This document shows positions 1 to 39,342 of a stretch of 39,342 bases of DNA, piece by piece. Position 1 is the stretch's first letter; each line of letters begins with the position of its first letter. The position numbers and the translations under genes were made by a program. Origin of the DNA: Gammaproteobacteria bacterium (GTDB lineage Bacteria; Pseudomonadota; Gammaproteobacteria; Eutrophobiales; Eutrophobiaceae); contig JAJRTU010000073.1 of assembly GCA_024278135.1 (NCBI GenBank), positions 1 through 39,342 on the forward strand, given 5' to 3'. The notes beneath the pieces were generated by a model. The model was not told the DNA's origin and ran no database searches. It was given only the letters and a program-made list of their open reading frames with translations.

Positions 1-57
1 AGGCAAAGGTCGCTGCTAATCTGCCGGGGACATCGACTCATTTCGTCCAGCCATGGC

Positions 58-1299
58 TCAGGCGAGGCGCCTGAATATCAGCGAGCCGTTGGTACCGCCA
101 AAACCAAAAGAATTAGACAGGACGACATCTATTTTCATGTCACGTGCCTGATGGGGCACATAGTCCAGATCACAATCCGGATCGGGGTTATGCAGGTTGA
201 TAGTGGGTGGCGCCACCTGATCGCGTATGGCCAGCACCGAAAAAACCGCTTCCACTCCCCCGGCCGCACCCAGCAGATGACCGATCATGGACTTGGTGGA
301 ACTGACGGCCAGGTTTTTTGCATGGTCACCAAAGACGTTTTTGATGGCATTGCTCTCTATCACATCTCCGGCAGGCGTTGAGGTACCGTGAGCGTTGATA
401 TAATCCATCTCTGAGGCATTGACAGCGGCATTGTTAATGGCATTTTGCATGCATTGCGCCGCACCTTCTCCACCCTTTGAAGGCAGGGTCATGTGATAGG
501 CATCGCCGCTCATACCGTAGCCGACAAGTTCAGCGTAAATACGGGCGCCACGGCGTCTGGCAAACTCGTATTCTTCCAGCACCACCACACCGGCACCATC
601 ACTCAGGACAAAACCGTCCCGGTCTTTGTCCCAGGGTCGGCTGGCACCTTCCGGATCATCGTTATTGGTTGACAGGGCACGGGAATTGGCAAAGCCCGCC
701 AGCCCGGTGGGCGAAGTCGCCATTTCTGCGCCGCCGGCTATCATGACATCGGCATCACCATACTCAATCAAACGGCTGGCATCACCGATATTGTGAGTAC
801 CCGTTGAACAGGCGGTGACGATGGCGAAGTTCGGGCCTCTGGCACCGTATTTTATGGAAAGATGCCCGGAGATCATATTGATGATATTGCTGGGAACATA
901 AAATGGTGAAATTCGGCGCGGGCCGCCTTCATCCATGATATGCGTGCCTTTTTCGATACCGGGCAGGCCGCCAATACCGGAGCCGATGGCCACACCCACA
1001 CGCTGGGCGATATCTTCTGTGATCTCGAGTCCGGAATCCTCAATGGCCTGGATCCCCGCTGCCATGCCGTAATGGATGAACGGATCCATTTTTTTTGCCT
1101 CTTTACGGGAAATATAGTCTTCTATATTGAATTCGCGAATGGAACCGCCAATACGCACTGAAAAATCGCTGGTGTCAAAATGCGATATAGGTTGAATACC
1201 GCTGACGCCGGCAATAATATTTTTCCAGACTTCCGAGACAGTATTGCCGACCGGTGTAATCAGGCCCAGACCGGTAACGACAACTCGACGTTTGCTCAC
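58..1299 (-). CDS. fabF: Beta-ketoacyl-ACP synthase II
   Basis: Condenses malonyl-ACP with a growing acyl-ACP in the cytosolic type II fatty-acid elongation cycle. The 413-residue thiolase-fold protein has the complete Cys-His-His site: Cys164 in [10 protein letters not shown], His304 in [11 protein letters not shown] and His341 in [11 protein letters not shown], at the spacing usual for FabF. The length is normal. The start codon is GTG; the next residues [11 protein letters not shown] are the usual family N-terminus, so it fits, although the Shine-Dalgarno is only a weak TAGAG. It is the last fab gene in the window, 70 bp beyond acpP, and is separated from it by a hairpin terminator that should lower its expression relative to ACP. 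The 57 bp downstream of its stop run off the window and show no recognisable gene. Confidence 0.97.
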
Positions 1300-1313
1300 G
1301 ATAACTCTATTTG

Positions 1314-1349
1314 AAAAAGAAAAGGCCGCGTGGTCAGACGCAGCCTTTT
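1314..1349 (-). terminator. Intrinsic terminator/attenuator between acpP and fabF
   Basis: Read on the minus strand, AAAAGGC (1349-1343) pairs with GCCTTTT (1326-1320), then one T-G wobble, then GCGT (1341-1338) pairs with ACGC (1331-1328). This gives a 12-bp stem with a six-base loop, followed directly by CTTTTTC. It lies 20 bp after the acpP stop and 21 bp before the fabF start. I infer partial termination, so that abundant acpP mRNA ends here while some transcription continues into fabF. Confidence 0.8.
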
Positions 1350-1369
1350 ATTAATTGTAAGACCAGGAT

Positions 1370-1606
1370 CTAGTCAAGATTGGCGTTGACGTATTCCACC
1401 GCCTGTTGGACTGTTGTTATTTTTTCTGCGTCCTCATCAGGGATTTCCGTCTTGAACTCTTCTTCAAGGGCCATGACCAACTCAACGGTATCAAGTGAAT
1501 CCGCACCCAGATCATCAACAAAGGATGCCTCACTGGATACCTCTTCTTCTTTTACGCCCAGTTGCTCCACTACTATTTTTTTAACGCGTTCTTCAACACT
1601 GCTCAT
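1370..1606 (-). CDS. acpP: Acyl carrier protein
   Basis: Small acidic cytosolic carrier that holds acyl intermediates on a 4'-phosphopantetheine arm. At 78 residues it has the standard length and the attachment motif [16 protein letters not shown], with the modified serine at position 37 (counting Met). The ATG start is preceded by a strong GGGAGG Shine-Dalgarno, consistent with very high expression. It lies between fabG and fabF. The 153-bp gap upstream is AT-rich and probably carries its own promoter, and a terminator follows it, so acpP can be made independently of the rest of the operon. Confidence 0.98.
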
Positions 1607-1655
1607 AATGGGTAATTCCTCCCTTTACGGTGTGGTCACCGAAAATTCGTGTGTA

Positions 1656-1683
1656 AGTTTAGTGAAAACCTAATAACTTGCAA
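1656..1683 (-). promoter_or_regulatory. Candidate sigma-70 promoter for acpP
   Basis: On the minus strand, TTGCAA (1683-1678) and TAAACT (1661-1656) are separated by 16 bp, in the AT-rich gap between fabG and acpP and about 50 bp before the acpP ATG. The match is moderate. The position and the expected need for a separate acpP transcript are the main support. Confidence 0.35.
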
Positions 1684-1759
1684 GCTGGATAGTACTTTAA
1701 TTATTATTTAACTATTTATCAGTATGTTAAAGCCTGCAGTTAATGTTAAAAATAGTTTT

Positions 1760-2509
1760 TTACGCCATATACATGCCTCCATTGACATTAATCGTCTCGC
1801 CGGAAATGTAGGCTGCCGCCGGTGACGCCAGAAAAGCGACAACGGCGGCCACTTCATCCGCCTTGCCCAGTCGTCCCAGGGCAATTTGCTCGCTTAATAC
1901 CCCTTGTTGCTCTTCGCTTAAAGTATCGGTCATGTCTGTGCTGATAAAACCGGGAGCGACGGCATTCACGGTGATATTACGACTGCCGATTTCCTTCGCC
2001 AGAGCACGGGTAAAGCCGATCATACCTGCTTTCGCCGCCGCATAATTGCATTGACCGGCGTTGCCTGACAATGCCACCACTGAGGTAATGTTAATGATGC
2101 GTCCCTGTCGGGCTTTCATCATAGCACGCAGACAAAGTTTGCTCAGTCGATAGACTGAATTGAGGTCGGTATTGATTACATCATGCCACTCATCATCTTT
2201 CATTCGCATCAGCAGGTTATCTCGCGTAATGCCGGCATTGTTCACGAGAATACCGGCGCTATGCCCATCATTTTTTATCTGACTCGAAAACGTCTCCACC
2301 GAATGAACATCAGCGACATCCAGCACATAGCCTTTACCCCTCAGGTCTGCCGAGCAGAGCGTATCATCAATGGATTTTGCTCCGGCTTCTGTGGTCGCGG
2401 TACCGATAACGAAAGCCCCTGCCTGCCCCAGAGCCAGGGCGACAGCTTTGCCGATACCGCGACTGGCACCGGTAACCAATGCTGTTTGATTCTCAAGTGT
2501 ATGGCTCAT
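1760..2509 (-). CDS. fabG: 3-oxoacyl-ACP reductase
   Basis: NADPH-dependent reduction of 3-oxoacyl-ACP to 3-hydroxyacyl-ACP. The 249-residue classical short-chain dehydrogenase shows the cofactor-binding TGASRGIG (13-20), NNAGITRD (90-97) and the Asn116-Ser143-Tyr156-Lys160 catalytic set (YAAAK). The C-terminus ISGETINVNGGMYMA is typical of FabG rather than of other SDRs. The ATG overlaps the fabD stop as ATGA, and GGAGGA inside the end of fabD serves as ribosome-binding site, so fabD and fabG are translationally coupled. Confidence 0.97.
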   Translation of the reverse strand: MSHTLENQTALVTGASRGIGKAVALALGQAGAFVIGTATTEAGAKSIDDTLCSADLRGKGYVLDVADVHSVETFSSQIKNDGHSAGILVNNAGITRDNLLMRMKDDEWHDVINTDLNSVYRLSKLCLRAMMKARQGRIINITSVVALSGNAGQCNYAAAKAGMIGFTRALAKEIGSRNITVNAVAPGFISTDMTDTLSEEQQGVLSEQIALGRLGKADEVAAVVAFLASPAAAYISGETINVNGGMYMA

Positions 2510-3450
2510 GACTGTCCTCCATCTAAAGCGGCAGCAAGCGATCTGTCATCATTTAGCGGCAGAACCTCCATACCACGGTCTATTCTCTTAATCAGGCCGG
2601 TCAATACCTTGCCGGGACCACATTCAATGATGCGGCTTACCTGCACTGATTTTAATTTTTCTATGGTCTCCCTCCACCTTACCGGCTGATGCAGTTGTTG
2701 CAGCAGGGCCTTTTTGATGTCGTCCGCATTCGTGCGTTGCTGCACATCCACATTCTGAATGATGGGAATACCGGCGTCGACAAAAGGCAGTTGCTCCAGT
2801 CTCAGCGCCAGTCGTTCCGCGGCTTCGTGCATCAGCGCGCAGTGCGATGGCACACTGACCGGTATCAATATTGTCCGTTTGGCACCCGCCTCTTTCGCCA
2901 GAAGCATCGCCCTGTCCACGGCTTCTTTATGTCCCGCGATCACCACCTGGGCCGCCGAATTAAAATTGGCTGCCGAGACTGTTTGTGATTCTGCCGCCTC
3001 TTTGCACACCTGTACCACCTGCTCGTCGCTCAGCCCCAGAATCGCCGCCATCGCGCCGACTCCTTCGGGTACCGCCTCCTGCATGTAGCGCCCTCTGTCT
3101 GCCACCAAAGTGACCGCATCAGCGAGCGTCAACACTCCGGCGCAGACCAGCGCACTGTATTCCCCTAAACTGTGCCCGGCGACGAGCGCGGGCAACTGCC
3201 CCCCTTGCTCAAGCCACAGCCGCCAGACAGCGACACTGGCTGTCAGTAATGCGGGTTGCGTATTCGTTGTCCGGTTGAGTGCGTCATCCGGGTTTTCCTG
3301 AATCAAAGCCCAGAGATCAAAACCCAGACTGTCGGAAGCCTCACGAAAGGTAGTGCTGACACTGCCATGTGCACCAGCCAGATCCGCCAACATACCTGGA
3401 GCCTGTGATCCCTGCCCCGGAAATACAAAGGCCAGTTGCTTATCGCTCAT
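2506..3450 (-). CDS. fabD: Malonyl-CoA:ACP transacylase
   Basis: Transfers malonyl from CoA to ACP, supplying the two-carbon donor for FabH, FabF and other synthases. The 314-residue sequence begins with the family FVFPGQGSQ and has the nucleophile Ser94 in GHSLGEYSA, the substrate arginine around 119, and catalytic His203 in SVPSHCALM. Length and residue positions are normal. It starts 23 bp after the fabH stop, with GGTAGAG upstream of the ATG, and overlaps fabG by 4 bp. Confidence 0.97.
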   Translation of the reverse strand: MSDKQLAFVFPGQGSQAPGMLADLAGAHGSVSTTFREASDSLGFDLWALIQENPDDALNRTTNTQPALLTASVAVWRLWLEQGGQLPALVAGHSLGEYSALVCAGVLTLADAVTLVADRGRYMQEAVPEGVGAMAAILGLSDEQVVQVCKEAAESQTVSAANFNSAAQVVIAGHKEAVDRAMLLAKEAGAKRTILIPVSVPSHCALMHEAAERLALRLEQLPFVDAGIPIIQNVDVQQRTNADDIKKALLQQLHQPVRWRETIEKLKSVQVSRIIECGPGKVLTGLIKRIDRGMEVLPLNDDRSLAAALDGGQS

Positions 3451-3473
3451 CTCTACCTGCCTGCTCTCCGGTT

Positions 3474-4430
3474 CTAGTATTTCGCGACTACCGAGCCCCA
3501 GGTAAACCCACTGCCAATAGCCTCAAAGAATAAATTATCCCCGCGCTTGATTCGACCATCGCGGATACCGGTATCCAGTGCCAGGGGAATGGAGCCACCG
3601 GAGGTATTACCATGCTCCGCGACCGTCAGGATCACCTTTTCCATCGTCATGTCCAGTTTTTTCGCTGTCGCTTTTATGATGCGTTGATTGGCCTGATGAG
3701 GTATCAGCCAGTCGATATCGTTCTTCTCCAGGCCACATTCCTCCAGGGTTTCGTTAACGATACTCCCCATGGCATTCACGGCAAATTTAAATACTTCATT
3801 GCCGCGCATACGAATAAAGGGATCGCCTGTCGGTTTTGATACGCCGGAGGGAACCTGCAGAAGACTGGAATAGGCCCCGTTGGCATGCAGACGTGTGACA
3901 TAGATGCCTGGCTCCGTTGCCGCTTCCAGCAACATGGCACCGGCACCATCGCCAAACAGAACGCAGGTGCCCCGATCACTCCAGTCCAGTATCCTGGAAT
4001 TGGAATCGGCGCCCAGTACCAGTGCCCGCTTGACAGCACCCGAAGCGATAAACTTGTCGGCAATACTGAAAGCATAAATGAAGCCTGAACAGGCCGCCTG
4101 TACATCAAATGCGGCACAGTTGTTGTCGATGCCGAGCCGGTGTTGCAGAAGGCAGGCCGTGCTGGGATAGATCAGATCCGGTGTGGAAGTGGCCAGCACG
4201 ATAAGTTCGATGGTATTGGCATCTATATCTGCCGCCTCCAATGCACGCAGTGCCGCCTGTTCACACATATCACAGGTGCTTTCATCATCCCTGACAATAT
4301 GACGTTCCCGGATGCCGGTACGCGCCTGAATCCATTCATCACTGGTGTCCACCAGCACCTCGAGTTCGGCATTGGTCATGACTCTTTCGGGCAAATAGCT
4401 GCCGGTGGCTGTAATCCTGGAATACCTCAA
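3474..4430 (-). CDS. fabH: Beta-ketoacyl-ACP synthase III
   Basis: Starts fatty-acid synthesis by condensing acetyl-CoA with malonyl-ACP. The Cys-His-Asn triad is complete: cysteine in QAACSGF, histidine in IPHQANQRI and asparagine in HGNTSGGS (119, 250 and 280 if counted from the upstream TTG at 4445). There is no ATG near the N-terminus. I chose the TTG at 4430 because its product begins MRYSRITATGSYLPE, colinear with E. coli FabH, and GAGGG lies 7 bp upstream. A TTG at 4445 would add five residues and overlap plsX by 11 bp, and it also has a possible GAAGAG. It follows plsX and precedes fabD. Confidence 0.95.
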   Translation of the reverse strand: MRYSRITATGSYLPERVMTNAELEVLVDTSDEWIQARTGIRERHIVRDDESTCDMCEQAALRALEAADIDANTIELIVLATSTPDLIYPSTACLLQHRLGIDNNCAAFDVQAACSGFIYAFSIADKFIASGAVKRALVLGADSNSRILDWSDRGTCVLFGDGAGAMLLEAATEPGIYVTRLHANGAYSSLLQVPSGVSKPTGDPFIRMRGNEVFKFAVNAMGSIVNETLEECGLEKNDIDWLIPHQANQRIIKATAKKLDMTMEKVILTVAEHGNTSGGSIPLALDTGIRDGRIKRGDNLFFEAIGSGFTWGSVVAKY

Positions 4431-4434
4431 CGCA

Positions 4435-5448
4435 TTAGCCCTCAATCAACAGCTCTTCGAGTCTTTCACTTATTCTATCCGGCACATTCTTGTTCACTTC
4501 CACCAATGCCTCGTCGATAGCATGAGCAAAGGACAAACTGTCTGCCCCCCCATGACTCTTCACTACGATACCTTTCAAACCCAGCAAGCTGGCGCCATTA
4601 TAACGTCTGGGATCAATCTTACGGCGGATGGTGCTTAACACCGGGCGACTTATCAGGGCCGCCAGTTTGCCATACAGTGAGCCACGGAAGACTTCTCTGG
4701 CATGGGCACTGAACAACTCTGCCACACCCTCGCTGGCCTTCAGGGCAATATTGCCGGAGAAGCCGTCACAAACAATAACATCGACCTTGCTGGCGAAAAG
4801 ATCATTGCCCTCAACAAAACCGACATAATTCAAATGACTTTCGCTCAATAACAACGCCGCCTGCTTCACCCTGTCGTTGCCCTTGATTTCTTCTGCACCG
4901 ACATTTAACAGCGCGACGGTAGGATTTTTAACATTATCCACAGCACTGGTTAATTCAGCGCCCATGACGGCATACTGGAATAATTGTTCGGAACTGGGCT
5001 CAACATTGGCACCCAAATCCAGCACATGAGTATGACCTCTCAAACCCGGCATCATGGAACAGATGGCGGGTCGGTCTATGCCTGGCAGCATTTTCAGGAC
5101 AAAGCGGGCCATGGCCATCAGCGCACCGGTATTACCGGCACTGACGCAGGCCATCGCCTGACTCTCCTTGACCAGTTGAATGGCAACGCGCATGGAAGAA
5201 TCTTTTTTGCTCCGCAGCGCCTGTGACGGCAACTCGTGCATTTCCACTACTTCTGTGGCGTGTTTTATACGCAATTGAGCACCGGGTTTGGCGCCATTAT
5301 CTGCCAGCACACGAATGAGGGTATCTTCATCACCGACCAGGATGATTTCCAGTCCCTGATGCTTTTTAAGACTGTAGAGCGCGGCGGGGACTATCTCAGA
5401 AGGACCGTAATCCCCTCCCATTGCGTCAAGTGCAATGCAGAATGTCAA
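4435..5448 (-). CDS. plsX: Phosphate acyltransferase PlsX
   Basis: Converts acyl-ACP to acyl-phosphate, the acyl donor for PlsY in phosphatidic-acid synthesis, linking fatty-acid and phospholipid synthesis at the inner face of the membrane. The 337-residue protein has the N-terminal ALDAMGGDYGP, the internal SAGNTGALMA and VCDGFSGNIALK, and a C-terminal LLGLKGIVVKSHGGAD, all typical of PlsX. It uses a TTG start that aligns with the E. coli start; the Shine-Dalgarno (AGAG) is weak. It sits between rpmF and fabH, the usual gammaproteobacterial order. Confidence 0.96.
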   Translation of the reverse strand: MTFCIALDAMGGDYGPSEIVPAALYSLKKHQGLEIILVGDEDTLIRVLADNGAKPGAQLRIKHATEVVEMHELPSQALRSKKDSSMRVAIQLVKESQAMACVSAGNTGALMAMARFVLKMLPGIDRPAICSMMPGLRGHTHVLDLGANVEPSSEQLFQYAVMGAELTSAVDNVKNPTVALLNVGAEEIKGNDRVKQAALLLSESHLNYVGFVEGNDLFASKVDVIVCDGFSGNIALKASEGVAELFSAHAREVFRGSLYGKLAALISRPVLSTIRRKIDPRRYNGASLLGLKGIVVKSHGGADSLSFAHAIDEALVEVNKNVPDRISERLEELLIEG

Positions 5449-5529
5449 AGCGAATCTCTGGGAAATTAGACGGGAAGTGGTAATTTATCGGCTGTTCCGG
5501 ACTTATCCATGTCGGAATGCCTGGCGTTA

Positions 5530-5715
5530 TTATTCGTCGTCGTTCGAATTAATCAAGACCTGACGACCTCGGTAGTAACCATCAGCGCTGATATGGTGGC
5601 GACGATGGATCTCTCCAGTAGCCTGCTCGGTAGCCAGTGTCGGTCCAGACAATGCATCATGTGAACGACGCATATCACGTCGAGAACTGGATTTTTTACT
5701 CTTTTGTACAGCCAT
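5530..5715 (-). CDS. rpmF: Large-subunit ribosomal protein bL32
   Basis: Structural protein of the 50S subunit. The 61-residue basic protein begins [17 protein letters not shown] and contains [17 protein letters not shown], both typical of bL32. No zinc-binding cysteines are present, so this is the cysteine-free type found in many proteobacteria. The ATG follows AGGACAAGAAG. It lies 26 bp after yceD and 81 bp before plsX; this ribosome/lipid gene pairing is conserved in proteobacteria. Confidence 0.97.
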
Positions 5716-5741
5716 CTTCTTGTCCTCTATCTGTTCAGTCT

Positions 5742-6251
5742 TTAACTGTTTTTCAACTTCAAATCTTTCAGTATGGCGAAGGGCCGTCGTCCGTCCCCAT
5801 TGTCTCTGTCAGGCGGCGGGGCCTGCGGGTGACACACATCTGTGTTGTGACTGGGTGCCAGAGGCAAAGCCAGTAACAACTCGTCTTCAAAAAATCGATG
5901 CAGTGATAATTTTCTGCCTGTCATTATCAAAGGTTCCAGCTTGCGGGGCAACTCCGCCACTTCATCTTCACTGGCAAGCAGGACGACATTCACAGAGCCC
6001 GCAATATCAACCCCAACAGGCTGCAAACAGCGCCGGCATTCCATACTCAGGCTCGTGCTGTAGCGACCGGATATACGAATTCGATTCTGCTCGTCCTTAT
6101 CGAAATGTAACTCGAACTGAATCGAAGCGGCATCATTGCACAACAAACCGTGTAAACCTTGCATGCCATTGATGTCCAAAACGCCCGAGATTTCCTCTCT
6201 TGACTCAGCAAGTCGCGCCGGATCGAAAAACTGCGGAGGGCCTGTTTGCAT
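5742..6251 (-). CDS. yceD: YceD/DUF177 family protein (23S rRNA accumulation factor)
   Basis: DUF177 protein. In E. coli YceD is reported to affect 23S rRNA accumulation, and in plants the family acts in rRNA processing. The sequence has MECRRCLQP in the middle, then the conserved [14 protein letters not shown], a histidine-cysteine element (HNTDVCH) and the terminal [10 protein letters not shown] chose the ATG at 6251, giving 169 residues starting [16 protein letters not shown], because homologues begin close to an FxDPxRLA segment. A TTG at 6290, behind AGGGGA, would give 182 residues. The ATG has no Shine-Dalgarno and lies directly downstream of a near-consensus promoter. Confidence 0.88.
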
Positions 6252-6261
6252 CAGGCGGGGA

Positions 6262-6290
6262 AGTTTAGCCACACATGGCAGTACTGTCAA
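6262..6290 (-). promoter_or_regulatory. Near-consensus sigma-70 promoter for yceD-rpmF-plsX
   Basis: On the minus strand, a perfect -35 TTGACA (6290-6285) is followed after 17 bp by TAAACT (6267-6262). A start site 6-8 bases past the -10 would fall only a few bases before the yceD ATG at 6251, so the transcript would have almost no leader. It faces away from maf, matching the divergent gene order. Confidence 0.6.
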
Positions 6291-6384
6291 AGAAATCCCC
6301 TGTTAAATTTTACGTTTAAGCTGTTGACTTGACAGGTTTTTACAGAATGTCATCATGCCGGGACAGCAAGCTGCTCATGAAATC

Positions 6385-6400
6385 GAGGTAAATACCCATT
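6385..6400 (+). promoter_or_regulatory. Ribosome-binding site and AUU start codon of maf
   Basis: GAGGT at 6385-6389 lies 8 bases before ATT at 6398-6400. An in-frame TAA at 6389-6391 rules out any earlier start, and no ATG, GTG or TTG occurs between it and the conserved LILASSSPYR. A four-codon reading frame, ATG AAA TCG AGG TAA (6377-6391), precedes it in the same frame. Confidence 0.6.
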
Positions 6401-6976
6401 TCCACATTAATCCTGGCCTCATCCTCGCCCTATCGGCAAGACTTACTCAGGCGTCTAAAACTACCCTTTCAGGTCATTTCCCCGGACATCGATGAGTTAT
6501 GCCGGACAGATGCATCCGCTCATGAGCAAGTGCAATACCTGGCCCGCCGCAAGGCCAGGGCCGTGGCGGCAAAGGCCGGCAATGCCCTGATCATCGGCTC
6601 AGATCAACTGGCGACCTGCAAGGGGCGGGTTTTGAGCAAACCGGGCAATCATGAACGTGCCAGGGAGCAACTGCAAAGCATGCGGGGACAATCGCTGCTT
6701 TTCCATACCGGTCTTTGCCTGTTCAATTCAGCAACGGGTGAAGACACAACGGAATGTGTGGAGTATCGGGTCTACTTTCGTCAGTATTCTGATCCGGAAA
6801 TAGAGCGCTACCTGGATGCTGAGACGCCCTACGACTGCGCGGGCAGTTTCAAGTCAGAACAATTGGGCATCACGCTGGTGGAAAAGATGGAAGGGCCGGA
6901 CCCATCCGCCCTGATCGGTTTGCCACTGATCAGTTTAGCCGCCATGTTGCGTCGGGAAGGCCTGTTATTACCTTAA
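6398..6976 (+). CDS. maf: Maf-family nucleotide pyrophosphatase, YceF type
   Basis: Maf proteins hydrolyse non-canonical or modified nucleoside triphosphates; the YceF branch prefers m7GTP. The full 192-residue protein starts (M)STLILASSSPYR, which holds the phosphate-binding SSSPYR. It continues with SPDIDE, GSDQL (Asp69, the same number as in E. coli YceF), KP, CAGSFKSEQLGITLVEKMEG and DPSALIGLPL. CAGSFKSE places it with YceF rather than YhdE. The start appears to be ATT. The first GTG, at 6530, would delete the first 44 residues, including the active-site loop, so it is unlikely. The gene is divergent from yceD and convergent with sppA. Confidence 0.9.
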   Translation: MSTLILASSSPYRQDLLRRLKLPFQVISPDIDELCRTDASAHEQVQYLARRKARAVAAKAGNALIIGSDQLATCKGRVLSKPGNHERAREQLQSMRGQSLLFHTGLCLFNSATGEDTTECVEYRVYFRQYSDPEIERYLDAETPYDCAGSFKSEQLGITLVEKMEGPDPSALIGLPLISLAAMLRREGLLLP

Positions 6977-7006
6977 TGTAATTTATTGCATATATTTGAT
7001 AAGTAC

Positions 7007-7948
7007 TTATTTTAACTTGTAATTTAACATTGACTCCAGTTTGCTTGCCATACTGGCCCCAAGACTGCCGGCAAAACGATCCAGATAATTTTCCCGGTGG
7101 GTAAAATCGACAATATCTTCAGCACCTATCACTTCACGGGCAACGTAACCGGCGCTTCCCAGCGCATCCACCAGACCCAGCTCGATGGATTGTTCACCGG
7201 TCCAGATCAGTCCCGAAAAGATCTTGTCGTCCTCTTTCAGGCGGTCTCCGCGCCCCTGTTTGACCGTCGCAATGAATTGCTGATAAACATCATCCAGCAG
7301 CATGTCCACGTGTGCCAGATCTGCCGGTTTTTGCGGCGAAAAGGAATCCAGGAAGGCCTTGCGCTCACCTGCGTGTCGTACACGCCGCTCAATGCCCAGC
7401 TTTTTTATACTCTCAACAAAACCGAAACCGGACATAATGACGCCGATCGACCCGACCAGACTCGCTTTATTGGCATAAATCTTGTCGGCGGCCGACGCGA
7501 TATAGTATCCACCGGAAGCACACAGATCGCCGATAACAGCGTACAGAGGAATATCCGGATATTTCGTTCGTAAGCGTCGAATCTCATCATTGACGTACCC
7601 CTACTGCACCGGGCTGCCGCCCGGACTGTTGATACGGAGAATGACGCCGGCGGTATTTCTGTCCTCAAAAGCGGCGCGTAAACCGGAAGCGATGTAATCC
7701 GCATTGGCCTCGCTGTCTGCGGATATGACCCCATTGATATCGACCAGGGCCGTATGCTGACCACCGGCAAAGCCTGTACCCTGCCATTCCCCTGACAGGT
7801 AAATTGCCAGAAATGAAAATAAATAGACGGCCAGCAGGGATTTAAAGAAAATATTCCAGCGCCGGTGACTGCGTTGCTCCCGCAGAAACTCCCGGGCAAG
7901 CTGGTTGACCATCTTCTGCTCCAGTTGTGGATCACTATTGTCGTTCAT
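7007..7948 (-). pseudogene. sppA: Signal peptide peptidase SppA (short form), interrupted by an in-frame amber codon
   Basis: SppA is a membrane serine/lysine protease that degrades cleaved signal peptides. From the ATG at 7948 (preceded by AAGGTGAG) the frame has one transmembrane helix (about 32-53), a ClpP-like fold with INSPGGSPVQ, then TAG at codon 116 (7603-7601). The same frame then continues unbroken for about 197 codons: VNDEIRRLR, catalytic Ser145 in CASGGYY, SLVGSIGVIMSGF and Lys197 in GERKAF. Length without the stop (about 313) and the Ser-Lys spacing of 52 are normal. Both catalytic residues are after the stop, and no ATG or GTG occurs before them, so the gene is inactive unless the amber is suppressed or is a base-call error. 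There is no other lesion. Confidence 0.8.
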
Positions 7949-7984
7949 ATATTCACTCACCTTCCATCGGTGTCAAAGTGGATG

Positions 7985-8659
7985 TTACCTCTCCTGTGCC
8001 AGCCATTGTGGCAGTTCACACAGATTATTAAAATATGTCAATGGCCCGAATTTTAGTAAACTTTCCCTGCTTTGTGCACCGTAAGTCACGGCGGCGGAGG
8101 CAATACCGGCGTTGGCCGCCATTTGCAAATCATGTTCGCTGTCACCAATCATTAATGCCCGTTCAGGTTCAGTTGCCAGTATTTCCATAATATCCTGCAA
8201 CATCTGAGGGTGGGGTTTGGAGAAAGTTTCATCAGCACAACGGGAGTAATGGAAATATTCCAGCATACCACTGTCGTGTAGAGCACGATCCAGACCTCGC
8301 CGGCTCTTGCCGGTGGCCACCGCCAGGTCGTGGCCGTTGGCCTTCAGCAATTTAATCGTCTGCACCACATTCGGGAACAGGCTGATGCCTCTGGCCGATA
8401 TCGTGCGAAAACTTTGCCGATAATGCCTTGCCATACTGCTGAGCTGTGCACTGTCTATGCCTGGGAACAACTGTTCCAGCGCCTGTTCAAGCCCCAGACC
8501 AATGATAGCCCGGATGGCATCATCGTCCCGTTCTGGAAGCCCCATTTGTTCTATAGCAAAGCGAACAGACCCGATGATCTGCTGCAGGGAATCGGCAATA
8601 GTGCCATCCCAGTCGAATATCAGCAGTTGAAATCGCCCGGTGGTGCTGATATCAGACAT
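7985..8659 (-). CDS. HAD-superfamily phosphatase, phosphoglycolate-phosphatase-like
   Basis: Haloacid-dehalogenase-type phosphomonoesterase. The 224-residue protein has the four HAD motifs: DWDGT (nucleophile Asp16, Asp18), ATGK (Thr116), Lys148 in FSKPHP, and IGDSEHD (Asp173, Asp177). A helical cap lies between motifs I and II. The sequence resembles Gph/PGP-type enzymes of HAD subfamily IA; the substrate cannot be set from sequence. The ATG at 8659 overlaps the rluC stop by 8 bp, and sppA starts 36 bp downstream. The rluC-HAD-sppA order matches that in Pseudomonas. An upstream start at 8704 would only add basic residues that overlap rluC. Confidence 0.9.
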   Translation of the reverse strand: MSDISTTGRFQLLIFDWDGTIADSLQQIIGSVRFAIEQMGLPERDDDAIRAIIGLGLEQALEQLFPGIDSAQLSSMARHYRQSFRTISARGISLFPNVVQTIKLLKANGHDLAVATGKSRRGLDRALHDSGMLEYFHYSRCADETFSKPHPQMLQDIMEILATEPERALMIGDSEHDLQMAANAGIASAAVTYGAQSRESLLKFGPLTYFNNLCELPQWLAQER

Positions 8660-9599
8660 GTTGTTGAAGAAACTCCTGCAACTCGGTCGGCAGCGGCGCT
8701 TCAATACTCAGACCGTTTTCAGCGTAATCGGGCAACTCCAGGCGAGAAGCGTGCAAAAATAAACGCTTCAATCCCGCACGCCTCAGGATTTTGTTAAAAT
8801 CCCGATCTCCGTACTTGTCGTCGCCGGCAATGACATGCCCCATATAGCGGGAATGTACCCGTATTTGATGGGTCCGCCCGGTCTCAATAACAATATTGAC
8901 CAGACAGGAATGTTGAAAAACCTGCATCCTGGTAAATCGTGACACGGCGCTCTTGCCCTGCGCATCCACCTGCACCAGTCTTTCGCCTGACAGCATCGTA
9001 TTCTTTTGCAAGGGCATATCGATCCTGCACTCCTGCTGACCAATATTTCCCTTTAACAAGGCCATATAATGCTTTTCCACTTGCCTGCTCCTCAGGGCCT
9101 GGTGTAATTGTCTTAGTCCCCGGGTGGTCTTGCTCAGCAGCAGGCAACCTGATGTTGCCTGATCAATTCGATGTACCAGTTGCAGGCTGCTGTCATCCGG
9201 GCGCAAAAAGCGAAGCACTTCTATCACCCCGAAGCTGCGCCCACTGCCACTATGCACCACTATACCTGCAGGCTTGTTCAGGGCAATAATATGTTCGTCT
9301 TCGTACAACAGTGCAGATTTCAGCATCGCCAGCAAATACGCAGGGGGCCTGCCCTGCTCTTCCTGCGTGACCATCAACATCGGTGGGATTCGAACGATAT
9401 CGTCTTTTTGCAGACGATAACTCTGCTTGACCCGGCCTTTGTTGACTCTGACTTCCCCGCGTCTCAACATTTGATAGACGCGCGTCCTCGGCAGCTCCTT
9501 AAACCGGCTCATAATAAAATTATCTATGCGTCGCGACGCATCATCAGAATTGATGATTAACTGCTGGACCGGGCTTTTTTTATTTTGAATCCGTGACAT
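8652..9599 (-). CDS. rluC: 23S rRNA pseudouridine synthase RluC
   Basis: Makes pseudouridines in domain V of 23S rRNA (positions 955, 2504 and 2580 in E. coli). The 315-residue protein has an N-terminal S4 RNA-binding domain (about 22-72, SRRIDNFIMSRF and RGEVRVNKGRV) and the RluA-type catalytic domain with HRIDQATSG (catalytic Asp146), RTHQIRVH and GDDKYGD. The first gene of a rluC-HAD-sppA operon, divergent from rne, as in other gammaproteobacteria. The symbol rests on sequence and on the rne neighbour; RluA-family paralogues have similar motifs. Confidence 0.92.
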   Translation of the reverse strand: MSRIQNKKSPVQQLIINSDDASRRIDNFIMSRFKELPRTRVYQMLRRGEVRVNKGRVKQSYRLQKDDIVRIPPMLMVTQEEQGRPPAYLLAMLKSALLYEDEHIIALNKPAGIVVHSGSGRSFGVIEVLRFLRPDDSSLQLVHRIDQATSGCLLLSKTTRGLRQLHQALRSRQVEKHYMALLKGNIGQQECRIDMPLQKNTMLSGERLVQVDAQGKSAVSRFTRMQVFQHSCLVNIVIETGRTHQIRVHSRYMGHVIAGDDKYGDRDFNKILRRAGLKRLFLHASRLELPDYAENGLSIEAPLPTELQEFLQQHV

Positions 9600-9614
9600 A
9601 GTTTGATTTCAGCA

Positions 9615-9642
9615 TTGCGAAAAACGGCAATCTTGCTATATT
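9615..9642 (+). promoter_or_regulatory. Candidate rne promoter with extended -10
   Basis: TTGCGA (9615-9620), a 16-bp spacer ending TGC, then TATATT (9637-9642): an extended -10 promoter about 430 bp before the rne start. A start near 9649 would give a ~425-nt leader, comparable to the long autoregulatory leader of E. coli rne. Confidence 0.5.
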
Positions 9643-9648
9643 ACCCAG

Positions 9649-10073
9649 ATCCTGTCGGTTTTGTAGACCGAAAGGTGAACTGTCGGCAGGTCGTGTTGAT
9701 TACATGCCCCTGTAGAGCAGAGTTGGCAATCAAAAGTGGTGTAGATGGTGTTATCGAGAAATTGTTTCATTTCCCCATTATCAGCCTCCACCACTCCTCC
9801 GCTCCAGTGGCCTGTCTCCGGACAACGGCGCCACAGATATTAAACTCCAGCGCGGGCGGGCGGGATCTTAACTGGCTGTGAATGAACAAACAGCCTCTCC
9901 CTGCCGGATGATAATGCCGCGATACGAGTAACAGGTTAAACCGCCGTATATTGTTCATGAACAATATACGGCCAACGGTGCTCCCACCGAGCGATTGTAG
10001 CAATAGTTCCTCTTCAATGAGAACAGGGACGGTTTTTACTGGTGGTAGAGCACATGCTTAAGGACACTTGACA
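9649..10073 (+). promoter_or_regulatory. Long structured 5' leader of rne
   Basis: This gene-free stretch between rluC and rne contains several possible stems: TCGGT/ACCGA nested inside CCTG/CAGG at about 9651-9690, and the perfect palindrome at 9943-9972. AAGGA at 10060-10064 serves the rne ATG. Known rne genes of Enterobacteria are controlled by RNase E cleavage of such a leader. Function here is inferred from position and structure; the stems do not show sequence identity to the E. coli hp2 element by eye. Confidence 0.45.
9943..9972. repeat. Perfect 30-bp palindrome upstream of rne
   Basis: GCCGTATATTGTTCA (9943-9957) is followed without a spacer by its exact reverse complement (9958-9972). 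Outer bases ACCG/CGGT (9940-9943 and 9977-9980) could extend it with a small bulge. There is no T-run after it, so it is not an intrinsic terminator. It could be an operator or, in RNA, a strong hairpin in the rne leader. Confidence 0.9.
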
Positions 10074-12437
10074 ATGATAAGAATGCTGATTAACGCTACT
10101 CAGCCGGAAGAGTTGCGGGTTGCGCTAGTGGATGGCCAACGCCTTTATGATCTCGATATTGAATCGAGTCGGCGCGAACAAAAGAAATCCAATATCTACA
10201 AATGCCGTATTGTCAGGCTGGAACCCAGCCTTGAGGCCGCCTTCGTTGATTACGGCTCGGAACGTCACGGCTTTCTCCCCTTCAAAGAAATCGCCCGCAC
10301 CTTGTTTAAACAAAAAGGCGGCGATAGCCGGTTCAATATCAAGGACGAACTGGAGGTCGGTCAGGAATACTGTGTTCAGGTTGAAAAAGAAGAGCGTGGC
10401 AACAAGGGTGCCGCACTGACTACGTTCATCAGCCTGGCCGGACGCTATCTGGTGCTGATGCCCAATAATCCCCGTGCCGGTGGCGTATCCAGACAAATTG
10501 AAGGCAGCGATCGTGCCGAGGCCAGGGAAGCGATGAGCGGGCTGGAAGTACCGCAGGGTATGGGGCTGATATTGCGTACCGCCGGCGTTGGAAAAAACTC
10601 CGAAGAGTTGCAATGGGATCTGGATTACCTGATGAGTTTATGGGGGGCGATCAGCCAGGCGGCAAAAGAACGCAGTGCTCCTTTCCTTATTTACAAGGAA
10701 AGCGAGGTTATTATTCGGGCAATACGCGACTACCTGCGCAAGGATGTTGCAGAGATATGGATTGATGACACCGATGTATTTGATCGGGCGCGCGAGTTTA
10801 TGCAACAGGTGATGCCCCAGAATCTGAGTAAACTGAAGCTGTATAAGGAAAATGACTCCCTCTTCAACCGCTACCAGATTGAAGGGCAGATCGAAACGGC
10901 CTTCTCGCGCCAGGTAACGCTGCCCTCAGGCGGCGCACTGATCATTGATCCAACAGAGGCATTGACCTCCATTGACATCAATTCAGCACGGGCAACCGGC
11001 GGGCAGGACATTGAACAAACCGCACTGAATACCAACCTTGAAGCCGCTGATGAAATTGCCCGACAATTAAGATTGCGCGATCTCGGTGGCCTGGTCGTGA
11101 TTGACTTCATCGATATGATGAACTCGCGTAATCAGCGCGAAGTGGAAAACCGCCTGAAAGATGCCCTGCGAATTGATCGGGCCAGAGTACAGATAGGCCG
11201 GATTTCACGCTTTGGTCTGCTGGAGATGTCACGTCAGCGTCTGCGACCATCACTGGAAGAAGCCAGCCACATCCCCTGTCCTCAATGTGATGGACAGGGC
11301 ACCATTCGCGGAACCGACTCCCTGTCTCTGGCGGTCCTGCGTATCATCGAAGAAGAAGCGATGAAAGATTCCACGGCCAAGGTCATTACCCAGTTGCCCG
11401 TCGAAGCCGCAACCTTTCTGTTAAACGAAAAACGTCAGGCCATCCGGGATATTGAAGACAGGCTGGATGTGGAAATTATCATTGTTCCCACAGGCAGTTT
11501 GATAATTCCTCACTATCGGGTACAACGGGTGCGCTTGAGCGAAGCTGAACAGGCAGGCCATAACAAGGCCAGTTACCTGCTGAGTGACAAAGAGGACGAC
11601 GTGCTTGATACCCGCAGCAGTAAAGATAAACCGCGTCCGATGGAGCAGCCTGCCGTGCAGCAGATTGTCCCTGACAAACCCGTGCCGGAAGGTAAAAAGA
11701 AAGCAGAAAAGGGTCTTATCGCCCGCCTCTTTGGCAGTTTTTTCGGTGTACCTGAAAAAGAAGAAGAAAAACCCGCTAACGAGCCGCGCAATCAGAATAA
11801 CAACAATCAGCAGCAGCGTCGCCGCCGCCCACCGCGCAATCGAGACCGCAACAGAAGCAATAATCAGGGGAATCGCCAGCAACAAAAAGGCCGGGGACGA
11901 AATAACCCGAACAAAAACGAGAACGCCACGAACGAGACGGGGCGACGACGTGACAATCGTAAACAGGGTGATAAAAACAACCCGCAAGAACGGCGATCAT
12001 CCGCCAACAGAAACCGAAGTGGCGACGAGCAGAAAAACACCGGCGAGCGCAGCAGACAGAACAATCGCAGACGTAACAATCAAAATACCGAAGCAAAAGA
12101 AACCCGAAAGACGACGAACGGGCAGGCGGTGAAATCAGCGCCGCCAGTAACGACGAATAACACCCCGTCCCCGTCTGGCGGGTCGACAGCTGTGAAAGAA
12201 GCCCAGCCTGCCGCTGCCGGCTCTTCAATCGCCACCAATCCAGTTCCTGCAGCGCCGGGCAAGGATGAGATTACGCGGATAAATCCGCGTGCCGAGACGC
12301 CCGCCCCCGCTGCCGAACAAGCGAATGTCGATGTGACTGAAATTAATCCCCGCAACCGGGAGAAGCAGGAAACCGTGGAAAAGCAGGAGCAAATGCCGGT
12401 AAAAATGGAACCCAGTGCGAAAGTAGAAGACCGATAG
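10074..12437 (+). CDS. rne: Ribonuclease E
   Basis: Endoribonuclease for mRNA decay and for rRNA/tRNA maturation, and scaffold of the degradosome. The N-terminal half is complete: S1 domain (about 36-118), catalytic Asp301 ([10 protein letters not shown]) and Asp344 (VVIDFIDM), and the zinc-link CPQC (Cys402, Cys405) for tetramer assembly. The C-terminal half is shorter than in E. coli (787 residues in total). It has an amphipathic stretch [12 protein letters not shown] at about 547-558, resembling the membrane anchor, then an Asn/Gln/Arg-rich RNA-binding region (about 570-680) and a Pro/Ala-rich tail. I chose the ATG at 10074 (MIRMLINAT, colinear with E. coli), behind AAGGA. The gene ends 3 bp from the convergent prfC. 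Confidence 0.96.
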
Positions 12438-12440
12438 TTA

Positions 12441-14006
12441 TCAGTGCTCGCGAGTAGCGTGAAACTCAATATCGGGCCAACGTTCCATTGTTAAATTGAG
12501 GTTTACCATCGACGGTGCCAGGTAGGTGAGATGTTTACCGCCATCAAGCGCCAGGTTCTGCATGGCCTTTTGTTTAAATTCCTGCAGCCGTTTCTCATCA
12601 TCACACACTATCCAGCGTGCGGAACTGACCGGTATATTGTCGTAGCTGCATTCCACACCGTATTCATCTTTCAAACGCCAGGCCACGACGTCGAACTGCA
12701 AGGACCCGACCGCACCGACAATCAGATCATTACGACCCAGCGGACGAAATACCTGTGTCGCTCCCTCTTCACCCAGTTGAATGAGCCCTTTCAACAGGGC
12801 TTTCATTTTCAATGGATCGCGTAATTGCACACGCCGGAACAACTCCGGTGCAAAATGCGGGATCCCCAGAAAAGAAAGTTTTTCCCCTTCGGTAAAGGAA
12901 TCACCTACCTGGATCGTGCCATGGTTGTGCAGACCGATAATGTCTCCTGCAAAGGCCTGCTCGGCCTGCTCACGCTCTCCAGCCAGAAAAGTCAGGGCGC
13001 TGGATACCTGCATGTCACGTCCCAGTCGTACATGATGCAGCTTAATTCCTTTTTTGTATTCTCCCGAACAGATCCTGACGAAGGCAATACGGTCCCGATG
13101 AGCAGGATCCATGTTCGCCTGAATCTTAAAGACGAAACCACTGAACCTGGTTTCGTTCGGGGCCACTTCACGTTGTTCACATCGCCTGGACAAGGGTGAA
13201 GGCGAGTGTTCCGCCAGATAATCGAGAAATAACTCAACACCGAAATTGTGTAATGCCGAGCCGAAAAAAACCGGCGTTTGAGTGCCCATCAGATAATCAT
13301 CAAGAGAAAATTCCGGGCAGGCCCCTTTAACCAGCGCTATTTCATCGTGCAATTCATCAATGTACGTCCCCAGCACCTGTATCGCTTCGGCACTATCCAG
13401 TCCCTTGATTATGCGCGATTCCCCAGTTTTCGAATACAGGGTAATCTCATCATCGATGAGATGATAAATACCCTTCAGCCGACTGCCCATACCTATAGGC
13501 CAGGTCACCGGGGCACATTGAATTTTCAGATCAGATTCGATTTCATCAAGCAGATCAATCGCGTCCTTTCCTTCCCGATCCAGTTTATTGATAAAGGTAA
13601 TGACCGGTGTCGTACGCAATCGACAAACCTCCATCAATTTCCTCGTTCTCTGCTCGACCCCCTTTGCCACATCTATGACCATCAGTGCGGAATCAACGGC
13701 GGTCAGTGTTCGATAGGTATCTTCTGAAAAATCAGCATGGCCCGGTGTATCCAGCAGGTTGATGACCCTGCCCTTGTAGATGAACTGCATCACCGAGCTG
13801 GTCACTGAAATGCCTCTTTCCTTTTCCATTTCCATCCAGTCCGAGGTCGCGTGGCGGCTGGACTTTCTCGCCTTGACCGTTCCGGCAAGCTGTATCGCGC
13901 CGCCGAACAGCAGCAATTGCTCTGTGACCGTCGTTTTCCCGGCATCAGGATGGGAGATAATGGCGAAAGTGCGCCTCGATGAAACTTGTTTTTCCAGTTC
14001 AGACAT
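12441..14006 (-). CDS. prfC: Peptide chain release factor 3
   Basis: GTPase that removes RF1/RF2 from the ribosome after termination. The 521-residue protein has G1 SHPDAGKTT (18-26), [12 protein letters not shown] for G3 and NKLDREGKD for G4, followed by EF-G-like domains. The wording of the G3 region ([11 protein letters not shown]) distinguishes RF3 from EF-G. It starts 81 bp after recO with no strong Shine-Dalgarno and ends 3 bp from the stop of rne, which runs towards it. Confidence 0.96.
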
Positions 14007-14087
14007 TAAGCAGTTCGACAGTTGGGCGGTAAAAAGCCGCGTATTGTAGCCAGATTATTGCGCGAGGTATATCACGCTGGCAGGGGT

Positions 14088-14804
14088 CTAACACTTTTGC
14101 TGCAAATAGGCCTGATACAACTTCCGGCTCGCCAGAGGTTTTTCACCCAGATACCCGGCCAGCGTCATGCGCATCAACTGTTTCACCTCATGCAGTCCGG
14201 ATCGTTCATCAAATTCTTCCCGATCCAGGGCCAGTAAGGTATTTCCTGCTATTTTTACGCTGGAGGCATTCATCGGCTTGTGGGAAAAAGGCCCGCGATC
14301 TATCAGATAAAAGTAATCCTGCCCCGGATCAATGGGCTTGCCCGATTCCACTTCATGATCCAGTACCAGACCATAGCCCAGAGCATCCAGCAACTGTTTC
14401 TCGAAATAACGTAAGGTGATCATGTCAGACTCACCGTGATCCAGACGTGTCAGGGCCATCAAATAGGCATCGAATAAGCCGGGATGAGATTCATGTTTGT
14501 GTAACAGGCGCATCAGAAGTTCATTCAGATAAAAAGCGGCAATCGTTGCTTTTCCTTTCAGATCATAAGCCATGCCATTCGCTTCAATTTCAGTCAGCGT
14601 ATCCAGCGTCCCCCGTCCACTCCAACTGATATTCAGCTGTCTGTGTGACTGGAAAAGTGCCTGTGTATGCTTTTTATTTCGCCTGACACCTTTTGCCACG
14701 AGAGTGATACGTCCGTGTTCACGCGAGAAAACTTCCAGTAACAGGCTGGTCTCCCGATAAGGTCGCTGGTGTAGAATAAAACAGGGGTGCAAAGCAATAC
14801 GCAT
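14088..14804 (-). CDS. recO: DNA repair protein RecO
   Basis: Helps load RecA on SSB-coated single-stranded DNA in the RecFOR pathway. The 238-residue protein has the N-terminal OB fold (FILHQRPYRETSLLLEVFS, then LVAKGVRR) and the mixed helical C-terminal domain with FEKQLLDALGYGL. No zinc-finger cysteine set is evident, as in other gammaproteobacterial RecO. It follows era after 18 bp and is the last member of the lepA-lepB-DUF4845-rnc-era-recO run. No pdxJ or acpS follows within the window; prfC is next. Confidence 0.94.
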   Translation of the reverse strand: MRIALHPCFILHQRPYRETSLLLEVFSREHGRITLVAKGVRRNKKHTQALFQSHRQLNISWSGRGTLDTLTEIEANGMAYDLKGKATIAAFYLNELLMRLLHKHESHPGLFDAYLMALTRLDHGESDMITLRYFEKQLLDALGYGLVLDHEVESGKPIDPGQDYFYLIDRGPFSHKPMNASSVKIAGNTLLALDREEFDERSGLHEVKQLMRMTLAGYLGEKPLASRKLYQAYLQQKC

Positions 14805-14822
14805 AGACGGTAATAGACAGGC

Positions 14823-15740
14823 TTAACTCTCAAAGCCGAGCTGTTTTAACAGGCGCTGATCATCACTCCAGTTCTTTTTGACTTTAACCCAGGTGCGTAA
14901 ATATACTTTGCTGTCCAGCATGATCTGCATATCTTTCCTTGCCTGTTCACCGGCAGACTTCAAAACGCCGCCTTCTTTACCGATAACAATGGCCTTTTGA
15001 CTGCTGCTCTCCACCCAGATAATGGCATCTATTGTCACCCCTTGACGCTCACGGGTGAATTTTTCAATTACCACTGTGATCCGGTACGGCAGCTCCTTGC
15101 CTAATTTACGGATAAGTTTTTCGCGAATGAACTCAGCGGCAATAAATTTTTCACTCCGATCCGTTATTTGATCTTCCGGAAATTCAGCGGGTGCCCTGGG
15201 AAGCAAGGCACTGATTGCCGTTTCCACCTGCCTGATATTCGTGCCCTTGCCGGCTGAAATCGGAATAATATCCGAAAAATCTTTCCGTTCGGATACCTCC
15301 CTGATATAAGGCAGCAGATTTTCCTTGTCCCCGACCAGGTCGATTTTATTTATCAGCAATAAAACAGGGACTTTAATGTCTTTGATTGCCTCCAGTATTT
15401 CTTCCTCCGCTTCAGTCCATTTTAAAGCTTCAATCATGAAAACAAGAACATCAATGTGCAGCAGTGCGTTGCTGATCTCACGTCTCATGTAACGATGAAT
15501 CGCGTCCTGATACCTGCTTTGCATGCCCGGCGTATCAATATAGATGGTTTGATGATGCTCATCCGTCTTGATACCCAGTAATCGACGCTGAGTGGTTTGT
15601 GGCTTTCGGGAGGTAATACTGAGCTTTTGACCGATAATCCTGTTCAAAAGCGTGGATTTGCCGACATTGGGCCGACCGATTATTGTCGCATAGCCACAGC
15701 GAAAATCATTTCCTGCTTCATTGTCATCGTTCCCGGACAT
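14823..15740 (-). CDS. era: GTPase Era
   Basis: Ras-like GTPase that binds the 3' end of 16S rRNA during 30S assembly. The 305-residue protein has G1 GRPNVGKS (22-29), the effector segment SITSRKPQTTQRR, G3 DTPGM, G4 NKIDLV, and a C-terminal KH domain with IGKEGGVLKSAGEQAR. Its ATG shares one base with the rnc stop (TAATG), so the two are coupled. RNase III and Era both act in rRNA maturation and are adjacent in most proteobacteria. Confidence 0.97.
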   Translation of the reverse strand: MSGNDDNEAGNDFRCGYATIIGRPNVGKSTLLNRIIGQKLSITSRKPQTTQRRLLGIKTDEHHQTIYIDTPGMQSRYQDAIHRYMRREISNALLHIDVLVFMIEALKWTEAEEEILEAIKDIKVPVLLLINKIDLVGDKENLLPYIREVSERKDFSDIIPISAGKGTNIRQVETAISALLPRAPAEFPEDQITDRSEKFIAAEFIREKLIRKLGKELPYRITVVIEKFTRERQGVTIDAIIWVESSSQKAIVIGKEGGVLKSAGEQARKDMQIMLDSKVYLRTWVKVKKNWSDDQRLLKQLGFES

Positions 15741-16417
15741 TAAACTCTCTGGAGCAGCGCCAGTGCCGCATGCGCCGCTGACTGTTCTGCCGCCCGTTTG
15801 CTTTTACCGCTGGCTTCAATGACATCGTGCAGAGACTCTATCCGGCATGCCACAGTGAATACCCTGTCGTGAGCTTCACCTTTTTCAGCGATAACCTGAT
15901 AGGCAGGCAAAGGTTGTTTTCTGGCCTGTAAATATTCCTGCAGTTCTGTTTTTGCGTCCTTGCCGGAATCCTCCAGACTCAGACCGGCCAGCAGATCCCG
16001 GTAGAGAACAAGAATAAAGTCCCGGCAGGTATCAAAATCACTGTCCAGATAGATGGCGCCCATGACAGCCTCGAGAGTATTGGACAGTATGGAGTCCCGT
16101 CGCCAGCCCCCGCTTTTCCTCTCACCTGTGCCGAGACGAAGATACTGACCCAGCTCCAGTTCTTTCGCCAGGCCGGCAAGGGTTTCCTTTTTTACCAGTA
16201 CCGCCCGCTTTCGGGTCAGCACCCCTTCCGGACCCAGTTCAAACTTGTGATAGAGTGCTTCGGCGATAACGAAGCCAAGAACCGCATCGCCGAGATATTC
16301 CAGACGTTCGTTATTGACGGCGGCAGCACTGCGATGGGTCAGCGCCAGTTCCAGTAAATCAGTATTCTTGAATTGATAGTCGAGCTTGTTGCTTAATTCA
16401 CGGCAAAAATCATTCAC
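15740..16417 (-). CDS. rnc: Ribonuclease III
   Basis: Double-strand-specific endoribonuclease that processes rRNA precursors and some mRNAs. The 225-residue protein has the RNase III signature NERLEYLGDAVL (37-48) with the acidic metal ligands, and a C-terminal double-stranded-RNA-binding domain (from about 155, ending SKRAAEQSAAHAALALL). The start codon is GTG, overlapping the end of the upstream DUF4845 gene by 8 bp. Confidence 0.97.
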   Translation of the reverse strand: MNDFCRELSNKLDYQFKNTDLLELALTHRSAAAVNNERLEYLGDAVLGFVIAEALYHKFELGPEGVLTRKRAVLVKKETLAGLAKELELGQYLRLGTGERKSGGWRRDSILSNTLEAVMGAIYLDSDFDTCRDFILVLYRDLLAGLSLEDSGKDAKTELQEYLQARKQPLPAYQVIAEKGEAHDRVFTVACRIESLHDVIEASGKSKRAAEQSAAHAALALLQRV

Positions 16418-16820
16418 CCGTACTTGGTCCCGTTAGCGGTATCTTTTTATCAAACACCATGACGAAGTAGATATCGTCGAAAAACTTGTTCCTGGCTTCG
16501 TAATGCATATGCAGTATTCGGGGCTGACCTTTTTTCTTCGGTTTTATCACCACCAGATTGTTCTTGATGGTTCTATCCGTAAACCTTTCGATATTGGTAA
16601 GCGCCATCGATCGCATAAATGCCTTACCTGCCTTCTTGGTTGTTAATTTTTCGACATCCGGCTGTGAAACGACAGTATTTAACGCTGATACAATCTGAAA
16701 TTTCTCGTTATAAAGCGGAAATAATCTCAATACAATGGTGACAACTCCTGCCAAAACAGCCAGTACAAGAATTAAACCTATCGTTGTTATACCGCTTTGC
16801 TTCCTGACCAATCTTCTCAT
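16410..16820 (-). CDS. DUF4845 membrane-anchored protein
   Basis: Protein of unknown function, conserved between lepB and rnc in many gamma- and betaproteobacteria. The 136 residues begin with a short basic segment and one hydrophobic helix (about 12-32, ITTIGLILVLAVLAGVV). That N-terminus resembles a type IV pilin-like anchor with a Gly-Ile/Thr start, followed by an extracytoplasmic domain ending FVMVFDKKIPL. AAAGGGG precedes the ATG. Position beside signal peptidase I may only reflect operon history; no activity is assigned. Confidence 0.85.
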   Translation of the reverse strand: MRRLVRKQSGITTIGLILVLAVLAGVVTIVLRLFPLYNEKFQIVSALNTVVSQPDVEKLTTKKAGKAFMRSMALTNIERFTDRTIKNNLVVIKPKKKGQPRILHMHYEARNKFFDDIYFVMVFDKKIPLTGPSTGE

Positions 16821-16855
16821 GTTCTAGCCCCTTTCTTGCTTTGGATAAATGTGCG

Positions 16856-17686
16856 TTATCTCAGTGAAGTACCAATTCTATCCCACTCTACATCCCAGCT
16901 TGGTATATTCCAGAACCGGTCATTACTCCAGTTCATCCAGATATAAAACGCCCGGCCCATCAGGTTCTCATCAGGGACAAATCCCCAATAACGGCTGTCT
17001 TTACTATTATCACGATTATCGCCGAGAACGAAATAATGACCTTTGGGGACTATTTTTTCAACAACTTGTGACGGTCTTTGGGGATTAATCAGAATTTCAT
17101 GCTGAACATCACCTGTAGTGGTGGTCAACAATTGCCAGCCATCCATATCTCTGCCGGGACCATCGTCTTTATACACGCCATTATATTTATGAATATCCGC
17201 CACGCCATTGATATACAGAGTTTTATCAAAATAGGCCACTTTATCGCCAGGTACGCCAACCACACGCTTGATAAACGGGATCCGGGGGTCCTCCGGATAT
17301 CGAAAGACAATGATGTCCCCCCTTTGGGGCGTCTTATTTTCAATGATTTTTTTATTGAGTACGGGTAAACGAATGCCATAGTCATATTTGTTGACCAGTA
17401 TGAAATCGCCTATCAATAAAGTCGGCATCATGGAAGCGGAAGGAATGCGAAAGGGTTCCATCACGAACGAGCGCAGTATGAGAACAATAAAAAACACAGG
17501 GAAAAATGATCGTGCATAATCCACCAGCAAGGGTTCCTGCACGATATTTTTTTCATCTTTCTTTTTTGAACCCGCCAGTTCATTGGCGACATTGCGCCTG
17601 GCTGCAAAAAACCATGCGTCCGCCGCCCAGACAATGCCGCTGCCAATGGTCAAAAACACCAGTAAGGCTGAAAAATCGAAATTCAT
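16856..17686 (-). CDS. lepB: Signal peptidase I
   Basis: Cleaves signal peptides from secreted proteins at the outer face of the inner membrane. The 276-residue protein has two N-terminal membrane helices (about 4-22 and 60-77) and the Ser-Lys dyad: Ser85 in RIPSASMMPTL and Lys140 in FIKRVVGVPGDKV. The later GDNRDNSKDSRYWG box is complete. It lies 19 bp after lepA and 35 bp before the DUF4845 gene. Confidence 0.97.
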   Translation of the reverse strand: MNFDFSALLVFLTIGSGIVWAADAWFFAARRNVANELAGSKKKDEKNIVQEPLLVDYARSFFPVFFIVLILRSFVMEPFRIPSASMMPTLLIGDFILVNKYDYGIRLPVLNKKIIENKTPQRGDIIVFRYPEDPRIPFIKRVVGVPGDKVAYFDKTLYINGVADIHKYNGVYKDDGPGRDMDGWQLLTTTTGDVQHEILINPQRPSQVVEKIVPKGHYFVLGDNRDNSKDSRYWGFVPDENLMGRAFYIWMNWSNDRFWNIPSWDVEWDRIGTSLR

Positions 17687-17705
17687 TATTCTATATTCCT
17701 GATTA

Positions 17706-19502
17706 TTATGAGTCTTTACCTACATGCAATATGGCCATAAATGCCGCCTGGGGTATTTCAACAGAACCAAACTGCTTCATACGCTTTTTACCCGCCTTCT
17801 GTTTCTCCAGCAACTTTCTTTTGCGTGAGATGTCACCGCCATAACACTTCGCAGTCACATTCTTGCGTAATGCCTTGACGTTTTGACGCGCCAGGATTTT
17901 GGATCCGATAGCGGCCTGTATTGATACGTCGTACATTTGCCGGGGAATAAATTCCTTCATTTTTTCTGTCAGTTCGCGGCCGCGTCTATCCGCCAGTTGC
18001 TGGTGCACAATACAGGACAGGGCATCGACCCGTTCGGCGTTTATCAATATATCCAGTTTTACCAGCCGCGCGGCCTGATATCTCACAAAGGTATAATCGA
18101 ACGAGGCATAACCGCGACTTACCGACTTCAAACGATCAAAAAAATCCAGCACCACTTCATTCATAGGTAATTCGAAAGTCAGTGAAACCTGTTTGCCCAC
18201 ATAGTGCATTTTCTTTTGAACGCCCCGTTTTTCAATGCACAGGGCCATCACATTGCCGAGATATTGCTGCGGCAATAAAATATCAGCATGAATGATCGGT
18301 TCCCTGATTTCCCTGATACGCTCAACCGCCGGTAATTTGGCCGGATTGTCGATGTAAGTGATTTCGCCCGTGATGGTTTCCAGCTCATATATGACCGTTG
18401 GTGCCGTCGTGATGAGATTCAAGTTATATTCACGCTCAAGACGTTCCTGGATGATTTCCATATGCAACATACCGAGAAAGCCACAACGAAATCCAAAACC
18501 CAGAGCCTGTGATGTCTCCGGTTCGTAATGCAAGGCTGCATCATTCAGTCTGAGTTTGGACAGGGCTTCCCGGAACGACTCATACTCATTCGAATCTATC
18601 GGGAAAAGACCGGCGAACACCCGTGGCTGGATCTTCTGGAAGCCGTCCAGAGTGTCCGCGGCAGGCTTCGATGTCAGCGTGATCGTATCTCCCACCGGCG
18701 CGCCTTCTATTTCCTTGATACCGGCGACGACATATCCCACTTCGCCTGCAGAAAGGCTTTTCCTGGACAGTCGCTTTGGGGTAAAGACTCCCAGATCATT
18801 GACTTCATAATCCTGACCGGTGGACATTATTCTCATTTTCTTTCCCACTTCGATCTTGCCATCGAATACCCGAACCAGAGAAACGACACCCAGATAATTA
18901 TCGAACCATGAGTCAATAATCAGGGCCTTCAAGGGGGCATTACAATCTCCGGAGGGGGGCGGGATCAATGTCACCAGTTGTTGCAGTAACTCAGGAACGC
19001 CCTCACCCATTTTGGCACTTATTTTTATCGTTTCACTGGTATCAAGACCGATGATTTCCTCAATTTCCTGTGCCACCCGTTCAGGCTCAGCGGAAGGCAG
19101 GTCAATTTTATTCAGTACCGGTACGATTTCCAGATCCTGTTCAATCGCGGTAAGGCAATTCGCCACGCTCTGTGCTTCAACACCCTGTGCAGCATCAACG
19201 ATCAACAGTGCGCCTTCACAGGCGGCCAGTGAACGTGATACTTCATAACTGAAATCGACATGACCCGGTGTGTCGATAAAATTCAATAAATAAGTATTAC
19301 CGTCCGGTGCGCTGTAGTTGAGAGAAACACTTTGCGATTTAATGGTAATGCCGCGTTCACGTTCCAGATCCATCGAATCCAGTACCTGTGTCTCCATTTC
19401 GCGTTCGCTCAGTCCCCCACAAAGCTGTATAAAACGATCGGCGAGCGTGGATTTGCCGTGATCAATGTGGGCGATGATGGAGAAATTTCGTATATGTTGC
19501 AT
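17706..19502 (-). CDS. lepA: Elongation factor 4 (LepA)
   Basis: Ribosome-associated GTPase that affects translation initiation and ribosome function under stress. The 598-residue protein has G1 [14 protein letters not shown] (11-24), G3 [16 protein letters not shown] and G4 NKIDLP, EF-G-like domains, and the family-specific C-terminus [19 protein letters not shown]. Length is normal. It starts the lepA-lepB-rnc-era-recO run and lies 116 bp after the glutaredoxin-like gene of the rpoE locus, so it may have its own promoter, although I found no convincing one. Confidence 0.97.
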
Positions 19503-19618
19503 ACTGCCTGTTAATTGCTGCCTGTAGTGTTACGCAATTGATGTATTAGCCGGTGGTTCGATGCAAAACGCGGGCGATTCTAGCCTATATGACTGCCAAA
19601 TATAAATGGAAAATGATA

Positions 19619-19885
19619 TTAACGGGTAACAGGAGGGGCGCTGTGATCCGCATTGATGAAACTCAGCAAGGCTTTTTTGTCGAGTTTTAGCTCGCAGATC
19701 TCCTGATTGCCGCTGACCAGCACCGGTATACGCGCGCCGTAGCGATGTTGTAACTCAGGATCATCGCCAATATCAACAGCACAACATTCAATAGCCGTCC
19801 CCCTCAGTAAAGTATGCAAGTCCTCCTGCATCTCTGCACACAGCCCGCATTCCTTTGCTGTATAGAGAATAAGCTCCCTGGTCAC
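19619..19885 (-). CDS. Glutaredoxin-like protein, DUF836 family
   Basis: Small 88-residue thioredoxin-fold protein of the DUF836 group. It has a redox-type CGLC motif at 13-16 after the first beta strand (LILYTAKECGLC), the cis-proline segment RIPVLV and a short C-terminal helix. Redox partners are unknown. The GTG start overlaps the mucD stop as GTGA, so it is coupled to mucD. In related gammaproteobacteria such a gene also sits between mucD and lepA. Confidence 0.85.
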   Translation of the reverse strand: MTRELILYTAKECGLCAEMQEDLHTLLRGTAIECCAVDIGDDPELQHRYGARIPVLVSGNQEICELKLDKKALLSFINADHSAPPVTR

Positions 19886-21309
19886 GAATTATCTGTCATT
19901 TTCAGGGCAAGAAAGACGGGGTTTCCCCGACGCTGGATCAGAACAGGTATGGATTTCTTGTCAGGTAGATCTCTGAGTAATGTTGTGAAGTGACTGGCAT
20001 CCTTTATTTTAATATTGTTTAACAATAAGATGACATCTCCCTGACGTATCCCTGCATTTCTCGCTACACCGTCGTTGACCTGTTGAACAATAACACCGTG
20101 ATTTCCCAGCTGGTATTTTTTTCGTTCACTTTCATCCGGTGTTTTTACCAGCACATTCAACCTGTTTGCCGCAGGTGTATTCTGCTCATTACCCGCTGCG
20201 AGCTTCAATTGCCCTTCTTCCGGTAGTTTTTCGATGCTCACATTCAATGTGCGTGTCTTGCCCCGACGTATAATCTCTACCGGAATACTGCTGCCGATAT
20301 TACTGCTGCCCACCAATGGCGGCAGATCGGATGAAAACCCGATTTCCTTTTTGTTAAATCGAATCACCACATCGCCCACTTCGAAACCACCGGCTTCTGC
20401 AGGACTGTCCGGCAGCACTCTCGCAATCAATGCACCATGAGGCCGTTCCATTCCGAATGATTCCGCCAGCTCTCGTGTAACATCCTGAATCAATACTCCC
20501 AGCCAGCCACGTGAAACATGTCCCTGGTCACGCAATTGATGATAGACATTGACCACCACATCGATAGGGACGGCAAAGGACAGTCCCATAAAACCACCCG
20601 TTCGACTGTATATCTGGGAATTGACACCGACAACCTCACCTTTCAAATTAAACAGGGGGCCACCTGAATTGCCCGGATTGATCGCCACATCGGTCTGTAT
20701 AAAGGGGATATAGTTTTCGTTTGGCAGGCTCCTGCCCATGGCGCTGACGATACCCGCCGTAACAGAATGATTAAAACCAAAGGGTGAGCCTATCGCCAGC
20801 ACCCATTCCCCCACTTTCAACTTGTTTGAATCCCCGAGCTTCAGCGTGGGGAAATCTTTTCCTTCAATTTTCAATAATGCGATATCACTTCGCTTGTCTT
20901 TCCCGATAACTTTTGCTACCAATTCACGCCGATCTTTCAGACCGACAATAATTTCATCAGCATTGTCAACAACATGGTTGTTGGTAATAACGTAGCCATC
21001 CTTTGAAATGATAAATCCGGAACCCAGCGAGGAACGCTCGCCGAAAGGCTGGGCATCCTTGGGAATCTCGCCAAAATATTTATTAAAAAAATCATAAAAC
21101 GGACTGTCTTTCGGTACCTCAGGATGATTACGGCCCCCCGGTACCATCACATTACTTGTCTTTACACTGGTACTGATGTTGACTACTGCCGCAGAGTTTT
21201 CTTCAACCAGCGGGGTGAAATCGGGCAGTGATCGCCCGCTAGCCATCTGACTGGTCAAAATCAGACAAAACGCGAAAAAAACAGCCGTAATCTTATCTCT
21301 TGTTATCAT
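19882..21309 (-). CDS. mucD: Periplasmic serine protease MucD/DegQ
   Basis: HtrA-family protease and chaperone that degrades misfolded envelope proteins and damps the RpoE response. The 475-residue precursor has a signal peptide (about 1-25, cleaved near MASG), a trypsin-like domain with His112 (TNNHVV), Asp142 (SDIALL) and Ser215 (NPGNSGGPLF), and two PDZ domains (about 260-350 and 385-470). The ATG follows ACAAGAG. Called MucD because it follows rpoE-rseA-rseB; a 230-bp gap separates it from rseB. Confidence 0.95.
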   Translation of the reverse strand: MITRDKITAVFFAFCLILTSQMASGRSLPDFTPLVEENSAAVVNISTSVKTSNVMVPGGRNHPEVPKDSPFYDFFNKYFGEIPKDAQPFGERSSLGSGFIISKDGYVITNNHVVDNADEIIVGLKDRRELVAKVIGKDKRSDIALLKIEGKDFPTLKLGDSNKLKVGEWVLAIGSPFGFNHSVTAGIVSAMGRSLPNENYIPFIQTDVAINPGNSGGPLFNLKGEVVGVNSQIYSRTGGFMGLSFAVPIDVVVNVYHQLRDQGHVSRGWLGVLIQDVTRELAESFGMERPHGALIARVLPDSPAEAGGFEVGDVVIRFNKKEIGFSSDLPPLVGSSNIGSSIPVEIIRRGKTRTLNVSIEKLPEEGQLKLAAGNEQNTPAANRLNVLVKTPDESERKKYQLGNHGVIVQQVNDGVARNAGIRQGDVILLLNNIKIKDASHFTTLLRDLPDKKSIPVLIQRRGNPVFLALKMTDNS

Positions 21310-21539
21310 TAGCTCTTGTCACCACTCCTGTGCTTAATGTAGGTCAGACCGGCAAGTCAGTCAGGATCAGGGCTGTCGTGCTTCGAACACCTGAATCCGA
21401 CAAACTCCCGGAGAATAATGCATTATATATGATTGTCAGGCTCACGAGATCAGTTATTGCTCCCGGTTCTCCGGCTCTGGAAGAATGTGAGGATGAATAC
21501 GATAATGAAACCGGTAGAGAAATCGTGATGGTGCTGAAC
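21310..21539 (-). promoter_or_regulatory. Gap between rseB and mucD with a possible internal promoter
   Basis: This 230-bp stretch separates two genes that usually flank mucC/rseC. It holds no frame resembling MucC. On the minus strand TATAAT occurs at 21427-21422, about 115 bp before the mucD ATG, without a good -35. It may drive mucD separately. Confidence 0.3.
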
Positions 21540-22583
21540 CTAGCTGCCGGGCATGACAGAATTTGCCATTCGTTGTACTGTCGCCTGCGGGACTTCCCCA
21601 ACAGCCGTTACCTGATAGCCATTGGCCACTCTGGCGAACGTATTCACCCCACCCATTTTTGAAAATCCTGAGGCGATTTCAGAGTCGGCATCGAGTTTCT
21701 CAATAAATATCGACACCATTGCCAGACCATCCGAATACACCAGGTGATCCACCGGTTTTTTACTGTCGGCCATGGGGTAGGCCTCCTGACTGTTTTTGGT
21801 AAACCCGCTGGGCATCCAGCCCACCCGCCACTGGCCGGTTTTCCGACCGGTTTCAGCGTCTGTACCCGAATTATTATGCCAGGTAAATCCGGTGCCGGTG
21901 ATGGAAGGTTTTAACATTTCATCTGCGACAACATCAAGAATATCCAGCTGAGTAAACATGATCTGTTCCAGTAACAGACCGGTTCGGTTTCTTAACTCGG
22001 ACTTCAGTAAAAAACTGTTGTCCTGATCAATCCAGAACTGATACCCGTAACGATAGGCATCTTTGGGTTTGATACTGACTACCCACGTAGGTCTGCCAGC
22101 CACCCGGTCTTCACCAATAACTGAAAAATGATAGTTAGCCACCAGCTTTTCTGTCGACTGAGGTAATTTCGATGACAGCAGTTCGCGCGGACGGCTTTTC
22201 TCCACCACAACGACCTGATCATCGGGAAAAATACAGGTAACAGACTGGTTGTTACGAATTACCTCTCGCGCCGAACCGGTCAATGACACCAGTCTCTCCA
22301 TTTCACCGTTCTCATCAGCTCGGTGAATTAATCGTAGTGTGTTCATCTGGCCGCCACGTTGATAAATAAACACACCGTCATAATTCAGCGTGCGTACTGC
22401 TTCGGACATATCGTTGATTAAAGCCCGCGCCGACTGCCCGGTATTATTCTCCGCATTGACCGGCGTATAGATAGACAGGAGCAACAGTGCAGTAATCAAA
22501 CATTGCAGAGAAAACAGACGTTTTGATGAAAATGAATTTCTGCTGAAGGACACAAAAACCGGACTCATATCGGGGAAAACCAT
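21540..22583 (-). CDS. rseB: Sigma-E regulatory protein RseB/MucB
   Basis: Periplasmic sensor that binds RseA/MucA and protects it from DegS-type cleavage until lipid or lipopolysaccharide signals displace it. The 347-residue precursor has an unusually long basic N-region before the signal-peptide core (about 24-40) with a likely cleavage after Ala44 (PVNA). The lipoprotein-carrier-like domain (NYDGVFIYQRGGQMNTLRL, then WIDQDNSFLLKSEL) and C-terminal domain (GWMPSGF, HLVYSDGLAMVSIFIE) follow. A second ATG at 22568 would give a shorter signal peptide. It lies 36 bp after rseA. Confidence 0.94.
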   Translation of the reverse strand: MVFPDMSPVFVSFSRNSFSSKRLFSLQCLITALLLLSIYTPVNAENNTGQSARALINDMSEAVRTLNYDGVFIYQRGGQMNTLRLIHRADENGEMERLVSLTGSAREVIRNNQSVTCIFPDDQVVVVEKSRPRELLSSKLPQSTEKLVANYHFSVIGEDRVAGRPTWVVSIKPKDAYRYGYQFWIDQDNSFLLKSELRNRTGLLLEQIMFTQLDILDVVADEMLKPSITGTGFTWHNNSGTDAETGRKTGQWRVGWMPSGFTKNSQEAYPMADSKKPVDHLVYSDGLAMVSIFIEKLDADSEIASGFSKMGGVNTFARVANGYQVTAVGEVPQATVQRMANSVMPGS

Positions 22584-22619
22584 CGGACGATATTGTTAAT
22601 TGTTTTTTACCACCTGAGC

Positions 22620-23195
22620 TTATCGATTATTTTCAAATGTCACTGTCCTGGCATAGGGCAACATGCCCTGATAGCCGGAATTGGTGCGGTATTCATTATA
22701 GTTAACCAGATAGCTGTTAAGCCGGGCACGAGCATTGGCCTTCACCTGTCTCACCTCCGCTTCTGTTGGTGTGGGCAACGTCGCTTGCCGGGCCACCATG
22801 ACATTGGCTGTCTTTGGCGGCGCGAAAGAAACCATCTGCTGGCCCTGATGGTCAACGCCCTCCCTGTTTTGCTGGATACCCAGGATCGCCATGGCGGCAA
22901 CGGAGGCGGCAATGGCCAATCCGGCAAGGGGTTTGAGAATAACATTCTTACTGCCGGCTCGCGGTGCGAGAATAGTGGGTTCTTTCTGAATATCGGCCGA
23001 TATCCTGTCCGCCAGGCCCGTATCAATGGCTGCAGGTATATGCTTTTGCAGACTGTCTGAAATGAGGTGATATCTTGCCCAACTGGCCTGCAACGAAGGC
23101 GTCTGGAGCAAATTATCAATTGTGGACTGCGAGCCGATGTCCAACTCCCCATCGACCAATGCAGATACCTTCTCTTTTCTTTCTTCGCTCATCAT
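22620..23195 (-). CDS. rseA: Anti-sigma-E factor RseA/MucA
   Basis: Single-pass inner-membrane protein whose cytoplasmic domain holds RpoE inactive; stress-triggered proteolysis frees the sigma factor. The sequence begins near MMSEERKEKVSALVDGEL, a typical RseA N-terminus, with WARYHLISD in the sigma-binding domain. One transmembrane helix follows (about LAGLAIAASVAAMAILGI), then a periplasmic Gln-rich region that RseB would bind. Start is uncertain: a GTG at 23204 overlaps the rpoE stop as GTGA, and ATG codons at 23195 and 23192 are in the same frame. I list 23195. Confidence 0.93.
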   Translation of the reverse strand: MMSEERKEKVSALVDGELDIGSQSTIDNLLQTPSLQASWARYHLISDSLQKHIPAAIDTGLADRISADIQKEPTILAPRAGSKNVILKPLAGLAIAASVAAMAILGIQQNREGVDHQGQQMVSFAPPKTANVMVARQATLPTPTEAEVRQVKANARARLNSYLVNYNEYRTNSGYQGMLPYARTVTFENNR

Positions 23196-23200
23196 CTGTC

Positions 23201-23779
23201 TCACTCATCAAGTAGTGGTTTTAACTGCTTATCTACTGCTTCGCGCGCCCGAAATATTCTCGATCTGACGGTGCCGATAGGACATTCCATGACACCGGCA
23301 ATATCCTCATAGCTCATCCCATCCACCTCACGAAGCATAATGGCCATGCGCAAATCTTCCGGCAAATCATTGATTGCCGAAACCACGGTGGCCTGAATTT
23401 CATCCCTTAACAACAGCCGTTCAGGTGTGGCCTTGTCCCTTAGAGCATCATTGGACTCGATTTGTTCAATTTCTGATATATCCTGATCCACCTCACCCGA
23501 TCGTCGTGCCTGTGTGGCCAGGTAATTTTTTGCCGTATTGACGGCAATTCTGTACAGCCAGGTATAAAATGCACTGTCTCCACGGAAATTTGGCAGTGCC
23601 CGGTAGGCCTTCAGAAAGGCTTCCTGCGTCACATCCTGCGCATCGGCGTGTCCTCGCACAAAGCGTGAGACCAGATTAACGACCCGTTGCTGATATTTCA
23701 GTACGAGGATGTCGAAGGCCGCTTTTTCACCGCGTTTAACCCGCTCCACCAACAATTGGTCCGTATCGTTACTCCCCAT
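23201..23779 (-). CDS. rpoE: RNA polymerase sigma-E factor (RpoE/AlgU)
   Basis: ECF sigma factor for the envelope-stress regulon. The 192 residues contain region 2 (QDVTQEAFLKAYRALPNF, FYTWLYRIAVNTAKNYL) and region 4 (LPEDLRMAIMLREVDGMSYEDIAGVM, then CPIGTVRSRIFRAREAV). It heads the rpoE-rseA-rseB-mucD cluster. RpoE loci are usually autoregulated; I looked upstream for a GGAACTT / TCTGA-type pair and did not see a good one. Confidence 0.96.
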   Translation of the reverse strand: MGSNDTDQLLVERVKRGEKAAFDILVLKYQQRVVNLVSRFVRGHADAQDVTQEAFLKAYRALPNFRGDSAFYTWLYRIAVNTAKNYLATQARRSGEVDQDISEIEQIESNDALRDKATPERLLLRDEIQATVVSAINDLPEDLRMAIMLREVDGMSYEDIAGVMECPIGTVRSRIFRAREAVDKQLKPLLDE

Positions 23780-24186
23780 TCCAAGCTGCTCTCTTAGTTG
23801 TTTTTATATTATCGGGATTTCTGTAAATGGCATCGATTATCAGCCCTTGTTCATTTGCCTTCACTTCCATCATCCGGAGTATTATTTTCAATATTTACAA
23901 AGAGTTAGAATGCTCAAGCTGTAGCAGGCTATTCACTTGTTCGTGCCGCGTGTATATTGACCATCTCTCAATGACCAATTTTTCAATGGCTTACGCTCAG
24001 GTGTGGCTATGTTATCTTAAATACCAATTGCTGACCAACGCCGTAGATGAAGATACACTGATGAGTGTTGCACTTTCTCCGCTCAATGGGGAGAATGTCG
24101 TATTCCCTGCCCAGATCTTTGGCAACTGAAAGACAATCAGCACTTAGACAGCACGTGCTGTGACCGTGTAAAATAAGCTTCTATTC
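23780..24186. other. Divergent intergenic region between rpoE and the diguanylate cyclase
   Basis: About 400 bp, AT-rich, with no convincing gene. A 100-codon open frame at 23827-24129 (plus) has no ribosome-binding site and no recognisable domain, and I leave it out. The region must carry the rpoE promoter or promoters, but I could not place them with confidence. Confidence 0.5.
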
Positions 24187-24202
24187 TGGCACCTATATTG
24201 CA
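24187..24202 (+). promoter_or_regulatory. Sigma-54 (RpoN) promoter of the diguanylate cyclase gene
   Basis: CTGGCACCTATATTGCAT contains TGGCAC (24187-24192) and TTGCA (24198-24202). The -24 GG (24188-24189) and -12 GC (24200-24201) are at exactly the spacing of TGGCACG-N4-TTGC. Transcription would start near 24213 and leave a 27-nt leader before the ATG at 24240, which is preceded by AAAGGA. Confidence 0.7.
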
Positions 24203-24239
24203 TTGTGCTGTCCAAGGTTTATAGACAAAGGACGAGCGG

Positions 24240-25178
24240 ATGCAAACGACAATTTTTAATATGGCCGAAATTAAAGACATAAACGACGCTCCCGGAACAC
24301 AAAACACCCACCAGTCCTATCATTTTGGTGGCAATGCACCGGAAGTAAACAGCAAATCATTACAGTTGGCGACGGTGTTGCAAAGCACGCTTGAACTGAA
24401 CAAACTGCTGGAGCTGTTTGATGACGAGCTGTCTTCACTGGTCAAGCATGATGGTCTCAGTTATGTAAATAAAGAAGAAAATCATAGAGTTACTTTTGGC
24501 GAAGAGGTTCGGCATCGCTGCACTTACCGGCTGATTTTGCTTGATAAGGACATTGGTGAACTGACTCTGTATCGCCACAGCCAGTTTGATGATGAAGAAA
24601 CCCGGCAACTGGAAAATACGATTGCCGCTCTGGTTTACCCCTTACGTAACGCCATACTGTATAAGCAGGCAGTCGAAAAGGCCTACCGCGACCCGCTGAC
24701 CGGGGTGAATAATCGCGCGGCCCTCGACAATGCGCTGGAACAGGAAATCAACCTGGCCAGGCGTCACAGCACACCGCTGTCGATCATTATGCTGGATATT
24801 GATAAATTCAAGCGTATTAATGACACCTATGGTCATATCGCCGGTGATGCCGTACTCAAGCGTATTGCTGAATCTATGGTGGAAAGCGCTCGTGGCAGTG
24901 ACGTTATCTATCGTTATGGCGGCGAAGAATTCGTCATCCTCCTGCGCAATACCGACAAATCAGGTGCCACACTGCTGGCAGAACGTATTCGAGCAGCCAT
25001 AGAATCCATCATGTTCAAATACGACAGTTTTGATATTCGTATTACCGCCAGTGCAGGACTGACGACGATGTTGGAAGATGACGATTTAAGTGGCTTACTG
25101 GATCGCTGCGACAAGGCCCTTTACGATGCCAAGCAGCAGGGTCGTAATCGTGTTGTCGTCGCAGAAAATGATAATTAG
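24240..25178 (+). CDS. GGDEF diguanylate cyclase with GAF-like N-terminal domain
   Basis: Predicted to make cyclic di-GMP. The 312 residues divide into a short disordered start (1-35), a GAF-like sensor region (about 40-140, with TLELNKLLELFDDEL) and a GGDEF domain from about 150 (DPLTGVNNRAALDNAL). The active-site loop is GGEEF at 227-231, a functional variant, and the inhibitory RxxD site is present as RGSD (218-221), five residues before it. No transmembrane helix or signal peptide is visible, so it is cytosolic. It is a single-gene unit convergent with ligA and has a sigma-54 promoter upstream. The sensor ligand is unknown. Confidence 0.93.
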   Translation: MQTTIFNMAEIKDINDAPGTQNTHQSYHFGGNAPEVNSKSLQLATVLQSTLELNKLLELFDDELSSLVKHDGLSYVNKEENHRVTFGEEVRHRCTYRLILLDKDIGELTLYRHSQFDDEETRQLENTIAALVYPLRNAILYKQAVEKAYRDPLTGVNNRAALDNALEQEINLARRHSTPLSIIMLDIDKFKRINDTYGHIAGDAVLKRIAESMVESARGSDVIYRYGGEEFVILLRNTDKSGATLLAERIRAAIESIMFKYDSFDIRITASAGLTTMLEDDDLSGLLDRCDKALYDAKQQGRNRVVVAENDN

Positions 25179-25208
25179 AGCGTTCTGCAGCTGACAGACC
25201 TTCCTGTA

Positions 25209-27248
<2,040 letters not shown>

Positions 27249-27254
27249 TCATAA

Positions 27255-28058
27255 TCACGCTGTCGGCGTGCCGGCAATGGTATTGCGCATTGATTCAATT
27301 TTTTGTTCACTAATCAGGATCCGATTTTCATCACACAGCTCGGCACCCAGCAAATCAGCCAGTCGCTGGGCGGTATTCAACATCAACTCGAACACAAGCT
27401 GTCCATCTATCGCTGCGGGCAGATACAAAAACATCACCAGTCCCCTGGTGGTAAAAGTATCAATTTGCTTCATATCAAAACTACCTGGTTCAAGCATATT
27501 CGCCAAACTAAAAAGTGCCCGTTCCATTTTCATTTCTCCCACCCCGTAATGATGAAATATTTCCATCTCACCAAACTGCAAATCCAGCTGGGCAACCGCG
27601 CTGAGAATGTCTTTTCCGGAAAATACTTCATTCCCTCTCGGTATGACATACAGAGCCACTATCCCCTGTTCCGGGCAGTCCTCTACCTTCCGGGACTGAA
27701 CAGCTACCGGTTTCTTCGCGGAATTTTCTGTTGAAAACAACTCTTCCGTCTGCATGTCATCCGTTTTCTGCTGCTGTAAGCCGATATTGTCAGATGCAAA
27801 TGTTTTCCCGGATAAAACCTCTGTTTGACCCGATCTGGACTGAGAGAGAGAGGGATTCAAACCGGCGAGTACTGAAGAATAATCCACTTCCGTCTCGGGT
27901 TTGGAACTGATTTTCAGACCGGCAGTATCATCAAACAGGGAACCTTGCCGGATGGTTTGTTGTCGTTGTTGCCTGCGGGTCTGGAACGTCCCCCAGATAT
28001 AAATGACGGCAATGATGCCTATACCGATAACCAGCAGTATCAGGCGCAAATCGTTCAT
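27255..28058 (-). CDS. zipA: Cell division protein ZipA
   Basis: Anchors the FtsZ ring to the inner membrane. The protein has an N-terminal membrane helix (about 5-23, RLILLVIGIGIIAVIYIWG), a short basic segment, a flexible linker (about 40-130), and a C-terminal FtsZ-binding domain with ALYVIPRGNEVFSGKDIL, FSLANMLEPGSFD and TTRGLVMFLYLP. I chose the ATG at 28058 (267 residues, MNDLRLILLV). A GTG two codons earlier is also possible, and neither has a strong Shine-Dalgarno. It follows smc after about 80 bp. Confidence 0.93.
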   Translation of the reverse strand: MNDLRLILLVIGIGIIAVIYIWGTFQTRRQQRQQTIRQGSLFDDTAGLKISSKPETEVDYSSVLAGLNPSLSQSRSGQTEVLSGKTFASDNIGLQQQKTDDMQTEELFSTENSAKKPVAVQSRKVEDCPEQGIVALYVIPRGNEVFSGKDILSAVAQLDLQFGEMEIFHHYGVGEMKMERALFSLANMLEPGSFDMKQIDTFTTRGLVMFLYLPAAIDGQLVFELMLNTAQRLADLLGAELCDENRILISEQKIESMRNTIAGTPTA

Positions 28059-28139
28059 TGGCACAGAAAATCATTCGCCGCAAAATAAAATTCACAGCAG
28101 ACTGTCGATACTCCGGTTCCCCTGCTTATCTGGCCTGGT

Positions 28140-31100
28140 TCAGGCAGAGGCAGCCATTTCAACGGCTTCATCAACATCAACCGAAACCAGACGTGAGACA
28201 CCTGGTTCATACATAGTCACCCCTAATAATTGCCTGGCTATCTCCATCGTTATCTTGTTATGTGTGATAAATATAAACTGTACTTCAGAAGACATTTTTT
28301 TCAATAACTCACAAAAACGGGCGGTATTACTGTCATCCAGAGGGGCATCGACTTCGTCCAGGATGCAGAATGGCGCGGGGTTGAGTTTGAATATAGCAAA
28401 CACCAGAGACACGGCCGTCATCGCCTTCTCGCCACCGGAAAGGAGATGAATGGTACTGTTACGTTTACCGGGCGGACGAGCCATAATGCTGACACCGGTT
28501 TCCAGCAAGTCATCACCTGTCATTTCAAGGTAGGCATGCCCGCCGCCGAACAGGACGGGAAACATTTCCTTCAAATTGGTATTAAGGAAGTCAAAAGTTT
28601 CCTTAAAACGTGTACGTGTCTCCCTGTCTATCTTGTGAATCGCCGTATCCAGCGTTTGCAGTGCCTCGCTCAGATCCTCGTACTGTTTGTCGAGATATTC
28701 CTTGCGTTCGGACAACTGATTGAACTCATCAATCGCCGCCAGATTAATGGGCCCCAGACGATGAATCTTCCGTTCGACACTTTCTATCCGTTCCTGCCAG
28801 GCCGCCTTTTCCGCCGCCTCGTCCAGTTCACGCAGAATGGCCTGTACATCATGCCCTTGCTCCTGTAACTGTTCCGCGACTGTTTGCAAACGCACCCGGG
28901 TCTCCTGCGCATCCATTCTGGCGGCGGCCAGCTTGTCCCTCAAGTCCTGTACGGCCTGTTCTGATTCGGAGCGCTGTTGCTCTTTTTGCCTCAAATCACT
29001 CTCTTTTGTCTGCATCTCGTTACGCGTTTGTGACAGACATTTTTCCGCTTCGACTTTGTCTCTCAACTTTGCTGTAAGCTTTTCCTGCAGTGATTCCAGC
29101 GGTGCCCGGCTCTCATCCAGCTCTTTCAACAGCTCTTCACAGCGGCCGACATGATGGGACAGTTGAATTTCACTCCGTCTGATGGCCTGTTCCAGCGAGG
29201 CCCGTTGCGAGCTGATAGATTCCAGTTGCAATGCGATTTCATGACTTTGCTCATGGGTCGACTGCCAACGGTTGCGGGCCAGATCCAGGGCCTGACGATG
29301 ACTTTCGCGGATTGCCACCAGCCTCGGACCTTCCCGGTCCAGATTCTCATTATCCGTTTGCGTTCTTTGCAGGCGGTGACGAAGCGATTCCAGCTCTGTT
29401 CGATCATCAACACTGTTCAGTTCTATTTCATCCAGTTCTTCCTGGATTTTCTGTACACGCAGACTGATTTGTTCATGACGGGCTTTATATTCGGCATGCC
29501 CTGCCCGCAATGTTGCCAGACCTCCCTGCTGTTCATCCAGTTCCTGTCGGGCCTGCTGCAGGGCCTGTTCAGCCTGCTCCAGCTCAACCCTGCTGTGTTC
29601 CTGTCGTTGTTGCTGACGTTCTATCCTCTCCAGCAAAGCTTGCTCCTGCTGTTTCAGGCTGTGGATCTGCTGCTCTCGGGACAAGGCCCCGGTATGACCT
29701 TCGGTCTGTCGATTGATCCTGATCCATTGCGGACCCAGCCACAGGCCTTCAGCAGTAATGACGGACTCGTGTGGTGCCAGATCCGCCAGCATGCGACTCG
29801 CCTGTTCAATATCTGCGGCGACGTAAACACCGTTCAGCAAACCTTCAATCGGCACTGTGGATGAGACCTTGCTCAGCAGTGTCCTGTGCTCAAAATTGTC
29901 ACCTGATGAGCTGGATGAACCTGTGATGATGCCGAATCGCCCCTGTGTCAAATCCTCAAGATAGCGCCCCGGATCCTCAACCGTCTCGACACAGATATCC
30001 TGCAGGTGATGACCAAGCACAGTTTCCACGGCAAAGGTCCACTCAGCGTCGACTGTCAGTTGTTGAATGAGGCGGGGCGCGTTTTCAAGGCCTTTTGACG
30101 AAAGCCATTCAAAAACCTCCTGCTGATCAAAGGCTTCGTTTTGCTGCAAGGCCTCCAGCGAAGCTATCTGTCCGGCCAGCTTTTGTTGTTCGGAGCGCAG
30201 TATCGCCAGTTGCTCACTGGCCTGGTGCGATTCGTGCCGTAATCTTTTGACTTCCTGTTGGCGACTCTCCATAGCGGAGCGTACTTCTGCCAGCACACGC
30301 TCTTTGTTCCTTAACTGTTCCAGCAGGTCCTGTGCCTTTATCTGGAATGATTGTGTATCGGCCTGTTCCAGCTCAGCCATAAGATTGGTCCGACGCTGAC
30401 TATCTTCCTCAATGCCGGATTCCAGATATTCCAGCCGGGTATTATCCACTTCTATCTGGCGGTTGAAGCCGGCAATAGTTTCATTATAGGCATCCCATTC
30501 CGATTGCCAGCTCTGCATTGCCTGTTCGGCCTGATTCAGCGTATTGTAGGCCTGATCACTTTCACTGCGCGAGCCCTGCAGCGCCGGTTCCAGCTTTTTC
30601 GCGGATGCGTTTAAACGGCTTAGCTCGGTCTCATCATGTTGTCGCTGCGCCCGAGCCGCCTTTTCGGCTTCCTGCGCGGTTTCTATATCGCTTTGCAAGG
30701 ATTGAATACGCTCCTGCGTATGCTGAATTCGCTGCTCCAGTTGCGAAATTTCGCTGCCGACCTGATAAAACGCTGATTGCGAATGATTGAATGTCTCGTT
30801 AAAGGCCGCCAACTCGTCACGTTGTTTTTCTATGGCCGCTTCAATCTCGCGCAAGCGCGCGACGCCCTCTTCCACCCTGTTCTCATGTTGACGCGTCACC
30901 TCGTCCCGGGTCCTGATTTGCTGTTCCAGTTCCTGCCAGTTCAGGGCCAGCAACTCCGCTTTCAACCGGCGCTCCTCCTGTTTCAACACCTGATAGCGTT
31001 CCGCTGCACGGGCCTGCCGTTTCAGGCGCTCCAGTTGTTTAGCCAGTTCTTCGCGGATATCGTTGAGCCTGTCAATATTTTCCCGCGTATGACGTATGCG

Positions 31101-31646
31101 GTTCTCTGTCTCCCGGCGTCGCTCACGATATTTGGAAATACCCGCCGCTTCTTCAATAAAGGTGCGAAGCTCCTCGGGTCGGGCCTCAATCAGACGCGTG
31201 ATCATGCCTTGCTCAATAATGGCATAGCTGCGCGGCCCTATACCGGTACCGAGAAATATCGCGGTGATGTCCTTGCGTCGACAGCGACTGCCATTGAGAT
31301 AATAATTGGAGATCCCTTCACGATTCATGGTCCGTTTAATGGAAATCTCGCTATAACTGGCGTATTGTCCCCCCACTTTTCCATCTGTATTGTCGAAGGT
31401 CAGTTCTACCGAAGCCTGTCCCACCGGTTGACGTGCCCCGGAACCGTTAAAAATAACATCTGTCAGAGAGTCACCGCGCAGGTGTTTCGCCGAGCTTTCC
31501 CCCATGACCCAGGTCACGGCATCGATTATGTTGGACTTGCCACAGCCATTAGGACCGACAATACCGACCAGGCTGTCAGGAACAAGCAGCGTGACGGGAT
31601 CGACGAACGATTTAAAGCCGGAAAGTTTAATGTTGCGCAAACGCAT
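28140..31646 (-). CDS. smc: Chromosome partition protein Smc
   Basis: Condensin ATPase of chromosome segregation. The 1168-residue protein has the Walker A GPNGCGKS (31-38), long coiled-coil arms rich in Gln, Glu and Arg (about 165-500 and 670-1000), a hinge domain (about 510-660) and the C-terminal head with the ABC signature LLSGGEKAMTAV (about 1068-1079) and Walker B FCILDEVDAPLDD (about 1093-1105). Length is normal. Gammaproteobacteria with Smc rather than MukB include Pseudomonas and the purple sulfur bacteria, which helps the taxonomic inference. scpA and scpB are not in the window. Confidence 0.97.
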   Translation of the reverse strand: MRLRNIKLSGFKSFVDPVTLLVPDSLVGIVGPNGCGKSNIIDAVTWVMGESSAKHLRGDSLTDVIFNGSGARQPVGQASVELTFDNTDGKVGGQYASYSEISIKRTMNREGISNYYLNGSRCRRKDITAIFLGTGIGPRSYAIIEQGMITRLIEARPEELRTFIEEAAGISKYRERRRETENRIRHTRENIDRLNDIREELAKQLERLKRQARAAERYQVLKQEERRLKAELLALNWQELEQQIRTRDEVTRQHENRVEEGVARLREIEAAIEKQRDELAAFNETFNHSQSAFYQVGSEISQLEQRIQHTQERIQSLQSDIETAQEAEKAARAQRQHDETELSRLNASAKKLEPALQGSRSESDQAYNTLNQAEQAMQSWQSEWDAYNETIAGFNRQIEVDNTRLEYLESGIEEDSQRRTNLMAELEQADTQSFQIKAQDLLEQLRNKERVLAEVRSAMESRQQEVKRLRHESHQASEQLAILRSEQQKLAGQIASLEALQQNEAFDQQEVFEWLSSKGLENAPRLIQQLTVDAEWTFAVETVLGHHLQDICVETVEDPGRYLEDLTQGRFGIITGSSSSSGDNFEHRTLLSKVSSTVPIEGLLNGVYVAADIEQASRMLADLAPHESVITAEGLWLGPQWIRINRQTEGHTGALSREQQIHSLKQQEQALLERIERQQQRQEHSRVELEQAEQALQQARQELDEQQGGLATLRAGHAEYKARHEQISLRVQKIQEELDEIELNSVDDRTELESLRHRLQRTQTDNENLDREGPRLVAIRESHRQALDLARNRWQSTHEQSHEIALQLESISSQRASLEQAIRRSEIQLSHHVGRCEELLKELDESRAPLESLQEKLTAKLRDKVEAEKCLSQTRNEMQTKESDLRQKEQQRSESEQAVQDLRDKLAAARMDAQETRVRLQTVAEQLQEQGHDVQAILRELDEAAEKAAWQERIESVERKIHRLGPINLAAIDEFNQLSERKEYLDKQYEDLSEALQTLDTAIHKIDRETRTRFKETFDFLNTNLKEMFPVLFGGGHAYLEMTGDDLLETGVSIMARPPGKRNSTIHLLSGGEKAMTAVSLVFAIFKLNPAPFCILDEVDAPLDDSNTARFCELLKKMSSEVQFIFITHNKITMEIARQLLGVTMYEPGVSRLVSVDVDEAVEMAASA

Positions 31647-31928
31647 GGAGCGCTACAATACCGTTATCAATACCGACAGACAAGCGTTTAGTTTTTCTAC
31701 AACCAAGATTAATATTGTTACATAAACTACTGTTTACAAAGCTTATTATTATGTAGTTTAATCTACTGTCTTAACTGTGAAGCTGAATTTTTTTTGAATT
31801 GCTTACGCCGGCAAAATCTCATTGACAAGCAGATTATTTTGCCAGTACTTTTACCGGGAAATAATGTTTCCGCTGAAAAACTGTAACGGCAAACAACAAT
31901 GTATATGCTATAACGAGGGAGAAAAACC
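31647..31928. other. Divergent intergenic region between smc and cysZ
   Basis: About 280 bp, strongly AT-rich. It holds a possible plus-strand promoter, TTGACA (31822-31827) with TACTTT (31846-31851), of moderate quality. This is enclosed by an inverted repeat: GGCAAAAT near 31810 and ATTTTGCC near 31843. I see no gene. Confidence 0.4.
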
Positions 31929-31931
31929 ATC
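31915..31931 (+). promoter_or_regulatory. Ribosome-binding site and AUC start codon of cysZ
   Basis: GAGGGAG (31915-31921) lies 7 bases before ATC (31929-31931). The frame is closed upstream by TAA at 31911-31913, and no ATG, GTG or TTG occurs before codon 12. The TTG there (31962) has no Shine-Dalgarno. Confidence 0.55.
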
Positions 31932-32687
31932 GTCAATTCTTTCACAGACGGTCCTAAAAAGTTGCTGGCCGGATTTCGTTTATTGGCCCAACCGGGTATT
32001 CGTCTCTACGTCATCGTGCCTTTTTTACTGAACGCGTTATTGTTCGCGGGCATCCTCTTTTTCGGTGTCCATCGCCTGAATGACCTGATTGAGTGGCTGA
32101 CCTCGAACTGGACCTGGACCGCGTGGTTAAGCTGGTTGCTGTGGCCACTATTCGCGCTCATAGCACTGACTATCGTTTTTTTCTGCTTCTCCATCGTCGC
32201 CAATCTGATTTCAGCGCCATTCAACGGCTTTCTGGCCCAGGCCGTCGCCGTGCATCTCAGTGGAAGCTGTCCCACTCAACAGACCGGTCTGAAAACTTTG
32301 CCGGGTGAATTACTTGCCGCATTCAAATCTGAAGCAATCAAACTGGTCTATTTCAGTGTTCGGGCTGTCCCCCTTTTGCTGCTGTTTTTTGTTCCCATTA
32401 TTCAGGCCTTCGCACCGCTCATCTGGTTCCTGTTCGGTGCCTGGATGCTGGCACTGGAATACATGGAGTATCCGATGGGAAACGAGGGTATTCTATTCCC
32501 TGAAGTTCGTGCCACTCTGGCAGAGAGACGGACCCTCACTTTCGGTTTTGGCAGCAGCGTCATGTTACTCACCATGATCCCGGTTCTTAATTTCGTGGTC
32601 ATGCCCGCTGCTGTTGCCGCCGCCACCAAGATCTGGATAGAGCAGATCAATGTCGATTCCAAAGTGGCAATAGATGTGGCAAAGTAA
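31929..32687 (+). CDS. cysZ: CysZ-family sulfate transport protein
   Basis: Inner-membrane protein of the CysZ/EI24 family; E. coli CysZ imports sulfate for cysteine synthesis. The full frame, 252 residues, matches the E. coli length. It shows VNSFTDGPKKLLAGFRLLAQPG before the first helix, several hydrophobic segments, and the conserved FNGFLAQAVA, LALEYMEYPMGNEGI and a C-terminal PVLNFVVMPAAVAAAT. Starting at the TTG at 31962 (241 residues) would remove the conserved leading segment. The only start with a Shine-Dalgarno is ATC at 31929. The gene is divergent from smc and upstream of dksA. No sulfate assimilation genes are nearby. Confidence 0.88.
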   Translation: MVNSFTDGPKKLLAGFRLLAQPGIRLYVIVPFLLNALLFAGILFFGVHRLNDLIEWLTSNWTWTAWLSWLLWPLFALIALTIVFFCFSIVANLISAPFNGFLAQAVAVHLSGSCPTQQTGLKTLPGELLAAFKSEAIKLVYFSVRAVPLLLLFFVPIIQAFAPLIWFLFGAWMLALEYMEYPMGNEGILFPEVRATLAERRTLTFGFGSSVMLLTMIPVLNFVVMPAAVAAATKIWIEQINVDSKVAIDVAK

Positions 32688-32696
32688 TGGTCAGGA

Positions 32697-32725
32697 TTGC
32701 CAAAATCGTGACGATTTGGTATAGA
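32697..32725 (+). promoter_or_regulatory. Sigma-70 promoter of dksA
   Basis: TTGCCA (32697-32702), 17-bp spacer, TATAGA (32720-32725), in the 69-bp gap between cysZ and dksA. The start site would be near 32732, 25 nt before the dksA ATG, which is preceded by AAGGA. Confidence 0.65.
32703..32717. promoter_or_regulatory. Palindrome in the dksA promoter spacer (candidate operator)
   Basis: AAATCGT-G-ACGATTT is a perfect 7+1+7 palindrome that fills bases 1-15 of the 17-bp spacer between the dksA -35 and -10. CC and GG flank it on the two sides, with one base of asymmetry. A dimeric regulator bound there would block RNA polymerase. The regulator is unknown. Confidence 0.5.
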
Positions 32726-32756
32726 TACACGTTTTATTGAAGCTGGAGTAAGGAAA

Positions 32757-33626
32757 ATGGCTGCGAAAAAGAAGACAGCTAAGAAGAAAACAACCAGTAA
32801 GAAGAAAACTGCCAGGGTCAGTAAGACACCCAGGAAAGCGGCTGTCGTCCGTAAGAAGAGTAAAAAGACGACGACCAAAAAGAAGCCTGCGACAAGCAAA
32901 AAGAAAAAAACAGTCAGCAAGAAAACCAGCAGTGCCACCCGATCTACGAAAAAAAAGAAGACGACGGCAGGCAAGCCCGGTAAAAAATCGACTGTTAAAA
33001 AGAAGACAAGTGCAGTCAAAAAGAAAGTAACAAAGAAGAAAGTGGCAAAGAAGAAAACTGTCGCAAAAACACCGGCGGCTTCGCGTAAGACAAAAGCGAA
33101 AGCTGCTCCCAATAAAAAGTTGACAGCTTCCCGGAAAAAGACAAGTTCTGCGGGAAGCGGAAAAATAACCAAGATGCCCAAGACTGTATCCAGTAAGAAA
33201 AAAATTACAACAAAAGCAAAAGTTACACCATTAAAACCCTACAAGGCCAAACGTAACGAAGAGTACATGAACCCGGAGCAGACGGCGTATTTCCGCTCCT
33301 TGTTGCTCGACTGGAAGCGCACGCTGATGGAAGAAGTTGATCGCACCATGCACCATATGCAGGATGAAGCGGCCAACTTTCCCGATCCCAATGACCGCGC
33401 GACACAGGAAGAAGAGTTTGCGCTGGAGTTGCGTACCCGGGATCGTGAACGCAAACTCATCAAGAAAATTGATGAGGCCATTCTGGAACTGGAAACTGGC
33501 GATTACGGCTATTGTGAGTTGTGCGGTGTTGAAATCGGTGTGGGCCGACTGGAAGCGCGTCCCACCGCCACACTGTGTATTGACTGTAAAACGCTGGATG
33601 AGATTAAGGAGCGTCAATTAGGCTAG
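32757..33626 (+). CDS. dksA: RNA polymerase-binding transcription factor DksA with histone-H1-like N-terminal extension
   Basis: DksA enters the RNA polymerase secondary channel and, with ppGpp, tunes rRNA and amino-acid promoters. The core (about 167-289) is canonical: NEEYMNPEQ, the coiled-coil tip DPNDRATQEEEFALE with Asp210 and Asp213 (the E. coli Asp71/Asp74 pair), and the zinc set Cys253, Cys256, Cys274, Cys277. The first 166 residues are extraordinary: 62 lysines, many Thr, Ser, Ala and Val, no Asp or Glu, in KKTxxKKK-type repeats like histone H1 or AlgP. The whole protein is 289 residues against 151 in E. coli. It is followed by gluQ, the usual partner. Extension function is unknown; DNA or RNA binding is inferred. 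Confidence 0.95.
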   Translation: MAAKKKTAKKKTTSKKKTARVSKTPRKAAVVRKKSKKTTTKKKPATSKKKKTVSKKTSSATRSTKKKKTTAGKPGKKSTVKKKTSAVKKKVTKKKVAKKKTVAKTPAASRKTKAKAAPNKKLTASRKKTSSAGSGKITKMPKTVSSKKKITTKAKVTPLKPYKAKRNEEYMNPEQTAYFRSLLLDWKRTLMEEVDRTMHHMQDEAANFPDPNDRATQEEEFALELRTRDRERKLIKKIDEAILELETGDYGYCELCGVEIGVGRLEARPTATLCIDCKTLDEIKERQLG

Positions 33627-33709
33627 ATTAATCAGAGCAGGTGCAGGATGCCCGGTTTATTAATCCCCTTCACCTTGCTCTGACATCCGACCTTTCTCTC
33701 ATTCCCGAC

Positions 33710-34612
33710 ATGCCCCGGTCTCAGGTAAAATATGTCGGGCGCTTCGCTCCCACACCTAGCGGACCATTGCACTTTGGCTCGATTATCGCCGCGCTGGGCA
33801 GTTATCTCGATGCCCGCCACCATCAGGGCCGTTGGCTGCTGCGCATAGATGATCTGGATACGCCCCGCTTGCAAGCGGGGGCCGATGACAAAATTCTTGC
33901 TGCGCTGGAAACACTGGGACTGCATTGGGATGGAATGGTTGTCTATCAAAGCCGGCGCCACGAAGCCTATCAGCACGCATTGGCAAACCTGCAATCCAGA
34001 GACCTGCTTTTCCCCTGTTATTGTCCGCGCAAGCTCGTCAAGGGCAGGCCCTACCCCGGCACCTGTCGACAACGAGAAGTTGAAAAAGATCGGCAACATG
34101 CCCTCAGGATAAAAGTCGCGCCCGGTACGGTCGTATTACATGATCTGATCCAGACTGAATATCGTCAGAATCTGCTTGATGAAGTAGGAGATTTTATTAT
34201 AAGACGGGCTGATGGTCTCTACGCCTATCACCTTGCTGTCGTGCTTGATGACGCCTGGCAGGGCATCACACATATCGTCAGAGGGGCCGATCTGATGGCC
34301 TCCACGCCCAGGCAAATATACCTGCAACAACAACTGGCTGTTGAGCTGCCCGTTTATGCGCATCTGCCTCTTGCCGTCAGTCAAACGGGAGTCAAAATCA
34401 GCAAACAATCCATGGCAAAAGATGTACTCCTGCTTGGGGCCCCGAACACTGTCCTGTTCAACTGCCTCAATTTCCTTGGGCAACAACCGGAAGCGGACTT
34501 GTCACAGGCCCCGGTTCGGGAGCTGATTCAGTGGGGAATTGAACACTGGCAACTGTCAAGAGTCCCCAAACTCGGCAGCATCATCGCCCCTGAAAAATAC
34601 CGAACGACATGA
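33710..34612 (+). CDS. gluQ: Glutamyl-Q tRNA(Asp) synthetase
   Basis: Truncated glutamyl-tRNA synthetase paralogue that attaches glutamate to the queuosine base of tRNA(Asp). The catalytic domain has GRFAPTPSGPLHFGS (HIGH class), the zinc-type CYC...Y...C arrangement (FPCYCPRKLVKGRPYPGTC), FIIRRADGLYAYHLAVVLDD and the KMSKS-like VKISKQ. There is no anticodon-binding domain. I use the ATG at 33710 (300 residues, matching family length); an in-frame GTG at 33641 would add 23 residues of unconserved sequence. It follows dksA and ends 14 bp from the convergent DAHP synthase gene. Confidence 0.93.
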   Translation: MPRSQVKYVGRFAPTPSGPLHFGSIIAALGSYLDARHHQGRWLLRIDDLDTPRLQAGADDKILAALETLGLHWDGMVVYQSRRHEAYQHALANLQSRDLLFPCYCPRKLVKGRPYPGTCRQREVEKDRQHALRIKVAPGTVVLHDLIQTEYRQNLLDEVGDFIIRRADGLYAYHLAVVLDDAWQGITHIVRGADLMASTPRQIYLQQQLAVELPVYAHLPLAVSQTGVKISKQSMAKDVLLLGAPNTVLFNCLNFLGQQPEADLSQAPVRELIQWGIEHWQLSRVPKLGSIIAPEKYRTT

Positions 34613-34626
34613 CGAGTTTGGCGATA

Positions 34627-35742
34627 TTATTTCGTCAACTGCTGCTGTAATTCACAGCGTTTTCCATAAGCCTCACGGGCGATTTGTATATCTTCCAGAA
34701 ACCAGGGCAGCTCATCCAGGCGGAGCGCCTGTGGACCGTCCACCAGTGCTTTCTCCGGCGCCGGATGAAAATCCACCAGCACCATATTGGCCCCTGCAAT
34801 CACACCTTGTGCCGTACAATGAAAAATATCCATAATGCCGTCCGGGGACATATTGCGCGAGCCCACGGAATGGGAGGGATCAATACAGACCGGCATCCGG
34901 GTCAGGGTCTTGACTGTCGGCACATGAGAAAAATCCACCAGGTTTCTGTGCGGATCGCCATAGTTGGTTTTCATACCGCGCAGACAGAAGATGACATTGC
35001 GGTTTCCTTCGCTGGCCAGGTATTCCGCGGCATTCAGCGACTCTTCAAGCGTAATGCCGAAACCCCGTTTCAGTAAAATGGGAAATTGCTTTTGACGGCC
35101 GACACTCTTTAATAATTCGAAGTTCTGGGTATTGCGCGTGCCTATTTGCAACATGACCCCGGTAGGATTGCCTGCAGCTTCAAGGGCCTGCTGGATTTCC
35201 TCAATATGGGCGTCATGCGTGATCTCCATCGACACTACCTTGATATCGTATTTACCGGCCAGCTCAAAGACAAAGGACAAACAATCCTTGCCATGACCCT
35301 GAAAAGAATAAGGACTGGTACGGGGTTTATAGGCGCCCATGCGCGTACATTGCAGACCGCTTTCCTGCAGGGCCTTCATCATTATCTCGACATGCTCGGC
35401 ATTGTCTACCGCACACAGACCGGCAAATATCTGTAAATTATCCTGACCGAAGCGAACACCGTTGTATTCAAAATGTGTGTCACGATCATCATTTTTATGA
35501 CGACCGAGAATTCGGTAATCCCGTGATACTCGAACAACGCGGTCCACTACTTCATGGGCTTCAATTTCGGCGGTATCCAGCGGCTTGGTATTCCCCACCA
35601 GATATAATTCGGTCAATGTCTGCTCTGCACCTTCCTCGTCATGTGCACGAATGCTGATATTCGGCAGCGCTTCCATGTAGGCCATCAGTTTCGCGTATGC
35701 CGGTTCGTTTTTGTCCGTATCCGGTCTTAATATTATGATCAT
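34627..35742 (-). CDS. 3-deoxy-7-phosphoheptulonate synthase (type I-beta-like)
   Basis: First enzyme of the shikimate pathway, joining phosphoenolpyruvate and erythrose-4-phosphate. The 371 residues have an extra N-terminal domain (about 1-75), then FAGLCAVDN with metal-binding Cys110, GAYKPRTSPYSFQG (138-149), ILLKRG, FCLRGMKTNYGDPHRN and CIDPSHSVGSR with His291, and VDFHPAPEKALVDGPQAL near the end. The metal and substrate residues are present. The usual AGPC is AGLC here, and VEVHP is VDFHP, so it is a divergent branch. The ATG follows GGTAAGAG. Its neighbours are not aromatic-biosynthesis genes. Confidence 0.88.
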   Translation of the reverse strand: MIIILRPDTDKNEPAYAKLMAYMEALPNISIRAHDEEGAEQTLTELYLVGNTKPLDTAEIEAHEVVDRVVRVSRDYRILGRHKNDDRDTHFEYNGVRFGQDNLQIFAGLCAVDNAEHVEIMMKALQESGLQCTRMGAYKPRTSPYSFQGHGKDCLSFVFELAGKYDIKVVSMEITHDAHIEEIQQALEAAGNPTGVMLQIGTRNTQNFELLKSVGRQKQFPILLKRGFGITLEESLNAAEYLASEGNRNVIFCLRGMKTNYGDPHRNLVDFSHVPTVKTLTRMPVCIDPSHSVGSRNMSPDGIMDIFHCTAQGVIAGANMVLVDFHPAPEKALVDGPQALRLDELPWFLEDIQIAREAYGKRCELQQQLTK

Positions 35743-35802
35743 TACTCTTACCTTTCGATTTATAGACTAAAGCTGCTACGGTGCGTGATCATAGCACAGA
35801 CG

Positions 35803-36504
35803 CTATGGGAAGCCCCTCAACCAATGATCATAAATCCGGCCGGCAATTGCCTGCAGGCGACTTGTCTTTACCTGCACATCCTGCAATATCTCGCTTGCTG
35901 ATTGCACACTGCAAGAAGGAGACAGTAATTGTTCTGCAAACAGATCGGTCCACTCGGCCAGCATCTTTGCCGTTACTTCAACATGACATTGCATGGCCAG
36001 TGTCCTGCCCATAACAAAGGCCTGATTTTCGCAATGTTCACTGCTGAGAATTGCATTGCCACCTTCTGGAACGGAAAAAGTTTCACCGTGCCAATGAAAT
36101 ACCTCAAACTCTTTTTCCTGTTTATCCAGCCATAAAGTCGCCGCTTCTCCCTGAATCTGCCTGACCGGATACCAGCCAATCTCCCGTGTCGGACATGCTG
36201 TGATTTCTCCGCCCAGGGCCTTGCTGATCAACTGCCCACCAAGACAATGACCCAACATCGGCAGTCCATGCTGTTGTGCCTGTCGAATCAGGGCCAGTTC
36301 TTCCGCGATCCAGGGCAGCGGATCATTCACGCTCATCGGCCCGCCCATGAACACCAGGGCGGAAATATTGTCCAAACTATCAGGCACCTGTGCCCCCTGA
36401 TCGATGCATATCAACCGACAGGGGACGCGGCGAGAATCAAGAAACTCGGCCAAATAACCCGGGCCTTCATTTTCAACGTGTCTGAAAATTAATATAGGGT
36501 GCAT
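35803..36504 (-). CDS. Class I glutamine amidotransferase (GMP synthase-like domain, unknown partner)
   Basis: The 233-residue protein is a stand-alone class I glutaminase domain. It has VFMGGPMSV, nucleophile Cys87 in GHCLGGQ, and His174 and Glu176 in CHVEV. It resembles the amidotransferase half of GMP synthase and the small YfeJ-like or GuaA-like family. No synthetase half is adjacent, so the acceptor is not known. It starts 49 bp from the divergent protease gene and ends about 60 bp before the DAHP synthase start on the same strand. Confidence 0.85.
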   Translation of the reverse strand: MHPILIFRHVENEGPGYLAEFLDSRRVPCRLICIDQGAQVPDSLDNISALVFMGGPMSVNDPLPWIAEELALIRQAQQHGLPMLGHCLGGQLISKALGGEITACPTREIGWYPVRQIQGEAATLWLDKQEKEFEVFHWHGETFSVPEGGNAILSSEHCENQAFVMGRTLAMQCHVEVTAKMLAEWTDLFAEQLLSPSCSVQSASEILQDVQVKTSRLQAIAGRIYDHWLRGFP

Positions 36505-36553
36505 GACTGTGCTAATCTATTATTGACCTTATCTGTAGCAGGTGGCGTGCTTT

Positions 36554-37198
36554 ATGATGAAATCTATTATCGGTGTTATTATTTTTCTAGTCTACATTGA
36601 CAACGCATTCGCGGTAGAAAAAATCAACATCCTCGGGCTTTTCAAAAACAAGGCTGTTGTTGTAATTGACGGAAAACAAAGAACCCTCTCTACGGGTAAA
36701 AAATCACCCGAAGGTGTCTTATTGATCAGTGCCGACAGCAAAGAGGCGGTGCTGGAGATTGACGGCGTACGCGGCAGTTACACACTCGGCTCTCATATCG
36801 GCAGCAAATTTAAAAAACCCAGCGGGGGTAAGATTTCCACCATTGCGCCGGATGAAAACGGCATGTACTGGGTCAACGGCAGCATCAATGGTTTTCAGGT
36901 GGTCTTTGTTGTTGATACCGGGGCCACATTGATCTCGATGAACAAACATCAGGCCAGACGGATCGGACTGAATTACAAACTTGAGGGCAAAGAGTCGGCA
37001 ACCAACACCGCCTCCGGTGTGAGCAAAATTTACATCATGAACCTGAATAAAGTTAAAGTCGGCGATTTAGAAGTACGTAATGTCAAAGGTGCTGTCCACG
37101 ACAGTGATTTCCCCCGAACTATTTTGCTTGGCAACACCTTCCTGAACAAGGTCAACATGAAACGTGAAGGCAAACTATTGCAACTACAGGAAAAATAG
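36554..37198 (+). CDS. Retropepsin-like aspartic protease, secreted (clan AA)
   Basis: Bacterial retropepsin-like protein of the clan AA family with a TIGR02281-type arrangement. From the ATG at 36554 (AGGTGG eight bases upstream; the GTG at 36542 is less likely) the 214 residues have a signal peptide (about 1-20, FLVYIDNAFA), an N-terminal region of about 80 residues, and a single aspartic-protease domain with VVDTGATLISM (Asp121), the psi-loop and ILLGNTFL near the end. One Asp-Thr-Gly per chain implies a dimer, as in retropepsins. Substrate unknown; probably periplasmic. Confidence 0.85.
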   Translation: MMKSIIGVIIFLVYIDNAFAVEKINILGLFKNKAVVVIDGKQRTLSTGKKSPEGVLLISADSKEAVLEIDGVRGSYTLGSHIGSKFKKPSGGKISTIAPDENGMYWVNGSINGFQVVFVVDTGATLISMNKHQARRIGLNYKLEGKESATNTASGVSKIYIMNLNKVKVGDLEVRNVKGAVHDSDFPRTILLGNTFLNKVNMKREGKLLQLQEK

Positions 37199-37257
37199 AG
37201 CGCCGCATGAATACATCCAGCCATACCCCGCCCTCCTTGTGCCGGTGAACAAGTAAC

Positions 37258-38019
37258 ATGCAGGTACTGCTCATTGACGGTTTCAATCTGGTTAGACGGA
37301 TATATGAAGCCCGCCCCCATGATGACGAAAGCGTCCAGGAAGAAGTTATCAACAGTGCCGTCCAATCATTGAGACGCGCCCTGCGCCGGCATAAACCGAC
37401 ACACAGCTGTTGTGTATTTGACAGTCATGACGGCACCTGGCGTCACCAGTTATACCCGGATTACAAAGCCAGGCGAAAACCGACTCCCGCTGCTTTACTG
37501 AAGGCGATTCCTGAGTTCGAAAATGCTTTTCTGAAACTGGGTGTACCGAGTATCTGTGTCAGTCACTATGAAGCAGACGATGTCATCGCGACACTGGCGA
37601 AGGGTATTTCTGATAAAGGCGGAAACGTTATCATCCTTTCAACAGATAAAAATTTCCTGCAACTGCTGAACACCCATGTCAGAGTCTACGACCATTTCAA
37701 GGAAATGGAATATTCTTCTGAGTGGGTGAACGAAAAATACGGCGTAAGACATGATCAGTTAATCGATTACTGGGCACTCACAGGTGACGCAACAAACAAT
37801 GTCAAAGGCGTAGCCAAAATCGGCCCCAAAACAGCACAACAATTAATAACAACATACGGCACACTTACTAAATTACTGAATCATCCGCCCGACAATTCCA
37901 CCGGCTTACGACTAACGAAACACAAACAGGACGCAGAAACCGCCCGCCAACTGGCCCAACTTAAAACGGATGTAAAAGTGGGAATCAACCTGAAGCAGCT
38001 ACGCTATCAAGCAAAATAA
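37258..38019 (+). CDS. 5'-3' exonuclease, Xni/ExoIX-like
   Basis: Flap-endonuclease-family protein like E. coli Xni (ExoIX). The 253 residues have MQVLLIDGFNLVRRI, FDSHDGTWRHQLYPDYKA, HYEADDVIATL, and the helix-three-turn-helix element GVAKIGPKTAQQLI. Acidic metal ligands (Asp7, and the EADD group) are present. It lacks the polymerase domain of PolA. It is the last chromosomal housekeeping gene before the cassette array; a 310-bp AT-rich stretch separates them. Confidence 0.88.
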   Translation: MQVLLIDGFNLVRRIYEARPHDDESVQEEVINSAVQSLRRALRRHKPTHSCCVFDSHDGTWRHQLYPDYKARRKPTPAALLKAIPEFENAFLKLGVPSICVSHYEADDVIATLAKGISDKGGNVIILSTDKNFLQLLNTHVRVYDHFKEMEYSSEWVNEKYGVRHDQLIDYWALTGDATNNVKGVAKIGPKTAQQLITTYGTLTKLLNHPPDNSTGLRLTKHKQDAETARQLAQLKTDVKVGINLKQLRYQAK

Positions 38020-38330
38020 AAGCCCCGGAGTTTCGCCGGCTGTGTATTCCTCCTGTTCCCCTTTCTAAACATAACAGTCAGCGCAGGTGTTTTTATCAAA
38101 TATCAGAGGAATAACAATACTCTTGTTAATTCAATAGTTTACCATGCAAATACATACATCACAGAAAAGAAAACAAGCGCGATTCAACATTGTAAGCGCA
38201 GCTTATTTCTGCACCAAAAATATTCACAGCTATAATCAATTGAATTAAATAGAATTTCAGCCCCAATTCACACCATGTCAAAAAAGAAAACAATTACCGA
38301 AAACTACGGCACGCGCCATAAAACAAACTG
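38020..38330. other. AT-rich junction between the 5'-3' exonuclease gene and the cassette array
   Basis: No gene is visible on either strand, and no integrase fragment. TATAAT at 38231-38236, about 95 bp before cassette 1, could be the -10 of a cassette promoter (Pc), though the -35 is weak (TTCTGC). The stretch is much more AT-rich than the genes to its left. Confidence 0.5.
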
Positions 38331-38336
38331 TTATAG
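38311..38336 (+). other. attI-like recombination point
   Basis: The bases before cassette 1, CATAAAACAAACTGTTATAG, resemble the end of a class 1 attI (CCTAAAACAAAGTTAGGC): TAAAACAAA followed by GTT. No inverted-repeat attC arms are visible here. This suggests attI rather than an attC of an earlier cassette. An integrase is not next to it, so the assignment is tentative. Confidence 0.4.
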
Positions 38337-38800
38337 CGCTAAATTATGAGAGCGATATTTACACCAATTATGCTGGGAGTATTGACCTACATAGCCATTG
38401 CTGTTGGTTCCTGGGTTATTGTCGGTTTTGTACTAGTTCCTATTTACGAACCACTACGAGTGTTAATACCGATATTTATAATACCAGTTCCTTTGTTTTT
38501 GTCCGGCCTAGTTACTGGTAGAAAAACACTTTCGAACTATCGTGGTCGAAGAATATTATTCGGTGTTGTGGCATCGCTAATCGGGCTGGCTCTTATTTCC
38601 TTCCCATTAAACCTTATGAATTGGATCGGTGGCGGATGGTTTGTGTTGGTAATGTATATGACGGCTGCGTTAGTTTCAGCTTTAGGAGCATTCATTGGCA
38701 CACGGGAAGTACATGCGCTATAACAAGATTCTCAACCCGACGCCGGAAAGCATTGGGCCGCTTCGCGGTAGGCTTTTTGGCGGCGCGGGTTAGAAAAACG
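38331..38800 (+). mobile_element. Integron gene cassette 1
   Basis: A 470-bp unit bounded by two GTT recombination points (G38330|TT and G38800|TT). It contains one ORF and a terminal attC. The first ten bases at the junction, GTTATAGCGC (38330-38339), are the exact complement of GCGCTATAAC (38715-38724), the 5' box of its own attC. In a circular cassette these two boxes must pair, so this match marks the unit as a cassette. Confidence 0.85.
38346..38723 (+). CDS. Cassette-encoded polytopic membrane protein, unknown
   Basis: I do not recognise this 125-residue protein. It is very hydrophobic with about four transmembrane helices (roughly 7-30, 38-57, 70-88 and 96-117) and short polar loops such as TGRKTLSNYRGRR. 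There is no signal for a known transporter or toxin. The ATG lies 15 bp inside the cassette, with no Shine-Dalgarno, and the stop codon TAA is inside the attC R'' box. Base composition is more AT-rich than the chromosome to the left. Expression would depend on a promoter upstream of the array. Confidence 0.7.
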   Translation: MRAIFTPIMLGVLTYIAIAVGSWVIVGFVLVPIYEPLRVLIPIFIIPVPLFLSGLVTGRKTLSNYRGRRILFGVVASLIGLALISFPLNLMNWIGGGWFVLVMYMTAALVSALGAFIGTREVHAL

Positions 38801-38806
38801 TTATGG
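38715..38806 (+). repeat. attC site of cassette 1
   Basis: The R'' box is CTATAAC (38718-38724) and the R' box is GTTATGG (38800-38806). The inner arms pair as AACCCG (38734-38739), an unpaired A (38740) and CGCCG (38741-38745) with CGGCG (38781-38785) and CGGGTT (38786-38791). The single extrahelical base in the 5' arm is a mark of attC strand choice. The centre can form a small CCGC-TTC-GCGG hairpin. Confidence 0.85.
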
Positions 38807-39246
38807 GGACTAAATGAAAACACGCATATTAAAATCAATAGCTTTAGTTCTAGCAAGCCTTTTCTTTTCGTTTGTCGGCGCTAGTTTCATGCTGAGTAGA
38901 ATGTGGGAGGAACATGAGAGAATGTATTTCAGTCAAGACCTTACACGTTCGCTACGGAATCTAATTAGCGTTCAATCCGCCATATTGACAATTGAAGCCA
39001 CAGACAATAATGAGAAAGAACGTTTATATAAATTTGCCTGTCAACAGCTACGATTGAATACAGATAAAATCGACCTCAAAGTATATGATGAATTTCCAGA
39101 GAGGCAAATTGAAATAAAACTAGTGATTGAAAAAGCACGGAAATTGCAACAGCGCCTAGAAGAAGAAGGGCTTTGTTACAAGTAATTCCCCATAACGAAT
39201 AAACGAATAAGGATAAGTCGCGCGCCAGCCGCGACTTATCGTATTG
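38801..39246 (+). mobile_element. Integron gene cassette 2
   Basis: A unit of about 446 bp. Its first junction bases, GTTATGGGG (38800-38808), are the exact complement of CCCCATAAC (39188-39196) at the start of its own attC. It carries one ORF 13 bp inside. The 3' limit at GTTGAAC (39246-39252) fits the GTTRRRY consensus. Confidence 0.75.
38814..39185 (+). CDS. Cassette-encoded single-pass membrane protein, unknown
   Basis: I do not recognise this 123-residue protein. It has a basic start, one hydrophobic segment (about 7-28, SIALVLASLFFSFVGASFML) and then a soluble, charged and mostly helical part (about 30-123) ending in a likely coiled coil (IEKARKLQQRLEEEGLCYK). An uncleaved anchor or a signal peptide are both possible. 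GGGGA, 4 bases before the ATG, comes from the attC boundary itself. AT-rich codon use sets it apart from the chromosome to the left. Confidence 0.7.
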   Translation: MKTRILKSIALVLASLFFSFVGASFMLSRMWEEHERMYFSQDLTRSLRNLISVQSAILTIEATDNNEKERLYKFACQQLRLNTDKIDLKVYDEFPERQIEIKLVIEKARKLQQRLEEEGLCYK

Positions 39247-39252
39247 TTGAAC
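39188..39252 (+). repeat. attC site of cassette 2
   Basis: The R'' box CCATAAC (39190-39196) matches the start of its cassette. A strong stem GATAAGTCGCG (39212-39222) / CGCGACTTATC (39230-39240) with a 7-base loop is followed by GTATT and the R' box GTTGAAC. The 5' spacer is longer than the 3' spacer and holds AATAA-type repeats, so the exact L boxes are uncertain. The stem could also act as a terminator on either strand, but there is no T-run. Confidence 0.65.
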
Positions 39253-39293
39253 AAGCCCGGCGTAATTGTTTCTCTCTATAGTAAATAAATAAA

Positions 39294-39342
39294 ATGCAGC
39301 TAAGGGGAATAAGGCAGATTTCATTTGTTACGTTATGTCATA
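39294..39342 (+). CDS. Possible first ORF of cassette 3 (partial, runs off window)
   Basis: ATG at 39294 opens a frame of 16 codons (MQLRGIRQISFVTLCH) that continues past the window edge, 48 bp after the presumed start of cassette 3. There is no clear Shine-Dalgarno. It is listed only because it lies where the next cassette gene would start. Confidence 0.25.
   Translation, partial: MQLRGIRQISFVTLCH

Follow-up and report, generated by a model that had tools for sequence, protein, structure and literature searches.

The window, by which we mean the whole 39,342-nucleotide stretch of DNA analysed here, is contig C353 of genome G000, a fragmented draft of 3.74 Mb in 360 contigs that is 88% complete with 5.6% contamination and is apparently a metagenome-assembled genome (MAG). 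It carries a maf gene between sppA and a divergently transcribed gene that we take to be yceD-like from gammaproteobacterial gene order (Table 1). In profile searches the window Maf matched PF02545 (E = 1.8e-52), and it scored 169 bits against TIGR00172, where the cut-off is 117. Its best solved relative is E. coli YceF (4jhc; E = 1.4e-51), and its match to YhdE is far weaker (4p0e; E = 1.5e-22). A separate YhdE-like paralogue, 33% identical to the window Maf and with ATG at its start, is encoded on contig C243 of the same genome. Both the catalytic Asp and an N-terminal LILASxSPxR-like motif, here LILASSSPYR, are present in the window protein. By these sequence criteria the gene is a Maf of the YceF rather than the YhdE subfamily, and its substrate class is a predicted one. 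In sppA, an in-frame TAG occupies a position that is Ala or Ser in all 41 of the other family loci read, and is either a nonsense mutation or an assembly error.

Table 1. Features of the maf locus, in window coordinates.
Feature	Position	Strand	Remarks
yceD-like gene	5742..6290	-	divergent from maf; from the open reading frame list; homologues among the tree loci
TTGACTTGACAG	6324..6335	+	putative; possible -35 region; found again ahead of maf in several genera, read by eye
Mini-frame ATG AAA TCG AGG TAA	6377..6391	+	four codons; not conserved, probably incidental
Shine-Dalgarno (SD) core GAGGT	6385..6389	+	8 nt before ATT; duplex energy -7.2; AGG kept in congeners
In-frame TAA	6389..6391	+	bars any upstream in-frame start; in-frame TAA also in G001
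ATT (AUU) start codon	6398..6400	+	without canonical alternative; ATT in both congeners
maf (yceF-type, m7GTP pyrophosphatase family)	6398..6976	+	from ATT, 192 codons and a stop
Catalytic Asp69 codon	6602..6604	+	Asp of GSDQ, residue 69 counted from ATT 6398
sppA	7007..7960	-	in-frame TAG at 7601-7603

The window maf has no canonical start codon ahead of its conserved N-terminus

From position 6377 the frame reads ATG AAA TCG AGG TAA, followed by ATA CCC, the ATT at 6398 and then TCC ACA TTA ATC CTG GCC. As an earlier note on this DNA had claimed, reading of the window sequence found no in-frame ATG, GTG or TTG from the TAA to LILASSSPYR; the earliest in-frame canonical codon is GTG 6530, which would give a protein of 148 aa with the conserved N-terminus missing. 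The note's further proposal, that ATT 6398 lies 8 nt after GAGGT and opens a frame of 192 residues whose Asp69 falls at the same number as in YceF, was borne out by the SD and by residue numbering; the available text of PMC3899018 gives Asp69 as the catalytic residue of E. coli YceF. The two remaining species of the genus (G001 and G002) also have an ATT at the equivalent position, which speaks against coincidence.

These two congeners bear on two alternative accounts of the locus. The first is that a sequencing or assembly error has hidden an ATG at 6398 or created a false TAA at 6389. The window does come from a fragmented MAG with the completeness and contamination given above, and the neighbouring sppA has an in-frame TAG that the 41 other loci lack, but the ATT is repeated in two other assemblies, one of which (G001) has an in-frame TAA of its own, and AUH starts (H = A, C or U) are found in 28 further genomes. 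We regard the probability of such an error as essentially negligible; as the source of the ATT, it is contradicted by both congeners. The second account, raised in the earlier note, is that the mini-frame passes terminating ribosomes to the ATT and so assists reinitiation. The mini-frame is present in the window and stops 6 nt before the ATT, but its equivalent in G001 has no ATG and that in G002 has GTG and then no stop before the ATT, the conserved portion of this stretch being the AGG of the SD. As neither congener has a conserved upstream mini-frame, the suggestion was dropped as very unlikely.

AUH starts behind strong SD sequences are widespread in maf genes of the order

The comparison drew on 53 genomes of the host's family, which here make up the whole order. 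Using a criterion of E <= 1e-30, maf was detected in 48 genomes, and all 48 loci were read: in-frame ATG/GTG/TTG and ATT/ATC/ATA codons were listed back to a stop or for 20 codons, and SD strength was expressed as the energy of the duplex formed by the anti-SD and the stretch before the codon. An AUH start was assigned to 31 of the 48 genes (ATT 17, ATC 12, ATA 2) in 12 of 18 genera, and a canonical start to the remaining 17 (ATG 14, GTG 2, TTG 1). No canonical codon was available in 19 genes from 11 genera, and every one of these has an in-frame ATH after an SD-like stretch with an energy of <= -3.9 (<= -5.5 in 17). When the other 15 NNH codon classes were scored at -3.9, the best reached 11/19 (AAH) and the next 10/19 (CCH), figures that are uncorrected for base composition and relatedness. 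The other 12 AUH genes have a canonical codon in frame, but the SD of the ATH is better or equal, and their assignment is a judgement. Two loci may have mixed or canonical starts: L024 (G005), where a GTG lies two codons after the ATT with an equally weak SD (-3.0), and L015 (G050), whose ATC is followed three codons later by an ATG. In genus g10, the exact start codon could be either the ATC or the ATT that follows it.

A recognisable SD core was found in 30 of the 31 AUH genes, at a spacing of 4-9 nt. The SDs beside AUH starts are mostly strong and those beside canonical starts weak or missing, with a median energy of -6.6 for the 31 versus +0.3 for the 17, the best of which is -4.1 (Mann-Whitney p = 2.5e-8, indicative only, as the best ATH site was chosen per locus and the rows are related). 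The occurrence of ATT, ATC or ATA in relatives at a matching position relative to the SD strongly supports the earlier note's central claim that maf starts with AUU. Because 17 of the 48 members have a canonical start, the weak start is not indispensable.

L008 (G046), alone in genus g4, lacks a good start of either the AUH or the canonical kind, and has an out-of-frame ATG just upstream; this break in the pattern of the genus may reflect an indel or a real change.

Coding constraint sets in at or close to the AUH codon

The remaining alternative for the start site, that the true start is a canonical codon upstream or internal to the gene (e.g. GTG 6530) and the AUH is incidental, was weighed against pN/pS computed over 11 AUH members of genus g4. 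The ratio was 0.77 for the 8 codons before the AUH in the same frame, 0.12 for the 12 codons starting with the LILAS motif, 0.31 for the 29 codons that follow and 0.22 for codons 46-185. Judged from these substitution patterns, protein-level constraint on maf sets in at or close to the AUH codon, so that an internal GTG start is in practice excluded. A mechanical open reading frame list does give GTG 6530 and 148 aa, and some relatives have an in-frame ATG, GTG or TTG further upstream; against this, changes in the N-terminal motif are mostly synonymous, hence the motif is translated, and the 19 members noted above offer no canonical codon ahead of the motif as far back as the in-frame stop (or for 20 codons). 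We consider a canonical start extremely unlikely. The lack of a canonical start, the conserved SD plus AUH and the coding constraint near the start all point to an AUU start of maf that is real, a conclusion that we hold with high confidence. Gene finders limited to ATG, GTG and TTG would trim such N-termini, here by 44 residues, to GTG 6530.

Among the genes compared, infC shares this type of start

As controls, we turned to infC and pcnB, which the earlier note had named as examples when it described AUU starts as known in very few genes. We found infC in 42 of the 53 genomes; the 30 loci read all start with AUH (AUC 24, AUU 4, AUA 2), behind GGAGG-like SDs. Matches to pcnB were found in 52 of the 53 genomes, 47 of them over the family cut-off. 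Thirty pcnB loci were fetched and 20 read, the motif used having missed 10; an ATG or GTG lies near -48 in 19 of the 20, and one has neither. This one is L260 (G025, genus g13), whose pcnB frame is without ATG or GTG near the usual start. The rarity of such starts stood, but pcnB did not hold as an example in the host's order.

An ortholog screen compared the open frames of G020:C1 (674 kb, of which 72 kb N) with those of the first 1.32 Mb of G019:C13. The 295 reciprocal best pairs were reduced to 208 by removal of overlapping, mostly antisense, pairs, and dropping weak pairs left 201 that were usable. In 194 of these, both genomes have a canonical codon no later than 8 codons past the aligned start. 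Of the seven flagged pairs, one is maf, flagged in both genomes, and one is infC, flagged in a single genome (the infC of the second has an in-frame canonical codon upstream of its AUA); the other five are explained by eye as alignments that extend beyond an ATG, as fragments, as weak internal matches or as lying at a contig edge. With these flags so explained, AUH starts among the 201 pairs from two genomes appear to be confined to maf and infC. A special initiator tRNA was considered and set aside, as two AUH genes do not require one; a scan of two contig stretches gave one tRNA-Met (CAT) on each.

All three g1 genomes (G000, G001 and G002) were searched for infC and rplT, and none yielded either gene. 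Loss of infC in this genus was also considered, but an assembly gap shared by the bins is probably likelier, given that the pheS tail lies at the edge of contig C45 of G000.

The AUH start may be old in the order

In a tree of four neighbouring proteins without Maf, the distinction between AUH and canonical starts requires 3 changes, and 7 third-base changes occur among the AUH rows. Adding Maf to the four neighbours raises the changes of the AUH label to 5, and a Maf-only tree gives 7; the latter is poorly resolved, with the g5 maf among the outgroups, and was set aside in favour of the neighbour-protein trees. As each of the order's three deep groups in the tree of the four neighbours plus Maf includes AUH maf genes, the data fit an old AUH origin with few returns to canonical starts, with a direction that the trees do not fix. 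Changes to AUG in place numbered 0, versus 7 among U, C and A, which is not significant by itself, and direct selection against AUG is not demonstrated by this comparison.

For the two g5 loci (L036 and L040), the concatenation of Maf with its neighbours places the genus with g2, unlike the Maf-only tree, and a horizontal replacement of maf in g5 is possible on these placements.

These data also allow a reading in which the AUU is real but unregulated: little Maf is needed, a weak start is tolerated, and the codon drifts in a nearly neutral fashion among AUU, AUC, AUA and AUG. The 17 members on AUG, GUG or UUG are in keeping with this, as is the weak SD beside canonical starts, so that overall initiation might be weak in every lineage; the want of an in-place AUG among the 7 third-base changes also points this way, though without significance. 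However, a strong SD is retained beside the AUH in most of the 12 genera, which would be puzzling if initiation strength were irrelevant, and only infC shares the feature among the 201 screened pairs. We view drift of an unregulated start as a genuine possibility, albeit not the probable one.

AUH maf genes are seen only in the host's order

Beyond the order we read 67 maf loci, of which 64 came from the 78 class-level genomes with a match and 3 were named loci; the 14 class-level genomes left out had weaker, partial or paralogue-like matches. All 67 have a canonical codon in frame, 66 of them within 20 codons, and L133 has an ATG at -21. Since a canonical codon is present in all outside loci, AUH maf is seen only in the host's order. 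Our searches of open-licence PMC papers turned up no report of a maf or yceF with an AUH start. To our knowledge, very few bacterial genes initiated at AUU, AUC or AUA are known, and from the sequences compared here maf would be a new, order-wide member of this small set.

A close parallel within the order is infC, which encodes IF3 and starts with AUU in E. coli. Like maf it has an AUH (AUC, AUU or AUA in the order) behind a strong SD; unlike maf, it is autoregulated by its own product, whereas Maf is a nucleotide pyrophosphatase without a known role in initiation, and the maf SD is weaker than that of infC in the order (median -6.6 versus -9.3 or stronger). The pcnB gene of E. coli also reportedly starts with AUU, as Binns and Masters are said to have described in 2002. 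It resembles maf as an AUU gene outside the initiation machinery whose start is thought to keep expression low; in the host's order pcnB differs from its E. coli counterpart in having ATG or GTG, and the AUH is on maf instead. Elsewhere, the available text of PMC13009471 describes a conserved AUU start of cvfC1 and AUA start of ccpN/infC with extended SDs in S. aureus, and an output of cvfC1, ccpN and citZ of ~10% of that from AUG in poor medium. The cvfC1 (AUU) and ccpN (AUA) starts resemble maf in their AUH codon, strong SD and cross-species conservation, but they concern other genes in another phylum, and in the same text initiation at them was located by ribosome profiling and quantified with reporters. 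Streptomyces sigR, as presented in the accessible part of PMC5472188, is likewise a gene other than infC with a non-canonical start; its start is GTC rather than AUH, and repression by IF3 is experimental for sigR and inferred for maf.

A weak, IF3-responsive start would keep Maf output low

The explanation we favour, and consider very probable as a whole, is that maf is translated from AUU 6398, which should give a low output with an IF3-type response, and that this arrangement is old in the order. The initiator tRNA pairs with the first two bases of AUU, leaving a mismatch at the third position. The SD GAGGT would set AUU 6398 in the ribosomal P site; the third-position mismatch would make initiation inefficient, and the strong SD would compensate in part. 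Maf output would be low, rising when IF3 discrimination is low and falling when IF3 is plentiful, as for infC. Over time AUU, AUC and AUA interchange with the SD retained, and lineages on AUG carry a faint SD or none and mostly start elsewhere.

Beyond the start itself, we infer inefficient initiation, sensitivity to IF3 and a benefit of low Maf, and the Maf level is probably low and adjustable. The benefit is suggested by filamentation at many gene copies, from which, in the available text of PMC3899018, Maf took its name in B. subtilis, where the protein is YhdE-like; the same text reports that the nucleotide pools measured in E. coli were unchanged on overexpression of YceF. As far as the accessible part of PMC5472188 goes, IF3 discourages initiation at codons other than AUG, GUG and UUG, and infC is autoregulated via its AUU; infC fidelity mutants of E. 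coli are reported there to increase initiation at non-canonical codons 3- to 15-fold. By analogy with infC, pcnB and sigR, and with the infC start type in the order, repression of maf by IF3 is likely.

More speculatively, maf and infC might form a small IF3-sensing translational regulon in the host's order, an idea that we put forward tentatively and think rather unlikely. If it were true, IF3 that is scarce relative to ribosomes would raise AUH initiation and hence Maf together with IF3, and through the regulon the removal of methylated nucleotides that arise in RNA turnover would be coupled to the condition of the initiation machinery. An order-wide AUH housekeeping gene outside that machinery is a natural experiment on how weak starts are maintained, of which the drift among all three AUH codons with their SDs kept is a part.

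An element resembling TTGACTTGACAG was also seen by eye upstream of maf in genera g6, g10, g11, g13, g15, g16 and g18. The ATG of maf in g11 and g15 follows this element at such a short distance that, on this reading of the sequence, the maf mRNA may be nearly leaderless.
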